Source of the DNA: Clostridia bacterium
GTDB taxonomy: Bacteria; Bacillota; Clostridia; Oscillospirales; CAG-382
NCBI GenBank assembly: GCA_017456765.1
Contig: JAFTIR010000001.1
Location: 1-64,000 of the forward strand
Reading direction: 5' to 3'
Length of the DNA stretch: 64,000 bases
Below the pieces are notes generated by a model that saw only the letters and a list, made by a program, of their open reading frames with translations, had not been told where the DNA came from and searched no databases. Shown here one piece after another: positions 1 through 64,000 of this stretch (the stretch's first letter is position 1; each line of letters starts with the position of its first letter). The translations under genes were made by a program, and so were the position numbers.

Positions 1-76
1 ATTTTGCACCCTAAAAAAACGGTGCGAATCTCTTTTCTCTTTGCTTACTTTCTCTTTTCAGCAAAGAGAAAGTAAG
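1..76. repeat. Right end of a composite intergenic repeat with a 14-bp hairpin
   Basis: The last part is a perfect hairpin: CTTACTTTCTCTTT at 44-57 pairs with AAAGAGAAAGTAAG at 63-76 around a TCAGC loop, and it abuts the rhaA stop codon. The 60 bases before it match the copy at 62860-62925 almost base for base, including the string AAACGGTGC. Related copies lie at 2867-3083, 12586-12720, 52281-52413 and 62791-62924. It probably forms the 3' end of the rhaA mRNA, but it lacks a clean U-run on the minus strand, so a terminator role is inferred. Confidence 0.7.
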
Positions 77-1324
77 TTATCTCTTAAGCAATACTTCTGC
101 TTCGTACTTCTGAACATCTTCAAACCAAGCCTTGTCAGCAGCAACACCCTGTCTTGCGCAGTATTCTGCCCAGATGTCGCCGAAGGGAAGAGTCTTGATT
201 TCTTCCTGCATAACGAGAAGCTCTGTGAGCTTGTTTTCGTCCTGAAGAGCCTTGAGTGCGGCATTGGGAGTAACGAGTGCAGAAAGGAGAGCCTTCTGCA
301 TACTTCTCATACCAACAACCCATGCAGCAATTCTGTTGATGCTTGCATCAAAGTAGTCAAGTGCAATGTAAACTCTGTCAAGTGCATCGCATCTTACGAT
401 TTCCTTAGCGATTTCGCGTGTTTCGTCGTCAAGAATAAGTACATGGTCACTATCCCATCTTACGCCTCTTGTTACATGGAGAGCAACTTCGGGGAAGAAA
501 GCGAGAAGTGCGGGAATCTTGTCGGATACAACTTCTGTAGGATGATAATGTCCGTTGTCCATGAGGGGAAGACATCCGTCATGAGTTGCAGCAAATGTGA
601 GAGAGAATTCAGCAGAGCCTGCTGTATATGACTCAACGCCGATACCGAACACCTTGGATTCTACGCAGGGCTTAACGAGGTTCTTGTCGAAGGGTTCTGC
701 GAGGATTGCTTCAATAGATTCCTTGTATCTTACTCTGGGACCCATTCTGTCAGCAGGAATATCCTTGAAGCCGTCACCTGTCCAGATGTTCATAACGCAA
801 GGGAAGCCTGTTTCCTTAGCGAAATATTCGGAAATTCTGATACATGCCTTACCGTGTTCAATCCAGAAATCGCGTGTAGCCTTGTCGGGGCTTGAAAGAG
901 AAAGGCCGTCCTTAATCTTGGGATGAGAGAAGAATGTGGGGTTGAAATCGATACCCATACCGTACTTCTTTGCAAGGTCTACCCATGCCTTGAAGTGCTT
1001 GGGTTCGAGCTTGTCTCTGTCAACAAATTCTCCCTTTTCAAAAATAGCGTAGCAAGCGTGTACATTGAGCTTCTTCTTGCCGGGGATAAGGCTCATTGCC
1101 TTTTCCATGTCAGCCATAAGCTGTTCGGGAGTTGTTGCCTTACCGGGATAGTTACCTGTTGTCTGGATACCACCTGTGAGTGGGCCGTCATGGTCAAAAC
1201 CGATAACGTCGTCGCCCTGCCAGCAGTGCATTGCAACCGCAACAGATGAGAGTTTTTCCATAGCTGCCTCAACATCTACACCGAGGGCAGCATACATAGC
1301 CTTTGCAGACTCAAATCTTGTCAT
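77..1324 (-). CDS. rhaA: L-rhamnose isomerase RhaA
   Basis: Cytosolic isomerase that converts L-rhamnose to L-rhamnulose, the first step of rhamnose catabolism. The 415 residues are close to the 419 of E. coli RhaA and run in register over the whole length. Visible family motifs include HCWQGDDV near the N terminus and, in the C-terminal half, VESKVFGIGVESYT, MDNGHYHPTE, WDSDHV and DYFDASINR, which carry the acidic and His residues that hold the two metals of this family. I chose the ATG at 1324, which has GGAGG eight bases upstream; an in-frame TTG at 1339 lies before that site. It is last in a leftward operon behind rhaB and a TIM-barrel isomerase. No rhamnulose-1-phosphate aldolase is visible; it may lie beyond the left edge. 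Confidence 0.95.
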   Translation of the reverse strand: MTRFESAKAMYAALGVDVEAAMEKLSSVAVAMHCWQGDDVIGFDHDGPLTGGIQTTGNYPGKATTPEQLMADMEKAMSLIPGKKKLNVHACYAIFEKGEFVDRDKLEPKHFKAWVDLAKKYGMGIDFNPTFFSHPKIKDGLSLSSPDKATRDFWIEHGKACIRISEYFAKETGFPCVMNIWTGDGFKDIPADRMGPRVRYKESIEAILAEPFDKNLVKPCVESKVFGIGVESYTAGSAEFSLTFAATHDGCLPLMDNGHYHPTEVVSDKIPALLAFFPEVALHVTRGVRWDSDHVLILDDETREIAKEIVRCDALDRVYIALDYFDASINRIAAWVVGMRSMQKALLSALVTPNAALKALQDENKLTELLVMQEEIKTLPFGDIWAEYCARQGVAADKAWFEDVQKYEAEVLLKR

Positions 1325-1357
1325 TGTTTTTTCCTCCAATTATATAAACTTTTATTA

Positions 1358-2851
1358 TTAGCCGTTCTTTGTCATGTCGACAATCTTGTTAAATCTGTCA
1401 TATGCATCGTCCCACATTGCTGTGTCTTCGGGTTCGAAGCAGGAAATTTCAAAGGAGTTTGCGATAACCTCGCGAGCTTCTTTTGTATCCTTGATTTCGC
1501 CCTGCGCGATTGCCTGAACAGAAATATTACCGAGAGCTGTTGCTTCAACGGGACCTGTGTATACCGGTCTACCGCAAGCGTTAGCTGTGAGCTTACAGAG
1601 GGGAACTTCCTTTGTGCCGCCGCCCACGATGTTGATGAAGGGAGCCTTGTGACCTGTGATTTCATCAATCTTTTCGGCTGTGCTTCTGTAGCACATTGCA
1701 AGGCTGTCGAAGATACATCTTACGATTTCTCCCTTTGTCTGGGGAATATACTGACCTGTCTTTTCGCAGAATTCCTGAATACGACGAGGCATATTACCGG
1801 GAGTCTGGAATGCAAGGTAATCGGGGTTGATAAAGCATGCATGGGGCTTTGAAGCCATAGCCATATTGGAGAGCTCGTCAAAGGAAACATTTTCTCCCTG
1901 TCTCTTCCACTGACGTCTGGATTCCTGTTCAATCCAGAGACCCATGATGTTTTTGAGGAAGCGGATTTTTCTTTCCGTGCCGCCCTCGTTTGTGATTTCG
2001 TATTTGTAGGGAACTTCACCTGTGAGAGGCTCGGGAATTTCCTTACCCATGAGAGACCATGTACCACTGGAAATGTAAACGAAGTCGTCATTCTTTGCAG
2101 GTACTGCAACAACAGCCGAAGCTGTATCGTGAGAAGCACATGCAACAACATCCGCATCAATATCGCCCACTTCTTCACGTACTGCGGGAAGAAGTTTTCC
2201 TGCAACTGTGCCGGGCTGTACAATTTCTCCGAAGATTTCCTTGTTGAAGCCGAGCTTTTCGATGATTTCAGGCGACCAGTTTCTTGCCTTTGCATTAAGA
2301 AGCTGAGAAGTTGAAGCGATGGAATATTCTGTCTGCTTTACACCTGTAAGGAAGTACTTCAACAGGTCAGGCACAAAAAGAAGGTCTTTTGCGTTTTCCA
2401 TCTGGTACTTGTTCTTTGAAATGAGGTAAAGCTGGTAGATAGAGTTGAAGTTGAGGTTCTGTGTACCTGTAATCTTGTAGAGCTCCTCCTTGGGGATAAT
2501 GGAATATACCTCTTCCATAAGCTCGTATGTAAGAGCAGGGTTTCTGTAGTTGAAGGGGTTGGCAATGAGCTGACCTGTCGCATCTAAAAGTCCGAAGTCA
2601 ACACCCCAGGTATCAATAGAAATGCTCTTGATGTCCTTGTTGTCGCTGAGTGCGCAGGAGTTAATAGCTCCCTTGATTTCAGTAAAGAGCTTAAGCATAT
2701 CCCAATAAAGCGCACCGTTGAGGTTTACGGGGTCATTGGTAAAGCGATGTACCTCTTCAAGCGTGATTTTTTCACCGTCAAACTTACCTACAATGCCTCT
2801 GCCGCTGGAAGCGCCAAGGTCAATGGCAAGCATCTTGAGTGGAGATTTCAT
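1358..2851 (-). CDS. rhaB: Rhamnulokinase RhaB (FGGY kinase family)
   Basis: Phosphorylates L-rhamnulose with ATP to rhamnulose 1-phosphate in the cytosol. At 497 residues it has normal FGGY-kinase length (E. coli RhaB 489). Motifs in order: AIDLGASSGRG at the N terminus (phosphate-binding loop of the actin-like fold), DTWGVDFGL, ACASHDTASAV, YISSGTWSLMG, and the C-terminal GGGTKEVPLCKLTANACGR signature. The start ATG has AAAGGA seven bases upstream, just beyond a repeat hairpin at 2867-2891, so the leader of this cistron is structured. It sits 33 bases upstream of rhaA and is surely co-transcribed with it. Confidence 0.94.
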   Translation of the reverse strand: MKSPLKMLAIDLGASSGRGIVGKFDGEKITLEEVHRFTNDPVNLNGALYWDMLKLFTEIKGAINSCALSDNKDIKSISIDTWGVDFGLLDATGQLIANPFNYRNPALTYELMEEVYSIIPKEELYKITGTQNLNFNSIYQLYLISKNKYQMENAKDLLFVPDLLKYFLTGVKQTEYSIASTSQLLNAKARNWSPEIIEKLGFNKEIFGEIVQPGTVAGKLLPAVREEVGDIDADVVACASHDTASAVVAVPAKNDDFVYISSGTWSLMGKEIPEPLTGEVPYKYEITNEGGTERKIRFLKNIMGLWIEQESRRQWKRQGENVSFDELSNMAMASKPHACFINPDYLAFQTPGNMPRRIQEFCEKTGQYIPQTKGEIVRCIFDSLAMCYRSTAEKIDEITGHKAPFINIVGGGTKEVPLCKLTANACGRPVYTGPVEATALGNISVQAIAQGEIKDTKEAREVIANSFEISCFEPEDTAMWDDAYDRFNKIVDMTKNG

Positions 2852-3090
2852 AATTATTTCCTTTCTCCTACTTTCTTAAGGAGAAAGTAGGCAAAGACCT
2901 TTTTAATTTGTCACCATTCAAAAAAGGTCTGTATTTATTTGTTAATTTCTCGATTGGAGTTTGACCGCCCCGATTTATTGCGGTCAAATGGTGCTTCATT
3001 CGGGCATCTTGTATTTCAAATAAATCCCGAAATCAAGTCCCGAAATGAAAAGTTCTTTGCTTACTTTCTTTCAAGAAAGTAAGGAAAAAA
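2852..3090. repeat. Two opposed copies of the composite hairpin repeat
   Basis: The gap between the isomerase gene and rhaB is almost entirely repeat. The left unit has CCTACTTTCT (2867-2876) pairing with AGAAAGTAGG (2882-2891), followed by GGCAAAGACC. The right unit faces the other way: a TTTGACCGC/GCGGTCAAA hairpin (2960-2988), a CGGG/CCCG-rich middle (3000-3045), then CTTACTTTC/GAAAGTAAG (3060-3083) next to the upstream stop codon. The right unit aligns closely with 52281-52413. It may lower or tune rhaB-rhaA expression relative to the first gene. Confidence 0.65.
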
Positions 3091-3945
3091 CTACTTAATT
3101 CTCGCCAAAATATCGCGAAGAGCCTGTGTGCCTGCATCAAATGCAATTTCAGGAGTTTCAAAAGCATTCTGAACCTTGATGTCGTCCATGTTAGAGAGCT
3201 TGTCAAGACCGCTGAAGGTTGTGAGGTGAGGTTCAAGTGTAAGGATTACTTCTCTGTCAGTAAAGTCGTTGTAGAGGGAGAGAATTTTTTCGATTCTGCC
3301 CTTGCCGCTGCCTGCAGGAACAATTGTACCGTCATTGAACGCATCCTTGATGTGAATGTATTCGATGTAATCACGGAGTCTTTCATAGCCTTCCATGGGG
3401 TCCTGATTGCAGAATGCAAAGTTACCCATGTCAAGTACAGACTTCATTCTTCCGCCGAACTGCTTCATAATATCTTCGCAGTCAACGGGTGCTTCGCCGT
3501 AAATTCTCGCTTCGTTTTCGTGGCAGAGGTTTATGCCTCTCTTTTCAGCTTCGACGAGCATCTTTTCAAGATTTGCCATAATCTGTTCTCTGTAATTGTG
3601 GCAGTCTGTTCCTTCGGGATAGAAGTAGGAGAACATACGGATATTCTTTGTTTCAAAAATGTCAGCAAGGTCAAGTGTGTGCATGAAAAGCTCGAAATGC
3701 TCTGTCTGGTCGGCAGTAATGTCAATCTTACCGATAGGAGAGCCGATTGCAGATGCCTTTACACCATACTTATCCATGAGAGCCTTGTACTTCTTCGCAT
3801 CTTCAATTGTGAGAGAGGATACATTTGTGCCGTCAAGGTTTCTGAGTTCAATGTAACCGATGCCCTGCTTGTTTACATATTTAAGCTGGTCTTCAAATAC
3901 GCTTGTTACTTCGTCAGCAAAAGCGCTGAGTATGTACTTTGCCAT
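3091..3945 (-). CDS. Sugar phosphate isomerase/epimerase (xylose-isomerase-like TIM barrel)
   Basis: First gene of the rhamnose operon, 284 residues, the usual size of the single-domain AP-endonuclease-2/xylose-isomerase-like barrel family. Landmarks are the start LSAFADEV, YIELRNLDG in strand 2, FYPEGTD, HENEARIYG, VLDMGNFAF, YIHIKDA and the C-terminal ILTLEPHL; the Glu, Asp, His and Glu in these would bind a divalent metal. The sugar substrate cannot be read from sequence. Its position suggests work on rhamnose, rhamnulose or a related deoxy sugar. The start has AAAGGA ten bases upstream. It is read from the consensus promoter at 4001-4029. Confidence 0.85.
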   Translation of the reverse strand: MAKYILSAFADEVTSVFEDQLKYVNKQGIGYIELRNLDGTNVSSLTIEDAKKYKALMDKYGVKASAIGSPIGKIDITADQTEHFELFMHTLDLADIFETKNIRMFSYFYPEGTDCHNYREQIMANLEKMLVEAEKRGINLCHENEARIYGEAPVDCEDIMKQFGGRMKSVLDMGNFAFCNQDPMEGYERLRDYIEYIHIKDAFNDGTIVPAGSGKGRIEKILSLYNDFTDREVILTLEPHLTTFSGLDKLSNMDDIKVQNAFETPEIAFDAGTQALRDILARIK

Positions 3946-4000
3946 AAGTTATTCGTCCTTTCGTATGTGGATATTCTTCCACCTATAGTTTTACTTAATA

Positions 4001-4029
4001 AGTATACTACATATATTTGGATTTGTAAA
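4001..4029 (-). promoter_or_regulatory. Promoter of the rhamnose operon
   Basis: On the minus strand TTTACA (4024-4029) is followed after 17 bases by TATACT (4001-4006), about 55 bases before the first start codon. A small inverted repeat GTGGA/TCCAC (3966-3983) lies in the 5' leader and could bind a regulator, though it is short. No rhamnose-specific regulator is seen next to it. Confidence 0.75.
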
Positions 4030-4128
4030 GAAAAAAAGGAAAAGTTTATATATTTTTTAATTTTATCTTTTATTCTCCGCGTCTTTATGGTACAATACTT
4101 ATGAAAACACACTGAAAGGAATAAAGAA

Positions 4129-5076
4129 ATGAAAATCGTTCTTCTTGACGCAAAGACTTTAGGCGACGACATTCCCCTCTCCGCCTTCTCCGAGATAGGA
4201 GAATTCGTGTCATATCCCAAAACAAGCCCAGAGGAAGCCCCCGAAAGAATTCGTGACGCCGATGTAATTATAACAAACAAGGTAAAGCTGACAGGCGAAA
4301 TTTTAAAGCACGCCCCCTCTCTTTCGCTTATCTGTGTCACCGCAACGGGCTACGATAACGTGGACACCGAATACTGCAAGAAGTGCGGTGTTGCCGTATG
4401 CAACGTAAAGGGGTATTCAACCGAATGTGTGGCACAGCTTACGGTTTCAATGGCACTGTCGCTGACAAACCACCTTCGTGTTTTTGACGACTATGTAAAG
4501 AGCGGAGAGTATTCAAAAAGTGGTATTCAGAACAAGCTGACTCCTACATTTAACGAAGTTTACGGAAAAACATGGGGCATTGTGGGTCTTGGCAACATAG
4601 GAAAGAGAGTTGCCGACATTGCAAAAGTCATGGGGTGCAACATTCTTGCATACAAGAGAACTCCCGTAGTGGATTATGAATGCGTAGACCTTGAAACATT
4701 GGTTAAAAATTCCGACATTATCTCGGTGCACATCCCCTCATCCCCCGAAACGGTAGGGCTGATTGACAAAAAAGTATTATCTCTCATGAAGGAAAGAGCA
4801 ATTCTCGTAAATGTTGCAAGGGGCAACATCCTTGATGAAGAAGCGGTGGCAGAGGCCATTCTTGACGGCTCGCTTTACGGCTTTGGCTGTGATGTTTATT
4901 CCACCGAGCCTTTCCCCGAAAATCATCCCTATTCTAAGCTGTCCAAGTGTGACAACGTTATTCTCACACCCCACATGGCATGGGGAGGATATGAAACAAG
5001 AGTAAGACTTGTCTCTGAGGTGGCACAAAATATAAGGGCGTTTTATAACGAGCAAGAAAGAAATAGAATAATATAG
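4129..5076 (+). CDS. D-2-hydroxyacid dehydrogenase (glycerate dehydrogenase-like)
   Basis: NAD-dependent oxidoreductase of the D-isomer-specific 2-hydroxyacid dehydrogenase family, 315 residues. The Rossmann loop GLGNIG lies at about 153-158, and the catalytic triad is present as Arg231 (VARGNI), Glu260 (YSTEPF) and His282 (TPHMAWG). The N-terminal substrate domain carries the usual ATGYDNVD at 72-79. The closest feel is to hydroxypyruvate/glycerate dehydrogenases; the true substrate is unknown. Divergent from the rhamnose operon. AAAGGA lies eight bases before the ATG, and a possible -10 TACAAT is at 4091-4096 with no convincing -35. Confidence 0.88.
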   Translation: MKIVLLDAKTLGDDIPLSAFSEIGEFVSYPKTSPEEAPERIRDADVIITNKVKLTGEILKHAPSLSLICVTATGYDNVDTEYCKKCGVAVCNVKGYSTECVAQLTVSMALSLTNHLRVFDDYVKSGEYSKSGIQNKLTPTFNEVYGKTWGIVGLGNIGKRVADIAKVMGCNILAYKRTPVVDYECVDLETLVKNSDIISVHIPSSPETVGLIDKKVLSLMKERAILVNVARGNILDEEAVAEAILDGSLYGFGCDVYSTEPFPENHPYSKLSKCDNVILTPHMAWGGYETRVRLVSEVAQNIRAFYNEQERNRII

Positions 5077-5140
5077 CTATGAACAAATTAAAGCTTCCTC
5101 AACGTTTTGGGAAGTCTTTGAGTGCGTTTGTATACATATA

Positions 5141-5280
5141 AAAGCCTCCCTCTGAGAGGGAGGTGGCACGCGAAGCGTGACGGAAGGAGCCTGCGAGACT
5201 TCAGGTTTGGATTAACTCCGTAGTAACGCGTTCCCCTCACCCGACTCCGTCGGGAGTTCCCTCCCGGAGGGAGCCTTAGA
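5141..5280. repeat. MITE-like interspersed repeat, copy 1
   Basis: About 140 bp with conserved ends. The left end is GCCTCCCTC then GAGGGAGGTGG; GGAAGGAGCCTGC follows after a small hairpin; the middle is not conserved; the right end is TCCCTCCCGGAGGGAGCCTT. Copy 2 at 56284-56430 is in the opposite orientation and keeps the ends but not the middle or the small hairpin sequences. The terminal parts are inverted relative to each other, as in miniature transposable elements. No target-site duplication is obvious. Confidence 0.7.
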
Positions 5281-5293
5281 TGATAATAGACAA

Positions 5294-5321
5294 CCCCGAC
5301 AGATCTAAAAAGCTGTCGGGG
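5294..5321. terminator. CCCCGA-type hairpin between convergent genes
   Basis: CCCCGACAG (5294-5302) pairs with CTGTCGGGG (5313-5321). It lies between the stop codons of the converging dehydrogenase and dnaX genes. The U-run is poor, so termination is inferred from position. It shares the CCCCGA/TCGGGG base with hairpins at 13502, 44803 and 59469. Confidence 0.6.
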
Positions 5322-5337
5322 CTAATTATTTATTCAC

Positions 5338-6975
5338 TTAAAACATCGGAAAATCGTCGTTCTTTTTGCCTTTGCTGTCTCCTCCGTCTTCAACAATGTT
5401 AACAGTAACGGCATATCCTAAGATTTTGCTTGCGCACTCGGTAACTGTCTGCTTCATTATAGGGTCTGCACCAATCATAAAAATTGCCATAGAGCTTACC
5501 TTAACCGTCATAACATCGCCGTCAAGATACCCTCTTGAATCGGTGAGCATTGAATAAAGAATCATATTCTTTGCCTTGATTTCCTCCAGAACATCTCCGT
5601 AAGCAATCATTTCGGGAATGTTTTCATCGGCAGGCTTTGCTTTGGTTTCATCGCTACCGAGGGGCTTGGGAAGCTCGGGCTCTCCCGCTATGGGCGGCGG
5701 GTCTGTCGGCATGGGAACATCATCAAAATCAAACGGCGGTGCGTCATCGGGTACGGGCGGCACATTTTCTTCCTTTGCAGAAGTCTGCTCTTTCTTTGCT
5801 TGTTCAGGGGCGGCAGATGATACAGAGACAGATACAGGTCTTGCCTCAAGTGACGAGATTCTTTCCAAAAGTGCCTCGGTGCTTGTAGACAGTCTGCTGT
5901 CACAAAGCCGCATTGCCATCATTTCAAGAACAGTTCTTCTCGAAAGCCCCGTTCTTGCAAGTCTTGACACCGTATCCTCCACAATTTCCGTACAATACAG
6001 AAGTCTTTCGGGAGTAAATTTGTCTTCAACATTTCTGAGGGTTTCTATAACATCGGCACATTCATCGATAAGTGAGGAAACACTGCCGCTTGCGCACTTC
6101 ATTATGAGAAGATTGCGGAGCATATTTCCAAGCTCAGAGCAAAGTACTGCAGGGTCTTTACTTGAGTTATATGAGTCGGCAATAGTTTCGAGGGCGCCGG
6201 CTGCATTTCTGTCGGCAATAAAGCGAAGGAGCTTCAGTACAATTTCATTTCCTACAACTCCAAGGCTCTTTTCGGCAATTTCACGTGTTATGCCTTTTCC
6301 GCCCACAAAAAGTTCCAGCATCGAAAGTGCATCACGCATAGCTCCCGTCGCAAGAAGGGATATAAGCTTCAAGGCATCTCTTTCTATTTCAATGCCTTCC
6401 TTTTCGGAAACATATTCAAGTCTTTTTGTTATATCGTCGGTATTTATTCTGTGAAAATCAAAGCGCTTGCATCTTGAAAGGATAGTCGCAGGAATTTTAT
6501 GCGACTCGGTTGTTGCAAGAATAAACATAACGTGGCTCGGCGGCTCTTCGAGCGTTTTGAGAAGTGCGTTAAAGGCACCGGGAGAGAGCATATGAACCTC
6601 GTCTATGATATAGACTCTGCGTTTCATTTCAATGGGCAAAAAACTGATTTTATCCTGAAGCTCTCTTATATTGTCAACACCGTTATGGGATGCGGCGTCC
6701 ATTTCCACAATATCAAAGGTTGTTTCAAAGGCGCGGCATCTTTCGCACACGCCGCAGGGGTCGCCGTCAATGGGCTGCAGGCAGTTTGCCGCCTTTGCAA
6801 GTATTTTTGCACAGGTTGTCTTACCCGTTCCCCTCGAGCCACAGAAAAGATAGGCGTGGGAAACCGAGTCCTGCATAACTTCACTTCGCAGAACTCTTGT
6901 TATATGGTCCTGGCCCACAACGTCTGAAAAAACCGCGGGTCTGTATTTTCTGTATAAAGCCATATATTCTGACAT
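5338..6975 (-). CDS. dnaX: DNA polymerase III subunit gamma/tau
   Basis: Clamp-loader ATPase of the replisome, 545 residues from the chosen start. Order of features: MALYRKYRP opening, Walker A GSRGTGKTT, the four-Cys zinc module (CLQPIDGDPCGVCERC), Walker B IIDEVHMLS, sensor 1 in TTESHKIPATILSRC, a helical collar domain, a Pro/Asp-rich linker (VPDDAPPFDFDDVPMP) and a tau-like C-terminal domain. It is shorter than E. coli tau (643). The start is ATG 6975, six bases after AGGAG; a longer in-frame start at 7011 lacks a site. I saw no A-run that would suggest programmed frameshifting. truA lies 75 bases upstream. Confidence 0.93.
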   Translation of the reverse strand: MSEYMALYRKYRPAVFSDVVGQDHITRVLRSEVMQDSVSHAYLFCGSRGTGKTTCAKILAKAANCLQPIDGDPCGVCERCRAFETTFDIVEMDAASHNGVDNIRELQDKISFLPIEMKRRVYIIDEVHMLSPGAFNALLKTLEEPPSHVMFILATTESHKIPATILSRCKRFDFHRINTDDITKRLEYVSEKEGIEIERDALKLISLLATGAMRDALSMLELFVGGKGITREIAEKSLGVVGNEIVLKLLRFIADRNAAGALETIADSYNSSKDPAVLCSELGNMLRNLLIMKCASGSVSSLIDECADVIETLRNVEDKFTPERLLYCTEIVEDTVSRLARTGLSRRTVLEMMAMRLCDSRLSTSTEALLERISSLEARPVSVSVSSAAPEQAKKEQTSAKEENVPPVPDDAPPFDFDDVPMPTDPPPIAGEPELPKPLGSDETKAKPADENIPEMIAYGDVLEEIKAKNMILYSMLTDSRGYLDGDVMTVKVSSMAIFMIGADPIMKQTVTECASKILGYAVTVNIVEDGGDSKGKKNDDFPMF

Positions 6976-6984
6976 AGCCTTCTC

Positions 6985-7050
6985 CTGTTCTCTTGCTTTT
7001 TCAAAAAGCAAGTAAAAAAGAAATGGAGAGAGTAAGCCGCCTCTTACTCT
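6985..7050. other. Short hairpin gap between truA and dnaX
   Basis: CTTGCTTTTTCAAAAAGCAAG (6992-7012) is a near-perfect palindrome just upstream of the dnaX ribosome binding site. It resembles the pyrimidine/purine hairpins of the composite repeat in style but not in sequence. Function unknown; it could slow read-through from truA. Confidence 0.45.
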
Positions 7051-7824
7051 TTACTCATAAAAAATCTTATTCAAATACAGTCCGCAGGCAGGAGCGGTAT
7101 CCCCTGCAAACTGTCTGTCGCAGGAATCTATAATTTTCGAAACAGCGCCCTCATTTGCTTCCCGCCTTGCAAGGTCAATGTAGGTTCCCACCATGATTCT
7201 TACCATGTTGTAAAGGAAACCGTCGGCGCAGACAGAAATTGTTATAAGCTCATTCTCTTTTGTGACATTAAAGTATTTTACACTTCTTACCGTATTGTCC
7301 TCGTTCTTTGAGCCTTTGGTCATAAATGCACGAAAATCGTGTGTTCCGACAAATTCCTTTTCTGCAAAACGCATTTTCTCTATATCTATCTCCATGGGAT
7401 AAAACATAGCTCTGTCCTTGAAGAACGGATTCATATATTTGGCGTTCCAGATTTTGTAGACATATTCCTTTGCCGTACACGAATATCTTGCATGAAAGTC
7501 CGCATCCTTTATCTCGGCACCCTTTACGGCAATTCCGCTGTCACGAAGGTGTGAATTGAGCGCCGCCGCAAGTCTTTCAGGTGGGATTTTTACGTCGTCT
7601 TTCAGAATATGACACACATAATTATTTGCATGAACACCCGAATCTGTACGCGAAACACCTGTAACGTCCGGACGGAAGCCGAGAACGACTTCGAGCGAAT
7701 CCTGCAAAGCGCCTTGAACGCTTCTTGCATTATTTTGCACCTGCCAGCCGTGAAAACGCGTGCCGTCATACATTATTGTAAGGGCAATTTTTTCGCCCGA
7801 AACTCTGTTTTCAAGCTCTGTCAT
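7051..7824 (-). CDS. truA: tRNA pseudouridine synthase A
   Basis: Makes pseudouridine at positions 38-40 of the tRNA anticodon arm. The 257 residues match the family (E. coli 270). The catalytic Asp is Asp61 in SRTDSGVHA. Other family marks are YDGTRFHGWQ near the N terminus, YVYKIWNA, and the C-terminal FLYNMVRIMVGT. The start overlaps the stop of ecfT by four bases, so the two are translationally coupled. In many Firmicutes this pair follows ecfA1-ecfA2 at the end of the ribosomal cluster; here it stands alone, upstream of dnaX. Confidence 0.95.
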   Translation of the reverse strand: MTELENRVSGEKIALTIMYDGTRFHGWQVQNNARSVQGALQDSLEVVLGFRPDVTGVSRTDSGVHANNYVCHILKDDVKIPPERLAAALNSHLRDSGIAVKGAEIKDADFHARYSCTAKEYVYKIWNAKYMNPFFKDRAMFYPMEIDIEKMRFAEKEFVGTHDFRAFMTKGSKNEDNTVRSVKYFNVTKENELITISVCADGFLYNMVRIMVGTYIDLARREANEGAVSKIIDSCDRQFAGDTAPACGLYLNKIFYE

Positions 7825-8639
7825 AGCACACCCTCAGCAAAAAATCTTGTTGCAATGATTGCGGCACAGAAAAGAGCAAACGCAAAAAGCACAAGAATAT
7901 CAGAAGCAGATGCTTTCATAATCTTCATTCTTGTTCTGCCATCGCCGCCATGATAAAGCCTGCACTCCATGGCTCCCGCAAGCTCGTCCGCACGTCTGAA
8001 CGCCGACACGAAGAGCGGAATGAGTATCGGCACGAGTGCTTTGGCGCGTTTTAGCAGATTTCCACTTTCAAAATCCGCACCTCTTGCCTTCTGGGCATTT
8101 ATTATTTTTCCCGTTTCCTCAATGAGTGTGGGAATAAATCTTAAAGCTATTGTCATCATCATTGAAAACTCATGCACCGGAAGTCCTATTTTCTTAAAGG
8201 GAGAAAGTAATCTTTCAATTGCATCCGTAAGAGCAACAGGGGCGGTTGTATAGGTCAACAGCACAAAGGTACTGATAATAAGGCATATAATTCTCAGCGC
8301 CATGAGAAAAGCATATTTCAGACCTTCGGGATAAATTTTTATTATCCAGAATTCCAAAAGAGGCTTCTCTCCCGTTGTCCACAGAATATTTGCAACAACC
8401 GTAAAAGCAAGAATAAACATTACCGGCTTTACACTCTTTAAAATCGTGCCGAAATTGAGTTTTGACAAAAGCACAATTGCCACAGTCGATACCGCAATTG
8501 CCAAAAAGGCGGCATAAGAATCGGCGCAGAAAAGAGCTACTATATATAAAATTATGCAGATAATCTTGAATCTCGGGTCAAGTTTGTGGATGACAGAATC
8601 ACCCGGAAAATACTGACCGAGCGTAATTTCAGACAGCAT
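7821..8639 (-). CDS. ecfT: ECF transporter T component (EcfT)
   Basis: Transmembrane coupling protein of the energy-coupling-factor vitamin transporters. It links the two ATPases EcfA1/A2 to interchangeable substrate-binding S components. 272 residues with about five hydrophobic segments and the two coupling-helix signatures, QKARGADFES and, less canonical, AMECRLYHGG. The start is ATG 8639, with AAAGGA upstream; an in-frame ATG at 8657 lies before that site. The ATPases are not in this window. FolT at 52587 is a plausible S-component partner. Confidence 0.9.
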   Translation of the reverse strand: MLSEITLGQYFPGDSVIHKLDPRFKIICIILYIVALFCADSYAAFLAIAVSTVAIVLLSKLNFGTILKSVKPVMFILAFTVVANILWTTGEKPLLEFWIIKIYPEGLKYAFLMALRIICLIISTFVLLTYTTAPVALTDAIERLLSPFKKIGLPVHEFSMMMTIALRFIPTLIEETGKIINAQKARGADFESGNLLKRAKALVPILIPLFVSAFRRADELAGAMECRLYHGGDGRTRMKIMKASASDILVLFAFALFCAAIIATRFFAEGVL

Positions 8640-8838
8640 AAAAGCATCCTTTCGCATTAAAATACAAAATTATACAGATATATTGTACCATATAATTTTG
8701 AACACTTCCACATTTTTTGTGTTTTTATGAGAATATAAAGAAAATTATATTATTCTTTCAAAAAACTCTTTTCTTTTCGTTAAATCTGTGATATACTTAT
8801 AAATTAGATAGGTATATTGACATAAAGGATGATGAAAA

Positions 8839-9093
8839 GTGGCAAACATAAGATTCAGTACTCGCGGAACGTGCTCGAGAGCAATCAACATTGAAGTCGA
8901 GAACGGCATTGTAAAGCATGTTGAATTCGAGGGCGGCTGCAGCGGCAACACACAGGGCGTTGCACGTCTTGTCGAGGGCATGAAAATCGACATTGCGATT
9001 GATAAGCTTTCGGGAATAAAGTGCGGCTTCAAGGACACAAGCTGTCCCGACCAGTTGGCAAAGGCTCTTATTAAGATTCGGGAAGAAGAATAA
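8839..9093 (+). CDS. TSCPD domain-containing small protein
   Basis: 84 residues with the family hallmark TSCPD (KDTSCPDQLAKAL) and FEGGCSGNTQGVARL before it. Single-domain proteins of this type (TIGR03905-like) are common in Clostridia and resemble the C-terminal domain of class II ribonucleotide reductases; no function is established to my knowledge. The conserved Cys residues suggest metal or thiol chemistry. The start is GTG, placed nine bases after AAAGGAT; no ATG serves this frame. It is 32 bases upstream of the phosphohexomutase gene. Confidence 0.85.
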   Translation: MANIRFSTRGTCSRAINIEVENGIVKHVEFEGGCSGNTQGVARLVEGMKIDIAIDKLSGIKCGFKDTSCPDQLAKALIKIREEE

Positions 9094-9125
9094 TTTTTCA
9101 CAAATAAACTTTAAGGAGATTTATT

Positions 9126-10844
9126 ATGGACTTTTTACAGCAGTATGAAAAGTGGCTCTCTTTTGAGGGACTCGAAAACGACCTCCGCAAAGAACTTTTG
9201 ACAATAAAAAACGACGAAAAGGAAATCAAAGAACGCTTTTATTCTCCTCTGTCCTTTGGTACAGCAGGACTCAGAGGCATTATAAGAGCCGGCATTAACG
9301 GCATGAATATCTATACGGTTGCTCAGGCGACACAGGGACTTGCGGTTCTTGTTAATAAAGAAAACAGAGCTTCCGACGGTGTCATTATTGCCAGCGACAC
9401 AAGAATAAAATCCGACGAATTTGTAAGAGTCTGTGCAGAAGTTCTTGCGGCAAACGGTATTAAGACATTTGTGTTTGATGCACCACGACCTACTCCCGAG
9501 CTTTCCTTCGCGCTTCGCGAAATGAAGGCTGCGGCAGGTATCAACATCACCGCTTCTCATAACCCAAAGCAGTACAACGGTTACAAGGCATACTGGTCTG
9601 ACGGCGCGCAAATAAGCCCCGAACAGGCAGTTATCGTATCCAATGCGATAAATTCCGTTGACATCTTCGAGGGTGTAAAGAGAATGAGCTTTGACGATGG
9701 TGTTAAGGCAGGACTTATCAACATCATCGGAAAGGAAATCGACGAAAAGTATATAAACGTGGTACTTGCCCACAGAGTAAACCCCGAAGCTATCCCTGCT
9801 GTTGCAGACGACTTCAAGGTTGTTTACACACCTTTTCACGGAACGGGAGCAGTTCTTATCCCCGAGGTGTTAAAGAGAGCAGGTCTCAAACACCTTTATA
9901 CAGTAGATGAACAGATGATTCCCGACGGCAATTTCCCCACGGTAAAGAGTCCCAACCCCGAGGACAAGGAAGGTTTTGCTCTCGGCATTGAAATTGCAAA
10001 GAAAGAGGGCTGCAATCTTCTCGTAGGCTCCGATCCCGATGCCGACAGAGTAGGTGTTATTCTCAGAACAGGCGACGGAGAATTTATTCCCCTTACAGGA
10101 AATCAGATAGGCGTAATGCTTATTTCCTACATCATCGAGGCAAGAAAACTCACAGGCAATCTTCCGAAAAATGCCTGCGTTATAAAGTCAATAGTAAGTA
10201 CACCACTTGCAGATGCCGTCTGCAAAGCAAACGGTGTTACACTCATGGAAGTTCTCACAGGCTTTAAGTTCATCGGCGAAAAGATGACAGAGTTTGAAGA
10301 AACACATGAATACACTTACATCTTCGGCTTTGAAGAAAGCTACGGCTATCTCTGCGGCAATTATGCAAGAGACAAGGATGCGGTTTCCGCTTCAATGCTC
10401 ATTGTTGAAATGGCGGCGTTCTATGCAAAGAAAGGTCTTACACTTTATGATGTCCTTTGCGGTATCTTTGAAAAGTACGGCTATTACGTTGAGGGTGTAC
10501 AGAATCTTGCATTCCCCGGCGTTGATGGTGCAGACAAGATGAAGGCACTCATGCAGGGATTGCGAGACAACGCTCCCACGGTTGTTGGCGGCAAGAAGGT
10601 GGTTTCCTTCTCCGACTACAAGGCTTCTGTCAAGAAGAATGCGGACGGCACAGAGGAAAAAATAACTCTTCCGAAATCGGATGTGCTTCTCTTTGTAACA
10701 GAGTGCGGCGACAAGATTTTTGTCCGCCCCTCGGGTACAGAGCCGAAAGTTAAGCTCTACTATCTTGCAAACGACAAGACAAAAGAGGCGGTTGACGCAA
10801 AGATTGCGGCATATACAGATGATATGACCGCACTTATGAATTAG
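9126..10844 (+). CDS. Phospho-sugar mutase (alpha-D-phosphohexomutase family)
   Basis: Interconverts hexose 1- and 6-phosphates, most likely glucose 1-/6-phosphate (PgcA-like). 572 residues, the long form usual in Firmicutes. The active-site phosphoserine loop is TASHNPKQYNGYK, the Mg loop is GSDPDADRVG, the sugar-binding loop is FGFEESYGY and the phosphate-binding C-terminal loop is RPSGTEPKVK. AGGAGA lies six bases before the ATG. Its stop codon is fused to the first of three tandem 27-bp repeats. Confidence 0.92.
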   Translation: MDFLQQYEKWLSFEGLENDLRKELLTIKNDEKEIKERFYSPLSFGTAGLRGIIRAGINGMNIYTVAQATQGLAVLVNKENRASDGVIIASDTRIKSDEFVRVCAEVLAANGIKTFVFDAPRPTPELSFALREMKAAAGINITASHNPKQYNGYKAYWSDGAQISPEQAVIVSNAINSVDIFEGVKRMSFDDGVKAGLINIIGKEIDEKYINVVLAHRVNPEAIPAVADDFKVVYTPFHGTGAVLIPEVLKRAGLKHLYTVDEQMIPDGNFPTVKSPNPEDKEGFALGIEIAKKEGCNLLVGSDPDADRVGVILRTGDGEFIPLTGNQIGVMLISYIIEARKLTGNLPKNACVIKSIVSTPLADAVCKANGVTLMEVLTGFKFIGEKMTEFEETHEYTYIFGFEESYGYLCGNYARDKDAVSASMLIVEMAAFYAKKGLTLYDVLCGIFEKYGYYVEGVQNLAFPGVDGADKMKALMQGLRDNAPTVVGGKKVVSFSDYKASVKKNADGTEEKITLPKSDVLLFVTECGDKIFVRPSGTEPKVKLYYLANDKTKEAVDAKIAAYTDDMTALMN

Positions 10845-10924
10845 CGGAGAGCCCCCGCTGGCAATTCACGGCGGAGAGCCCCCGCTGGCAATTCACGGCG
10901 GCGAGTCGCCGCTGACAATTCACG
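10844..10924. repeat. Three tandem 27-bp repeats
   Basis: Copies 1 (10844-10870) and 2 (10871-10897) are identical and contain GCGG...CCGC followed by GGCAATTCACG. Copy 3 (10898-10924) differs, but its changes turn the arm into a perfect palindrome, GCGGCGA-G-TCGCCGC. The end AATTCACGG also occurs at 59407-59415. The array begins at the last base of the preceding gene and could form one to three hairpins in its mRNA. Confidence 0.8.
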
Positions 10925-11144
10925 GGGTATCTTCAATGGCAAGCAAGCCCTCGTAGTCGCTTAACAAACCCCGTTTGGTCGGCATATATGCTACCGACCA
11001 AACTCATTGCTTTACTAAAGCAAATAAAGCCCCACTCGGGCACCAATAACAGATTATAATTAAAACGGCAGAAAGAAGCCAATATGGTTTCTTTTGCCAA
11101 GCTTTTCTTTTTCCAAAGAAAAGCGGGAAAGGACAGTTAATAAA
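10925..11144. repeat. Degenerate composite repeat upstream of proS
   Basis: GTTTGGTCGG (10973-10982) pairs with CCGACCAAAC (10994-11003). The same ten-base arms occur in the copy at 52281-52311, with a different loop. Further right a CACTCGGGCACC string and a GCTTTTCTTT/AAAGAAAAGC hairpin (about 11101-11123) occupy the places of the middle and right parts of the composite repeat. The gap holds no gene that I can support. Confidence 0.55.
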
Positions 11145-12584
11145 ATGGCAGAAAAGAAACAAGTCGAACAGATTACATCGAGAGATGCCGACTTTGCACA
11201 GTGGTATACAGACATTGTAAAGAACGCAGACCTCGCAGACTACTCAAGCGTAAAGGGATGTATGATTATCCGTCCCTACGGCTACGCAATCTGGGAAAAC
11301 ATCCAGAACATTATGGACAGAAGATTTAAGGAAACAGGACATCAGAACGTATATATGCCAATGTTCATCCCCGAATCACTTCTCAACAAGGAAAAGGAGC
11401 ACGTTGAAGGCTTTGCGCCCGAGGTTGCATGGGTAACCCACGGCGGAAGCGAGCCTCTCACAGAACGTCTTTGTGTTCGTCCTACCTCCGAAACACTCTT
11501 CTGCGAGCACTTCGCAAAGATTATCAACTCCTACCGCGACCTTCCCGTTCTCTACAATCAGTGGTGCAGTGTCGTAAGATGGGAAAAAACCACCCGTCCC
11601 TTCCTCAGAACAAGAGAATTCCTCTGGCAGGAGGGTCACACAATGCACGCAACAGCAGAAGAAGCAAGAGCCGAAACACTTCAGATGCTGAACATTTATG
11701 CAGATGTCTGCGAAACCGATCTTGCAATGCCGGTAGTCAAAGGCCCAAAGACCCCTTCAGACAAGTTCGCAGGTGCAGAGGATACATATGCAATCGAAGC
11801 CCTCATGCACGACGGCAAGGCGCTTCAGGCAGGTACATCACACTACTTCGGCGATGGCTTTGCAAAGGCGTTTGACATCACATACAAATCAAAGGATAAC
11901 GTTGACGTATATCCTCATCAGACCTCATGGGGCACAACAACAAGACTTATCGGTGCTATTATCATGACACACGGTGACGACAACGGCCTTGTTCTTCCCC
12001 CTGCGGTAGCACCTATCCAGGTGGTAATCGTTCCCGTTGCACAGCACAAAGAAGGCGTTCTCGACAGAGCATATGCCCTCTACAATGAACTTAAAGAGGC
12101 AGGAATCAGAGTTCACATTGACGATTCCGATAACAGCCCCGGATGGAAGTTTGCTCAGTACGAAATGAAGGGTGTTCCCGTAAGAATCGAGCTTGGTCCG
12201 AGAGATATTGAAGCAGGCAAGTGCGTAATCGGAACACGTCACAATCTTGAAAAGTGCGATGCTGACCTTTCCGGAATTGTAGAAACTGCAAAGGCAAAGC
12301 TTGAAGAGGTAAGAGCGGGACTTTACAACATTGCTCTTGAGAACAGAAAGAATCACACCTACGACTGCACAACAATCGACGAAATCAACAAGGCACTCGA
12401 GGAAAAGGGTGACGGCTTTGTTCGTGCAATGTGGTGCGGCGATGAGGAATGTGAAGATGGAGTCAAGGCCGCAACAGGTGTCGGCTCACGTTGCATTCCC
12501 TTTGAGCAGGAAACTCTCTCCGACAAGTGTGTTTGCTGCGGAAAACCCGCAAAGAAGCTCGTTTACTGGGGTAAAGCTTATTGA
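11145..12584 (+). CDS. proS: Proline--tRNA ligase, archaeal/eukaryotic type
   Basis: Charges tRNA-Pro. 479 residues, without the editing insertion of E. coli-type ProRS, and with the C-terminal zinc-type extension of the archaeal/eukaryal form: paired Cys in GDEECED, SRCIPF and CVCCGK, ending in Tyr (YWGKAY). Class II motifs are visible: motif 2 in [15 protein letters not shown] and motif 3 in [19 protein letters not shown]. The start is ATG 11145, with GGAAAGGA upstream; an in-frame ATG at 11094 lies in repeat DNA. The repeat hairpin at 12586 begins one base after its stop codon. Confidence 0.95.
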
Positions 12585-12585
12585 T

Positions 12586-12720
12586 CTTACTTTCTCTTTG
12601 ATAAAAGAGAAAGTAAGCAAAGAGAAAATATTTTGGCACCATTATTTTGTTTATGCAAAACAAGCCTCATATTTTCAAATCAAGTGATTCCCGACCACCA
12701 AACGACGGCGGTCGGGAATT
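12586..12720. repeat. Composite hairpin repeat, inverted orientation
   Basis: CTTACTTTCTCTTT (12586-12599) pairs with AAAGAGAAAGTAAG (12604-12617) directly after proS. It is followed by GCAAAGAGAAAATATTTTGG, GGCACC, and at the far end a CCCGACC/GGTCGGG hairpin (12691-12717). Read on the other strand it matches the order of the copies at 1-76 and 62791-62924. It probably closes proS transcription and lies in the leader of the next gene. Confidence 0.65.
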
Positions 12721-12752
12721 TTACAAAATACAATTACAAAAAGGTGATATAT

Positions 12753-13448
12753 ATGTCAAACAATAACGACTTTTCTCAAATGGCGAAGAACACCGTTTCC
12801 TCAAAGAATCAAATGAGACTCGGAGAAACCATTTTCGGCGAAAACGTTGACGGCAATGGAAAGCGTGTTCTTTTTGTCGGCAACTCTATAACCCTGCACG
12901 ACATAAGACCAAGCATCGGCTGGCATCTTGAGTGCGGCATGGCGGCATCCGCCCCCGAAAACGATTATGTACATATCATAAAGAGACGGGTACGTGAAAA
13001 GGACACCGATGCGGCATTCTGTGTGTGTCAGGCATCGGGTTGGGAAAGAAGCTACAAGGCAGAAAACCACAACAAGCCTTACAACGCAGCAAGAGATTTT
13101 GATGCTGACGTTATCATTATGAGAATTATCGAAAACTGTTCCCTTTCCGAGTATGTCCCCGAGCTTTTTGAAAAGGCATACAAGGAATTTGCAGAATTCC
13201 TGAACAAATCGGGCAAGGCAAAAATCATCTTCACAACAGGCTTTTGGAAGCATCCCGGCGATGAGCTGATTGCAAAGGTAGCAAGCGAGCTTGCGAGTCC
13301 CTGCGTTTATCTTGGTGACCTCGGGCAGAACGACAAGATGAAGGCTCTCGGGCTATTCGAGCATGAGGGAGTTGCGGTTCACCCCGGCGACCTTGGAATG
13401 CAAAATATTGCGGACAGAATCTGGGAAGAGCTTGAAAGGCTGATATAA
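12753..13448 (+). CDS. SGNH/GDSL-like hydrolase
   Basis: 231 residues, no signal peptide, so probably cytosolic. The first block has VLFVGNSITLHD, a GNSIT variant of the SGNH nucleophile motif with Ser in place. The last block has HPGDLGMQNIADRIW, where Asp and His replace the usual DxxH geometry by H-x2-D, so the His assignment is uncertain. ASGWERSYK and IIMRIIENC may supply the Gly and Asn oxyanion residues. Likely an esterase or acyl-hydrolase on carbohydrate; the substrate is unknown. The start is set by AAAAGGTGATAT before ATG 12753. Confidence 0.75.
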   Translation: MSNNNDFSQMAKNTVSSKNQMRLGETIFGENVDGNGKRVLFVGNSITLHDIRPSIGWHLECGMAASAPENDYVHIIKRRVREKDTDAAFCVCQASGWERSYKAENHNKPYNAARDFDADVIIMRIIENCSLSEYVPELFEKAYKEFAEFLNKSGKAKIIFTTGFWKHPGDELIAKVASELASPCVYLGDLGQNDKMKALGLFEHEGVAVHPGDLGMQNIADRIWEELERLI

Positions 13449-13466
13449 TAGCAATAAAAATAGAAG

Positions 13467-13493
13467 GGATGGGCTTTTGGCCCATCCTTTTTT
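13467..13493 (+). terminator. Rho-independent terminator of the SGNH gene
   Basis: GGATGGGC (13467-13474) pairs with GCCCATCC (13480-13487) around TTTTG, followed by six T residues. Confidence 0.9.
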
Positions 13494-13501
13494 ATACAAT
13501 T

Positions 13502-13536
13502 GCTCCCCGACGGTCGTTATCTGACCGTCGGGGAGC
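13502..13536. terminator. Perfect 14-bp CCCCGA-type hairpin
   Basis: GCTCCCCGACGGTC (13502-13515) pairs perfectly with GACCGTCGGGGAGC (13523-13536). It lies between the terminator of the plus-strand hydrolase and the stop of the minus-strand giant gene. Only short T stretches flank it, so it may be a 3'-end stabiliser or weak terminator rather than a classic one. Confidence 0.6.
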
Positions 13537-13597
13537 ATTCGTTATGCGATTGATGTTGCTTATTTAATTACTTTCGTCACCCGCAAAATCTCTTTGC

Positions 13598-16500
13598 TTA
13601 GGGAGCTGCTGTAACTGAAATGAGCGAGAAGGGAGCTGCGTTGTTGTAGGGGTCAAATCTGAGAGTTGTCATTGTACCCGTCCAAGCCGCATTTGTAGAC
13701 ATATCGAATTCGAATGTCATAATACCTTCTGCATTAGCTTCAGGAACATTAGTGTTCACTGCCATTGATTCGCTATAAGAACCGTCAGCCGAGAAGAAGA
13801 GCTGCGCTCTGCCTGTTACGCCTGTCTGTTCACACTTGATAACAAATGTAAACTTCTTGTATTCCTTAGTATCAATTAAGCCACCGAACAAATCAGCAAG
13901 ACCAACGATGTACGGGTCAGCCTTTGAAGGCTCTGCGTAAAGGAAGCCATCCTTTTCCTTGAATGTAGACTCTACGCAGTTACGAATTGAGATTGATTCA
14001 GTCTTCATAATTGCATTTACGTCAAACATCTTAACCTTATTGTTCTTTTCATCCTCTGTTATAACTCTGAGTCTGGAGCTTGTGAGAGCAACTCTGTTGA
14101 TGATAGCAGAAAGTTCGCTTCTCTTGATGTTTTCAGTAGGCTTGAAGTTATATGCTGCATCAACACCGGTGATAACACCTGCGTTGTAGAGCTTCTGGAT
14201 AGAAAGGAATGAGGAGCTTGACGAAGGAACGTCAGGAATTGTGAGGAAGAGGTTCTTCTGTTCGTACCAGCTTGAAGGAAGTGCACGAACAAACAGTAAT
14301 GCAACCTGTTCTCTTGTAGCAAGTGCTGTGTAGTCGCTGAACTGACTTACAGTAATAATGGAATTGCTGGTTGCATAGTCAACATAAGGCTTATACCAAG
14401 CACCGCCGCTTGTTGTTGCAATAGTCTTCTCATTGTAAATCGCATTCATTCTTGCCGCAACGGTAATAGCTTCTGCAAGAGTTACTGTTCCGTTGGGATT
14501 AAATGTTGTATCGCCTGTACCGTTCATAAGACCAAGTCTAAAGGACTTTTCAACATCGGAGTAGAACCAGTTGCTTGTGTTAACATCAACGAATCTTCCG
14601 TCATAGTTCTTAGAGAATGCAAACTTGCTTGAACCTGTTGTTGCCTCAGCAGAATCATCTACAGGACGTTCAGGAACATTTGTCTTCTTGTCTGCAGGAG
14701 TCTTATTAACTATGCTGGGATTGCTTGTTACAGAACCGCCGCCAAGTGCAGGGTATGTGTTATGACCGGGATGCTCTGTTGTCTGTCCACCCTTGGAGGT
14801 AGTTACATTGGTGGAGGAAGAATATGAATCTTCCGAGCTTCCCATTTCATCTGCACTGCCTTCGGGTCCCCAGATAGCGTAAAGTGTTACGTCGTCTGTT
14901 ACTGTAAACTTATTGTTATAGAGTTTGTTGTAGTTTTCTGTGCTCTTTGCCCATCCGAGGAAGTCGTAGCCTTCTCTTACAGGATCTGCAGGGAGCGGAA
15001 TTGTGCCTGTCTTGCAAGGATAAGAATAGTCATCAACTTCAGATCCCTTGTAAGGAATGGAACCGCCGTTACCCTTGAACTTAACAACCATGTTCTCATT
15101 TACAACTCTTATGGCATCAAAGTAGAATGTCAAATCGCTGCCGCTATTACTTACGTCAAGTCTTATATCGTTGAGATATTTACCTGTTTCCCACAAGGAG
15201 CTACCCGAAAGGTCAAATGTAACTGTCTGGTATTCTCCGGGATTGTTTTTAGAAACTGCGGGTGTTACATACTTTCTTTCAACACCGTTAATTGCAAACT
15301 GTCCGGCTGTATCGGAATATGCATAGAATATCGTGAAGTTTGATGTCACAGGCATCGAGAGCTTCATCTGGAGCTTTGACATCTCTGCTGTAGGAATCGA
15401 ATAATTGTTTGTCAAAAGATTCTTCTTAGCAGCTATCTGTCCGCCGTTTGTGTGGTGGTATTCATATATACCAACACCTGCCGCCTCATCAACAGTCAAC
15501 TTTGTCTGCTGTTCAGACTTAGATGACTTAAGAAGTGTGTCAAATGTATATTCTGCACTGTTCTTATCAAATGACCATTCATAACCCTTGCCCCACTTAG
15601 CATAGAGAACTGTATCCTGTGTAATGTTAAAGGATTCGTCGGGTGCAAGAGCATCTTCGTCTACAGACCAACCTGTGAGATAGTAGCCGTCTCTTGTTAT
15701 GGATCCTGTTATGAAATCATCGGGTACGAAAGCACCGTATGCATAAACAGGTTCTTCGGGAACACCGTTAACTTCATCCGAGGTGTTCTTATTAAATGTT
15801 ACCTTAACAAGTTCAGCCTGGTTTGTGATAACAACCTCGTGAGTTGCGGAAACACTTGGGTCGTAAACAGATGTTGCCTTTACAACAACCGTACCGTTAC
15901 AGATAGGATAGAGTCTGCCATTGTCTGCCTTGGGGAACTTTGCATATGTTGTTCCTTCAACAACCTCCCAAGTTACATCTGTTACAGGAAGAGCAGAGCC
16001 GTCAATAGCCACTGTTTCTCCCTTAAGCTGGAGGTATCTACCCTTGGAGTTGATCTTGTTATCACCTGTGATTTCAACCTTTGTTTCCTTAAGAGAATCT
16101 GTTTCAGTGAATGTGTAGCTTATCGAATATGTGTCGTCGCCGTTATCAACAACTTCAAGCTCTTCACCGTTAAATGTAGCCGCAGGGGCAATTACCTTAT
16201 AGCCTGCTACAGGTCTATAGGTTATATTCAATGTGTATGAAGTAGAAGCTGCAAATACGCTCACTGCAGGTGACCATTCTGCACTGATGATTGAATATTT
16301 GCTATTTACAGATATATCATCAGAAGCCGCAGGAGTAGCCCATGCTTCGGGAGCATCAACTTCAAATTCTGCAACCGTAGAAATTTCTTCACTGGGAATC
16401 AGCTTGATAAGACCAACGCCCCAGATAGGATAGCCATCATAAGGATCAAGACCAAGTTTTGCAATATCGCCACACCATTCGGCTGCTGTTGTCATATCAT

Positions 16501-19500
16501 ATGTGTACTTCTGGAAGAGCTTTGAGCCAACCAGTACTCTTTCACTATTTACAACAGTTCCCTGATTTACAAACACATCGGGAGCATCTGTCAATGAGAA
16601 TCCGAGTACGGGTTTGAGAGTTGCACTAAAGATATTATCATATTCAATTCCACCGTGTGTGGAGTCGATGAGTGCGCTGTAATAAACTTCAACGAAAGCA
16701 AAATCACTGCCGTCGATATTTATTTCGGGAGTCACAAGAGTTGCATCACCCGTCTTTGAAGCGGGAGTTACAATTGCAAGACCATCTTCAAATGTAAGAG
16801 TTGCACCGCCCATTGCTTCTGTGCCTACCTGGTGGTAAGGATTACTGTAATCAAATTCAATAAGGTCTTCAAATACAGCATAGTATGTCACGTCCGCGTT
16901 AACTGTGATTACAGAGGCTGCTGTGTTAGCTGTTGCGCCTTCTGCTTCGGACCAGCCAATCCATCTCTTGCCGGCAGGTACGTTTTCGGGCATATAACTT
17001 CCGAGTTCAAACTTACGGCCTGCAAGGATTATTACATCATCCTCCTTGACATATTCGCCGTTTTCATCCATGCCGTAAAGGTTAACTGTATAGGCTGTGG
17101 AGTCTTCAAGTGCGCCTGTTGCAGCGAACTTATACTTGATTGTAAGTGTGCCTGTTTCTGCGTCATACTCATAAGAAGTTGCTTCCTTGCCGTTAACCGT
17201 TGCCTTTGCAGGAGCATCGGACACAAAGTAACCGGGAGCACCCTTAACTGTCACACATGCTGTGTATTCTTTTAAGCCATCAAAGTAGCGGCCGCCAATA
17301 AGCTCGCCTTCCCAAGTTACATCGCCATAAACTACATACTTTGAAGTATCCTTGGAAACTGCGGTCTTATCTGATTCTGCTCCGGCAACAGGTGTGTCAA
17401 CACCTGTAACTTCGATTACACCTGCTTCATATGAAACAGCTCTTATATAGTCGATTTCAAAGCCTGTACCTACAAAATCCTTGGTTGCATTTTCGAGGGG
17501 GTCAATACGCAAAACTGTAATATTTCCGCCCGTCCAAGCGCCAATTCCGGACATATCAAATACGAGGTCTGTATATCCATCGGGACCTATTGCACCCGAT
17601 GTATTTGCATATACGGAGCCGACAGTCGCAAGGTCTTTTCCGCTTGCATCCTTAGATGCAAAATACAAACGATGTGAGCTGTTGGAAGTCTTCTCTCCCT
17701 TAATTCTCATTACAACCTTTGTGTAATCGCCTCCATTAAAGAGAGGAGAACTGTCACTGTTCTGCATCCAGAACTGCATATCCATGCCGCCGGAATCAGC
17801 ACGTCCCTTGGCCTTTAACGATAATACGCCGTTGTTGTAATCATAATTTTCATCACTGACGTTTGCAATTCTGTTAATTTTAGCTTCATTCTGATCAAAG
17901 AACTCATAATGGTAACCCTGCACCCATACTGCATAGTATGTTGTGTCTTTTATAACATAATCTCTCGCAATTGTAACAGTATCTTCGGGAGATTTTGCCC
18001 AACCGGCGAAGCTGAAGCCGGGTCTTACGGGAGAATCACCGGGAAGCACGTAATCAAGCTTTACATGATCTTCTTCGGGCATATTTGTTACTTCTGTTGA
18101 ATCTGTATTTGCGTCAAATGTTACGGTATAATATTCAACCTGATTTTCAATTGTAATGGTAGCTTCTGCTGTTACTTCAGGGTTATAAACAGAGGTTGCC
18201 ACTACCTTTACTGTACCGTTATACAATGCCTGAACAACACCTGTTTGTTCATCAATTGTAGCAATTTCTCTTTCGTTGTCTCCATGATCGAGTGCCCATG
18301 TAACTTTCTGAACATCGATTGCAGGACTAAATTGAGCAACAAGCTGAGCCGTTGCATTGGGCTTGCTTATTGTAACATCTGCAACGCTCATTTCAAATTC
18401 TACAAGAGGCAGAGTTGCAGGATATGTCTTTGTAATTGTGAGCTTACCGTCGTCGCCGAGAACTGCGCTGTCAACAGCACCGTCACCCGAATCTACAACA
18501 GTTGCATCTTCAACGACAATAGAATAACCCTTTACAGGCTTAACAACGATTGTTGCTATATATACAGATTCCGGTGCATATGAACCGTCATCGTTGAAAT
18601 CGCTATCGAGGCCGTTTACGCCCTTCCATTTAATGGATTCGATTTCGTAATTTTCGCTCGCTTCAACGCTCACGTCGGGCATCAACCATGTTTCGGGAGC
18701 CTTAACACCTGTGATTACAACTGCATCCTCAATGGGTACATTTTCAATAAGCTTTGCACTTGCTACTGCCCATGCAGGCTTACCCTCATAAGGTGCAAGC
18801 TCAATAGCTGTAATTACATTAGGCTTTCCGTTTACTGTAATATCATATGTATACTTGTATGATACTTTTCTGTTTACAACAATGTCTTCTGCCTTTACAA
18901 GAACTGCTTCATAAGAATCCGAATCTGTGCCGTAAACCTTAAGAGCAGGAACTAAGGTGTTGCTGAATTTGTTATTGTTATCTGCATCTTCAAGGCTACC
19001 GTTGTAGATGACTTCTACAGAGTCGTAGCTGCCGGATGCAACATACATACCGTCAAGTGTAAGTACAGCATTGGATTTGTCTGTCTTGGGAGTTACAACA
19101 GTCCATGCTCCGTCAAAGGAAACCAAGCCGTCGGTTGCCTTAACATTATTTACATTCTGATGATACTTGTTGGAGAAATCGTACTCATCAATAGCTTCAT
19201 AGATTGCGTAGTATTCCTTAGGTTCTGTAATGTTGACATTTTCAACTACTTCGCCGCCTTCTGTTGCACTCCAACCAATCCATCTCATACCGGTGGGAAT
19301 GTTTGCAGGAGTAATGATTGAAAGATCAACATCTCTGCCCGAGAATACCTTCTTTACTTCTGTTTCAGCACCCTCGTCATTCTCTTCATGGAGAGTAACG
19401 TCAACAAGCTCAAGAGTACCCATATCCTCTGTTGCATCGAATGTATACTGTACATAACAAGCGCCATCAATCATAGCAAGCGCTGCTTCTTCGCCGTTAA

Positions 19501-22159
19501 CCGTTATAGTATGAGGAGCACCGGAGATTGCATATCCGTCGGCAGCTTCGATATATACTCTTGCAGTATATTGCTTTGCACTGTCAAAGTACATGCCACC
19601 GAGAAGCTCGGAGCCAACCCATTCAATATCTGTAACTATGAACTTGTCAGAACCTGCTGTAACTGCCTCTGTACCATATGCAACCTCGGCAGCAACGGGC
19701 TTTTCAACAGTAAGTTCAAACTTTTCTACTGTCTGAGGACCAACAATCTTGATGTACTCATAGTACATTGTGCTGCCTACAAAAGCTGCATCGGGGTTAC
19801 CGATACGAACATGGTCGAGGAAGCCATCCCAAAGAGGTCTCTGAGACATATCCACTGCATATTCAAAAACCTTGCTTGTATCGCCATTAGTGGTAACACT
19901 GCCACCAAAGTGGTTTGCAACATAATCTGCACCGCCGTCAACGTTACCCTTTGCAATCCAGTTGCCGTCTGCATCCTTTGTTGCATACCAGAAGTCAAAC
20001 TTCAAAGCTCCGGCATAATTTGTTCTGAAGCCGAGGATAACCTTATTAGTGCTTGAAATATCAAGCTGTGACTGAGGCGCGAATGTCAAACGATGGTCGG
20101 CGGTTGTGCCGTTTGTGCCACCAAGCTTAGGAATAAGGCTGATATAGCCCTCGGCGGGATTTGCTGTAAAGTCGCTTGCGAATCTGGAGTCCGTAGCAAA
20201 GTGGTGACCGTCAGTAGCAATTAAAGTAGTACCACTGGAATTGATTCTGTCGGAAGCGCCGTCAAAGGAGTTGAAGTAACCGCCTTTAGACCACTTTGCG
20301 TAAAGGGTTGTGTTTTCGGTTACGTCAAGTGTGGCACCAACAGTTGCACTACCGTCGGGGTCAAGCATCCAGCCTTCAAAGTAGTAGCCTGTACGGGTAG
20401 GAACTACAGTTGATACAGCATAGTTTGCCTTTGCCATATCGCAATCATCTTCAAAGGGCATACCTGTTACTGTGTCACCGGTATTCTTTTCATAATAAAC
20501 TTCAAAGCCCTCTTGACCTGTGATTGTGATTTCAATATCCTTCTTCTGACTGGGGTCATATGCGGGTGTTGCAGTAACAACAACGCACTCGCCTTCGGGA
20601 GTATTCCACATTGCGGAAAGAACATTTCCTTCGAGAGTTGCATACTTTGCACCGCCTGTAATTGACCAGGTGATTGTATCGGGAAGAATTACATCGCCCT
20701 CAATTTCAGGAACAATATTCGCTGAAAGCACGAGTTTACCGTTGTTTTCGGTAATAGAAGTCGCGCCGTTATATTCAATATCGATAACATGAGGAGCTTC
20801 GATTGCAGCAAACGCCTTTGTGATTACCGCGGAAGTTCTTTCAATTACGCAATCAGCCTCTTCATCGCCAACAGTCACAGCCGCATCTTCTGCAAACACA
20901 TAGCCTTTCTCATTCATTTTTACCTTAATTGTTGCGGTATACTCTGTCGAGCCCATAAAGTAATCATCATCAGGAGTCCATGTGATACTTTCAATGGAAT
21001 ATGCCGCATCTGCAGGAACGTCTGCATTAACATCGGGTACTGTGCTGATAGCAGGAGAATCGAGGTTTGTTATTTCGATTTCGGAAACAACTACATTCTC
21101 AACAAACTTAATTTCAGTAATTGTAAAAGCTGCAATGCCGTCGTAGGGTTCAACTCTTATTGCAGAGCAAGTACCTGCCCACGCATCATTTGCAGAAAGG
21201 TCATATCTGTATGTTACAAGAGTTTCTGTTTCACTCTTCTTAACGCCTGTCGCTACCTTTGCAGCATCAAAATCTGCATCATCGGAAAGCTTGAAGTACA
21301 CTTCGCCTCCGTTTGAAGTAGTGATAGCATCTGTCTTTACATATGTAACATCAACAAAAGGATAGTCCTGCGTATTGAGTGCAAGAGCGTCAAATACAAC
21401 ACCGGGGTTGTTGTCGGCAGGAGTTACCTTAAGGCCGGGAACTGTAGAATCAAACACAGCCTCGGAAGAACCTGCATCAAGTTCTTCTGCTTTTGCCGCG
21501 GAGTTAACAACAATGCCTGTCTTTTGGTCATACTTTGCAACAAGCGAAAATACCTGTCCCTCTGTTCCGGAAACAGATGTAACAACTGTATCTGTTGCTT
21601 CATTTTCCCAACCAAGTGCAGTATATCCAACAGGAGATGTGAGCTTAAACTCGTTGGTTGTAAGGTCAAGAGTTTCGCCTACAGCCACGAAAATTCTGCC
21701 GGGACCTGTATAGTAATCTGCAAGGTCTGAATCTATAGAGAAGGTTACTTCATAAGCAGCGCCGTCGGGAACAACGTTAGGTGTAAGAACAACATCTCCC
21801 GTAACAGTATAACTGCTTCTCACAGGAATAACGTTATAGCCGTCAGTCCAACCATTGATTTTATAGCCATCCTTGGTACTTTCATATCTTGTCGCAGGGT
21901 TGTTACGAATTGTAACGCTCTGGTTCAAAGTACCTGACATATCCGAATAGTGTTCCGAATATGTAGCCTTGAGTCTGGAATTTCTTCCGGCTCTGAAGCT
22001 AATCGTATATGTGTCTTCTGCGGAAAGCTCTGCTTCGCCGGAAACCGATTCATAAGCGGAATCTTCCGTGGTTACTGCTGCGGGTGCTGCAAATACAGAC
22101 ATCGGAACAGTAGACACGAGCATTGCCAAGCATAAAATAATGCTTAAAGCTTTTTTCAT
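13598..22159 (-). CDS. Giant modular SLH-anchored surface protein
   Basis: 2853 residues, secreted: signal peptide 1-24 (MKKALSIILC..., cut near VFA-AP). Two InlB/Flg_new-like beta modules (about 50-210) precede a repeating series: CBM-like beta-sandwich (215-353, 628-807, 992-1140, 1418-1578, 1768-1922, 2192-2354; hallmark D(M/L)S...W.G...R.DP), Ig-like (359-452, 813-910, 1145-1252, 1580-1683, 1928-2022; hallmark YTA.I.VK...GY), BIG2-like (455-549, 1254-1340, 2026-2115) and InlB-like (550-625, 915-990, 1344-1415, 1688-1765, 2116-2191, 2356-2432; hallmark GY.F.GW....YA.W). BIG2 occurs in every second unit, giving a higher-order period near 777 residues. A Ser/Thr-rich linker (2433-2510), three SLH repeats (2520-2700) that would bind cell-wall polymer, and one more CBM-like module (2710-2853) end it. 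Likely an adhesin or glycan-binding fibre; ligand unknown. AAGGAG precedes the ATG. Confidence 0.88.
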   Translation of the reverse strand: MKKALSIILCLAMLVSTVPMSVFAAPAAVTTEDSAYESVSGEAELSAEDTYTISFRAGRNSRLKATYSEHYSDMSGTLNQSVTIRNNPATRYESTKDGYKINGWTDGYNVIPVRSSYTVTGDVVLTPNVVPDGAAYEVTFSIDSDLADYYTGPGRIFVAVGETLDLTTNEFKLTSPVGYTALGWENEATDTVVTSVSGTEGQVFSLVAKYDQKTGIVVNSAAKAEELDAGSSEAVFDSTVPGLKVTPADNNPGVVFDALALNTQDYPFVDVTYVKTDAITTSNGGEVYFKLSDDADFDAAKVATGVKKSETETLVTYRYDLSANDAWAGTCSAIRVEPYDGIAAFTITEIKFVENVVVSEIEITNLDSPAISTVPDVNADVPADAAYSIESITWTPDDDYFMGSTEYTATIKVKMNEKGYVFAEDAAVTVGDEEADCVIERTSAVITKAFAAIEAPHVIDIEYNGATSITENNGKLVLSANIVPEIEGDVILPDTITWSITGGAKYATLEGNVLSAMWNTPEGECVVVTATPAYDPSQKKDIEITITGQEGFEVYYEKNTGDTVTGMPFEDDCDMAKANYAVSTVVPTRTGYYFEGWMLDPDGSATVGATLDVTENTTLYAKWSKGGYFNSFDGASDRINSSGTTLIATDGHHFATDSRFASDFTANPAEGYISLIPKLGGTNGTTADHRLTFAPQSQLDISSTNKVILGFRTNYAGALKFDFWYATKDADGNWIAKGNVDGGADYVANHFGGSVTTNGDTSKVFEYAVDMSQRPLWDGFLDHVRIGNPDAAFVGSTMYYEYIKIVGPQTVEKFELTVEKPVAAEVAYGTEAVTAGSDKFIVTDIEWVGSELLGGMYFDSAKQYTARVYIEAADGYAISGAPHTITVNGEEAALAMIDGACYVQYTFDATEDMGTLELVDVTLHEENDEGAETEVKKVFSGRDVDLSIITPANIPTGMRWIGWSATEGGEVVENVNITEPKEYYAIYEAIDEYDFSNKYHQNVNNVKATDGLVSFDGAWTVVTPKTDKSNAVLTLDGMYVASGSYDSVEVIYNGSLEDADNNNKFSNTLVPALKVYGTDSDSYEAVLVKAEDIVVNRKVSYKYTYDITVNGKPNVITAIELAPYEGKPAWAVASAKLIENVPIEDAVVITGVKAPETWLMPDVSVEASENYEIESIKWKGVNGLDSDFNDDGSYAPESVYIATIVVKPVKGYSIVVEDATVVDSGDGAVDSAVLGDDGKLTITKTYPATLPLVEFEMSVADVTISKPNATAQLVAQFSPAIDVQKVTWALDHGDNEREIATIDEQTGVVQALYNGTVKVVATSVYNPEVTAEATITIENQVEYYTVTFDANTDSTEVTNMPEEDHVKLDYVLPGDSPVRPGFSFAGWAKSPEDTVTIARDYVIKDTTYYAVWVQGYHYEFFDQNEAKINRIANVSDENYDYNNGVLSLKAKGRADSGGMDMQFWMQNSDSSPLFNGGDYTKVVMRIKGEKTSNSSHRLYFASKDASGKDLATVGSVYANTSGAIGPDGYTDLVFDMSGIGAWTGGNITVLRIDPLENATKDFVGTGFEIDYIRAVSYEAGVIEVTGVDTPVAGAESDKTAVSKDTSKYVVYGDVTWEGELIGGRYFDGLKEYTACVTVKGAPGYFVSDAPAKATVNGKEATSYEYDAETGTLTIKYKFAATGALEDSTAYTVNLYGMDENGEYVKEDDVIILAGRKFELGSYMPENVPAGKRWIGWSEAEGATANTAASVITVNADVTYYAVFEDLIEFDYSNPYHQVGTEAMGGATLTFEDGLAIVTPASKTGDATLVTPEINIDGSDFAFVEVYYSALIDSTHGGIEYDNIFSATLKPVLGFSLTDAPDVFVNQGTVVNSERVLVGSKLFQKYTYDMTTAAEWCGDIAKLGLDPYDGYPIWGVGLIKLIPSEEISTVAEFEVDAPEAWATPAASDDISVNSKYSIISAEWSPAVSVFAASTSYTLNITYRPVAGYKVIAPAATFNGEELEVVDNGDDTYSISYTFTETDSLKETKVEITGDNKINSKGRYLQLKGETVAIDGSALPVTDVTWEVVEGTTYAKFPKADNGRLYPICNGTVVVKATSVYDPSVSATHEVVITNQAELVKVTFNKNTSDEVNGVPEEPVYAYGAFVPDDFITGSITRDGYYLTGWSVDEDALAPDESFNITQDTVLYAKWGKGYEWSFDKNSAEYTFDTLLKSSKSEQQTKLTVDEAAGVGIYEYHHTNGGQIAAKKNLLTNNYSIPTAEMSKLQMKLSMPVTSNFTIFYAYSDTAGQFAINGVERKYVTPAVSKNNPGEYQTVTFDLSGSSLWETGKYLNDIRLDVSNSGSDLTFYFDAIRVVNENMVVKFKGNGGSIPYKGSEVDDYSYPCKTGTIPLPADPVREGYDFLGWAKSTENYNKLYNNKFTVTDDVTLYAIWGPEGSADEMGSSEDSYSSSTNVTTSKGGQTTEHPGHNTYPALGGGSVTSNPSIVNKTPADKKTNVPERPVDDSAEATTGSSKFAFSKNYDGRFVDVNTSNWFYSDVEKSFRLGLMNGTGDTTFNPNGTVTLAEAITVAARMNAIYNEKTIATTSGGAWYKPYVDYATSNSIITVSQFSDYTALATREQVALLFVRALPSSWYEQKNLFLTIPDVPSSSSSFLSIQKLYNAGVITGVDAAYNFKPTENIKRSELSAIINRVALTSSRLRVITEDEKNNKVKMFDVNAIMKTESISIRNCVESTFKEKDGFLYAEPSKADPYIVGLADLFGGLIDTKEYKKFTFVIKCEQTGVTGRAQLFFSADGSYSESMAVNTNVPEANAEGIMTFEFDMSTNAAWTGTMTTLRFDPYNNAAPFSLISVTAAP

Positions 22160-22429
22160 GGGGTTTGCACTCCTTTTTAATAGATTTGTACAACAGTTTC
22201 CTAAAAATGGGCATAGTTATACATATGGAATTACGTATCTATTATAAACGAAAACAACTCAATTGTCAATACAATTGCACAATTTTTTAAAGCTATGCAA
22301 TGATTCTCGAAACATTATGCCTATTTACTAAATGTATTGTTTTTTACCAGTAGTATCACAACATATGGCGTTTTTTTGACATTTGGTGCTTTTCTTTTAA
22401 AGACTGTAAAAAAATGTTTACTTTTGACG
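22160..22429. other. A+T-rich leader and upstream region of the giant gene
   Basis: Apart from the promoter at 22241-22269, the interval holds poly-A/T tracts and no open frame that I can support. The A+T-rich stretch right of the -35 (22270-22300) could act as an UP element. The rest contains nothing I recognise. Confidence 0.5.
22241..22269 (-). promoter_or_regulatory. Consensus promoter of the giant surface protein gene
   Basis: Minus strand: TTGACA (22264-22269), 17 bases, TATAAT (22241-22246). A perfect sigma-A promoter about 80 bases upstream of the start codon, implying high expression. Confidence 0.88.
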
Positions 22430-22464
22430 AAAAAGTGCCGCGCATTATTATGCACAGCACTTAA
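22430..22464 (-). terminator. Terminator of the membrane protein gene
   Basis: On the minus strand AAGTGCTGTGCAT pairs with ATGCGCGGCACTT (two G-U pairs) around AATA, and the right arm runs into a T-run ending CTTTTTCG. It lies just past the stop codon at 22471. Confidence 0.75.
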
Positions 22465-22470
22465 ATGGGT

Positions 22471-23280
22471 TTAATTAAGTTTAAGAGTAAGAAGTCTTGA
22501 CGCCGCAAAAAGCATAACGCAACATTCCACCACATCCATAACAACAAACTGAGCCTCAAAGCACCAGAAAAGGGACACGGCAAGGTAGGGAAGCACAGAA
22601 ATCATCGGAAACACCACTGCCGCGATGCCTGACATAAAGTATTTTGACAGGCTTTTCATGTTTTCTTCCTCTCTGTTGACGAGAAATGCCGACTCCAGCA
22701 GGAAAAACAGCATCATCGAGCAAAGCATAAGAAGCTCAAGCGAACGCTGAGATACATTTATCTGGCTTTTTGTATCCATAAACACTTCTATGACCCTGAC
22801 TCCGAAGAAAATTGCCTCAGACATGGCAAGAAGTGCATGAGGTGTGTTCTTTTCGCGCACCTCCGTTGAGCATACAGAAATATGATTCAAGCAGCAGGGA
22901 ACACATAATGCAATCTCGGCAAACAGAAAATAGTTTACTCCTCCCTGTGAGCCGGCAATTTTATATATTCCGTACAAAAACAAAGACATATACATAAATG
23001 CACAAAGCGCAGAGGTAAAAACAACAACCGTACTTTTTGAATCAAGATGTTCGGGAGCCGGGCTTTTTCTTGTCAAAAAGCCAAAGATTCCAATCATCAG
23101 GACAAGGGCAATCACCATTATATCAAATGCCCTTCCCATATTTGTGCCGGAAATATAAAAGCCCGTTTCAGGCTCTATATAATTCACAAGCAAAAAAGCT
23201 CTGAAAAAGCCGACCGTTATTGCTGCAACCGCCGCTATAAGAAGCATCACTTTGATTTTTCTGCCGTTTACTCTAACCAT
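22471..23280 (-). CDS. Polytopic membrane protein of unknown function
   Basis: 269 residues. About seven hydrophobic stretches: near 11-32, 52-68, 84-107, 117-135, 146-165 (weak), 182-199 and 216-260. I do not recognise the family. There is no signal peptide beyond the first segment, and Cys residues cluster at 126-138 (CVPCCLNHISVC). It stands alone between the giant surface protein and the ribosomal cluster, with its own promoter and terminator, so no operon context suggests a role. Confidence 0.75.
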   Translation of the reverse strand: MVRVNGRKIKVMLLIAAVAAITVGFFRAFLLVNYIEPETGFYISGTNMGRAFDIMVIALVLMIGIFGFLTRKSPAPEHLDSKSTVVVFTSALCAFMYMSLFLYGIYKIAGSQGGVNYFLFAEIALCVPCCLNHISVCSTEVREKNTPHALLAMSEAIFFGVRVIEVFMDTKSQINVSQRSLELLMLCSMMLFFLLESAFLVNREEENMKSLSKYFMSGIAAVVFPMISVLPYLAVSLFWCFEAQFVVMDVVECCVMLFAASRLLTLKLN

Positions 23281-23330
23281 ACAATTCCTCTTTCCGGAGC
23301 AAAACGCCGATTCACTATTATCTATACTTT

Positions 23331-23358
23331 ATTATATCTACCACGTTTTGTTTGTCAA
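23331..23358 (-). promoter_or_regulatory. Promoter of the membrane protein gene
   Basis: Minus strand: TTGACA (23353-23358), 16 bases, TATAAT (23331-23336), about 50 bases before the ATG. Confidence 0.8.
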
Positions 23359-23450
23359 CCAAGCGGCAACTTAATTTACACAAATTCAAAAAAGATTATA
23401 CAAGTATGTCTCTATTCGTTAAATAAAATTCGCATTTCCTTAATAACATT

Positions 23451-23562
23451 TTTTCCCGATGTCGGTGTTTGACATCGGGAAAACATAATTTATGCGATTA
23501 CTTTTTGCTCGCTTTTCGCGGACGTTTCCCGCGAAACTGCCAGCGGGTGTTACCCGCCCGAC
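23451..23562. other. Hairpin cluster after the ribosomal operon
   Basis: Three stems follow rplQ: GCGGGT/ACCCGC (about 23543-23557), TTTCGCGG/CCGCGAAA (about 23514-23536) and TTTTCCCGATGTC/GACATCGGGAAAA (23451-23483). None is followed by a proper U-run on the minus strand. Together they most likely mark the 3' end of the 16-kb ribosomal transcript, by termination or by blocking exonucleases. Confidence 0.55.
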
Positions 23563-23907
23563 TTACTTAACGAGTTCGATAATTGCCATTTCAGCACCGT
23601 CGCCACGTCTGGGTCCAATCTTGAGGACTCTTGTGTAGCCACCGTTTCTGTCAGCATAAGAAGGAGCGATTTCGTTAAAGAGCTTAACTACAACTTCTTC
23701 CTTTGTGATGAAGGCAAGAGCCTGACGCTTGGAAGCGAGAGTGTTCTTCTTGCCAAGTGTAATCATTTTATCTGCAAGTGCACGAACTTCCTTAGCTCTG
23801 TAAACTGTTGTTTCAAGTCTGCCGTTTTCAAACAGATATGTTACAAGGCCTCTGAGCATAGACATTCTTATGTCTGTAGTACGTCCGAGTTTTCTTGTTC
23901 CGGGCAT
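23563..23907 (-). CDS. rplQ: 50S ribosomal protein L17
   Basis: 114 residues, last gene of the ribosomal cluster. The start [20 protein letters not shown] and the end [13 protein letters not shown] are family-typical. L17 lines the peptide exit tunnel. AGGAGG precedes the ATG. ecfA1-ecfA2-ecfT-truA, which often follow rplQ in Firmicutes, are absent here. Confidence 0.95.
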
Positions 23908-23966
23908 TATTCATTTCCTCCTTTTAGAGTATAATGGTGTCTTTCAACCAAACTGATGTGGAAAAT

Positions 23967-24920
23967 TTAGTCTTCGTCCTTCTTGAGGGACAAACCAAGT
24001 GAGTGAAGCTTCTGAATAACTTCTTCGAGAGACTTCTTACCAAGGTTTCTAACCTTAATCATGTCGTCCTCTGTCTTGTTCACGAGGTCTTCGACTGTAT
24101 CAATGCCTGCTCTCTTCAAACAGTTGAAGGAACGAACAGACATGTCAAGCTCCTCAATAGTCATCTCCAATACTTTTTCCTTTATGGTTTCCTGACGGTC
24201 AACCATAATTTCCGCCTTCTTGGCGTCATCTGACAAGTCTATAAACAGACTGAGATGCTCATTGAGAATCTTGGCAGCTAAGGATATAGCTTCCTTTGCC
24301 GAGATTGTGCCATCTGTCAATACTTCAAGAGTGAGTTTGTCGAAGTCTGTCACATTGCCTACTCTTGTGTTTTCAACCTTATAGTTTACGTTGTAAACAG
24401 GTGTATAGATTGAGTCAACACAGATAAGGCCGATGGGGGGATTCTGAAGGGCGAGCTTGTTCTTTTCGCCGGATACATATCCTCTGCCATGCTCAAAAGT
24501 GATTTCCATTCTGAGAACTCCGCCGTCTTCAAGGTATGCAATGTGCTGGTCCTTGTTAAGGATTTCGATGTCAGCATCGCACTTAATGTCACCTGCAGTG
24601 ATTTCTCCCTCTTCAGTAGCCTCTAAGATTACTGTCTTGGGGCTGTCTGTGTGGAGCTTTGCAGTGATTGCCTTGATGTTGAGTATGATTTCCGGTACAT
24701 CTTCTTTTACACCGGGTACTATGGAGATTTCATGCAGTACACCGTCAATTTTTACGCTGGTTGCCGCAACTCCGGGAAGGGAGCTGAGGAGAACTCTGCG
24801 AAGTGAATTACCGAGTGTTGTGCCATATCCTCTTTCCAGAGGCTCAATTACAAACTTGCCGTAAGAGCCGTCGGATTTCAGTTCGACTGTATTTATATTC
24901 GGTCTTTCTATTTCGATCAT
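23967..24920 (-). CDS. rpoA: DNA-directed RNA polymerase subunit alpha
   Basis: 317 residues. The N-terminal domain (about 1-230) has [35 protein letters not shown] for dimerisation and beta/beta' contact. A linker leads to the C-terminal domain (about 250-317; [16 protein letters not shown]... [11 protein letters not shown]), which binds UP elements and activators. Placed between rpsD and rplQ as in nearly all Firmicutes. GGGAGG precedes the ATG. Confidence 0.97.
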
Positions 24921-24971
24921 TGCTAAAACCTCCCTTGTTTATGATTCCGCATCCGATAGTGAATTGCTTTA

Positions 24972-25598
24972 TTACTTGGAGTAAAGTTCGACGATAAGCT
25001 GTTCTTCGAAGGGGAAGTCGATGTCTTCTCTCTTGGGAAGAGCAACAATCTTAGCTACTACGTTTGCCTTGTCTACTTCAAGCCAAGCGGGGCTTGTTCT
25101 GTTTTCCATGTTTTCAACAAGAGACTTAATCTTTTCAGACTTTCTGCTTGTTTCCTTAACAGTGATAACATCGCCTGCCTTAAGAATCATTGAAGGGATG
25201 TTAGCCTTCTTGCCGTTTACTTCGAAATGTCCGTGAACAACAAGCTGTCTTGCGTCTCTGCGGCTCTCGCCCATACCCATTCTGTACACTACGTTATCGA
25301 ATCTTCTTTCGATGAGGCAGAGGAGGTTTTCACCTGTCATACCTTCCTTAGCGTCAGCCTTTTCAAAGTATGTTCTGAACTGCTTTTCGGGGATACCGTA
25401 GTATCTCTTTGCCTTCTGCTTTTCACGAAGCTGCTTACCGTATTCGCCAACCTTCTTACGAGCTGCGCCGTGCTGGCCGGGAGCACCTGTACGTCTGTTA
25501 AGTGCACACTTTTCGGTATAGCAACGTTCACCCTTGCTGAACAGCTTTACGCCTTCTCTGCGGCACTGTCTGCAAGCGGGGCCTGTATATTTAGCCAT
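24972..25598 (-). CDS. rpsD: 30S ribosomal protein S4 (zinc-binding form)
   Basis: 208 residues. The N terminus carries four Cys (Cys9, Cys12, Cys26, Cys31), the zinc-binding version of S4. The S4 RNA-binding domain follows ([27 protein letters not shown], about 95-125). Primary 16S binder and translation-fidelity protein; in some bacteria it also represses its own operon. Located between rpsK and rpoA rather than as a free locus. Confidence 0.96.
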
Positions 25599-25666
25599 TT
25601 GTTTTTTCCTCCTTAAAACTTTTTAAGCGGACATGGTTTCTTTTTTACCACTGTCCAATCCCGTCA

Positions 25667-26062
25667 TTAAACGCGTCTTCTCTTGGGAGGACGGCATCCG
25701 TTGTGAGGGATAGGTGTTACGTCCTTAATTGAAACGATTTCAAGACCTGCTGTCTGGAGTGCTCTGATTGCAGATTCACGTCCCTGACCGGGGCCCTTGA
25801 TATAAACTTCAACAGTCTTAAGGCCATGTTCCATAGCGAGCTTTGCTGCTGTTTCTGCTGCAGTCTGTGCTGCGTAGGGAGTAGACTTTCTGGAGCCCTT
25901 GAAGCCCATTTCGCCGGCAGATGCCCATGAGAGAGCATTACCGTTAAGGTCTGTAAGTGTAACGATTGTGTTGTTGAAAGAAGAGCGGATATGTGCACAA
26001 CCCTTTTCGATGTTCTTGCGTTCTCTACGCTTCTTTGTAACAGTCTTCTTTGTAGGTGCCAT
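25667..26062 (-). CDS. rpsK: 30S ribosomal protein S11
   Basis: 131 residues; platform protein near the Shine-Dalgarno duplex. Family marks: [19 protein letters not shown], the central [12 protein letters not shown] and the C-terminal [18 protein letters not shown]. Upstream of rpsD by about 70 bases; its ribosome binding site is AGGAGAGA. Confidence 0.96.
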
Positions 26063-26083
26063 TTTTATGTCTCTCCTTTCTTA

Positions 26084-26452
26084 TTACTTCTTCTTGTTAG
26101 CAATTGTCTTTGCAGGACCCTTGCGTGTTCTTGCGTTTGTCTTTGTTCTCTGTCCGCGAACAGGAAGACCCTTGCGGTGTCTAACACCTCTGTACGCATC
26201 GATTTCAACAAGACGCTTAATGTTGAGTGCAACTTCTCTTCTGAGGTCACCTTCTACGGTGTATTCGTGTTCGATAACTTCACGAAGCTTTGCAACATCG
26301 TCTTCTGTAAGGTCCTTAACTCTTGTGTCAGGGTTAATGCCTGTCTTTGCAAGTATGTCTTTTGAGCTTGTAAGACCGATTCCGTAGATGTAAGTGAGTC
26401 CGATTTCAACTCTCTTTTCTCTGGGAAGGTCAACGCCGGATATACGTGCCAT
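26084..26452 (-). CDS. rpsM: 30S ribosomal protein S13
   Basis: 122 residues; head protein contacting the P-site tRNA and the 50S subunit. Starts [25 protein letters not shown] and ends in a basic tail ([21 protein letters not shown]), both typical. Between rpmJ and rpsK. Confidence 0.96.
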
Positions 26453-26501
26453 TTATTTACACCTCGTTTTCTCGTCGTCTGACGCTATATAGAGCTAACT
26501 A

Positions 26502-26615
26502 TTAGCCCTGTCTCTGCTTATGCTTCGGGTTTTCGCAGATAACCATGATGATACCGTGTCTCTTGATTATCTTGCACTTTTCGCATATTTTCTTTACCGA
26601 AGGCTTAACTTTCAT
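26502..26615 (-). CDS. rpmJ: 50S ribosomal protein L36 (zinc-binding form)
   Basis: A 37-residue gene, start [20 protein letters not shown], end [10 protein letters not shown]. Cys11, Cys14, Cys27 and His32 give the zinc-ribbon (C+) form. AGGAGG lies eight bases before the ATG. It sits in its normal place between infA and rpsM. Confidence 0.95.
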
Positions 26616-26647
26616 TTTGAAATCCTCCTGTTATGTGGCTGAGCAAA

Positions 26648-26866
26648 TTACTTTGCTCGCCAGGTTATTCTTCCCTTTGTAAGGTCGTAGGTAGAAACCT
26701 CAACCGTTACCTTGTCTCCGGGCAAAATCTTAATGAAGTTCATTCTGAGCTTGCCTGAGATGTGTGCCGTTACAACATGGTCATTGGGAAGCTTTACTAA
26801 AAATGTTGCATTTGGAAGTGCTTCCGTTACAACGCCTTCAAATTCCATTACGTCGTCCTTAGCCAC
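26648..26866 (-). CDS. infA: Translation initiation factor IF-1
   Basis: 72 residues, a single S1-like OB fold that blocks the A site during initiation. Typical motifs: [38 protein letters not shown] and the end GRITWRAK. Between map and rpmJ; the KOW-protein gene found here in many Clostridia is missing, since only 31 bases separate map from infA. Confidence 0.96.
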
Positions 26867-26897
26867 AACGTTTCCCTCCGTATTCTAAAATTTCTGA

Positions 26898-27653
26898 TTA
26901 GTTTTCGTCGGTCAGTGTCAGTATTTCAACACCGTTTTCGGTGATTGCCACCGTGTTCTCGTAATGAGCCGAGAGCCTACCGTCGATCGTCACAACCGTC
27001 CAGTCGTTGTCAAGCACCCTTACGTCATACGTTCCGGCATTTACCATAGGCTCTATTGCAAGGGTCATGCCCTCGTAGAGTCTTGGGCCTTTTCCGATTC
27101 GTCCGAAGTTGGGTACTTCCGGGTCCTCATGCAGATTTCTTCCTATGCCGTGACCGACATAGTTACGTACAACCGAGAATCCGTTTGCTTCAACATGGTT
27201 CTGGATAGCGTTTGAGATGTCGCCGATTCTGTGATCCGAATCAGCAAATTTAATTCCTTCGAAGAAGCTTTGACGCGTAACTCTTTCAAGAGTTTCTGCC
27301 TCAGTACTGACTTTGCCGCAGAAGAAGGTTCTTGCCGCATCTCCGTGAAAGCCCTTAAAAAGCGCTCCCACATCGACCTTGACAATGTCACCCTCCTCCA
27401 GCCGTCTGTCTGAAGGTATTCCGTGGATAACTTCCTCGTTCACACTTATGCAGGCACTTGCAGGAAATCCGCCATATCCCAGAAAGGAAGGTTTGGCGCC
27501 GGATTTTTCGATGAATTTACGGATTTGCGTATCAATCGAAATAAGTGACTCGCCGGGCCTTACAAGTTCTCTTGCGGTTTCAAGAGCACCTGCGGTAATT
27601 TTTCCTGCCTGTCGCATAAGAAGCAAATCTTCTTTGTTTTTTAAGCTAATCAT
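26898..27653 (-). CDS. map: Methionine aminopeptidase, type I
   Basis: Removes the initiator Met co-translationally. 251 residues. The five metal ligands are in VKVDVGALFKGFHGDAART (two Asp), GHGIGRNLHEDP (His), LAIEPMV (Glu) and HYENTVAI (Glu), with His78-type HGIPS before them. No N-terminal zinc extension, so the short bacterial form. The start lies 11 bases after the adk stop. Confidence 0.96.
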   Translation of the reverse strand: MISLKNKEDLLLMRQAGKITAGALETARELVRPGESLISIDTQIRKFIEKSGAKPSFLGYGGFPASACISVNEEVIHGIPSDRRLEEGDIVKVDVGALFKGFHGDAARTFFCGKVSTEAETLERVTRQSFFEGIKFADSDHRIGDISNAIQNHVEANGFSVVRNYVGHGIGRNLHEDPEVPNFGRIGKGPRLYEGMTLAIEPMVNAGTYDVRVLDNDWTVVTIDGRLSAHYENTVAITENGVEILTLTDEN

Positions 27654-27664
27654 CTGTTTTTTCC

Positions 27665-28297
27665 TCAGATACCGAGCGCCTCAAGAGTAAGCCTTGTTGT
27701 ATCAGAAAGCTCCTCCTGTCCGACAACGGTCTTTAAAAGACCCTTTGACGAATAGTAATCTTTAAGCGGTTCGGTTTCATTATGGTAAACCACAAGTCTT
27801 GACTTTACAACATCGGGAGCATCATCCTTACGGATAGAAAGCATCTCACCGCACTTGTCGCAATTCTCACCTGCAGTCGAGGGATTAAACTTTGTGTGAT
27901 AAGTCGCACCGCACTTTGGGCAAACTCGTCTGCCCGACATACGGGTAACTATATCTTCATCGGAGACATACAGCTCGAGAACGACGTCTATTTTAACGCC
28001 CATTCTGTCAAGTGCTTCCGCCTGAGGGATTGTTCTGGGAAAACCATCCAGAATAAATCCGCCCTTGCAGTCGTCCTTGCCGAGTCTGTCTTTTATAATA
28101 CCTATCACAACCTCATCCGGCACCAGCTTTCCTTTTTCGATAAAACTTTGTGCCTCTTTTCCCATATCAGTACCTACCTTTATGGCTTCTCTGATAATGG
28201 CACCTGTTGAGATTGTAGGGATATTAAGCTTTGTGCTGACTATTTCAGCCTGAGTTCCTTTACCCGCACCGGGAGCTCCAAAAAATATAATATTCAT
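27665..28297 (-). CDS. adk: Adenylate kinase (zinc-lid form)
   Basis: Catalyses ATP + AMP to 2 ADP. 210 residues. P-loop GAPGAGKGT (about 7-15), AMP site DGFPRTIPQAEAL, and a LID with two Cys pairs (CPKCGATYH and CDKCG) that would bind zinc, the Gram-positive form. Lies between secY and map, its conserved place. Confidence 0.96.
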   Translation of the reverse strand: MNIIFFGAPGAGKGTQAEIVSTKLNIPTISTGAIIREAIKVGTDMGKEAQSFIEKGKLVPDEVVIGIIKDRLGKDDCKGGFILDGFPRTIPQAEALDRMGVKIDVVLELYVSDEDIVTRMSGRRVCPKCGATYHTKFNPSTAGENCDKCGEMLSIRKDDAPDVVKSRLVVYHNETEPLKDYYSSKGLLKTVVGQEELSDTTRLTLEALGI

Positions 28298-28330
28298 TGA
28301 ACGGTCCTCTTAACTGTTTGGGTTTGGCTC

Positions 28331-29620
28331 TTATTCAAGGAAGCCCTTATAGTGACGCATTGTCATCTGAGCTTCGATTTCCTTTGTTGTTTCGAGAGCA
28401 ACGCTTACCAAGATAAGAAGTGATGAACCACCGAATGCAAGACCTGCAAGGCTGTTATCAAGCATACCTACGATAAGGGGAAGTGTTGCTACGATTCCGA
28501 GGAAGATAGCACCGATAAGAGTAATTCTGCTGAGGATTCTTGTTATATAATCAACAGTAGGCTTACCGGGTCTGATTCCGGGAATTGAACCACCGTTATT
28601 CTTTATATTATTTGCAACTTCAACAGGGTTGAAAGAGATTGCAAGATAGAAATAAGAAAAACCGATGATGAGAAGGAAATAGATTACCATATACACGGGA
28701 GATGTGCTGGAGAAGAAATGAACGATTGAATTCCAGATACCTTCACCCTTGGGAGGGAAGATAAGAGCAATTGTTGTAGGAATAGCAGCAATGGAGCTTG
28801 CGAAGATGATAGGCATAACACCTGACATATTCAGCTTCATGGGGATGTAGGTGTTCTGACCGCCGTACATCTTTCTGCCAACCTGACGCTTTGCATACTG
28901 AACGGGAAGTCTGCGTTCCGCATTTGTTACATGAACAACAAATACAATCATAGCAAGAAGAAGAACTATTGTTATGATGGGAACGAGAATTCCGAGTGTT
29001 GAGCTCTTAATATTTACAAACGCTCTGTAGATTGTGGTAGGAAGACTTGCTACGATGTTTGCAAAGAGGATAATGGAGATACCGTTACCGATACCGTTTT
29101 CGTTGATTTTTTCTGCGAGCCACATAATTACCGCGGCACCTGCGCAATAACAAGAAATAATTACGATTGCAGCAAAAAGACCCAAGTCTGTAATCATAGG
29201 TACTTGAAAACCATTTCTAAGATAGAAATAATAACCTATACTTGTAACAAGAGCAAGGATTACTGTGCAGTATCTTGTAATCTGTGTAAGCTTCTTTCTG
29301 CCGTCGGAACCCTGCTTGGAGAGTCTTTCAAGGGCAGGAATTGCTATTGTGAGAAGCTGAATAACGATTGATGCTGTGATATAAGGTGAGATTGAAAGTG
29401 CAAACAGTGTTGCTCTGGAGAAAGCATCACCTGAGAGAATGTTGAAGTAAGCAAATAAACTGCCTTCACTTGTTGAAAACACTTCCTGAAGCAATTCGGA
29501 ATTTATATAAGGCACATATATTACCGAACCGATTCTGTAAAGAATAACAATTACGAGTGTAAAGAGAAGTTTACTTCTTAATTCTGCTATTTTCCATGCG
29601 TTCTTTAATGTCTGTAACAC
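28331..29620 (-). CDS. secY: Preprotein translocase subunit SecY
   Basis: Central channel of the Sec translocon in the cytoplasmic membrane. 429 residues with ten hydrophobic segments. Recognisable blocks include RIGSVIYVPYI near the N terminus, ALSISPYITASIVIQLL (lateral-gate helix 2), RRLPVQYAKRQVGRKMYGG (cytosolic loop C4) and NPVEVANNIKNNGGSIPGIRPG (loop C5). Starts one base after rplO ends. Confidence 0.97.
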   Translation of the reverse strand: MLQTLKNAWKIAELRSKLLFTLVIVILYRIGSVIYVPYINSELLQEVFSTSEGSLFAYFNILSGDAFSRATLFALSISPYITASIVIQLLTIAIPALERLSKQGSDGRKKLTQITRYCTVILALVTSIGYYFYLRNGFQVPMITDLGLFAAIVIISCYCAGAAVIMWLAEKINENGIGNGISIILFANIVASLPTTIYRAFVNIKSSTLGILVPIITIVLLLAMIVFVVHVTNAERRLPVQYAKRQVGRKMYGGQNTYIPMKLNMSGVMPIIFASSIAAIPTTIALIFPPKGEGIWNSIVHFFSSTSPVYMVIYFLLIIGFSYFYLAISFNPVEVANNIKNNGGSIPGIRPGKPTVDYITRILSRITLIGAIFLGIVATLPLIVGMLDNSLAGLAFGGSSLLILVSVALETTKEIEAQMTMRHYKGFLE

Positions 29621-29621
29621 C

Positions 29622-30065
29622 TTAGATCACCTCAGCCTTTCCGCCTGCGGCTTCGATTTTCTCCTTAGCGCTGCCGGAGAAGATAGCTGCTTTAACGGTA
29701 AGCTTTTTAGTGATTTCACCTCTGCCAAGAACCTTGAGTCCGCAAAGTTCCTTCTTTACGATACCCTGTTCTACGAGAGTTTCGATAGAAACTGTGTCAC
29801 CGTCATTGAATTTGTCGAGAAGCTCTACGTTAACAATAGCGTACTGCTTCTTGAACATATCGTTTGTAAATCCTCTTTTGGGAAGTCTTCTGTAAAGAGG
29901 AATCTGACCGCCTTCAAAGCCGGGTCTTACACCGCCGCCACTGCGCGCGTTCTGACCCTTATGGCCCTTACCTGCTGTCTTGCCGTTACCGGAGCCGTGA
30001 CCACGACCCTTTCTCCAAGCTTCCTTGGAAGAACCGGCTGCGGGAGATAATTCATGAAGTTTCAT
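29622..30065 (-). CDS. rplO: 50S ribosomal protein L15
   Basis: 147 residues. The Gly/Arg-rich N-terminal half ([24 protein letters not shown]) threads through 23S rRNA; the globular C-terminal half ends in [16 protein letters not shown]. Between rpmD and secY. Confidence 0.96.
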
Positions 30066-30068
30066 TTC

Positions 30069-30251
30069 TTAGCCCTCCTGTTCTACTGATACAAGGTGGG
30101 AAACTACGCGGATTTTACCGTCGGTAACTGCGCTCTTTTCCTGAACTGTTGTATCGCCGATCTTGCGAAGACCGAGGGAGTGAGCTGTTGCAATCTGCTT
30201 ATCTAAGCAACCGATAAGGCTCTTAGTTAAAGTAATTTTTACCTTTGACAT
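30069..30251 (-). CDS. rpmD: 50S ribosomal protein L30
   Basis: 60 residues, short bacterial L30: KVKITLTKSLIGCLDKQIATAHSLGLRK with the later VKIRVV-type strand (GKIRVVSHLVSVEQ). Four bases from rplO, 15 from rpsE. Confidence 0.93.
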   Translation of the reverse strand: MSKVKITLTKSLIGCLDKQIATAHSLGLRKIGDTTVQEKSAVTDGKIRVVSHLVSVEQEG

Positions 30252-30266
30252 TTTGCCGCTACCTCC

Positions 30267-30773
30267 TTAGCCTACGATTTCTTCAACGCTCTTGCCGCGC
30301 ATCTTTGCAACCTGTTCAGCACTTCTGAGTGCTCTGAGGCCTTCGAATGTCGCCTTTACTACGTTGATCTTGTTGTTTGACTTTAAGCACTTCGCTCTGA
30401 TATTCTTGATACCTGCAGCTTCAACAACGGCTCTTACTGTGCCGCCTGCGATGATACCAGTACCTTCTGCGGCGGGCTTAAGAATAACGCTTGCTGCGCC
30501 GAACTCGCCGATAATATCATGAGGAATTGTTGTGTTCTTGAGAGATACTTCAATCATATTCTTCTTAGCATCTTCAATTGCTTTTCTTATAGCTTCGGGT
30601 ACTTCGGCAGACTTACCGATACCGTAGCCAACGTGACCGTTCTGGTCGCCAACTACAACTACTGCAGCAAAACGCATAATACGTCCGCCCTTTACAGTTT
30701 TGGAAACTCTTCTTGTTTCAACAACTGTTTCTACGAGCTCGCCGAGTGTTGCAGGGTCAAAATTTCTAGCCAT
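30267..30773 (-). CDS. rpsE: 30S ribosomal protein S5
   Basis: 168 residues. The N-terminal double-stranded RNA-binding domain has [22 protein letters not shown] and [17 protein letters not shown]; the C-terminal domain has [22 protein letters not shown]. Fidelity and mRNA-entry protein. Between rplR and rpmD. Confidence 0.96.
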
Positions 30774-30787
30774 GTGTCTGCCCCTCC

Positions 30788-31147
30788 TTAGAATTTAAGG
30801 CCTGCTTCACGTGCGCCTTCTGCAAGTGCTTCTACGCGTCCGTGATAAATATAGCCGCCTCTGTCGAATACTACTTCAGTGATACCCTTTTCGATTGCGC
30901 GCTTAGCTACTGCTTCGCCAACCTTCTTTGCAGCTTCCTTGTTTCCGCCGTACATTGCGAAATCCTTTTCGTTGGATGCTGCGCTTGCAAGTGTCTTGCC
31001 GCAAGTGTCATCGATTACCTGTGCATAGATATTGCTGAGAGATCTATATACACAGAGACGAGGACGGGATGCAGTACCGCTAACCTTGCCGCGGACTCTT
31101 GTATGTCTCTTTTTACGCTGAATATTGCTGTCTTTTCTTGAAAACAT
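30788..31147 (-). CDS. rplR: 50S ribosomal protein L18
   Basis: 119 residues. Binds 5S rRNA through its basic N terminus ([26 protein letters not shown]) and conserved [23 protein letters not shown] at the end. Between rplF and rpsE. Confidence 0.95.
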
Positions 31148-31168
31148 TTATCTGCACTCCCTTCTTTA

Positions 31169-31708
31169 TTACTTGCCGGCCTTACCGGACTTACGTCTGA
31201 TGTGTTCTTCAATGTACTTGATACCCTTGCCATGGTAAGGTTCGGGGGGTCTCTTGGATCTGATGATCGCTGCTACTTCGCCGACTCTCTGCTTATCAGC
31301 ACCTGTTACTGTAATGTGGTTTGCGTCGGGACAAGCAAGTTCGATACCGGGTTCAGACTCAATCTTTACAAGATGAGAATAACCGATTGTGAGTACGAGT
31401 GTCTTGCCTTCCATTGCAACTCTGTAACCTACGCCGTTTACTTCGAGTTCTTTCTTATATCCATTGGTAACACCTTCAACCATATTGAAGAGAAGTGAAC
31501 GTGTTAAACCGTGGAGAGCTCTATCCTGTTTCTCGTCGCTGGGTCTTTCAACAATGAGCTGTGCGCCGTCCTGCTTGATTGCCATTCTTGCGCTGAGTTC
31601 CTTAGTAAGAGTACCCTTGGGACCCTTTACTGTAACTACATTGTTTTCACCGATTGTAACATCAACGCCAGCGGGAACAGTAATAGGCATTCTACCTATT
31701 CTTGACAT
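31169..31708 (-). CDS. rplF: 50S ribosomal protein L6
   Basis: 179 residues, two similar alpha/beta domains. Marks: RIGRMPITVPAGV, VKGPKGTL, LTRSLLFNMVEGVTNGY, and the C-terminal KRPPEPYHGKGIKYIEEHIRRKSGK. Near the sarcin-ricin loop in the 50S. Between rpsH and rplR. Confidence 0.96.
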   Translation of the reverse strand: MSRIGRMPITVPAGVDVTIGENNVVTVKGPKGTLTKELSARMAIKQDGAQLIVERPSDEKQDRALHGLTRSLLFNMVEGVTNGYKKELEVNGVGYRVAMEGKTLVLTIGYSHLVKIESEPGIELACPDANHITVTGADKQRVGEVAAIIRSKRPPEPYHGKGIKYIEEHIRRKSGKAGK

Positions 31709-31797
31709 AACTTTTCTCCTTTGCGTTATTTACGATTTTTGTGTCTGTATGCACACTTTTATGCCTTACAGCTCACTCGTATCATTTGGCAATTCTA

Positions 31798-32196
31798 TTA
31801 CCAAACAAATGCGAGAACTTCACCGCCGACGTGAAGAGCCTTAGCCTTCTTATCGGTCATAATTCCCTTGGATGTGGAGATGATCGCAATACCGAGTCCC
31901 TTCATTACCTTGGGCATATCTTCACAGCTTGTGTAAATTCTAAGGCCGGGCTTAGATACTCTCTTAAGACCCTGAATAACCTTGGACTTGTTTGCGCCGT
32001 ATTTGAGAGTTACTCTGATAGTTCCCTGATTTCCGTTATCGAGAACTTCGTATCCTGCAATGTAACCTTCTTCGAGAAGGATTTCTGCAATTGCCTTCTT
32101 CACGCCGGAAGCAGGAATATCTACTGTCTGGTGCTTGGAAGAGTTTGCGTTACGGATACGTGTAAGCATATCTGCTATAACGTCTGTTATCTGCAT
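31798..32196 (-). CDS. rpsH: 30S ribosomal protein S8
   Basis: 132 residues. Starts [18 protein letters not shown] and ends with [26 protein letters not shown], both diagnostic. Primary 16S binder; the autoregulator of spc operons in enterobacteria, though no S8 target is clear here. 89 bases separate it from rplF. Confidence 0.96.
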
Positions 32197-32242
32197 GATT
32201 TGTTGACCTCCTTATTTATTTAGTCTTAAACTTGAGATAGAT

Positions 32243-32428
32243 TTACCAGCTTGCCTTTCTTACTCCGGGAATCTGACCCTTGTAAGCCAATTCTCTGAAG
32301 CAGATACGGCAGATACCGTACTTTCTCATATAAGAATGGGGGCGTCCGCAAATCTTACATCTGTTATATTCACGAGTAGAAAACTTCTGTGTCTTCTGCT
32401 GCTTTAATACCATTGCCTTTTTTGCCAT
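32243..32428 (-). CDS. rpsN: 30S ribosomal protein S14, type Z
   Basis: 61 residues, the short zinc form with Cys24, Cys27, Cys40 and Cys43 ([20 protein letters not shown]) and the end [12 protein letters not shown] zinc-free long S14 paralogue is not in the window. Confidence 0.96.
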
Positions 32429-32447
32429 AATTCTTTACCTACCCCTC

Positions 32448-32990
32448 TTACTTTGCAAAGGGTGCGCCGAGGAGCTTGAGAAGTTCTCTTGCTTCTTCGT
32501 CGTTCTTTGCACTTGTTACGAATACTATGTCCATACCTCTGATCTTTTCGATTTTATCGTACTCGATTTCAGGGAATATGAGCTGTTCCTTAAGACCAAG
32601 GGAATAGTTACCTCTTCCGTCGAAGGAATCGGGGTTGATACCCTTGAAGTCACGTACACGGGGAAGTGCGAGATTGAAGAGTCTGTCTACAAACTCATAC
32701 ATCTTTTCACTTCTGAGTGTAACCTTAGCACCGATCTTCATGCCCTGTCTGAGCTTGAAGTTAGCTACCGACTTTCTTGCGTAAGTGGGAACTGCCTTCT
32801 GACCGGTGATAATTTCGAGGTCTGCAATAATGTTGTCGATAACCTTTGCGTTATCCTTAGCGTCGCCCGCACCGATGTTGATAACCACCTTATCAAGTTT
32901 GGGTATCTGCATCGGACTCTTGTACTCGAACTTCTTCATGAGTGCGGGAGCAACTTCGTTGTTATAATAGTCTCTAAGTCTAGCTGCCAT
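32448..32990 (-). CDS. rplE: 50S ribosomal protein L5
   Basis: 180 residues. 5S rRNA binder at the central protuberance. Motifs: [46 protein letters not shown] and [21 protein letters not shown]. Between rplX and rpsN. Confidence 0.96.
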
Positions 32991-33012
32991 TTTACTTTTC
33001 CTCCCTCACGAA

Positions 33013-33345
33013 TTAAAGTTCTTCGCCGCACTTAGCACATACACGGATCTTCTTGCCGTCCACTATCTTGTGGCTGACTCTTACGCCCTTGTCGCACTTT
33101 GCGCAGTATACGTTTACCTTTGATGCGTAGAAAGCACCTTCTGTCTTAATAAGACCGCCTTCTTCGCCCTGTCTTCTGGGCTTTACGTGCTTTGTTACGA
33201 TGTTTACACCTTCAACGATGACCTTGCCTTCGCCTCTGGAAACTTCGAGAACCTTGCCCTTCTTGCCCTTGTCGTCGCCGCTGTTTACTACGACAGTATC
33301 TCCTGCCTTTACAGCGAGCTTCTTTTCATACTTAGTTAAAGCCAT
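33013..33345 (-). CDS. rplX: 50S ribosomal protein L24 with C-terminal zinc ribbon
   Basis: 110 residues. The KOW motif is in KAGDTVVVNSGDDKGKKGKVLEV; the C-terminal part has two Cys pairs (YCAKCDKG and VCAKCGEEL) that would bind zinc. I start at ATG 33345, eight bases after GGGAGG; an in-frame TTG two codons earlier is less well placed. Confidence 0.95.
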   Translation of the reverse strand: MALTKYEKKLAVKAGDTVVVNSGDDKGKKGKVLEVSRGEGKVIVEGVNIVTKHVKPRRQGEEGGLIKTEGAFYASKVNVYCAKCDKGVRVSHKIVDGKKIRVCAKCGEEL

Positions 33346-33359
33346 TTTCAATTCCTCCC

Positions 33360-33728
33360 TTAAAGTACTTCCGGAGCGAGGGAGAGAATCTTAAGGTAAT
33401 CCTTTTCACGAAGCTCTCTTGCCACCGGGCCAAAAATACGAGTACCCTTGGGGTTCTTATCTGCACCTATAATAACAGCTGCATTTTCATCAAATTTGAT
33501 ATAGCTACCGTCTGCACGTCTGAGGGTCTGAACCGTTCTTACGACTACTGCCTTAACAACGTCACCCTTCTTAACAACGCCGCCGGGTGTTGCCTTTTTA
33601 ACGGCACATACCACAACGTCACCGATACGGGCATATCTTCTGCCTGTACCACCGAGCACACGGATACACATGAGTTCTTTGGCGCCGGTGTTATCGGCAA
33701 CCTTCATGTACGACTGCTGTTGTAACAT
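33360..33728 (-). CDS. rplN: 50S ribosomal protein L14
   Basis: 122 residues. Starts [27 protein letters not shown] and carries [28 protein letters not shown], as in all bacterial L14. At the subunit interface. Between rpsQ and rplX. Confidence 0.97.
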
Positions 33729-33785
33729 GTTACTGTATCCTCCTTATATTGGATGATTGTATCGAGTATAGATACAATTACTATC

Positions 33786-34040
33786 TTATTTTGCCTTTTC
33801 GATGATTCTGACAAGTCTCCATCTCTTATCCTTAGAGAGGGGTCTTGTTTCCATAATTTCAACCTTATCGCCGATATTACATTCGTTGAGTTCATCATGA
33901 GCCTTGAACTTTACGGTTCTCTTGATAACCTTCTTGTAAAGCGGGTGCTTAACACTGTCAAGGATGGAAACTACGATTGTCTTATCCATCTTATTGCTGG
34001 ATACGATACCAACTCTGGTCTTTCTGAGATTTCTTTCCAT
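33786..34040 (-). CDS. rpsQ: 30S ribosomal protein S17
   Basis: 84 residues, OB fold. Motifs: [61 protein letters not shown]. Primary 16S binder. 57 bases upstream of rplN. Confidence 0.96.
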
Positions 34041-34059
34041 TTTTTATCTCCTTTCCCGC

Positions 34060-34248
34060 TTACGCCTGCTTTTCGGTGAGGACTGTAAGGATCTTAGCGA
34101 TGTTCTTCTTTGTCTCAACTATCTTCTGAGGATTGTCGAGCTGATGAATAGCATGCTGGAAACGAAGGTTGAAGAGCTCTTCCTTCTGTTCCTTAAGAAG
34201 GGTTGTAAGCTGTTCGGAGGATTTTTCTCTGATTTCTGTAATCTTCAT
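34060..34248 (-). CDS. rpmC: 50S ribosomal protein L29
   Basis: 62 residues, two-helix hairpin protein at the tunnel exit: MKITEIREKSSEQL, LFNLRFQHAIHQLDNPQKI, KKNIAKILTVLTEKQA. Starts three bases after the rplP stop, so the two are probably coupled. Confidence 0.94.
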   Translation of the reverse strand: MKITEIREKSSEQLTTLLKEQKEELFNLRFQHAIHQLDNPQKIVETKKNIAKILTVLTEKQA

Positions 34249-34251
34249 TTC

Positions 34252-34665
34252 TTACGCCTCCTCTTTCTTAACGAATTTGCACTTTACGGGAAGCTTGTGA
34301 GATGCGAGACGCATAGCTTCTCTTGCCTGTTCTTCAGTTACGCCTGCCATTTCAAACATTACTCTGCCGGGCTTAACTACCGCCACCCAGTATTCAGGTG
34401 AACCTTTACCGGAACCCATTCGAGTTTCAGCAGGCTTTTCTGTTACGGGCTTGTCGGGGAATATCTTGATCCAAACCTTACCGCCACGCTTAACGTATCT
34501 TGTCATAGCGATTCTGGCTGCTTCGATCTGATTGCTTGTAATCCAAGCGGGTTCTACCGCCTGAAGACCGAATTCACCGTTAGAAACTGTGTTGCCACGA
34601 GTTGCTTTACCGGTCATTCTACCTCTCTGTACTCTTCTGTACTTAACTCTCTTTGGCATTAACAT
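34252..34665 (-). CDS. rplP: 50S ribosomal protein L16
   Basis: 137 residues. Starts [25 protein letters not shown] (compare B. subtilis [11 protein letters not shown]) and has [29 protein letters not shown]. Organises 23S helices near the A site. Two bases after the rpsC stop. Confidence 0.96.
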
Positions 34666-34667
34666 AG

Positions 34668-35354
34668 TTATCTTTCGCCTCCTTCTGTCTTCTTAGAAGG
34701 TCTTCTGGACTGTCTCTTTGCAGCGTTTGCAAGAACTTCGCCTCTGTATACCCAAACCTTAACACCGATCTTACCGTATGTTGTGTTTGCTTCCCAGAAA
34801 CCGTAGTCGATATCTGCTCTGATTGTCTGAAGAGGAATAGTACCTTCTGAATAGTGTTCGGAACGAGCGATTTCCGCGCCGTTGAGACGACCGGAGAGCT
34901 GTACCTTAATACCCTTTGCACCGAGCTTCATTGTTCTGCCGATTGCCTGCTTCATAGCTCTTCTGAAAGCGATTCTTCTTTCGAGCTGGGAAGCGATAGA
35001 TTCAGCAACGAGCTGTGCATTGAGGTCAGGGCTCTTTACTTCTGATACGTTTACAAGGCAGGGTTCGCCTGTAAATGCTTCAATTTCACCCTTGAGTTTA
35101 TCAATTTCTGCGCCCTGCTTACCGATGATGATACCGGGCTTTGCACAGTGGATAAACACCTTTATTCTCTTACCGTCACGTTCGATTTCAATCTTAGGAA
35201 CGCCGGCACCCTGCAGTTTTTCTTTAAGCCAAGTTCTGAGCTTGTAGTCTGCTACAAGAGTATCTCCGAATACTTCGTCTTTAACGAACCATCTGGAGTC
35301 CCAGTCTTTAATAACGCCTACACGCAAACCGTGCGGATTAACTTTCTGACCCAT
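34668..35354 (-). CDS. rpsC: 30S ribosomal protein S3
   Basis: 228 residues. [23 protein letters not shown] opening, KH domain (about 60-110; [13 protein letters not shown]), and C-terminal domain with [25 protein letters not shown] and [13 protein letters not shown]. mRNA entry-channel protein with helicase activity together with S4 and S5. Confidence 0.97.
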
Positions 35355-35428
35355 ACTCCGTAATAAGCCTCCTTTATTGGATTTAGCGTTTTAATTACGC
35401 CATCTTGAATTTTGATTTAGATTTGCGA

Positions 35429-35764
35429 TTACTGCTTTTCAGCTACCGCGATTGTGATGTGTGAGCTTCTCTTAAGAATTCTGAAAGCTCTGCCCTGTGC
35501 ACGGGGCTGAATTCTCTTAGCTGTTCTTGCGGGAGTTACGAAGCACTGAGAAACATAGAGCTTGGATACATCCATGTGATTGTTTACTTCAGCGTTGGCA
35601 ACTGCGCTCTTCAAGAGCTTCGCAATAGGAAGGCTTGCTGCCTTAGGTGTGTTAGCAAGAATTCCTGCAGCTGTTGCAACATCTTTATTTCTGATGAGGT
35701 CGAGAACTATCGAAACCTTTCTGGGGGATATTCTCAGATCTCTTAAATATGCTTTTGCTTCCAT
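35429..35764 (-). CDS. rplV: 50S ribosomal protein L22
   Basis: 111 residues. MEAKAYLRDLRISPRKVSIVLDLIRNK at the start and the extended loop (RIQPRAQGRAFRILKRSSHI) that lines the exit tunnel, where macrolide-resistance changes occur in other species. Between rpsS and rpsC. Confidence 0.96.
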   Translation of the reverse strand: MEAKAYLRDLRISPRKVSIVLDLIRNKDVATAAGILANTPKAASLPIAKLLKSAVANAEVNNHMDVSKLYVSQCFVTPARTAKRIQPRAQGRAFRILKRSSHITIAVAEKQ

Positions 35765-35826
35765 GAGTTAGCCTCCTTTCGCAATATTTGTCCGAAGTGA
35801 ACTATACTGCGTTCGATTTCGATTTA

Positions 35827-36099
35827 TTACTTACTTGTCTTAGAGCCTGCATGTCCCTTGAATGTTCTTGTGGGAGCAAATTCACCAAGCTTATGTCCAA
35901 CCATATCTTCTGTTACATATACGGGAACGTGGCTTTTACCGTTGTGAACTGCAATTGTGTGACCCACGAACTGAGGGAATATTGTGGAAGCTCTGGACCA
36001 TGTCTTGAGGACTCTCTTTTCGCCCTGAGCGTTCATTTCTTCAATTCTCTTGAAGAGCTTAGCTTCGACGAAAGGTCCCTTTTTAATGCTTCTGCTCAA
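35827..36099 (-). CDS. rpsS: 30S ribosomal protein S19
   Basis: 90 residues. [22 protein letters not shown] and [42 protein letters not shown] motifs are diagnostic (head protein, binds with S13). 32 bases downstream of rplB. Confidence 0.97.
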
Positions 36100-36131
36100 A
36101 ATTATTTCCTCCTTATGTCTACGTAAGAGAA

Positions 36132-36965
36132 TTACTTATCGTTTCTTCTCTTAACGATGAACTTGTTGGTACGATTCTTCTTGTTTCTTGTCTTGTAACC
36201 GAGTGCAGGCTTGCCCCAAGGTGTAACAGGAGTTGCACGACCGATAGGAGCTCTACCTTCACCACCACCGTGAGGATGGTCGCAGGGGTTCATTACAGAA
36301 CCGCGGACTGTAGGACGGATGCCCATATGTCTCTTCTTACCAGCCTTACCGATGTTGATGTTTTCGTGTTCAAGGTTACCAACCTGACCGATTGTTGCCT
36401 TACAGTCAAGTCTGATGATTCTTACTTCGCCTGAGGGAAGTCTTACCTGAGCAACACCGTTTTCCTTAGCCATGAGCTGAGCGTATGTGCCGGCACTTCT
36501 AACGAGCTGGCCGCCCTTACCGGGATAAAGTTCGATGTTGTGGATAAGTGTACCAACGGGAATATCGCTGATTGCGAGAACGTTACCGGGCTTGATGTCA
36601 GCGCCAGCGCCGTTCATTACTACGTCGCCAACCTTAAGGCCTACGGGAGCGATGCTGTATGTCTTCTCTCCTGTTTCGTACTGCATGAGTGCGATATAAG
36701 CTGTTCTGTTGGGGTCGTATTCAATTGCGAGTACAGTTGCAGGAACATTTTCGATCTTCTTCTTGAAGTCGATGATTCTGTACTTTACTCTGTTTCCGCC
36801 GCCATGGTGACGAACGGTAATCTTACCTGTATTATTACGTCCGGCATGCTTCTTGAGAACTGTAACAAGACTTTTTTCGGGAGTCTTCTTAGTAATTTCT
36901 TCGAAGCTGGGAACAGTCATCTGTCTTCTGGCCGGAGTAATAGGCTTAAATGTCTTAACTGCCAT
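36132..36965 (-). CDS. rplB: 50S ribosomal protein L2
   Basis: 277 residues. Needed for peptidyl-transferase assembly. Marks: [49 protein letters not shown], and the catalytic-centre region [14 protein letters not shown]. The start is ATG 36965, seven bases after GGAG; the in-frame ATG at 36977 has no ribosome binding site. Confidence 0.97.
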
Positions 36966-37037
36966 TTTTAACTCCATTTCTCGGCGATACCATGGGGATT
37001 GGCACCCCTTTGCCGCCGCATTTAACTGTTATTCTGA

Positions 37038-37331
37038 TTACATCATGCTATCGAAGAATTCGATAGTCTTGGAATCAGCTGTGAGAGTTACGATTGCCTT
37101 CTTCCATTCAGAAGTCTTACCGAAGTGGTAGCCAACTCTCTTATTCTTTGCCTTCATGCTAACTGTGTTAACCTTTTCAACCTTTACCTTGAAGATTTCT
37201 TCAACGGCCTTCTTGATGTCAACCTTGGTTGCACCGTCAGCTACTTCGAAGGTGTACTTCTTTTCAGCAAGTCTTGCCATGCTGTCTTCTGTGATAATCG
37301 GCTTGATAATTACGTCATGTGCGAATTTCAT
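37038..37331 (-). CDS. rplW: 50S ribosomal protein L23
   Basis: 97 residues. Exit-port protein that docks trigger factor and [52 protein letters not shown]. The start overlaps the rplD stop by one base. Confidence 0.95.
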
Positions 37332-37954
37332 TATGCGTATACCTCCTCGATTACTTTTACAGCGTCCTTGGCAACGATGAACATATCGTACTTAAGAATG
37401 TCGTATACGTTGAGTGTGCCGGGGATTGCTGTCTTAACGCCTTCAATGTTGGAAGCGCTCTTAACTACGAACTTGTCAACTTCGGGAAGAACGATGAGAG
37501 CCTTCTTGTCAGCACCGAGTGCCTTAAGCATTTCAACAATCTTCTTAGTCTTGAATTCGCCTGTTGCGATAGAATCTACTACTACGAGTTCGTTTTCAGC
37601 AACCTTTGCACTGAGTGCGGACTGCATAGCGATTCTCTTTACCTTCTTATTGATAGAAACCTTCCAGCTTCTGGGCTTGGGACCGAATGCGATACCGCCG
37701 TGTACCCACTGAGGAGATCTTGTTGAGCCCTGTCTTGCGCGACCGGTACCCTTCTGTCTCCAAGGCTTCTTGCCGCCGCCGGAAACTTCTGCTCTTGTCT
37801 TGGTACTCTGTGTACCCTGTCTCTGATTTAAGAGATATGCTCTGACAACGCTGTGGAGGACGGGTTCATTGATTTCTGCACCGAATACAGTAGCGCTGAG
37901 CTCCATTTCGCCCTGCTTGTTGCCTGCCATATCAAATACTGCTACGTTTGGCAT
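37331..37954 (-). CDS. rplD: 50S ribosomal protein L4
   Basis: 207 residues. The tunnel loop is [33 protein letters not shown], the family signature. In E. coli L4 also represses its own operon through the S10 leader; whether that applies here is unknown. 18 bases after rplC. Confidence 0.96.
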
Positions 37955-37972
37955 TTATGTTTCCTCCTTCGC

Positions 37973-38596
37973 TTACTTTACTGTTGAACGGATGAACACG
38001 ATACCGCCCTTGGGTCCGGGAACCGCACCCTTAACTGCGATAAGGTTCTTTTCAACGTCTACTTTTACTACATCGAGGTTCTGCATTGTCACCTGTTCAT
38101 GACCGTACTGACCTGCCATCTTCTTACCCTTGAAGATTCTGGCGGGGTCGATAACACCCATAGAACCGGACTGACGGTGTACAGGACCTACGCCGTGTGT
38201 CATTTCAAGCTTGTGGAGATTCCAACGCTTGATTGCACCTGTGTAACCGCGACCCTTTGTGAGACCTGTTACGTCAACGCATTCGCCTGCAGCGAAAACG
38301 TCTGCCTTGATTTCGTCGCCTACATTCATAGACGCTGCATCGTCAAGTTTGAATTCCTTGAGATGTCTCTTTGTAGTTCCTGCCTTAGCCTGGTGACCCT
38401 TAGCGGGCTTTGTGAGCTTTCTTTCTTCGATGTTTTCGAAGCCAAGCTGTACAGCATCATAGCCGTCATTTTCAACTGTCTTCTTCTGAACGACTACGCA
38501 GGGACCTGCTTCAATGACTGTTACGGGGATTACATTTCCCACTTCGTCAAAGATCTGAGTCATGCCGATTTTCTTACCGATTATACCTTTCTTCAT
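37973..38596 (-). CDS. rplC: 50S ribosomal protein L3
   Basis: 207 residues. [33 protein letters not shown] at the start; RHRQSGSMG-type loop as [29 protein letters not shown]. The extension reaches the peptidyl-transferase centre. Preceded by a 200-base structured gap after rpsJ. Confidence 0.97.
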
Positions 38597-38604
38597 GTCT
38601 TTTC

Positions 38605-38798
38605 CTCCTTAGTTATTGGTTGACTGCCTTGTATTTTCCCGAAAATCTGCAACCCTCGGGATAACAGCCAACATGACCGGATTTAAATCCTGACTCCTTC
38701 GCGGTATAGACGTCGGAGCCTTTGTATTAACCTCTCACGCTTTCGCGCTCCGAGGTAATAACGCTTTGTTGTGTTGTCTGCCTGCTTGTCCTAATCAA
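38605..38798 (-). promoter_or_regulatory. Structured rpsJ-rplC intergenic RNA
   Basis: Unlike the other short gaps in the cluster, this one is about 200 bases and can form three stems in the mRNA. One joins CCTC and GAGG over a GCGC-GAAA-GCGT tetraloop hairpin (38726-38759). One is GGCTCC/GGAGTC (about 38690-38720). One is CCCGA/TCGGG (about 38638-38660). Possible roles are ribosomal-protein autoregulation, processing or attenuation; no known leader motif was recognised. Confidence 0.5.
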
Positions 38799-39113
38799 TT
38801 AGAATGTAATGATTTCGGATTCAACGCCTGCAGGAAGTTCGATATCAACAAGAGCTTCGATAGCCTTCTGTGAGGGCTTAAGGATGTCAATGAGTCTCTT
38901 GTGTGTTCTGAATTCGAACTGTTCACGGCTGTCCTTATACTTGTGAACCGCACGAAGGATAGTAACAACTTCCTTATCTGTGGGAAGGGGTATAGGACCG
39001 GAAACCTTAGCGCCGTTTCTCTTTGCAGCTTCTACGATCTTTTCTGCAGCCTGATCGATGAGAGTGTGATCGTAAGCCTTGAGTCTGATTCTGATTTTTT
39101 CCTGTGATGCCAT
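38799..39113 (-). CDS. rpsJ: 30S ribosomal protein S10
   Basis: 104 residues, first gene of the supercluster; also the NusE antitermination factor. [27 protein letters not shown] and [31 protein letters not shown] are diagnostic. The start is ATG 39113 with AAAGGAGG before it; the frame stays open upstream for 40 codons but lacks family sequence there. tuf and fus are not adjacent upstream. Confidence 0.96.
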
Positions 39114-39540
39114 TTTTTCTGCCTCCTTTAAAATTTTTGTCCTTCGTGTGTGTGCTATTATAATAAAAACGAAGGAAGTTTTAAAATGCGGCACAGTAAA
39201 TCTTGAACACGCATCCGGGTGTTTCGCGACCATCCCGAATTAAAAACCCGAAATCCAATTCGCCGTGGGAAAAGGTTTCGGGCAGCTTTCAAAGTTATCA
39301 TGTTTCCACATTCAGGCGTTCCGACAAGATTGCCGGCCGTTCCTGACGCTCGTGTTTTCAAACCTTGACGCGAATTGCGCAAGTTTACCCCTTGCCGCCG
39401 CACTGTTTCCGCTTGAAGAAACAAACGGCAAAGGAAGTCACGCTTTGCGTTTCATATTTGCTGTCGCCCGTTTATCGGACATACTCCACGGAAATTACCG
39501 ACCGAATGGTCGCAACCTCCCGCTTCATCGCACATCAAGC
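39114..39540 (-). promoter_or_regulatory. Long 5' leader of the ribosomal supercluster
   Basis: About 430 nt lie between the promoter and rpsJ. The sequence holds several complementary segments: GCGACC/GGTCGG near the 5' end around 39505-39515, CGCAAAGCG, GGCGGC, and CCCGA/TCGGG-type pairs at 39230-39290. No gene is credible inside it. A leader of this length before rpsJ suggests control of the whole cluster, but I cannot assign it to a known ribosomal leader family. Confidence 0.5.
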
Positions 39541-39546
39541 CTGGTT

Positions 39547-39575
39547 AGTATAACACAAGTCTTTTTCAATTGCAA
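39547..39575 (-). promoter_or_regulatory. Main promoter of the S10-spc-alpha cluster
   Basis: Minus strand: TTGCAA (39570-39575), 17 bases, TATACT (39547-39552). No other equally good promoter was seen between it and rpsJ. Confidence 0.75.
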
Positions 39576-39609
39576 TAGTTTTTTGGAAAAATATTTTGTA
39601 AATGTTTTG

Positions 39610-40125
39610 TGAACAAGAAGTTCTCGTTCGAGGGATTTGTTTTGGGAAAGTTTCGGCACTGCGGTGCCGAGTTTCTTTTGCCCCGATGCAAAAGAAACCA
39701 AAAAATCTCCACTCATGTGTCGGAATTTCCACAGATTCCGACACGAGCCGTGGCGGCTCTCTTTTGTTGTCCTACGGAATGTACTTGAAAATCTCGTTAG
39801 CCATCATTTTTTGATTGACTGCAAAATTCAATTTTTGGTAAGCCTGCGGAGTGTTTGCAAAAGCCATAGTCTCATTTTAGTTATCGAAAACCTTACGTAT
39901 GTGCAACTTCTGTACACCATCCGCGAAGCGGAAAATTCACATGGAGTAGTAAATGAAACTCTTAAAGCTTCACTTTTATTTCGTAGAGGGCTAAAAAAGG
40001 GGCACCGCGCCCCGTGTCGAATGCTACGGAGCGTAGCGGAGTTTTCGACACATGAGCGGAGCGTTTTTGCTTTCTTTTGTCGCGGGACAAAAGAAAGTCG
40101 CTCACGAGCCGTGAGCGAAACCTCT
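39610..40125. repeat. Array of intergenic hairpins in two similar blocks
   Basis: Block 1: CGGCAC/GTGCCG (39654-39669), GTTTCTTTTG/CAAAAGAAAC (39671-39698), GTGTCGGAAT/ATTCCGACAC (39717-39744), GAGCCG/CGGCTC (39745-39759). Block 2: GTGTCGAA/TTCGACAC (40014-40051) enclosing CTACG/CGTAG, CTTTCTTTTGTC/GACAAAAGAAAG (40070-40097), CGCTCAC/GTGAGCG (40099-40117). Both blocks contain one GTGTCG stem, one pyrimidine-purine CTTT stem and one GAGC/CGCTC-type stem, in different order. Between the blocks (39760-39990) I see nothing further. No convincing gene lies in this 500-base interval. Confidence 0.65.
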
Positions 40126-40932
40126 CTAATGCTGCTTTACAACCCTGAAGTTTTCAAACACCCATCTTCCGTCTTTCTGCACGTATTTAACATTGTATAC
40201 GCCCTGTCTTTCGACCTCATCGTTTTCGTCAAGAATGTCATAGGTAACAGAAAGGGTATAGCTTCCGTCGTCGTTTGCTTTAAGCTCATATGTGTCCTCT
40301 TCGCCGTAGCCCGCTGCAGGGAAAGCATAGGGAAGCGCATAAAGCTCGCCGTTTTTACTTTCGACAAATCTCGGTATTTCAAAGCTGTCTGTTATATCAA
40401 GAATATAGTCGCTTGCTTCATCTGCCGATATAAGAGTTGCAAGATATGCTTCAAAAGTTTTCTTATTATATATAAGCATTTCGGCATCGGGGTTCTTGCC
40501 CGCAGCCTTTGTTCCAAGATAACAGTCCGGAAGCACCTTGTAATACTTCATATCATATGCCTGATAAGTGTAATCGGCATCGGTGGCAACAAGCTCTGTT
40601 CCGACAATCCAGCCAATTGCCTCGGTTGCCTTTTTGTACTGTGACACAACATCGTCGAGGGTAGGATAACCCGCAGGATATTCGGGAATTACGCTCAGCT
40701 TTTCAAGAGCCACAGCCGCAAGAGCATCAACCTCTTTCTTTGTAAGAGTGTCCGCACCCGCTTTGTCCGTATCTTTTTCGGGAGATGTAACATTTTCTAC
40801 CTTATCTGCATCTTGCTTTGAAGGCACCTTTCCTGCGCCGTCATTTTTTTCTTTGTTGGCTGTGCACGAGCAGAACGAAACAGTCATCAGCACGGCAGCA
40901 AACAAAACAGCTATTTTTTTCATACTAAACAT
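40126..40932 (-). CDS. Predicted lipoprotein of unknown function
   Basis: 268 residues. Signal MFSMKKIAVLFAAVLMTV leads to a lipobox ending FCSC, so the mature protein would be lipid-anchored outside the membrane. A Lys/Asp/Glu-rich linker (about 26-60) is followed by a globular domain with VVSQYKKATEAIGWIVG, YLGTKAAGK and a C-terminal SYTLSVTYDILDENDEVERQG...KDGRWVFENF strand pattern. This is the style of small secreted Clostridia lipoproteins, but I recognise no family. AGGAAG precedes ATG 40932. It is last in the lrp-metA operon, 25 bases after metA. Confidence 0.78.
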   Translation of the reverse strand: MFSMKKIAVLFAAVLMTVSFCSCTANKEKNDGAGKVPSKQDADKVENVTSPEKDTDKAGADTLTKKEVDALAAVALEKLSVIPEYPAGYPTLDDVVSQYKKATEAIGWIVGTELVATDADYTYQAYDMKYYKVLPDCYLGTKAAGKNPDAEMLIYNKKTFEAYLATLISADEASDYILDITDSFEIPRFVESKNGELYALPYAFPAAGYGEEDTYELKANDDGSYTLSVTYDILDENDEVERQGVYNVKYVQKDGRWVFENFRVVKQH

Positions 40933-40957
40933 ATTACTCTTCCTATCTGTAAATATT

Positions 40958-41875
40958 CTAAATCGAGCCAAGGTCATATGGCGTTCTCTGGTACACAACA
41001 TAGTTTAACCAGTTTGAGTAAAGAAGATGTGCATGACCTCTCCAAATATTGACCGGTTCTCTTTCAGGGTCATCATAGGGGAAGTAATTTTCGGGAATGT
41101 GAGGGTTCATACCCTTTGCAAAATCTCTAAAATATTCGTTCTTTAACGTATCATGGTCATATTCCGAATGTCCCGTTACATAAATCTTTCTCATATCCTT
41201 GCTGGATGCAATGTACACACCCGTTTTTTCACTTGAAGCAAGAATGTCGATTTCGTCCTCATGCGCCTTTATGTCCTCAGTTCTTACGCCGTAGTGACGG
41301 GAATGGGGGGCATAGAAGTACTGGTCAAAGCCTCGCACAACGGGATGAGCCGGCTTTCTCACCTTATGTCTGAATACACCCGATAATTTTTCGGGAAGAG
41401 CAACCTTTTCTATACCGTGATAATAGTAAAGTGCCGCAAGGGATGCCCAGCAAATATAGAAGCAGGAATAAACATTCTTTTCGGACCATTCAAAAATGTC
41501 GCAGATTTCCTTCCAGTAGGCAACGTCCTCATATTCCTTGTCCTCAATGGGCGCACCTGTGATGATAAGTCCGTCAAACTTCTTGTTCTTTACATCATCA
41601 AAGTTGCGGTAGAAGGATTCAAGGTGGTCCTGAGAAGTATTCTTTGAGGTATAAGACTTGGTCTTGAGAAGAGTAATTTCAACCTGAAGGGGTGTGTTTG
41701 ACAAAAGACGAAGCAGTTGTGTTTCCGTCACAATCTTTGTAGGCATAAGGTTGAGAATTGCAATTTTCAAGGGACGGATGTCCTGGGTGTCGGCTCTCTT
41801 TTCCGACATTACAAAAATGTTCTCGTTTTCAAGCGTTCCAAATGCAGGAAGCGCCTCAGGAATTCTAATAGGCAT
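40958..41875 (-). CDS. metA: Homoserine O-acetyltransferase (MetA family)
   Basis: Activates homoserine for methionine synthesis. 305 residues (E. coli MetA 309). Catalytic Cys142 in [11 protein letters not shown], and the His and Glu of the triad in VTGHSEYD (His236, Glu238). Residue 111 is Glu (GAPIE). E. coli has Gly there, and Glu111 is the known determinant for acetyl-CoA over succinyl-CoA, so acetyltransferase is the better name despite the metA symbol. AAAGGA lies ten bases before ATG. 14 bases behind the DUF362 gene. Confidence 0.92.
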
Positions 41876-41889
41876 AATATCACTTTCCT

Positions 41890-43041
41890 TTATACACCGA
41901 AAATGTTCTTTGCTTTAACGGCAATTTTGGGACAAAACTCCTGACAGCAATAACATCTGATGCATTTTGTTTTATCTATTTGCGCTTTTTTGTCTTTGAT
42001 TGTAATCGCATCGACAGGGCAGTTGTTCTTGCAGATACCACACCCTATGCACTTCGTTTTGTTTATTACAGGTTTTCTTTCAAGAGCATCGCGAAGCCGT
42101 CCACCGAAAACAGAGGGTATCTGCTTTACAAGACCGCCTGCCGTGGAATCGGGACGTTTGAATTTACATACAAACTTCTTATAATCCTCGCCGATAACCT
42201 CAAGTTTTTCAACTTCATCGGGGCAAAGATTTCTCGAAACGGCATTTTTAACGGTTCCGACATCATCCTTGTCATAGCCCATCATGTGACTGCAAAGCAA
42301 ATCAACCGCAAAGGGATTTGCACTTACCGCAACAGCTCCCATTTTACGCAGTGTTCCGCCCGACGGGCCGTTGCCCTCCATGCAGATTACGCAGTCAACA
42401 AGGTTAATCTGCGGCGAATTTATAAGGCAGACGTCGCAAATCATGGACGCAAAGGAATCCTTTGAGGGAAATCTTGCGTGCTGTTCCGCTTTCTGAAGTC
42501 CGGGAATTGAGCCGAACATATTTTTGACTGCCGCCGTCATCTCGCAAAGCGCATGAGTTTTAAGGCGGGCAAGGTTGACTATTACATCAGCCTCTGTCAG
42601 CGGATTTATAATGTTGAAGGAATACTTTGAGTATTCGTGGTTAGAGCAAAGAGAAAAGCCGTAGTCCCCGTTGAACTTTCCGCCACCGAGGCTCGTTGCT
42701 TCAAGTGTTCCCGTTTCTCTTGCAACGCCTTCGACAAGTGCCTTGTTATAAACGCCTCCCGGGCTGTCGCAAACAACGACAGACGCGCCGAGATTTGTAA
42801 AATACTCGCACGCCGCCCTTGTATATGAGGGATGTGTTGTGACACACTTTTCGACACCGGTTTTATGCAAAAGATTGGGCTTTACGGCAACTTTTTTGCC
42901 GCAAAACTCGCTCTTTTCCCAACCGTTGTCAAGTATCACCTTATCAAACAGTGGAAAAACCACACTTTTTACATTGTCATATTCGTAATCCCCAAGGCTT
43001 TCCAAATAAACCTTGTCGGTAAAAACAATTTTATGCTGCAT
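41890..43041 (-). CDS. DUF362 protein with C-terminal 2[4Fe-4S] ferredoxin domain
   Basis: 383 residues. The N-terminal DUF362 domain (about 1-300; [43 protein letters not shown]) is followed by two ferredoxin motifs, [16 protein letters not shown] and [12 protein letters not shown] (about 335-375). Biochemistry of DUF362 is poorly known; iron-sulfur electron transfer is likely from the Cys pattern. The start codon shares one base with the aminotransferase stop, so the two are coupled. Context is amino-acid metabolism. Confidence 0.88.
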
Positions 43042-44210
43042 TACTTTATTCTCTTTAAAAACTTATCAATTCTATCAATGGCACGGGAAATATGCTCAAC
43101 TGAGTATGCATAGGAAATTCTCGCAAAGCCCTCTCCCGACTGTCCGAAAGCATTTCCGGGGACAATTGCGCACTTTTCTTCATAGAGAAGTCTTTCGCAG
43201 AATTCATCCGAAGAAAGACCGTATTCCCCGATTTTCGGGAAAACATAGAACGCCCCCTCAGGCTCAAAGCAGGAAAGACCAATCTCGTTAAGACCCGAAA
43301 GAAGCATTCTTCTTCTCTGGTTGTAGCAATCCTTCATGTATTCGATGTCCTCGTCACCGTTCATGACTGCGTCAAGCCCTGCATACTGGCTCATGGTAGG
43401 AGCACACATTATTGCATACTGGTGAATTTTTAACATCTGTTTTGTTATCTCTTTGGGTGCGCAGACATAGCCGAGTCTCCAGCCAGTCATGGCATAGCTC
43501 TTGGAAAAACCGCCGACATAGATTGTTCTGTCCCACATATCGGGCAGTGCCGCAAAGGAGAAGTGGCGTCTGCCGTAGGTAAGCTCACCGTAGATTTCGT
43601 CAGTAAGAACAACAATGTTTGTGTCCTTTAAAACATCAGCGATTTTACGCAAATCCTCTTCTGTCATAATTGCACCCGTAGGATTGTTGGGGTACGGAAG
43701 AATAAGCATTTTGGTCTTTGGTGTTATGTACTTTTTGAGAAGCTCGGGCGTAAGCTTAAACCGGTCCTCAACCCTTGTGGGAATTACAACAGGCACGCCG
43801 CCGCAAAGCTCTGTCATGGGAACATAGCACACATACGCCGGCTCGACTATAAGCACTTCATCTCCCGGCTCAACAATGGCACGTATTGCAAGGTCAATTG
43901 CCTCGCTTCCGCCCACGGTTATAATCATCTCACATGACGGGTCATAGGAAACGTCAAAGCGTCTTTCGAGATAATTGGCAATCTGCTTTCTGAACTCGAT
44001 AAGACCTGTGTTTGATGTATATGCCGTCTTTCCCTTTTCAAGAGAAGTGATTGCAGCTTCTCTGACATGCCAGGGAGTCTTGAAGTCAGGCTCTCCTACA
44101 GTCAGCGAAATAACACCCGGCACTTCGTTGAGTATATCGAAAAATTTTCTGATTCCCGACGGCTTCATTGAAACAACCTTGTCGGAAAGCACCTTGGAAT
44201 AATCAATCAT
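43041..44210 (-). CDS. PLP-dependent aminotransferase, class I/II
   Basis: 389 residues, fold type I. PLP Lys in GGFSKSYAMTGWRLGY, Asn in PYPNNPTGAIM, Asp-Tyr in LTDEIYGELTYG, and the C-terminal Arg in GEGFARISYA. Resembles aromatic/aspartate-type aminotransferases (PatA/AspC group). Exact substrate cannot be read; the neighbours metA and an Lrp regulator point to aspartate-family or branched-chain amino acids. The start overlaps the lrp stop in TGATG. Confidence 0.9.
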   Translation of the reverse strand: MIDYSKVLSDKVVSMKPSGIRKFFDILNEVPGVISLTVGEPDFKTPWHVREAAITSLEKGKTAYTSNTGLIEFRKQIANYLERRFDVSYDPSCEMIITVGGSEAIDLAIRAIVEPGDEVLIVEPAYVCYVPMTELCGGVPVVIPTRVEDRFKLTPELLKKYITPKTKMLILPYPNNPTGAIMTEEDLRKIADVLKDTNIVVLTDEIYGELTYGRRHFSFAALPDMWDRTIYVGGFSKSYAMTGWRLGYVCAPKEITKQMLKIHQYAIMCAPTMSQYAGLDAVMNGDEDIEYMKDCYNQRRRMLLSGLNEIGLSCFEPEGAFYVFPKIGEYGLSSDEFCERLLYEEKCAIVPGNAFGQSGEGFARISYAYSVEHISRAIDRIDKFLKRIK

Positions 44211-44710
44211 CAGTTTATGTTACCTCTTTCGTCAATCAAATCTTCCTCGCCAAGTCCGAATGCAACACCGTTGTTCTTATATTTTTTCAGAACAAAATGC
44301 GTGCTTGTCGAAATGACATTTTCTATTGTGGCAAGCTTTTCCGCAACAAACTGCGCAACCTGCTTCATAGTTTTGCCCTCGATGATTACACAGTAGTCGT
44401 ATGCCCCCGACATAAGGTACATATCCTGTACCTCGGGGTAGTTGGAAATTCTTTCCGCCACTTTTTCAAAGCCTCTGTCTCTTTGGGGAGTAACCTTAAG
44501 CTCAATAAGCGCTGTTACATACTCTCTGTCGGTTTTGTCCCAGTCAACAAGCGCTTTGTAGCCGAGAACAACACCTTCGTTTTCAAGTTCTTCTATCGCT
44601 TTTGCTATTATATCCACAGGTCTGTCAAGCATAACCGCTATTCTTTCTTTGGTAAGTCTTGCATCGCTTTCAACGAGGGAAAGAACCTTGCTTTTAAGTT
44701 CTTTATCCAT
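44210..44710 (-). CDS. Lrp/AsnC family transcriptional regulator
   Basis: 166 residues. N-terminal winged HTH (about 5-55; KSKVLSLVESDARLTKERIAVML) and C-terminal RAM ligand domain (about 70-150; YVTALIELKVTPQRDRGFEKVAERI, YLMSGAYDYCVIIEGK). Probably senses an amino acid and controls its own operon. The start is ATG 44710, eight bases after AGGGG; a longer in-frame ATG at 44731 is not preceded by a site. The upstream 50 bases are very A+T-rich with several possible -10 boxes, but no single promoter stands out. Confidence 0.9.
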   Translation of the reverse strand: MDKELKSKVLSLVESDARLTKERIAVMLDRPVDIIAKAIEELENEGVVLGYKALVDWDKTDREYVTALIELKVTPQRDRGFEKVAERISNYPEVQDMYLMSGAYDYCVIIEGKTMKQVAQFVAEKLATIENVISTSTHFVLKKYKNNGVAFGLGEEDLIDERGNIN

Positions 44711-44802
44711 GTATATTTCCCCTTCTATCATTAAAATTGTATATAAATATTTATTATATTATATTCTCTAATAGTTATTAAATCTTTGCGATAAAGTAAA
44801 TA

Positions 44803-44835
44803 TTCCCCGACCGCTTGTATTTCGCGGTCGGGGAA
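44803..44835. terminator. CCCCGA-type hairpin after thrS
   Basis: TTCCCCGACCGC (44803-44814) pairs perfectly with GCGGTCGGGGAA (44824-44835). It follows the thrS stop by about 20 bases and separates thrS from the lrp operon. The U-run is interrupted (ATATTTACTTT). Confidence 0.6.
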
Positions 44836-44855
44836 AGTAGTAAAGAGAAAGTGTG

Positions 44856-46793
44856 TTAAAGTGTTTTTTCTGCTATTTCTTTAAGGATATTTGCAAGGAA
44901 TTCATCGCAGGAAACTGTGCCCATATCGCCGTTCTTTCTTGAACGTACGGCAACTGCGCCTGCTTCCATTTCCTTTTCACCCATAACGAGCATATAAGGA
45001 ACCTTTTCGAGCTGAGCTTCTCTAATCTTATAGCCGATTTTTTCATTTCTGTCGTCAAGCTCGCATCTGATGCCTGCCGCCTTTAACTTCTTCATAACTT
45101 CCTTTGCGTAGTCGTGCTGGTTTGAGCCGATGGGAAGAAGTTTTACCTGAGTGGGAGCAAGCCATGTGGGGAATGCACCCGCATACTTTTCGATAAGAAG
45201 CGCAAGTGTTCTTTCGTAACAGCCGATACTTGTTCTGTGGATGATGTAGGGTCTCTTTTTCTCTCCGTCCTTGTCAACGTATTCCATGCCGAACTTTTCA
45301 GCATTGAACTGGTCAATCTGGATTGTGATGAGTGTGTCCTCCTTGCCGTGTACATTCTTTATCTGAATGTCGAGCTTCGGACCGTAGAATGCCGCCTCAC
45401 CTATACCAATCTTGTAATCAAGACCAATGTTGTCTAAGATTTTCTTCATCATGCCCTGAGCTTCGTCCCAGTCAGCGTCAGTACCGATGTACTTTGACTT
45501 GTTTTCGGGGTCCCACTGGGAGAATCTGTAGGAAACATCTTCATAAAGACCGAGAGTCTTGAGCATCATAATTGCAACCTCGAGACAACCTTTGAATTCG
45601 TCTTCAAGCTGTTCGGGGGTACACATAAGGTGACCTTCGGAAATTGTAAACTGACGTACTCTAATAAGACCGTGCATTTCGCCGCTGTCTTCGTTTCTGA
45701 AGAGTGTCGAGGTTTCTGCAAGACGCATGGGAAGGTCACGGTAAGAACGTGCTCTGTTGAGATATGCCTGATACTGGAAAGGACAGGTCATGGGACGAAG
45801 TGCAAAGCATTCCTTGCCGTCCTCTTCTTCGCCGAGAACAAACATACCCTCTTTGTAGTGGTCCCAGTGACCCGAAATTTTATATAGGTCGCTCTTTGCC
45901 ATGAGAGGCGTCTTTGTTCTTACCCAGCCGAGTTCTTCTTCGGTGTCCTCAACCCATCTCTGAAGTGTCTGGATAATCTTTGTTCCCTTGGGAAGCATGA
46001 TGGGAAGACCCTGACCGATTGTGTCAACGGTTGTGAAGATTTCCAGCTCTCTGCCCAGTTTGTTGTGGTCACGCTTTTTTGCCTCTTCCTTCATTGCAAG
46101 GTATTCTTCAAGGTCAGAAGTTTTTGGAAAAGCAGTTCCGTAAATTCTCTGGAGCATCTTATTTTCGGAATCGCCGTGCAGATATGCACCGGTACACTGA
46201 GTAAGTTTTACTGCCTTGAGCTTGCCTGTGCTTGTAAGGTGGGGACCTGCACAAAGGTCAACAAATTCTCCCTGTGTGTAAAGGGAGATTTCTGCACCGT
46301 CGTCAAGCTCGTCAATATGCTGTACCTTGTATACTTCTTTTCTCTCTGTCATAAGAGCCTTTGCCTCTTCTTTGGAAACAACACTTCTTACAACGGGAAT
46401 GTTTTCCTTAATAATCTTCTTCATTTCAGCCTCGAGCTTCTCAAGAACCTCGGGAGTTACCGAAACGCTTACGTCAACATCATAGAAAAATCCTTCATCT
46501 GTTGCCGGACCGAATGCAAGAGTTGCATCGGGATAAAGGCGCTTTACAGCCTGTGCAAGCACATGAGCCGCGGTATGCCGGTATACCTTTTTACCCTCGT
46601 CGTCATTAAAGGTTACAAATTCAACCTTTGCATCCTTTTCGATAATCTTATTGATTTCAAAAAGCTCTCCGTCTATTTTCATTGCAAGGGCAGCTCTGCC
46701 GAGACCCTCGCTTATCTGGGAAGCTGCTTCGTAGCCCTTTACTCCGTCATTACATTCGATAACAGAGCCGTCTTTAAGTGTAAGTTTTACCAT
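44856..46793 (-). CDS. thrS: Threonine--tRNA ligase
   Basis: 645 residues (E. coli 642). N-terminal TGS domain (1-60), SAD editing domain (about 65-225; HTAAHVLAQAV, CAGPHL), class II catalytic core (motif 2 MRLAETSTLFRNEDSGEMHGL; motif 3 in SIGCYERTLALLIEKYAGAFP) and C-terminal anticodon domain. Zinc ligands Cys in RPMTCPF, His in SEGHLM and His in YIIHRTS. AGGAGG lies eight bases before ATG. Controlled by the T-box leader directly upstream. Confidence 0.97.
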   Translation of the reverse strand: MVKLTLKDGSVIECNDGVKGYEAASQISEGLGRAALAMKIDGELFEINKIIEKDAKVEFVTFNDDEGKKVYRHTAAHVLAQAVKRLYPDATLAFGPATDEGFFYDVDVSVSVTPEVLEKLEAEMKKIIKENIPVVRSVVSKEEAKALMTERKEVYKVQHIDELDDGAEISLYTQGEFVDLCAGPHLTSTGKLKAVKLTQCTGAYLHGDSENKMLQRIYGTAFPKTSDLEEYLAMKEEAKKRDHNKLGRELEIFTTVDTIGQGLPIMLPKGTKIIQTLQRWVEDTEEELGWVRTKTPLMAKSDLYKISGHWDHYKEGMFVLGEEEDGKECFALRPMTCPFQYQAYLNRARSYRDLPMRLAETSTLFRNEDSGEMHGLIRVRQFTISEGHLMCTPEQLEDEFKGCLEVAIMMLKTLGLYEDVSYRFSQWDPENKSKYIGTDADWDEAQGMMKKILDNIGLDYKIGIGEAAFYGPKLDIQIKNVHGKEDTLITIQIDQFNAEKFGMEYVDKDGEKKRPYIIHRTSIGCYERTLALLIEKYAGAFPTWLAPTQVKLLPIGSNQHDYAKEVMKKLKAAGIRCELDDRNEKIGYKIREAQLEKVPYMLVMGEKEMEAGAVAVRSRKNGDMGTVSCDEFLANILKEIAEKTL

Positions 46794-46831
46794 TTTTGGT
46801 TTCCTCCTGTATAGTAAATATTTTTTAATAA

Positions 46832-47085
46832 CAAAAACAAAACCCCGTACTGATTTGTGTCAGCACGGGGCAATAAACAAAGTTTATCACGGTTCCACCC
46901 ATGATTGAGAATATATACTCTCATCTCTTTCTTCCATAACGTGGTAAATCCGTCCCCGATTGTTACCTCAGGGAAGCTGAAAGGGTGGTAAGACAGACCT
47001 CGGCAATATGCCGCTTGCACCAAAATGCGGCACTCTCTGAAAGACCTTTATGACCGTCCCGTGTCCCTCTTTATCGCTTTTGAGT
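46832..47085 (-). promoter_or_regulatory. T-box leader of thrS
   Basis: The minus strand carries the T-box sequence GGGTGGAACCGTG (46888-46901) followed by a terminator, CCCCGTGCTGA/TCAGTACGGGG (46843-46870) plus TTTTGTTTTT. Upstream is a long Stem I region with GAGAGTGCCGC/GCGGCA apical pairing. A likely Thr specifier is an ACC in the string TTACCACCC (about 46993-47000); two overlapping ACC triplets make the exact codon uncertain. Uncharged tRNA-Thr would stabilise the antiterminator and let thrS be transcribed. Confidence 0.88.
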
Positions 47086-47091
47086 GTTATT

Positions 47092-47120
47092 ATTATAAAC
47101 TCATTTTCGTATTTTGTCAA
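47092..47120 (-). promoter_or_regulatory. Consensus promoter of the thrS T-box transcript
   Basis: Minus strand: TTGACA (47115-47120), 17 bases, TATAAT (47092-47097). Perfect hexamers and spacing, immediately upstream of the leader. Confidence 0.9.
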
Positions 47121-47132
47121 GTGATATTTTAT

Positions 47133-47987
47133 TTAGAGGCTGCTGTAAAAATCTGCCTTACTTATATCAGGCTCAAAATCAAGCTCCCGTGAGGGGCTGT
47201 GTCCGAAAAAGTTCTTATAGTCTCGATAAAACGTTGAATAGTCAGAAAAACCGCTCTGCATACAAGCCTCAATAGGCTTAAGACCTGCACGTATAGCTCT
47301 TTTGGCAAGATTTAATCGCTTCGACAGTATGTACTTTTTCGGGCTTATCTGCAAGTGGTTTGTAAAAAGGTGATGCAGGTGGCTCTTGGTTATATAAAGC
47401 TTTTCGCAGATTGTATCTATGGAAAGATTTGAGGTAAGATTTTCCTCAATAAAACCGAGCGCCGCAGTAATTACAGGATTTGACGAAGCCGATTCGCAGT
47501 CTGCTATCGCATTTTCGTCAAGGGCTATGGAAATATTGAAGAAAAGCTCCTCGGTAATGCCGACAAGCAGTTTTCCGAGCTTTTCTCCCTCAAAATGTTC
47601 AAAATAGTAGTCTGCCCTTTTGAAAAGGTCACTTACAATAGAGTTTCCGTCAAAATTTATTATATCAAGCTTTGCGGGTATTTTTGTGAATAAATCAAAG
47701 GGTATACATTTCTCATCAAAAAGTATGTTGTATCTGATATAGGGGCCGGGCTCGTCAAAATATATCTTATGTCTGTCGCCTGCCCGTGAAATCACAAGAC
47801 TGTTTTTTCTCAGCTTGTAATTCTTTCCCTCAACAAAATACTTGGGATTTCCTTTTTTGAGAAACAGTACTTCACACACATCATGAGTGTGCGGCTCATT
47901 GCGAAATCTTTCTAAATCAACCATTTCGCTGGTATGCAGATTAAAGTAAATGCTCGAATCTTTGTATGTATTGCCCACATTTTTCAC
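47133..47987 (-). CDS. AraC family transcriptional regulator
   Basis: 284 residues. N-terminal cupin-like sensing domain (about 25-110; PHTHDVCEVLFLKKG and VISRAGDRHKI), then two HTH motifs in the C-terminal AraC domain (about 185-275; NLSIDTICEKLYITKSHLHHLFTNHLQISPKKYI and KPIEACMQSGFSDYSTFYRDYKNFFGHSPS). Divergent from the amino-sugar/oxidoreductase operon and very likely its activator, responding to a sugar. AAGGGG precedes the ATG. Confidence 0.93.
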   Translation of the reverse strand: MKNVGNTYKDSSIYFNLHTSEMVDLERFRNEPHTHDVCEVLFLKKGNPKYFVEGKNYKLRKNSLVISRAGDRHKIYFDEPGPYIRYNILFDEKCIPFDLFTKIPAKLDIINFDGNSIVSDLFKRADYYFEHFEGEKLGKLLVGITEELFFNISIALDENAIADCESASSNPVITAALGFIEENLTSNLSIDTICEKLYITKSHLHHLFTNHLQISPKKYILSKRLNLAKRAIRAGLKPIEACMQSGFSDYSTFYRDYKNFFGHSPSRELDFEPDISKADFYSSL

Positions 47988-48010
47988 CCCTTTTGGCTCA
48001 TTTCAATCTT

Positions 48011-48089
48011 ATAATAGCATAAAACCACACTTTTTGCAATAGCAAATTGCACTTTTTTCATTTACATAGTAAAAACCACATGGTATTAT
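48011..48089. promoter_or_regulatory. Divergent promoters with a paired AAAACCACA element
   Basis: Minus: TTGCAA (48034-48039), 17, TATTAT (48011-48016) drives araC. Plus: TTTACA (48061-48066), 17, TATTAT (48084-48089) drives the oxidoreductase operon. The nine-base AAAACCACA occurs at 48021-48029 and 48072-48080, one copy inside each promoter spacer, 51 bases apart (about five helical turns). Likely AraC-type operator half-sites; binding is inferred. Confidence 0.6.
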
Positions 48090-48147
48090 GAATATGTGAT
48101 AAAATTTATTGATAAAAATATATTCTACGAAAAGGAAGGTATTTATC

Positions 48148-49275
48148 ATGAAAAAGGTAAGAGTTGCCATTATCGGTCAGGGCCGAAGCGGCAGAGACAT
48201 CCACGGTCAGTTCTTCAGATGCACAGCAAACACAAAGTATGAGGTTGCAGTTGTAATCGAAAAGGACGAATACAGAAGAGAAAAGGCTCTCAAGGAGTAT
48301 CCCGGTTGCGAAGTTTTCGCTGACTATTCTGCTCTTTACGACAGAAAGGACATTGACGTTGTAGTTAATGCTTCCTACTCCCAGATGCACTATTCCATTT
48401 CAAAGGATCTTCTCGAACACGGCCTCAACGTTCTCGTTGAAAAGCCCATGGGCAGAACCTACTATGAATGTCTTGACCTCATCAAGACAGCAAAGGACAA
48501 CGGTGTTATCATCGCTGCATTCCAGCAGACATTTGTTAACCCCTTCAACCTCGGTCTTAAGGAAATCGTAGCTTCCGGTAAGATTGGTACACCTCTCCAG
48601 TACAGCATCAACTTCAACGGATTTGCACGTCGTTGGGACTGGCAGACAGTTCAGAGAAACGCTGCCGGCGGTATCTACAACACAGGCCCTCACCCCATCG
48701 GCCTTGCTCTTGATTACCTCGACTTTGCAGAAGACTTTGAAGTTGCTTTCTCAAAGCTCGGTCTCGGTCTTACATCCGGTGACTCTGATGACTATGCAAA
48801 GGTTATCCTCACAGCTCCCGGCAAGCCCGTAGTTGACGTTGAAGTTTCTTCAATGGACGCTTTCTCCAACCCCTACACAGTTAAGGTTATGGGTACAAGA
48901 GGTACACTTCTCGCTACACGTGCTGGCTACAAGCTCAAGTACATCGTTGACGGTGAGAACCCCGAAAGACCCGTTATCTTCGAGTCCCTCTCACATGAAA
49001 ACGGCTGTCCTGCATACTGTAGTGAAAAGCTCGTTGCTCACGAAGAAGAAGGCGAGTGGAAGGTAGAATCCAACCTTGACACAACAGCTCACACAAAGAA
49101 GGAAGAGGGCGGTACTCTCGACAAGTTCGACCCCGCTACAAAGAACTTCTACGACCTCTTCTATGAATCCATCGTAAACGGCGCACCCCTTCCCGTTGCG
49201 GCAGAACACTCCGCAATGGTTATCGCTGTTATCGAAGCAGTTCACGCACAGAATCCCCTTCCTGTTAAGTACTAA
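48148..49275 (+). CDS. Gfo/Idh/MocA family oxidoreductase
   Basis: 375 residues. N-terminal Rossmann domain with IIGQGRSGRDIHG (about 7-19), the family EKPMG motif (VLVEKPMGRTYYE, about 98-110), and a C-terminal alpha/beta substrate domain with GGIYNTGPHPIGLALDYL, where the conserved His sits. NAD(P)-dependent sugar dehydrogenase of unknown substrate. The start is ATG 48148 with AAAGGAAGG upstream; a longer frame start at 48109 overlaps the promoter. First gene of the operon. Confidence 0.9.
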   Translation: MKKVRVAIIGQGRSGRDIHGQFFRCTANTKYEVAVVIEKDEYRREKALKEYPGCEVFADYSALYDRKDIDVVVNASYSQMHYSISKDLLEHGLNVLVEKPMGRTYYECLDLIKTAKDNGVIIAAFQQTFVNPFNLGLKEIVASGKIGTPLQYSINFNGFARRWDWQTVQRNAAGGIYNTGPHPIGLALDYLDFAEDFEVAFSKLGLGLTSGDSDDYAKVILTAPGKPVVDVEVSSMDAFSNPYTVKVMGTRGTLLATRAGYKLKYIVDGENPERPVIFESLSHENGCPAYCSEKLVAHEEEGEWKVESNLDTTAHTKKEEGGTLDKFDPATKNFYDLFYESIVNGAPLPVAAEHSAMVIAVIEAVHAQNPLPVKY

Positions 49276-49296
49276 TTTAACAAAAGCCAAAACAGA

Positions 49297-49326
49297 ACGG
49301 CGTCGTCTTGGCGACGCCGTTTTTTC
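49297..49326 (+). terminator. Hairpin with U-run between the two oxidoreductase genes
   Basis: ACGGCGTCG (49297-49305) pairs with CGACGCCGT (49312-49320), followed by six T. It is a good intrinsic terminator inside what otherwise looks like one operon. No promoter was seen after it, so partial read-through probably sets a lower level for the downstream genes. Confidence 0.8.
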
Positions 49327-49351
49327 AAAACACGAAAGGATGTAATAAGTT

Positions 49352-50266
49352 ATGTATAAGATAGCTATTTTGGGTTGTGAAAACTCTCATGCAAACAATT
49401 TTCTCAGATGTATCTACGGCAACAAAAATGAAGACGGAAGCTATGCAAATATTCCCGGTGTAGTTGCAACAGACGTTGAAGTACTCGGCGTTTACAGCGA
49501 CGAAGTTCCTGCAATGGAAAAGCTCAATGCCGATTTCGGCGTTCCCATGATGAATAACTATGATGACCTTGTAGGTAAGGTTGACGGTATTGTTATCACT
49601 GCACGTCATGGTGACAACCACTACAAGTATGCAAAGCCTTATCTTGCATCAGGAATTCCCATGTTCATCGACAAGCCCATCACTGTTTCCGAAGAAGAAG
49701 CAGTAGAATTCATGAACGAACTCAAGAAGAACAACATCAGAATCTGCGGTGGTTCAAGCTGTATCTTCATGCCCAACATCGAAAAGTACAAGAACTATAT
49801 GGAAACAAAGGAACTTGGTGAAGTTATCGGTGGTACAGTTCGTGCTCCCATCGATCCCGACTCTGTTTACGGCGGTTTCTTCTTCTACGGTCAGCACCTT
49901 GTACAGATGATGAGTGCAATATTTGGCTACTTCCCCAACTCCGTAACTGCAGTTGAACACGAAAAGCAGATAAGCTGCTTTGTAAACTACGACACCTTTG
50001 ATGTAAGAGGCGTATTCGTAAGAAGATACTACAACTACTTTGCAGGCGTTGACTTTGAAAAGAGAAGCGAATTTGAGGAATTCGGCTTCGGCGATGCGTT
50101 TGTAAAAGAATTCAATGAAATGTACCACTTGCTTCAGGGTGGAGAAATGCACCAGAGCTATGAAGAATTCTTCGCTCCCGTATTTGTTCTCAATGCTATC
50201 TATCGTTCCTACAAGAACGGCGGTAAGTGCGAAAAGGTTAACAGAATTGAAGATATAAAGTTATAA
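49352..50266 (+). CDS. Gfo/Idh/MocA family oxidoreductase (second)
   Basis: 304 residues. Nucleotide-binding start AILGCENSHANNF, where the usual GxGxxG is degenerate (G-C-E-N-S-H), then the FIDKPITVSEEEA motif (about 108-120) and a C-terminal domain with GGFFFYGQHLVQMM. The replaced glycines and the early His resemble subfamilies annotated only as predicted dehydrogenases. Not closely similar to the first oxidoreductase beyond the fold. Confidence 0.85.
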   Translation: MYKIAILGCENSHANNFLRCIYGNKNEDGSYANIPGVVATDVEVLGVYSDEVPAMEKLNADFGVPMMNNYDDLVGKVDGIVITARHGDNHYKYAKPYLASGIPMFIDKPITVSEEEAVEFMNELKKNNIRICGGSSCIFMPNIEKYKNYMETKELGEVIGGTVRAPIDPDSVYGGFFFYGQHLVQMMSAIFGYFPNSVTAVEHEKQISCFVNYDTFDVRGVFVRRYYNYFAGVDFEKRSEFEEFGFGDAFVKEFNEMYHLLQGGEMHQSYEEFFAPVFVLNAIYRSYKNGGKCEKVNRIEDIKL

Positions 50267-50285
50267 TTTTAGGAGATATTTAACT

Positions 50286-51041
50286 ATGAAAACAATGAAA
50301 GTAGACAATCTTAATGTCAAGATTTTCCCCACAAGAGATGAAATGGGCGCCTGCGCTGCAAAGGACATTCACGATAAAATCGTAGAGCTTCTCTCTGAAA
50401 AAGAAGAAATCAACATGATTTTCGCAGCAGCTCCCTCCCAGAACGATGTTCTCGCTTCCCTTGTAGCTTCGGATATCGAATGGAACAGAATCAACGCATA
50501 TCACATGGACGAATATATAGGACTTGACAAGGACGCTCCCCAGGGATTTGGTAACTTCCTTGTTGACCACATCTTCGGCAAGGTTCCCTTCAAGAGTGTA
50601 AACCTTATCGACTGTACAGCAACCGATCCCGAAGCTGAATGTGAAAGATACGGCAAGCTCCTTTCCGAACACCCCACAGACATCGTTGTTATGGGTATCG
50701 GCGAGAATGGCCACATCGCATTCAACGACCCGCCCGTTGCAGACTTTAACGATCCCAAGATTGCAAAGCCTGTAAAGCTCGACGAGGTTTGCAGAAATCA
50801 GCAGGTTAACGACGGATGTTTTGCTTCCATCGACCTCGTTCCCACACATGCAATCACACTTACTTGCCCCACTCTTATGAAGGCACCCTATGCTTTCTGC
50901 ATCGTTCCTGCCCCCACAAAGGCAAACGCTGTAAAGAGAACTCTCAACGGCGAAATCTCAACAGAATGCCCCGCAACAACACTCAGAAATCATCCGAATG
51001 CCATCCTCTACCTTGACGGAGACTCCTCCGCACTTCTTTAA
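50286..51041 (+). CDS. NagB-like amino-sugar-6-phosphate deaminase/isomerase
   Basis: 251 residues, ribose-5-phosphate-isomerase-like fold. Deaminates glucosamine 6-phosphate to fructose 6-phosphate in the classic family. Catalytic marks: Asp75-Glu76 in HMDEYIGL, and the loop GIGENGHIAFNDP with His143. At position 148 this protein has Asp where E. coli NagB has Glu, and it has QVNDGCF before the SxDxVPTHAIT block. It could act on a different amino sugar phosphate; the next gene, NagA, supports an N-acetylhexosamine route. Four bases separate it from nagA. Confidence 0.85.
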   Translation: MKTMKVDNLNVKIFPTRDEMGACAAKDIHDKIVELLSEKEEINMIFAAAPSQNDVLASLVASDIEWNRINAYHMDEYIGLDKDAPQGFGNFLVDHIFGKVPFKSVNLIDCTATDPEAECERYGKLLSEHPTDIVVMGIGENGHIAFNDPPVADFNDPKIAKPVKLDEVCRNQQVNDGCFASIDLVPTHAITLTCPTLMKAPYAFCIVPAPTKANAVKRTLNGEISTECPATTLRNHPNAILYLDGDSSALL

Positions 51042-51045
51042 TGCC

Positions 51046-52185
51046 ATGATAAGAATAAAATCAGATAAAATCGTACTTACCGACAGTCTTTTTGACGGGT
51101 ATGTGTACATTGAAAACGGAAAAATTTTGGAAGTTTCAAAAGAGGAAAAGGCAGCAGATGAGATTTGCGACTTCACAGGCAAATATGTTGCACCCGGCTT
51201 TATCGAAATCCACTGTCACGGCGGTGCAGGCTGTGAATTTGCGGGAAGTGCAGAGGATATTGTAAATGCCGCAAACTTCCACTTTGAACACGGCACAACA
51301 AGTATCTGCCCCACAATCTCGGCAGCTCCCTTTGGTGTTATGACAAAGGCTCTTGACTCCTTTGAAAAGGCTCTCGAAAGCCCTGCGCTCAAGGGAACTC
51401 TTGTTGGTCTTCACTTTGAAGGGCCTTACCTTTCAAAGAATCAGGTAGGCGGTCAGAATCCCGATGCCATAACTCCTCCCGTGAAAGAGGAATACGAACC
51501 TCTTCTTCGCGAAAAGGGCAAGTTCGTTGCCAGATGGTCATATGCGCCCGAAAACGATTTTGACGGCTCATTTGCAAAGGCTTTGACCGATGCCGGTGTT
51601 GTACCCTCGGCAGGTCACACAGATGCTACTTACACAGACATGGTACGTGCATTTGAAAGCGGATGCAGACTTGTTACACACCTGTATTCCTGCACATCAA
51701 CAATCACCCGTAAGGGCGGCTTCAGAATACTCGGTGTTCTCGAATCCGCATACCTCAACGATGATATGTATGTAGAAATCATCGCAGACGGCAAGCACCT
51801 GCCTCCCGAACTTATACGCCTTATCTTAAAGATTAAGGGCAGAGACAGAGTATGTCTTATCACAGACAGCCTTGCTGTTGCAGGTATTGCAAAGGACGGC
51901 GAAGAGGTAGAAACACTCGGAACACGCTTCTTTGTTGAAGACGGCGTATGCAAGCTCCTCGACAAGAGCGCATTTGCAGGCTCAATAGCTACTGCCGACA
52001 GACTTATCAGAGTTCTTACAAAGGAAGTAGGCACATCCGTCATAGATGCTGTTTACATGATGACAAAGGTTCCTGCAGAAGTCATGGGACTTAAAAACAA
52101 AGGTCTTCTCAAAAAAGGCTATGATGCTGACATCGTTGTGTTCGACGAAAACATCAATATAGAAAAAGTATTTGCAGCAAAATAA
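51046..52185 (+). CDS. nagA: N-acetylglucosamine-6-phosphate deacetylase
   Basis: 379 residues (E. coli 382), amidohydrolase fold. Metal site HxH in FIEIHCHGGAG (about 59-69), Glu in LHFEGPYLSKNQVGGQNP, GHTDATY with His, and the catalytic Asp in LITDSLAVAG (about 277-286). The C-terminal LLKKGYDADIVVFDEN is typical. Produces glucosamine 6-phosphate for the preceding NagB-like enzyme. The start is ATG 51046, five bases past the previous stop. Confidence 0.93.
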   Translation: MIRIKSDKIVLTDSLFDGYVYIENGKILEVSKEEKAADEICDFTGKYVAPGFIEIHCHGGAGCEFAGSAEDIVNAANFHFEHGTTSICPTISAAPFGVMTKALDSFEKALESPALKGTLVGLHFEGPYLSKNQVGGQNPDAITPPVKEEYEPLLREKGKFVARWSYAPENDFDGSFAKALTDAGVVPSAGHTDATYTDMVRAFESGCRLVTHLYSCTSTITRKGGFRILGVLESAYLNDDMYVEIIADGKHLPPELIRLILKIKGRDRVCLITDSLAVAGIAKDGEEVETLGTRFFVEDGVCKLLDKSAFAGSIATADRLIRVLTKEVGTSVIDAVYMMTKVPAEVMGLKNKGLLKKGYDADIVVFDENINIEKVFAAK

Positions 52186-52191
52186 CATTTT

Positions 52192-52218
52192 CCCGCAGTG
52201 AAAACTGCGGGATTTTTT
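52192..52218 (+). terminator. Terminator of the amino-sugar operon
   Basis: CCCGCAGT (52192-52199) pairs with ACTGCGGG (52204-52211) around GAAA, followed by A and six T. Confidence 0.92.
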
Positions 52219-52229
52219 CTTTATTTCTA

Positions 52230-52258
52230 TTGACAGAGAAAGTAAATGGTGCTAATAT
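52230..52258 (+). promoter_or_regulatory. Promoter of the folT-folC transcript
   Basis: TTGACA (52230-52235), 17 bases, TAATAT (52253-52258). Start of transcription would fall near 52265, so the composite repeat at 52281-52413 and the riboswitch both lie in the leader of about 320 nt. Confidence 0.75.
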
Positions 52259-52280
52259 AATAACATAAAAAATCCAATGA

Positions 52281-52413
52281 GTTTGGTCGGTGGAATTTAT
52301 GCCGACCAAACGGGACTTTATTCGGGAACATAACCTTAAAATTGCTTCCCGGAATACAGTCCCGAAATCTTTTCTCTTTGCTTACTTTCTCTTTTCAGCA
52401 AAGAGAAAGTAAG
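52281..52413. repeat. Composite hairpin repeat in the folT leader
   Basis: GTTTGGTCGG (52281-52290) pairs with CCGACCAAAC (52302-52311). A CGGG/CCCG middle follows (52323-52365). It closes with CTTACTTTCTCTTT/AAAGAGAAAGTAAG (52381-52413). The right half is nearly identical to 1-76 and 62880-62924, the left stem to 10973-11003. It ends two bases before the riboswitch. Confidence 0.75.
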
Positions 52414-52414
52414 A

Positions 52415-52518
52415 GTTAGAGTAGAAGTCTTAAGGCGTTAAGTGCTGTCGGAACGGGGAGTTGTCCGGCAGACGAAAAGGGTAAAACCCTTGCGGTCAAG
52501 GCTTCGCATCCCGCTGGC
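52415..52518 (+). promoter_or_regulatory. Tetrahydrofolate (THF) riboswitch
   Basis: The conserved strings of the THF class are in order: GAGTAGA, GGCGTTAAGTGC, GACGAA, TGCGGT and GCATCCCGCT. Pairing fits: P1 GTTAG/CTGGC (52415-52419 with 52514-52518), P2 AAGTCTT/AAGGCTT, P3 CTGTCGGA/TCCGGCAG, and AAGGG/CCCTT. It precedes the folate transporter and folC genes, its known context. The downstream hairpin that hides the ribosome binding site suggests translational control. Confidence 0.9.
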
Positions 52519-52548
52519 TGACATACGAAAGCTTAAGTTTATTTTTTG

Positions 52549-52579
52549 CCTCCTGTATGTTTATCAGCATACATGGAGG
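52549..52579 (+). promoter_or_regulatory. Hairpin that sequesters the folT ribosome binding site
   Basis: CCTCCTGTATG (52549-52559) pairs with CATACATGGAGG (52568-52579, one bulged base). The GGAGG at 52575-52579 is the folT Shine-Dalgarno, seven bases before ATG 52587. This is the likely off-state expression platform of the THF riboswitch. A short T-run before it (52541-52547) is not preceded by a good terminator stem. Confidence 0.75.
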
Positions 52580-52586
52580 TATTTTT

Positions 52587-53117
52587 ATGTCAAAAGAGAA
52601 AAAATCAAACATCAGGGCATTGACACAAGGCGCTATGATGGCAGCACTGTCGATAATACTTGAAAGGGTAATATCCATCATGCCTGCATCAAATGTGATG
52701 GATATAAGAATCAGTCTTTCAAATGTTCCGATAATACTTGCAGGAATTGTAATCTCACCTGTCGTGGGTGGCATCTGCGGAGTTGTCAGTGATATTGTCG
52801 GTTGCTTTATAAGCGGATACGCCCCCTTTCCCATTCTCACACTTGCACCGCTTATTGTGGGATTTCTTCCCGGCGCGCTTATAAGACTCTGCAAATGGCA
52901 AACAAACAGGTATTCCTTCGCAAAAATTGCATTTGTTATAACAGTTTCTCACATTTTTGCATCCGTTCTCATAACGACCTATGGACTATCGGTTATGCGT
53001 GGAGTACCCTTTGTTCCTATGCTCATAACACGTCTTCCAAGCTGCGGTGTCAACCTCTTCATTGACATTACTCTTGTGTATCTTCTTTTGAAGACGCCGC
53101 TTTCCAAAAACAACTGA
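52587..53117 (+). CDS. folT: Folate ECF transporter S component FolT
   Basis: 176 residues, about six membrane segments, the S-component fold: LTQGAMMAALSIILERV, RISLSNVPIILAGIVISPVVGGICGVVSDIVG, FLPGALIRL. Captures folate outside and delivers it through EcfT-EcfA (EcfT at 7821). Substrate assignment rests on the THF riboswitch and the following folC. The start is the ATG after the GGAGG in the hairpin stem; the in-frame ATG at 52557 lies inside that hairpin. Confidence 0.88.
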   Translation: MSKEKKSNIRALTQGAMMAALSIILERVISIMPASNVMDIRISLSNVPIILAGIVISPVVGGICGVVSDIVGCFISGYAPFPILTLAPLIVGFLPGALIRLCKWQTNRYSFAKIAFVITVSHIFASVLITTYGLSVMRGVPFVPMLITRLPSCGVNLFIDITLVYLLLKTPLSKNN

Positions 53118-53130
53118 TAAGGAGAAAGAA

Positions 53131-54420
53131 ATGAATATAACAGAGGCACTTTCCTTTATTCATAAAACCGTGTGGCTGGGTTCAAAACCGGGTCTTTCGC
53201 GCACCGAACACCTTCTTTCCCTTATGGGAAATCCGCATAAAAAACTGAAGTTTGTACACGTTGCAGGTACAAACGGCAAGGGTTCGACAAGTGCCTGTAT
53301 TGCATCGGTTTTGCAAGAAGCAGGCTACAAAACGGGACTTTATACTTCTCCCTATATCAATGTTTTCAACGAAAGAATGCAGATTGACGGGGTTATGATA
53401 AGCGACGACGAGCTGTGCAGAATGTGTGAATATATAAAGCCGCTTTCCGACTCCATGATTGATGACCCTCCAACGGAATTTGAGCTTATTACTGCTCTTG
53501 CCATGCAGTATTTTTATAAGAATAACTGTGACATAGTTGTGCTTGAGGTAGGCATGGGCGGAGAACTTGACTCCACAAACGTAATTGACAGCCCGGAAGC
53601 CGCCGTTATCTGCGCAATCGACCTCGACCACACCTCTTTTCTCGGCTCAACCGTGGAAGAAGTGGCATCAGCAAAGGCAGGCATTATAAAAAGCGACACA
53701 AAAGTGGCTCTTTATGACTGCGAAAAGTCGGTATATGACGTCTTTGATAAGAAATGCACGGATGTCGGCGCCTCACTTGTTGCGGCAGGTTTTGACAAAA
53801 TTGCAAATGTAAAGCACTCACTCGGATTTTCGGAATTTGACTACGGCAAATATAAAAACATAAAACTCTCTCTCGTCGGCTCATATCAGCCAAAAAATGC
53901 CTCGGTTGCAATAACGGCAATTGAAATCCTGAGAGAAAAGGGGTATAAGATTTCGGACGAGGCTCTTTTCAAAGGACTTGAAGAGGTAAAATGGCCGGGC
54001 AGGTTTGAAATACTCGGAGAAAATCCCGTGTTTGTACTTGACGGAGCGCACAACCCCCACGGAATGAAAGCCACCGTCAACAGCCTTAAAGACCATTTCG
54101 GCGACAAAAAGATACACTTTGTGGTAGGTGCTATGGCAGATAAGGATGTAAGCGGCATGATGAAAATGCTTCTTCCCCTTGCAAAGGATTTCACCGCCGT
54201 ACGACCCGATAATCCGAGAGCCATGAGTGCAGAGGAGCTTTCAGAGCTTCTGTGCAAGCTCGGTGCTGTCGCAGAAAGCGCAGACACCGTCGCTCTGGGT
54301 GTAAAGTCGGCGCTTGAAAAGGCAGGAAAGGGCGGCATTGTTGCCTGCCTCGGCTCACTCTATTTTTCAGGTGAGATAAGACAGGCGTACCTTTCCCTTA
54401 CGGGTGGCGAAAATGAGTAA
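53131..54420 (+). CDS. folC: Folylpolyglutamate synthase / dihydrofolate synthase
   Basis: 429 residues (E. coli FolC 422). Adds glutamate to folates, trapping them in the cytosol. Mur-ligase fold: P-loop VAGTNGKGSTSACIA (about 44-58), TSPYINVFNERMQIDG, VGMGGELDSTNV, IDLDHTSFLGSTVEEVA, and the C-terminal domain from WPGRFEILGENPVFVLDGAHNPHG. 13 bases behind folT, AAGGAG before ATG; overlaps the next gene by eight bases. Confidence 0.93.
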   Translation: MNITEALSFIHKTVWLGSKPGLSRTEHLLSLMGNPHKKLKFVHVAGTNGKGSTSACIASVLQEAGYKTGLYTSPYINVFNERMQIDGVMISDDELCRMCEYIKPLSDSMIDDPPTEFELITALAMQYFYKNNCDIVVLEVGMGGELDSTNVIDSPEAAVICAIDLDHTSFLGSTVEEVASAKAGIIKSDTKVALYDCEKSVYDVFDKKCTDVGASLVAAGFDKIANVKHSLGFSEFDYGKYKNIKLSLVGSYQPKNASVAITAIEILREKGYKISDEALFKGLEEVKWPGRFEILGENPVFVLDGAHNPHGMKATVNSLKDHFGDKKIHFVVGAMADKDVSGMMKMLLPLAKDFTAVRPDNPRAMSAEELSELLCKLGAVAESADTVALGVKSALEKAGKGGIVACLGSLYFSGEIRQAYLSLTGGENE

Positions 54421-55210
54421 AGTCTACGCAGAAATAAAAGAATTCCTCGACAGCGAAGGAATTGACACCTTTTCAGCCATAAAGGCAGAAAAACTTTGTG
54501 TCATAAACGAGAGAATCATGCCCGAAAATGCAAAAAGTGCCGTCTTATTTTTTATCCCCTATTATACGGGAGAGCATGAGGACAGAAATGTTTCACTCTA
54601 CTCGGTAAGCCTTGATTATCATTTGTACGTAAAAGAGCTGTCATCAAGATTTTATGGTGACGGCGTACATTATTTCAAGTTTTTCGCTGACACCTCACCC
54701 ATAAACGAAAGAGCGGCAGCAATCGACGCAAACCTTGGATTTGTAGGACAAAACGGACTTTTAATCAGCGAAAAATACGGTTCATTCGTCTTTATCGGAA
54801 CGCTTCTTACGGATGCGGAATTTGACACAGATGAATATGCGGCAAAAGGCGAAACAAAGGCTTGCATGGGATGCGGTCTTTGCAAAAAGAATTGCGCATT
54901 TCTTCGCGGCGAGAGGGAGTATTGCCTGTCGGAGCTTTCGCAGCGAAAAAACGTAACGGAAGAGGAACTCGGAATTATCCGTTCTCAAAAACTTGTATGG
55001 GGCTGTGACACCTGTCAGGAGGTTTGCCCACATAACAGGAATGTCGCTGTCACCCCAATCGAGTTTTTCCATAGGGATTTACTGCCGAAAATTGATGCAG
55101 AGCTAATAGAAAATATGTCAAAGGACGATTTTTCAAAAAGAGCCTATGCCTGGAGGGGAAAGAAGACCTTGCTTCGTAATCTTGGCGTTGACAAATCCCA
55201 AAACAAATGA
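54413..55210 (+). CDS. QueG-like 4Fe-4S double-cluster protein (short form)
   Basis: 265 residues. Similar to epoxyqueuosine reductase: the DUF1730-like block (AAIDANLGFVGQNGLLISEKYGSFVFIGTLLTD, about 102-135) and two clusters, CMGCGLCKKNC with C-x2-C-x2-C-x3-C and WGCDTCQEVCPHN. E. coli QueG has 379 residues including HEAT repeats, which are missing here, so a reduced QueG or a related reductase are both possible. ATG 54413 lies inside the end of folC; an in-frame GTG at 54404 is the alternative. Its last 23 bases hold the -35 of the small RNA promoter. Confidence 0.82.
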   Translation: MSKVYAEIKEFLDSEGIDTFSAIKAEKLCVINERIMPENAKSAVLFFIPYYTGEHEDRNVSLYSVSLDYHLYVKELSSRFYGDGVHYFKFFADTSPINERAAAIDANLGFVGQNGLLISEKYGSFVFIGTLLTDAEFDTDEYAAKGETKACMGCGLCKKNCAFLRGEREYCLSELSQRKNVTEEELGIIRSQKLVWGCDTCQEVCPHNRNVAVTPIEFFHRDLLPKIDAELIENMSKDDFSKRAYAWRGKKTLLRNLGVDKSQNK

Positions 55211-55216
55211 TATAAT
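55188..55216 (+). promoter_or_regulatory. Perfect promoter of the small RNA upstream of abi
   Basis: TTGACA (55188-55193), 17 bases, TATAAT (55211-55216). The -35 lies inside the preceding coding sequence and the -10 starts one base after its stop codon. Confidence 0.88.
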
Positions 55217-55221
55217 ATCTG

Positions 55222-55302
55222 TGACCGTTGGAAGGCGTGGGTTATGCCTGTTACCAAATATTCCATTTGCGGGATTAAGGGAACCTAAACGGTTCCCTTT
55301 TT
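55222..55302 (+). ncRNA. Candidate small RNA next to the Abi gene
   Basis: About 80 nt between a perfect promoter and an intrinsic terminator (GGGAACC 55279-55285, GGTTCCC 55291-55297, five T). No start codon with a ribosome binding site is inside. A possible fold: GGC/GCC hairpin (55233-55247) enclosed by TGGAA/TTCCA, with GGGT able to reach TTACC. The layout, short structured RNA then Abi gene, matches the described abiF RNA motif arrangement; I did not verify a consensus match. Read-through or a weak second promoter must express the Abi gene. Confidence 0.6.
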
Positions 55303-55324
55303 GCTAAACTATGAAAGGCGAAAC

Positions 55325-56278
55325 ATGAAACCTCAAAAAATCACGCTGCCTCTCGACCTTGATGAGCAGACAAGCCTCATGAAAAAATATGTGTCCTTCG
55401 ATGACGACACTGCAATAAAACGAAAGCTGGCATACACCGGTTTTTTCAGGCTGCGCCGTTACGGAATGTTCTTGCTGTCAAAAATGGGACGCTTTGGCAA
55501 AAAACCGCCCGAACAAATGCTGTATGACCTGTATAACTTCGATGAGAGACTCCGTCTGATTCTGTTTGCCTATTGCAAAAAGGCAGAAATACAGCTTAAA
55601 ACAAACATCACCGTAGGTCTTTCAAACAAGGAAAACTCTCACCTTTTCTATCTTCACGAAACAAGCTATACACCCACTAAAGGCAACAACGACAAGATTT
55701 CAAAGCAAAACAATGTACGTTTTTTTGAAGGTTTCATAAAGGATATAAGAAACAACGAAAAGCGGATACGCACAGACTCGGCAAGATACCCGGAAATCAA
55801 GGAAATGCGACCAAAGGGTAAGGGAGAAAACGACCTTCTTCCTGCCGAAGTATACTTTTACTATATCGACCTTGGCGACATCTGCCCCATTTACTCATAC
55901 CTTAGAGGCGATTTACGCAAAGAAGTGTTACGGTACGGATATACGCGTAAAAACTACGGCAAGGAAACGACAAAACAGTTTGATACATGGCTTGAAGCGG
56001 TAAGAAATCTGCGCAATTTCTGTGCCCATCATCTCATGCTTTCTGGATGTCATTCCTGCGTTATCCTGCCCGAATTCGGCGAGGATTATGTTCTCACTTC
56101 CAGAACAGACCTGTTCTCCAGGCTTTATGCTCTAAAAAAAATATTGCCGAATCACTTTTCCGATGCTCTGAAAAAGGATTTGCAAAGACTTGTCGAGAAT
56201 TCCGATGTTGATGTTTACGGTCTCGGAATTCTGCCGAGGGATTGGGAGGAAAAGTTTGAGAGAATAAGGCTTTTATAA
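55325..56278 (+). CDS. Abi family protein (AbiD/AbiF-type, HEPN)
   Basis: 317 residues, Abi_2-type. N-terminal FDERLRLILFAYCKKAEIQLKTNI (about 72-95) and a C-terminal HEPN RNase-type motif, Arg230-Asn-x3-His235-His236 (RNFCAHH). Such proteins are toxins of abortive-infection systems that act on RNA. The putative catalytic Arg, Asn and His are intact, so the gene looks functional. ATG 55325 has AAAGGCG before it. It lies 22 bases after the small RNA terminator and is followed by a MITE-like repeat, typical of an accessory site. Confidence 0.85.
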   Translation: MKPQKITLPLDLDEQTSLMKKYVSFDDDTAIKRKLAYTGFFRLRRYGMFLLSKMGRFGKKPPEQMLYDLYNFDERLRLILFAYCKKAEIQLKTNITVGLSNKENSHLFYLHETSYTPTKGNNDKISKQNNVRFFEGFIKDIRNNEKRIRTDSARYPEIKEMRPKGKGENDLLPAEVYFYYIDLGDICPIYSYLRGDLRKEVLRYGYTRKNYGKETTKQFDTWLEAVRNLRNFCAHHLMLSGCHSCVILPEFGEDYVLTSRTDLFSRLYALKKILPNHFSDALKKDLQRLVENSDVDVYGLGILPRDWEEKFERIRLL

Positions 56279-56283
56279 TCTAA

Positions 56284-56430
56284 AAAGGCTCCCTCCGGGA
56301 GGGAGCTGTCAGCGGTAGCTGACTGAAGGAGAAGAGCGCGTTCAAACGAGTTTTAACTATACCAAAACCAACGCAGGCTCCTTCCGTCTTTGCCTTTGGC
56401 AAATCCACCTCCCTCTCGGAGGGAGGCTAA
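56284..56430. repeat. MITE-like interspersed repeat, copy 2 (inverted)
   Basis: Reverse-complement counterpart of 5141-5280. Ends are GGCTCCCTCCGGGAGGGAGC and CCTCCCTCTCGGAGGGAGGC; the GCAGGCTCCTTCC string is kept; the two inner hairpins (TCAGCGGTAGCTGA and TTTGCCTTTGGCAAA) differ in sequence from copy 1 but occupy equivalent positions. Confidence 0.7.
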
Positions 56431-56437
56431 TAAAGTT

Positions 56438-56473
56438 CACCCCACACCGATGAAACGGTGTGGGGTGTTGTTT
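56438..56473. terminator. Bidirectional terminator
   Basis: CACCCCACACCG (56438-56449) pairs perfectly with CGGTGTGGGGTG (56456-56467), followed by TTGTTT on the plus strand. It lies between the converging abi and stalk-domain genes. Confidence 0.8.
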
Positions 56474-56477
56474 CTGC

Positions 56478-58112
56478 CTAATTGTTATAAATTTGCACCT
56501 GTTTTTTCCAAACAGAGTTGAAAGTTAAGTTTTCCAAATCCAAGCTATTTTTTGTGCTATATTTTTTTCTGTTTCTTATTTCATCTAACACATTATAAAG
56601 CTCGCTTTCAGACACAATCGTTTTAATTCCATTTTCTACAATGGATATTTTATCGTCAGCAGCCGGTGAAACAACAGCTTTATATTTTTCTGTGTTTTTT
56701 TCTTCTCCCCAATTATATTCAATGTACGAAAACGCTCCAAACGAACCGTCCATCGGACTCCATGAACCATGTTCCTCACAAATAAGAATATCTCCATTTT
56801 TCTGTAACACTAAATCAAAACCTGACGAAATACCCATTCCATGTCCGGAGTTAATGGTATCCACTTCTTCTACTTGTCCATTCTTATATTTATAAATCCA
56901 CAACCAACTGTTATAACCACCATTGCCCCAATTCAAACACAGTTCGGGACTACAGTCATAATCCAAATCCGCAAGGAAAACACTGCTTAGAGAAACTCCT
57001 ATTTTCTCAAGAATAGCTTCCTTGTTGTTATAATAGTACTCTGTCAATATAGTCTCTATTGAAGTATCTTTAGAAATAACCACCTGCCTTGTTTTACCCA
57101 ACCACTCAACCACTGCACCCAGTTTTTCCGCGACAAATCTTACAGGAGTATATGTTCTTCCGTTCTGAATAAACACAGGGCTGTCAAGTGCAACCTCTCT
57201 GCCGTTAACATATGCTACACTGCTATTAACAATTAGCTCTATCTTCAAAGCATCTTTTTTGATTATTACTTTTCTTGATAAGGCATCCCAATCCACCGTG
57301 GCGCCAAGCTTTTCCGCAACAAATCTTGCGGGAAGCATTGTTCTTCCGTTTGAAATAATGGGTTCAGCATCAATTCCAACTTCGTTTCCCGACACGTACG
57401 CCGTTTTGCTTCCAAGTGTCATTACGATTTCGTTGGCTTTTCCGGTGTACAAAGCAAATGGGTCTTTAATTTCAATATTTACAAGCGGTGTGTCTGATTT
57501 AATTATCATGCTGGCGCTCATGCTCATGGGCGTCTTTACATAGACCGCAGAAGATTTTGAATCGAGAATTGCATCAAGCACAACAATGCTACCGTCTTGT
57601 CCCGCATTTTTGTATGCTTTTTTCACAACGGAATTGCTGCTTAAATCATTTATGTCTACACCTAAAGCAGATAGGTATTCCTTAAAGCTAAGCTGCTCAT
57701 CTGTGCGCGTATCATAGTAAAATGCTTTATAATCACTGCTGCCGCCACCACATTGAATGCCACCGATTTTAGTTAAAATAATGCCAATTACCCCGCACTC
57801 TTCCTTGTAGAAGTAGCCGTAATTGTATATCATATTGTCTTCTTGGTTTTTCAGCAAAAGCTCATATGCTCCGCCACCAAATTCATACATTTCCCGGTTG
57901 ATTTTTTGCGCAGTAGGTGTGTCAATATTGATTTTGGGAATTACAACGCTATGCTTTCCAAACGCCCCTTGTTCAATTCCCATGTCAAGTGCATAATCTA
58001 CCGTTATTACATCTTTCACATAATGCAAAGCATCAACAACAGACGGCTGGGAAGCAAATGCGGAAATGCTGAGAATAATGCAAAGTATTATTGCAAAAAG
58101 AACCTTTTTCAT
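56478..58112 (-). CDS. Secreted stalk-domain (copper amine oxidase N-like) protein
   Basis: 544 residues with signal peptide (MKKVLFAIILCIILSISAFA). Region about 30-200 resembles DUF3298/DUF4163-like secreted modules. Two copper-amine-oxidase-N (stalk) repeats follow at about 235-290 and 290-345, each with the NGRTxxPxRFVAEKLGAxVxW core. The C-terminal part (about 350-510) has FLADLDYDCSPELCLNWGNGGYNSWLWIYKY, an FG-GAP/EF-like pattern with Asp residues that may bind calcium. Role unknown; probably surface-associated. Confidence 0.82.
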   Translation of the reverse strand: MKKVLFAIILCIILSISAFASQPSVVDALHYVKDVITVDYALDMGIEQGAFGKHSVVIPKINIDTPTAQKINREMYEFGGGAYELLLKNQEDNMIYNYGYFYKEECGVIGIILTKIGGIQCGGGSSDYKAFYYDTRTDEQLSFKEYLSALGVDINDLSSNSVVKKAYKNAGQDGSIVVLDAILDSKSSAVYVKTPMSMSASMIIKSDTPLVNIEIKDPFALYTGKANEIVMTLGSKTAYVSGNEVGIDAEPIISNGRTMLPARFVAEKLGATVDWDALSRKVIIKKDALKIELIVNSSVAYVNGREVALDSPVFIQNGRTYTPVRFVAEKLGAVVEWLGKTRQVVISKDTSIETILTEYYYNNKEAILEKIGVSLSSVFLADLDYDCSPELCLNWGNGGYNSWLWIYKYKNGQVEEVDTINSGHGMGISSGFDLVLQKNGDILICEEHGSWSPMDGSFGAFSYIEYNWGEEKNTEKYKAVVSPAADDKISIVENGIKTIVSESELYNVLDEIRNRKKYSTKNSLDLENLTFNSVWKKQVQIYNN

Positions 58113-58172
58113 ATGCTTTTCTTCCTTTCTTTTCGTGTCTGTATATTACCACGTTAATTTTACAGTTATGGT

Positions 58173-58206
58173 CTAAAATCCGACGGCAAAAGCCGTCGGA
58201 TTTAAT
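58173..58206 (-). terminator. Terminator of the NPCBM stalk gene
   Basis: AAATCCGACGGC (58176-58187) pairs with GCCGTCGGATTT (58192-58203) around AAAA; on the minus strand it runs into TTTTAG. Confidence 0.7.
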
Positions 58207-58212
58207 TATTTA

Positions 58213-58974
58213 TTATTCGTAAAGCGCAAGGTCGGTGAGGGCGACATAGCATTCTTGTCCCTGTGTTGAAAGCTTTATAATTATTTTATTAACACCGCTC
58301 ACATCAATGTCAAAGCTAAAGGGCATTGATGCAGTTATTCCATTTGCCTTGTAAAGCACATCTCCGTTTTCATCAGTTATTGTTATAGCCGTTTCGGATG
58401 TTCTCAGTTTGCTTCCATTTCGTGTGGTTGTACTGATGCTTTTTGGCAAAACGACTTTTCCTGTAAGTGCATCATACTGTCCGTTGAGTGGATATGTTAC
58501 TGTAGATTCACGGGTTTCGCCACTAAGACCGGCTCTATCTATGTAGAAAATAAGACCGTTTGTATACGAATCGCCATTGTAATCAGTAACCGTACCATTT
58601 ATAATTTCCATATAGTTTGAAGAGTCACCTTCCCAATAATTAGTATACTGCACCTTATCCAATCTATTATCCGGTGCCATTCTACCTTCTTTACCGATAT
58701 AAACAGTCGCAGTCTTGCCGTCCCACTTTACATCCTTATCAAAGGCGTTTGCCACAGCTCTTACGGGAAGATATGTAGTTCCGTCCATAATAAAAGGCTC
58801 AACTATATTACCGTTTGCATCCTTTGCCACATATTCTGCACCGTCAATCATAATCTTGATGTCGCGGAAAAAAATGTCAGCCGTTTTGCTTGTTGAAGTT
58901 GCAAGAACTCCCGCCGTTAACACAACAACCGAAAGTGCCGCGAATACAATTCTTAAAATGTTACTGTTCTTCAT
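58213..58974 (-). CDS. Secreted protein with stalk domain and NPCBM domain
   Basis: 253 residues. Signal peptide (about 1-28, LRIVFAALSVVVLTAGVLA). One stalk domain (about 35-95; FIMDGTTYLPVRAVANAFDKDVKWDGKTATVYIG), then an NPCBM-type carbohydrate-binding domain (about 105-253; DRAGLSGETRESTVTYPLNGQYDALTGKVVLPK and the closing CYVALTDLALYE). Likely binds glycans or the cell wall. Under the consensus promoter at 59028-59056. Confidence 0.85.
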   Translation of the reverse strand: MKNSNILRIVFAALSVVVLTAGVLATSTSKTADIFFRDIKIMIDGAEYVAKDANGNIVEPFIMDGTTYLPVRAVANAFDKDVKWDGKTATVYIGKEGRMAPDNRLDKVQYTNYWEGDSSNYMEIINGTVTDYNGDSYTNGLIFYIDRAGLSGETRESTVTYPLNGQYDALTGKVVLPKSISTTTRNGSKLRTSETAITITDENGDVLYKANGITASMPFSFDIDVSGVNKIIIKLSTQGQECYVALTDLALYE

Positions 58975-59027
58975 TTACTTTTCCTCCTGCTTTTGCACAT
59001 TTCCTTGTGCATAAATTTGATATAAAA

Positions 59028-59059
59028 ATTATACCACCGCCGTTGTAACTTGTCAAGTT
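59028..59059 (-). promoter_or_regulatory. Consensus promoter with a palindrome over the -35
   Basis: Minus strand: TTGACA (59051-59056), 17 bases, TATAAT (59028-59033). The -35 is centred in the palindrome AACTTG-T-CAAGTT (59047-59059), a likely operator; the neighbouring XRE gene at 59143 is the obvious candidate repressor. Confidence 0.75.
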
Positions 59060-59081
59060 GCAATTATATCATTTCACGTAA

Positions 59082-59110
59082 TTGTTTTAACTTCACAGGC
59101 ATAATAAAAT
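59082..59110 (+). promoter_or_regulatory. Possible promoter of the first XRE gene
   Basis: TTGTTT (59082-59087), 17 bases, TAAAAT (59105-59110). Moderate match, divergent from the stalk-gene promoter. Confidence 0.5.
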
Positions 59111-59142
59111 ATATATAGTACATATTTTATGTGAGGTGTGTT

Positions 59143-59370
59143 ATGCAAAACAAATATAATAAAGAGTATAAGAATCTTGGAAGAAATATTGCGTTCTATA
59201 GAAAGCTCAGAGGAATATCTCAGGAAAAGCTCTCGGAAATAGTAAATATCAGCCGGACTCACATGAGTCGAATCGAAACGGCAGACTGTGCTGTTTCGCT
59301 AGATGTCGTTTTTGCACTCTCCGAAGCATTAAATGTTGACACATATAAGCTTTTTCAGAATAAAGAATAG
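59143..59370 (+). CDS. Small XRE-family regulator
   Basis: 75 residues, essentially one HTH_3 domain: NLGRNIAFYRKLRGISQEKLSEIVNISRTHMSRIETADCAVSLDVVFALSEALNVD. Single-domain DNA-binding protein. The start is ATG 59143, close behind GAGGTG; a GTG at 59131 is the alternative. Divergent from the NPCBM stalk gene and possibly its repressor. Confidence 0.9.
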   Translation: MQNKYNKEYKNLGRNIAFYRKLRGISQEKLSEIVNISRTHMSRIETADCAVSLDVVFALSEALNVDTYKLFQNKE

Positions 59371-59384
59371 ATACAAAAATTCCC

Positions 59385-59504
59385 CGAGCGGTGAAGCACC
59401 GCCGCAAATTCACGGGAAATCTCAGATAAAATACTAACTTTTTGTTTCGCACAACAAACGTATATGCAAAATCCCCGATGTCTGCTTTGTGACATCGGGG
59501 ATTT
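59385..59504. terminator. Two hairpins between convergent XRE genes
   Basis: GCGGTG/CACCGC (59391-59404) is followed by AAATTCACGGG, a string shared with the tandem repeats at 10844. AAATCCCCGATGTC (59469-59482) then pairs perfectly over 14 bp with GACATCGGGGATTT (59491-59504). Confidence 0.65.
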
Positions 59505-59512
59505 CATTTATA

Positions 59513-59803
59513 CTACTGTTCCTTTTTAAACAAGGCAACCATTTTATATATCAGCTCTTTTTGTTCAAAAGTTAAACCGGTTATATCAATCAGTTCTTTA
59601 TCGTTTTCAGACAAGAAATAGTCGGTAGGTACATTAAATATTTTACTCATTTCAATTATATTGGCAACAGACGGAGAAGAAAGGGACATTTCCCAAAAAT
59701 TCACCGAGCTTCTGGAAATTCCGAGAAGTTTTGCAAGATCCGTCTGTGTCAATCCTGTTTTTGCTCTGAGATTTCCTATTTTTTCGCCTATATTCAATAT
59801 CAT
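59513..59803 (-). CDS. Second small XRE-family regulator
   Basis: 96 residues. HTH_3 domain at about 5-60 (IGEKIGNLRAKTGLTQTDLAKLLGISRSSVNFWEMSLSSPSVANIIEMSKIFNVPTDYF) plus a short helical tail (about 75-96, LTFEQKELIYKMVALFKKEQ). Not closely similar to the first XRE beyond the fold. Divergent from the zinc-ribbon cluster. ATG 59803 follows AAAGGTGG; an in-frame GTG at 59815 overlaps that site. Confidence 0.9.
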   Translation of the reverse strand: MILNIGEKIGNLRAKTGLTQTDLAKLLGISRSSVNFWEMSLSSPSVANIIEMSKIFNVPTDYFLSENDKELIDITGLTFEQKELIYKMVALFKKEQ

Positions 59804-59839
59804 AATACCACCCACCTTTATTTCTTACAAGATAATTGT

Positions 59840-59915
59840 ATATTATCACAATTGACAATAATATATCATTGATGATAAGAGACACTTGACAAACATCGTG
59901 ATTATATGATAAAAT
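59840..59915. promoter_or_regulatory. Divergent control region of XRE and zinc-ribbon genes
   Basis: TATCAT-TG-ATGATA (59864-59877) is an inverted repeat fit for an XRE dimer. Two TTGACAA strings, at 59853 and 59886, each lead into a partly matching stretch ending ATGATAA, so the segment looks like a diverged tandem duplication. TTGACA (59886-59891), 18 bases, TAAAAT (59910-59915) is the likely plus promoter. Confidence 0.5.
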
Positions 59916-59944
59916 TCTACTATAAAATGCTTAGGAGAGATATT

Positions 59945-60439
59945 ATGTTTTGCTTTAATTGCGGAAAAGAATTGCCTGATTGCGCCAAATTTTGCATAAG
60001 GTGCGGCGAAAAAACAACATTCCCTGTTACAACTGTCAAAAAAGTGACTGTACAAAAAACTCCGGTTTCCCACCGACCAACCTATGACAAAAGCCAAGAG
60101 CAGCAAGAAGAGGTTCGGCGCATGAACCAAAACACCCTAAAGAAGCTACAAAAAGAATTTGACGACTTGGAAGACAAAAAAGGCACTTTTTCTGCCTTTT
60201 ATATCATTATAGCAGTCATCGCTGTAGCATTTTCCTTTGCCGGCTTTGCATCCATGAACGGAGAATTAACGGAGGACACTCTATCCGGCATGATGACAGG
60301 GCTGATTTCAGCAGCGGTAGCATTGGGAATGTTTTTCGGTACCCTCATCTACAATTCAAAAATGAATAGAATATTGGACGAAAAAAGACGCAAAATAGAA
60401 CGCTTCAAAATCGAAAATGATGTAGATGCGGAGGAATAA
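59945..60439 (+). CDS. Zinc-ribbon membrane protein A
   Basis: 164 residues. N-terminal zinc ribbon with Cys3, Cys6, Cys17, Cys20 (MFCFNCGKELPDCAKFCIRCGEK), a charged region with coiled-coil tendency (about 50-85), two membrane segments (about 87-107 and 115-137) and a basic C-terminal helix. No catalytic motif. The zinc ribbon would face the cytosol if the loop is outside. AGGAGA lies upstream of ATG 59945. First of a row of related genes. Confidence 0.85.
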   Translation: MFCFNCGKELPDCAKFCIRCGEKTTFPVTTVKKVTVQKTPVSHRPTYDKSQEQQEEVRRMNQNTLKKLQKEFDDLEDKKGTFSAFYIIIAVIAVAFSFAGFASMNGELTEDTLSGMMTGLISAAVALGMFFGTLIYNSKMNRILDEKRRKIERFKIENDVDAEE

Positions 60440-60441
60440 AA

Positions 60442-60513
60442 ATGGATTTAGATTTAACCAAAAACACCTTGCGTTATAAATGGGCTAAGATTTTTGCCAC
60501 CCAAAAGTCCTAA
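60442..60513 (+). CDS. Possible 23-residue peptide
   Basis: ATG 60442 begins two bases after the previous stop and has GGAGG seven bases upstream, a stronger site than many real genes here. The product begins MDLDLTKNTLRYKWAKIF and ends ATQKS: a charged, amphipathic-looking peptide. It could be a real small protein, a leader, or the start of a decayed gene. Confidence 0.4.
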   Translation: MDLDLTKNTLRYKWAKIFATQKS

Positions 60514-60548
60514 ATATGAAATCAAAAACTCAAAGGAGAGAAAAAATC

Positions 60549-61295
60549 ATGTATTCAATGCGACGCTTCGGTCCCGATTCCGAAACACTCAATCAATTAT
60601 CCTCAAGCAAAACAAAACAAATTATCAGCATTGTTATCGGAATAGTTTTATTTGTCGTTGCCATGTTCCTGGGAAATGTCCAGAGCGATAGGTGGTATGA
60701 TCCCGATGCATATGAATTACTTAATATGCTCAAGATTCTCTGTATTATTATCGGAATTATAGAAGTTATTTGCTCCGCTATCATTTATTATGTCTCAGCA
60801 AAATCCTATGATATGCTCGTCAGATGTCATGTAACTCTGTACGACGACCGAATAGAGGGTGAAGTAGTAAAAGATGATTACAGTTCTTCATTCATTCTTG
60901 CGTGGGAGGACATAATATGCGCCTATTGCGATGTATCAGGTCTCACAATAAAAACAATTACCGGACTTAAAGTTTGCCCTAACATTGAAAATACAGCAAT
61001 GCTCGCAAAAATTATAAATGATAAAATTGCAGAATTTACAGAATCATATGATGATTGTCAAATAGAAGAAGTTACAGAAAACGAAGAAGTTAAATTGCCA
61101 AAGGATGTAGTTGAAAGAATCGTAGAATCAACAGAAGAAGCACCGGAAGAAATGAACTACGACAGTGTAAATTTCGACAAAAACGATGAAAACATAAACA
61201 CACAAGATTTTAAATTCTGCATCTTTTGCGGTCAAAAATTGCCACCCAGTGCCGCGTTTTGCTGTAGCTGCGGCGAAAAGCAGGATGTGCAGTGA
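60549..61295 (+). CDS. Zinc-ribbon membrane protein B (C-terminal ribbon, PH-like middle)
   Basis: 248 residues. Two membrane segments (about 23-43 and 60-83), then a domain at about 92-155 whose strand pattern (HVTLYDDRIEGEVV, FILAWEDIICAYCD, LTIKTITGLKVC) resembles bacterial PH domains. An acidic linker follows (about 165-215) and a zinc ribbon at the very end (CIFCGQKLPPSAAFCCSCG). The ribbon is at the opposite end from its neighbours. ATG 60549 follows AAGGAGAG. Confidence 0.8.
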   Translation: MYSMRRFGPDSETLNQLSSSKTKQIISIVIGIVLFVVAMFLGNVQSDRWYDPDAYELLNMLKILCIIIGIIEVICSAIIYYVSAKSYDMLVRCHVTLYDDRIEGEVVKDDYSSSFILAWEDIICAYCDVSGLTIKTITGLKVCPNIENTAMLAKIINDKIAEFTESYDDCQIEEVTENEEVKLPKDVVERIVESTEEAPEEMNYDSVNFDKNDENINTQDFKFCIFCGQKLPPSAAFCCSCGEKQDVQ

Positions 61296-61310
61296 TGAAG
61301 GAGAAATATT

Positions 61311-62042
61311 ATGTTTTGTTCTAACTGCGGAAAAGAATTGCCCGATGTTGCAAAATATTGCAGCGCGTGTGGAGAAACCATAAATTACAAACAATTTAAT
61401 TCGTGCAAAAATCAAGTAGATACTAAAAAGTCTACTTATTTGTCTTTCAAAAATAAAAAGTTTATTACAACTGTTATTATACTTATTTTTCTATTCTTGT
61501 TTGTACTTTTTGCAATGAAAATGTGTTCTTCCAAGTTTAAACTAAAATATGGCTGGGGAACACATATGAATGAAGTGAGAAACAACGAGTATGTATATGA
61601 GGAATTTTCTCCGGGAGAAAAATTCAGTCAATGGTCATATTATAATAGTTACGTCCTTGTATGTGAAGATCCAAATCACTCCGTAGACCGCTTAGAAGAA
61701 TTTGACATATCAAATGACAGGAAAGGTACTTGGGATTATTTGATTTTTGATAAAGTTACATATGAATTTTTAGCAGAAAACAAAAAACTTTTTCATATAT
61801 ATTACGATTTTGATGGAATGTCTTTAGGTGAGCGTTTAGAAATAGCAAAAGAACATTTTGGCGATGATTATTTTATGGATGAATATGATGATGCTTGGTG
61901 GAAAAAGGGAAACACACTAATAATATTAAATGATGATTCTATAGACTATTACGATGCGGACTATTATATAGATATGCTTGAATCATCAGAACACAATTTG
62001 AGCGACAATATGGAAGCAGTGTTAAAATTTATAAAGAGCTAA
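61311..62042 (+). CDS. Zinc-ribbon membrane protein C with extracytoplasmic domain
   Basis: 243 residues. N-terminal zinc ribbon Cys3, Cys6, Cys17, Cys20 (MFCSNCGKELPDVAKYCSACGE), whose first 12 residues nearly match protein A. One membrane segment (about 51-70) and a large acidic, aromatic-rich domain (about 75-243) with YGWGTHMNEVRNNEY, CEDPNHSVDRLEEFDI and KKGNTLIILNDDSIDYYDADYY. The same domain is in protein D. Function unknown. The coding sequence is visibly A+T-rich. Confidence 0.82.
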   Translation: MFCSNCGKELPDVAKYCSACGETINYKQFNSCKNQVDTKKSTYLSFKNKKFITTVIILIFLFLFVLFAMKMCSSKFKLKYGWGTHMNEVRNNEYVYEEFSPGEKFSQWSYYNSYVLVCEDPNHSVDRLEEFDISNDRKGTWDYLIFDKVTYEFLAENKKLFHIYYDFDGMSLGERLEIAKEHFGDDYFMDEYDDAWWKKGNTLIILNDDSIDYYDADYYIDMLESSEHNLSDNMEAVLKFIKS

Positions 62043-62055
62043 ATCGGAGGTTTCT

Positions 62056-62703
62056 ATGTATTGTATCAATTGCGGCGCAAAAAACAAAATTGAAGACAAC
62101 TTTTGTGAGTTGTGCGGAACGAGCTTAAAAAAAGATATGCCGCCAGAAACAAATTTTAACAATTGTAATAAAAAATCCGCCAGAAAAGCTTTAAGTATAT
62201 TATTGATAATAGTTATTATATGCATAGTATGTGTTTCTTTTATCAGCACACCAAAAAACAAATTGAAATATTCTTGGGGAACATCAATAAGCTACATAAA
62301 AAATCAAGAATACACATTGGAGCATTGGGAATATAGAAATAGATTAAAATGTGATGACCCAAAACATACGGTTGATGATCTTGATTTTTTTGAAATAGAG
62401 TCAGACAATGTCTACTATTTTGGGGAAGAAACATCGTCATTAAAAAGTGTTTCTTATTCTTTTGCTGAAGAAATTGGATATGCACACCGAATAGAGAAGT
62501 TAAAAAGCTATTATGGTAACAAATACTATGTCGAAGACACGAGTGAACCGTATTATTCCGATATTATATGGATTAAAGGCGACACTGTAATAATAATTTC
62601 TTATGCAAGTATTACGTATTATGACAAAGAGTACTTTTTCAAGGAAACTCCTCGCTTTAGCGATGATGAGTTCAAAAAAATAAAGAGGTTTTTTAATATA
62701 TAA
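62056..62703 (+). CDS. Zinc-ribbon membrane protein D, paralogue of C
   Basis: 215 residues. Zinc ribbon Cys3, Cys6, Cys17, Cys20 (MYCINCGAKNKIEDNFCELCG), one membrane segment (about 44-64) and the shared outer domain: YSWGTSISYIKNQEY, CDDPKHTVDDLDFFEI, YYGNKYYVED and IKGDTVIIISYASITYYDKEYF. Clearly homologous to C outside the linker but diverged. GGAGG precedes ATG; 13 bases after C. Confidence 0.82.
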   Translation: MYCINCGAKNKIEDNFCELCGTSLKKDMPPETNFNNCNKKSARKALSILLIIVIICIVCVSFISTPKNKLKYSWGTSISYIKNQEYTLEHWEYRNRLKCDDPKHTVDDLDFFEIESDNVYYFGEETSSLKSVSYSFAEEIGYAHRIEKLKSYYGNKYYVEDTSEPYYSDIIWIKGDTVIIISYASITYYDKEYFFKETPRFSDDEFKKIKRFFNI

Positions 62704-62734
62704 ACAATAAAAAAATTATACACTTCACACAAAT

Positions 62735-62770
62735 AAACGGCAAGGGAAAATCCCTTGCCGTTTAACTTAT
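62735..62770 (+). terminator. Terminator of the zinc-ribbon cluster
   Basis: AAACGGCAAGGGA (62735-62747) pairs perfectly with TCCCTTGCCGTTT (62751-62763) around AAA, then TAACTTAT. Weak U-run but long stem. Confidence 0.7.
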
Positions 62771-62790
62771 AATATACTGACTTTTCAAAT

Positions 62791-62924
62791 CGTTTTGCCG
62801 CTCGCCTTAATGGCGGCAAAACGATGTTGCAATCGAGCGAGTAGACTTGTTTTCAACTATCAAAAAACGGTGCTGAATTCTTTTCTCTTTGCTTACTTTC
62901 TCTTTTTAGCAAAGAGAAAGTAAG
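62791..62924. repeat. Composite hairpin repeat before the ychF stop
   Basis: CGTTTTGCCGC (62791-62801) pairs with GCGGCAAAACG (62813-62823). An ACGGTGCT string follows, and CTTACTTTCTCTTT/AAAGAGAAAGTAAG (62892-62905 with 62911-62924) ends two bases before the ychF stop codon. The right half repeats 1-76. Confidence 0.75.
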
Positions 62925-62925
62925 A

Positions 62926-64000
62926 CTATACATTAAATCTAAACAGCACAACATCGCCATCCTGAATGACGTATTCCTTGCCCTCGGAACGCATCAAGCC
63001 CTTGTCCTTTGCCGCCGCAACCGAGCCACATTCAACAAGGTTGTCAAAGGAAACGATTTCTGCTCTGATAAAACCTCTTTCAAAGTCGGAATGAATTTTG
63101 CCTGCCGCCTGAGGCGCCTTTGTGCCCTTGGTGATAGTCCATGCACGAACCTCCTGAGGACCTGCTGTAAGATAGCTTATGAGACCGAGAAGCTCGTAGC
63201 CCGCGGTCACAAGTGTGTCAAGACCGCTCTTTTCTATGCCGAGGTCAGCTAAAAATTCCTTCTTTTCTTCGGGTTCAAGCTCACTTATTTCTGCTTCAAT
63301 ACCTGCACAAATGCTGATAATGCCCGACTTTTCTTCGTCCGCAATTGCTTTAAGTGCCATGTAGTAAGGGTTTTTTGTAAGGTCTGTGCCAAGCTCATCC
63401 TCATTGATGTTCGCAACGTAAATTACAGGCTTCATGGAAAGAAGCGGCACTTCGCGGAGCATCTCAAGCTCGTCATCGGAGTATTCAAGCTGGCTTGCTT
63501 TTTTGCCCTCGTTGAGTACGGCTAAAATCTTCTCCAGAAGGTCTATTTCCTTCTGCGCGGACTTGTCACCCTTTAAGATTTTCTTAGCTCTGTCAATTCT
63601 GCGCTCTACGATTTCGATGTCGGAATAGATAAGCTCAAGGTTTATCGTGTTTACATCGTCAGCAGGGTCAATGTGACCGTTTACATGAATAATGTCGTCA
63701 TTTTCAAAGCATCTTACAACGTGAACCACCGCATCAACTTCGCGAATGTGGGAAAGGAACTTATTTCCGAGACCTTCACCCTGCGACGCACCCTTAACAA
63801 GCCCTGCAATGTCAACAAATTCGATAACTGCAGGAGTATACTTTTCGGGGTTGTACATTTCTGCGAGCACGTCAAGACGAGAGTCGGGAACGGGCGCAAT
63901 ACCAACATTGGGGTCAATCGTGCAGAAGGGATAATTTGCCGCTTCTGCTCCTGCATTTGTAATCGCATTAAAAAGGGTACTCTTTCCGACGTTCGGAAGT
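62926..64000 (-). CDS. ychF: Redox-regulated ATPase YchF (5' end outside the window)
   Basis: Obg-like P-loop protein that hydrolyses ATP rather than GTP and binds ribosomes. Visible part about 357 residues: starts in the P-loop ([14 protein letters not shown]), then [15 protein letters not shown], the G3-like [21 protein letters not shown], a coiled-coil insertion (about 150-200 of the full protein) and a C-terminal TGS domain ending [15 protein letters not shown]. Only the first few residues are missing at the right edge. Confidence 0.95.

Follow-up and report, generated by a model that had tools for sequence, protein, structure and literature searches.

A clostridial surface protein with alternating domain units: probable old block duplication followed by unit loss

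The window analyzed here, a stretch of 64,000 nucleotides from a species of ruminant-gut Clostridia, holds a single intact open reading frame (positions 13598 to 22159; like all window features located below, on the reverse strand) for a predicted SLH-anchored surface protein of 2,853 amino acids. Its units come with and without a BIG2 domain in strict alternation, which raises the question of whether so tidy a pattern is the direct footprint of a duplication. Module HMMs, built from the window protein and then refined on its relatives, recovered exactly the order that a first-pass annotation had read from the letters: CBM-Ig-BIG2-InlB and CBM-Ig-InlB, this pair twice, and then CBM-Ig-BIG2-InlB and CBM-InlB. 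Unit 1 (CBM1-Ig1-BIG1-InlB1) covers residues 213 to 627 (20279 to 21523), and unit 2 (CBM2-Ig2-InlB2), which trees and module comparisons suggest is probably a hybrid of two sister-species units, covers residues 628 to 989 (19193 to 20278). Unit 3 (CBM3-Ig3-BIG3-InlB3; residues 990 to 1415, 17915 to 19192) and unit 4 (CBM4-Ig4-InlB4; residues 1416 to 1765, 16865 to 17914) were also modeled structurally, and units 5 (CBM5-Ig5-BIG5-InlB5; residues 1766 to 2191, 15587 to 16864) and 6 (CBM6-InlB6; residues 2192 to 2432, 14864 to 15586) complete the series. The annotation had left out two N-terminal InlB-like domains (residues 48 to 212; 21524 to 22018), the SLH domains (residues about 2511 to 2705; 14045 to 14629), and a seventh CBM-like domain that follows them (13601 to 14044; module HMM E value, 5e-56). 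The first N-terminal InlB-like domain matched its module HMM (E value, 7e-14), and the second was placed by eye from its position and by the clade that it forms with its orthologues in the module tree. A putative signal peptide (residues 1 to 24; 22088 to 22159) was read from the sequence, and the orthologues begin alike.

Public profiles agreed with this layout. Pfam returned Flg_new (2.3e-32), SLH (1.5e-16), and Big_2 (1.4e-4) on the window protein. The InlB repeat PF09479 scored 111.3 bits against a curated cut-off of 27, and the Listeria-Bacteroides repeat TIGR02543 scored 66.6 bits against 20.95; Pfam and NCBIfam recognized four or five InlB repeats above the curated cut-offs. The BIG2 profile PF02368 fell just below its cut-off of 22.8 on the window protein (22.2 bits) and rose above it on an orthologue (25.5 bits). 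SLH (PF00395) reached 60.5 bits against a cut-off of 20.8, with two stretches above the cut-off on contig C39. SLH anchoring depends on the pyruvyl transferase CsaB, and a CsaB gene in the genome served as the criterion for membership. CsaB (TIGR03609) scored 275.5 bits against a cut-off of 213.1 in the window's genome and was above the cut-off in all six genomes, those of the window and five relatives. Together, the SLH domains and CsaB support a predicted anchoring of the protein in the wall. The same 1.8-Mb genome (G000) has 43 SLH domain matches, all above the curated cut-off and spread over many proteins. Its contig C42 carries two tandem pairs of SLH proteins of 830 to 879 amino acids (L049:5772-11221 and L048:179-5351) which in their C-terminal parts are similar to the SLH-CBM7 end of the window protein (31 to 34% identity).

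One full double unit (residues 914 to 1684) was modeled with a mean pLDDT of 87.3 and a pTM of 0.47, so the domains are confident and their mutual arrangement is not. Most Foldseek matches to this 771-residue model were generic multi-Ig ones; realignment resolved single domains, with the Ig and InlB domains hardly tested. The CBM4 model aligned with CBM28 1uww (Z 11.7, rmsd 3.2, 148 aligned), the laminarin-binding CBM X584 (Z 11.2), and CBM27 (Z 10.8), the CBM3 model aligned with CBM29 1oh3 (Z 10.4, rmsd 2.8, 121 aligned), and the BIG3 model aligned with the Big_2 domain of 7r3t (Z 11.9, rmsd 1.8, 80 aligned, 29% identity). By these models, the CBM-like modules are predicted to have the beta-sandwich CBM fold (CBM27/28/29-like); no named CBM family profile in Pfam or NCBIfam matched the window protein at E values up to 1. 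A shared CBM fold does not by itself imply glycan binding. With the fold taken together with habitat (the relatives come from gut samples, among them those of water deer and reindeer), the protein is most likely an SLH-anchored, putatively fiber- or glycan-binding surface protein. Its CBM-like modules, with Ig-like, BIG2, and InlB modules as spacers between them, would form a chain that projects from the wall and most likely attaches the cell to plant fiber or host glycans. Should the CBM-like modules bind glycans, the protein may determine which kinds of fiber or mucus serve as attachment sites for these gut bacteria.

SLH display on the wall is shared with SlhA of Paenibacillus alvei, an SLH-anchored surface protein (PMC3776848), and with Cel5I of Ruminiclostridium cellulolyticum, a GH5-CBM17-CBM28-SLH protein (PMC4976890) that also has a CBM28, the fold matched by CBM4. 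Unlike these, the window protein has no catalytic domain detected by Pfam or NCBIfam, and it carries six CBM-like modules in alternation plus the seventh after the SLH domains. InlB repeats are shared with the Listeria-Bacteroides InlB B-repeat proteins (PF09479, TIGR02543; InlB structure, PMC8900821), but here they sit between CBM-like and Ig-like modules, and no leucine-rich internalin domain was found in the protein. Our literature searches found no paper on this protein or on such an alternating architecture.

The first residues of CBM1, CBM3, and CBM5 are 214, 990, and 1766, which gives a period of 776 amino acids, or 2,328 nucleotides, close to the two-unit period of about 777 residues (2.3 kb) noted earlier. 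Self-BLAST of the whole protein produced no off-diagonal pairs, and modules were therefore compared by Smith-Waterman scores against shuffles. The first-pass annotation had held that copies one full period apart are more alike than neighbors, a claim that would fail if units one step apart were as similar as those two steps apart. Units two steps apart were about twice as alike (mean normalized similarity of 0.180 at lag 2 and 0.087 at lag 1), and the Ig2-Ig4 pair gave a z of 24.6 versus 4.6 to 5.8 for adjacent Ig pairs in units 1 to 4. Of the ten possible 3+3 splits, the odd/even one scored best, and the 72 of 720 permutations that reached its value were all that same split; with six units and only ten splits the test has a floor of p = 0.1, which makes it weak by itself. 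The trees described below, rather than this permutation test, carry the weight for two alternating classes. The array can also be parsed as three repeats of InlB(b)-CBMa-Ig-BIG-InlB(a)-CBMb-Ig, the third lacking its last Ig.

A contig search with the window protein alone retrieved no relatives, and a search with an alignment retrieved five: G001, G002, and G003 of the same genus and G021 and G010 of genus g8. Among the 63 family genomes searched, extended matches were limited to these two genera. The window's genome is 89% complete; all are draft assemblies, and at least the relatives are MAGs. The orthologues measure 3,747 (G002), 3,736 (G003), 2,652 (G001), 2,150 (G021), and 1,440 (G010) amino acids. 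Those of the same genus share their neighborhood, namely rpoA and, on contigs long enough to include it, proS; in G001 the end of rpoA lies on the same contig. The window protein is 51 to 53% identical to its G002 and G003 orthologues over long aligned stretches, compared with 95 to 96% for ThrS and 100% for RpoA, and by this measure the family is fast evolving. In ThrS and Pgm trees, G001 branches first and the other three group together (97/99 and 100/100), giving a species tree of (G001,(window,(G002,G003))); ProS alone (283 amino acids, 96.5 to 96.8% identical to all) did not place G001. Extra CBM-like domains before the SLH domains were found by module HMMs in G001 and the g8 relatives (L041, residues 2166 to 2289; L044, 942 to 1080; L043, 1644 to 1789) and not in the window, G002, or G003.

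Both g8 orthologues carry exactly one InlB(b)-CBMa-Ig-BIG-InlB(a)-CBMb-Ig period ahead of the terminal InlB, and the number of double units rises to 2.5 in G001, 3 in the window, and 3.5 in G002 and G003. In these two sister species, unit 2 (CBM2-Ig2-BIG2-Inl2) directly precedes a unit of CBM2x-Ig2x-Inl2x, and BIG2 occurs in the adjacent units 1 and 2. The trees support the double-unit duplication proposed earlier: CBM3 groups with CBM5 (100/95), Ig3 with Ig5 (98/94), and the Ig domains of units 2, 2x, and 4 stand apart from all others (98/97), as do the b-type InlB domains of the BIG2-less units 2, 2x, and 4 (99/95), a clade that does not include Inl2 of G002 and G003. What found no support was the reading of strict alternation as simply the footprint of that duplication, given the two successive BIG2 units in the sister species and the hybrid-like unit 2 of the window. 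The duplication is old, judging from its genus-wide occurrence and the single period in the g8 relatives. A block of [CBM-Ig-InlB + CBM-Ig-BIG2-InlB] would have been duplicated in an ancestor of the genus, enlarging the chain, and later changes in unit number would have come in whole-unit steps.

Domain repeats are known to expand by several domains at a time, with two-domain units the commonest and blocks of seven in nebulin (Bjorklund et al. 2006, PMC1553488). Multidomain duplication and a similarity peak at a lag above one are common to those repeats and to the window protein; the differences are that its units hold three or four different families, that its copies are old, and that unit loss appears to have altered the pattern. 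Adjacent units are the least alike in the window protein, and aggregation avoidance has been discussed as a possible contributor to low neighbor similarity (Bjorklund et al. 2006, PMC1553488); selection might keep dissimilar classes interleaved, whatever the duplication history, since similar neighbors would misfold together. We regard this as quite improbable, because G002 and G003 get by with one b-type CBM unit directly after another and with BIG2 in both of the neighboring units 1 and 2, and the classes track position across species, as duplication alone would produce.

Of the length variation by recombination that the first-pass annotation had offered, the change in unit number between species is borne out, but the present-day substrate for recombination is absent. 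A DNA repeat search of the gene yielded just two matches, of 55 and 42 nucleotides at about 75%, and Tandem Repeats Finder reported no tandem array in it. Paired modules are 41 to 58% identical in nucleotides, 88 of their 171 fourfold third positions agree versus 72 expected from codon use, with third positions near saturation, and the longest exact repeat, 14 nucleotides, matches the length found in synonymous shuffles (mean, 14.7). Homologous recombination requires longer identical stretches, and the copies, having diverged this far, would thus offer almost no substrate for recombination among themselves now.

At the place of the two sister units, the window protein has CBM2-Ig2-Inl. Its CBM2 groups with the sister CBM2 (100/99), and placement with CBM2x was rejected (p 0.029). 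Its InlB2 groups with Inl2x (91/84), with the alternative of sister Inl2 borderline (p 0.064). The identity of this InlB2 is 55% to sister 2x and 33 to 38% to sister unit 2. Ig2 could be assigned to neither parent (AU p 0.40 and 0.24). A column-by-column comparison and the model place the most likely junction at residues 906 to 915 (19415 to 19444), in the last Ig2 strand and the linker to InlB2, and it may sit anywhere within Ig2. In the model of unit 2 (mean pLDDT, 79.5), Ig and InlB are separate, intact domains. No orthologue of the removed block (BIG2-InlB-CBM-Ig) was found elsewhere in the window's genome.

The alternation could instead come purely from serial double-unit duplication, with the window form ancestral and the extra BIG2 unit of the sister species a later insertion. 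The period counts of G001 and the g8 relatives are compatible with that course, and the window Ig2 is about equally near both candidates. CBM2x-Ig2x-InlB2x, however, is contiguous in G001 and in G002 and G003, which flank the window in the species tree, so the window form must be the derived one, barring two separate origins of the block; the exclusion of the window CBM2 from the 2x clade also argues against serial duplication, which we consider unlikely. Unit loss is the reading that we prefer: in the window lineage, an in-frame deletion with its ends at, or close to, matching Ig/InlB boundaries would have removed BIG2-InlB-CBM-Ig, joining CBM2-Ig2 to InlB-2x in a hybrid unit 2 and restoring strict alternation. 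The alternation of the window genome, as the trees suggest, most likely arose only after the loss of one block. For the whole account (a wall-anchored CBM chain, an old block duplication, and a later in-frame unit loss that made the hybrid unit 2), we estimate a probability of about two in three. That the family displays, across living species, stepwise gain and loss of entire units at homologous linkers, in the course of which strict alternation disappeared and came back, is more tentative, at somewhat less than even odds. Unit 2 itself may have been gained after G001 branched off or else lost in G001.

Precedents exist for the multidomain expansion of repeats and for a CBM28 in an SLH protein; what this case corrects is the reading of a single genome, whose pattern is partly secondary. 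The gene offers a small, readable case of a bacterial surface protein changing length by whole domain blocks, and of how an orderly layout in a single genome can give a false idea of its past.

The window CBM2 is only 28 to 30% identical to its supposed orthologues, compared with the 51 to 53% of the long aligned stretches, so replacement or conversion is possible. Unit 2 might then owe its form to exchange with another gene or to conversion by unit 4 rather than to unit loss. Similar BIG2-InlB stretches do occur in other genes of the genus, and Ig2 (19421 to 19735) and Ig4 (17108 to 17431) are the most similar Ig pair of the protein (43% in amino acids, 58% in nucleotides), their agreement at 17 of 26 fourfold sites versus 10.8 expected lying above that of most other pairs and perhaps reflecting a later exchange. 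Such an origin is nevertheless highly improbable, as CBM2 and InlB2 group with different, adjacent sister units, for which one deletion accounts directly. Within unit 2 of G002 and G003 (L040:4672-15915 and L039:4789-15999), BIG2 and InlB lie on long branches and are similar (up to 42%) to modules from other genes of the genus, perhaps a sign of exchange between genes.
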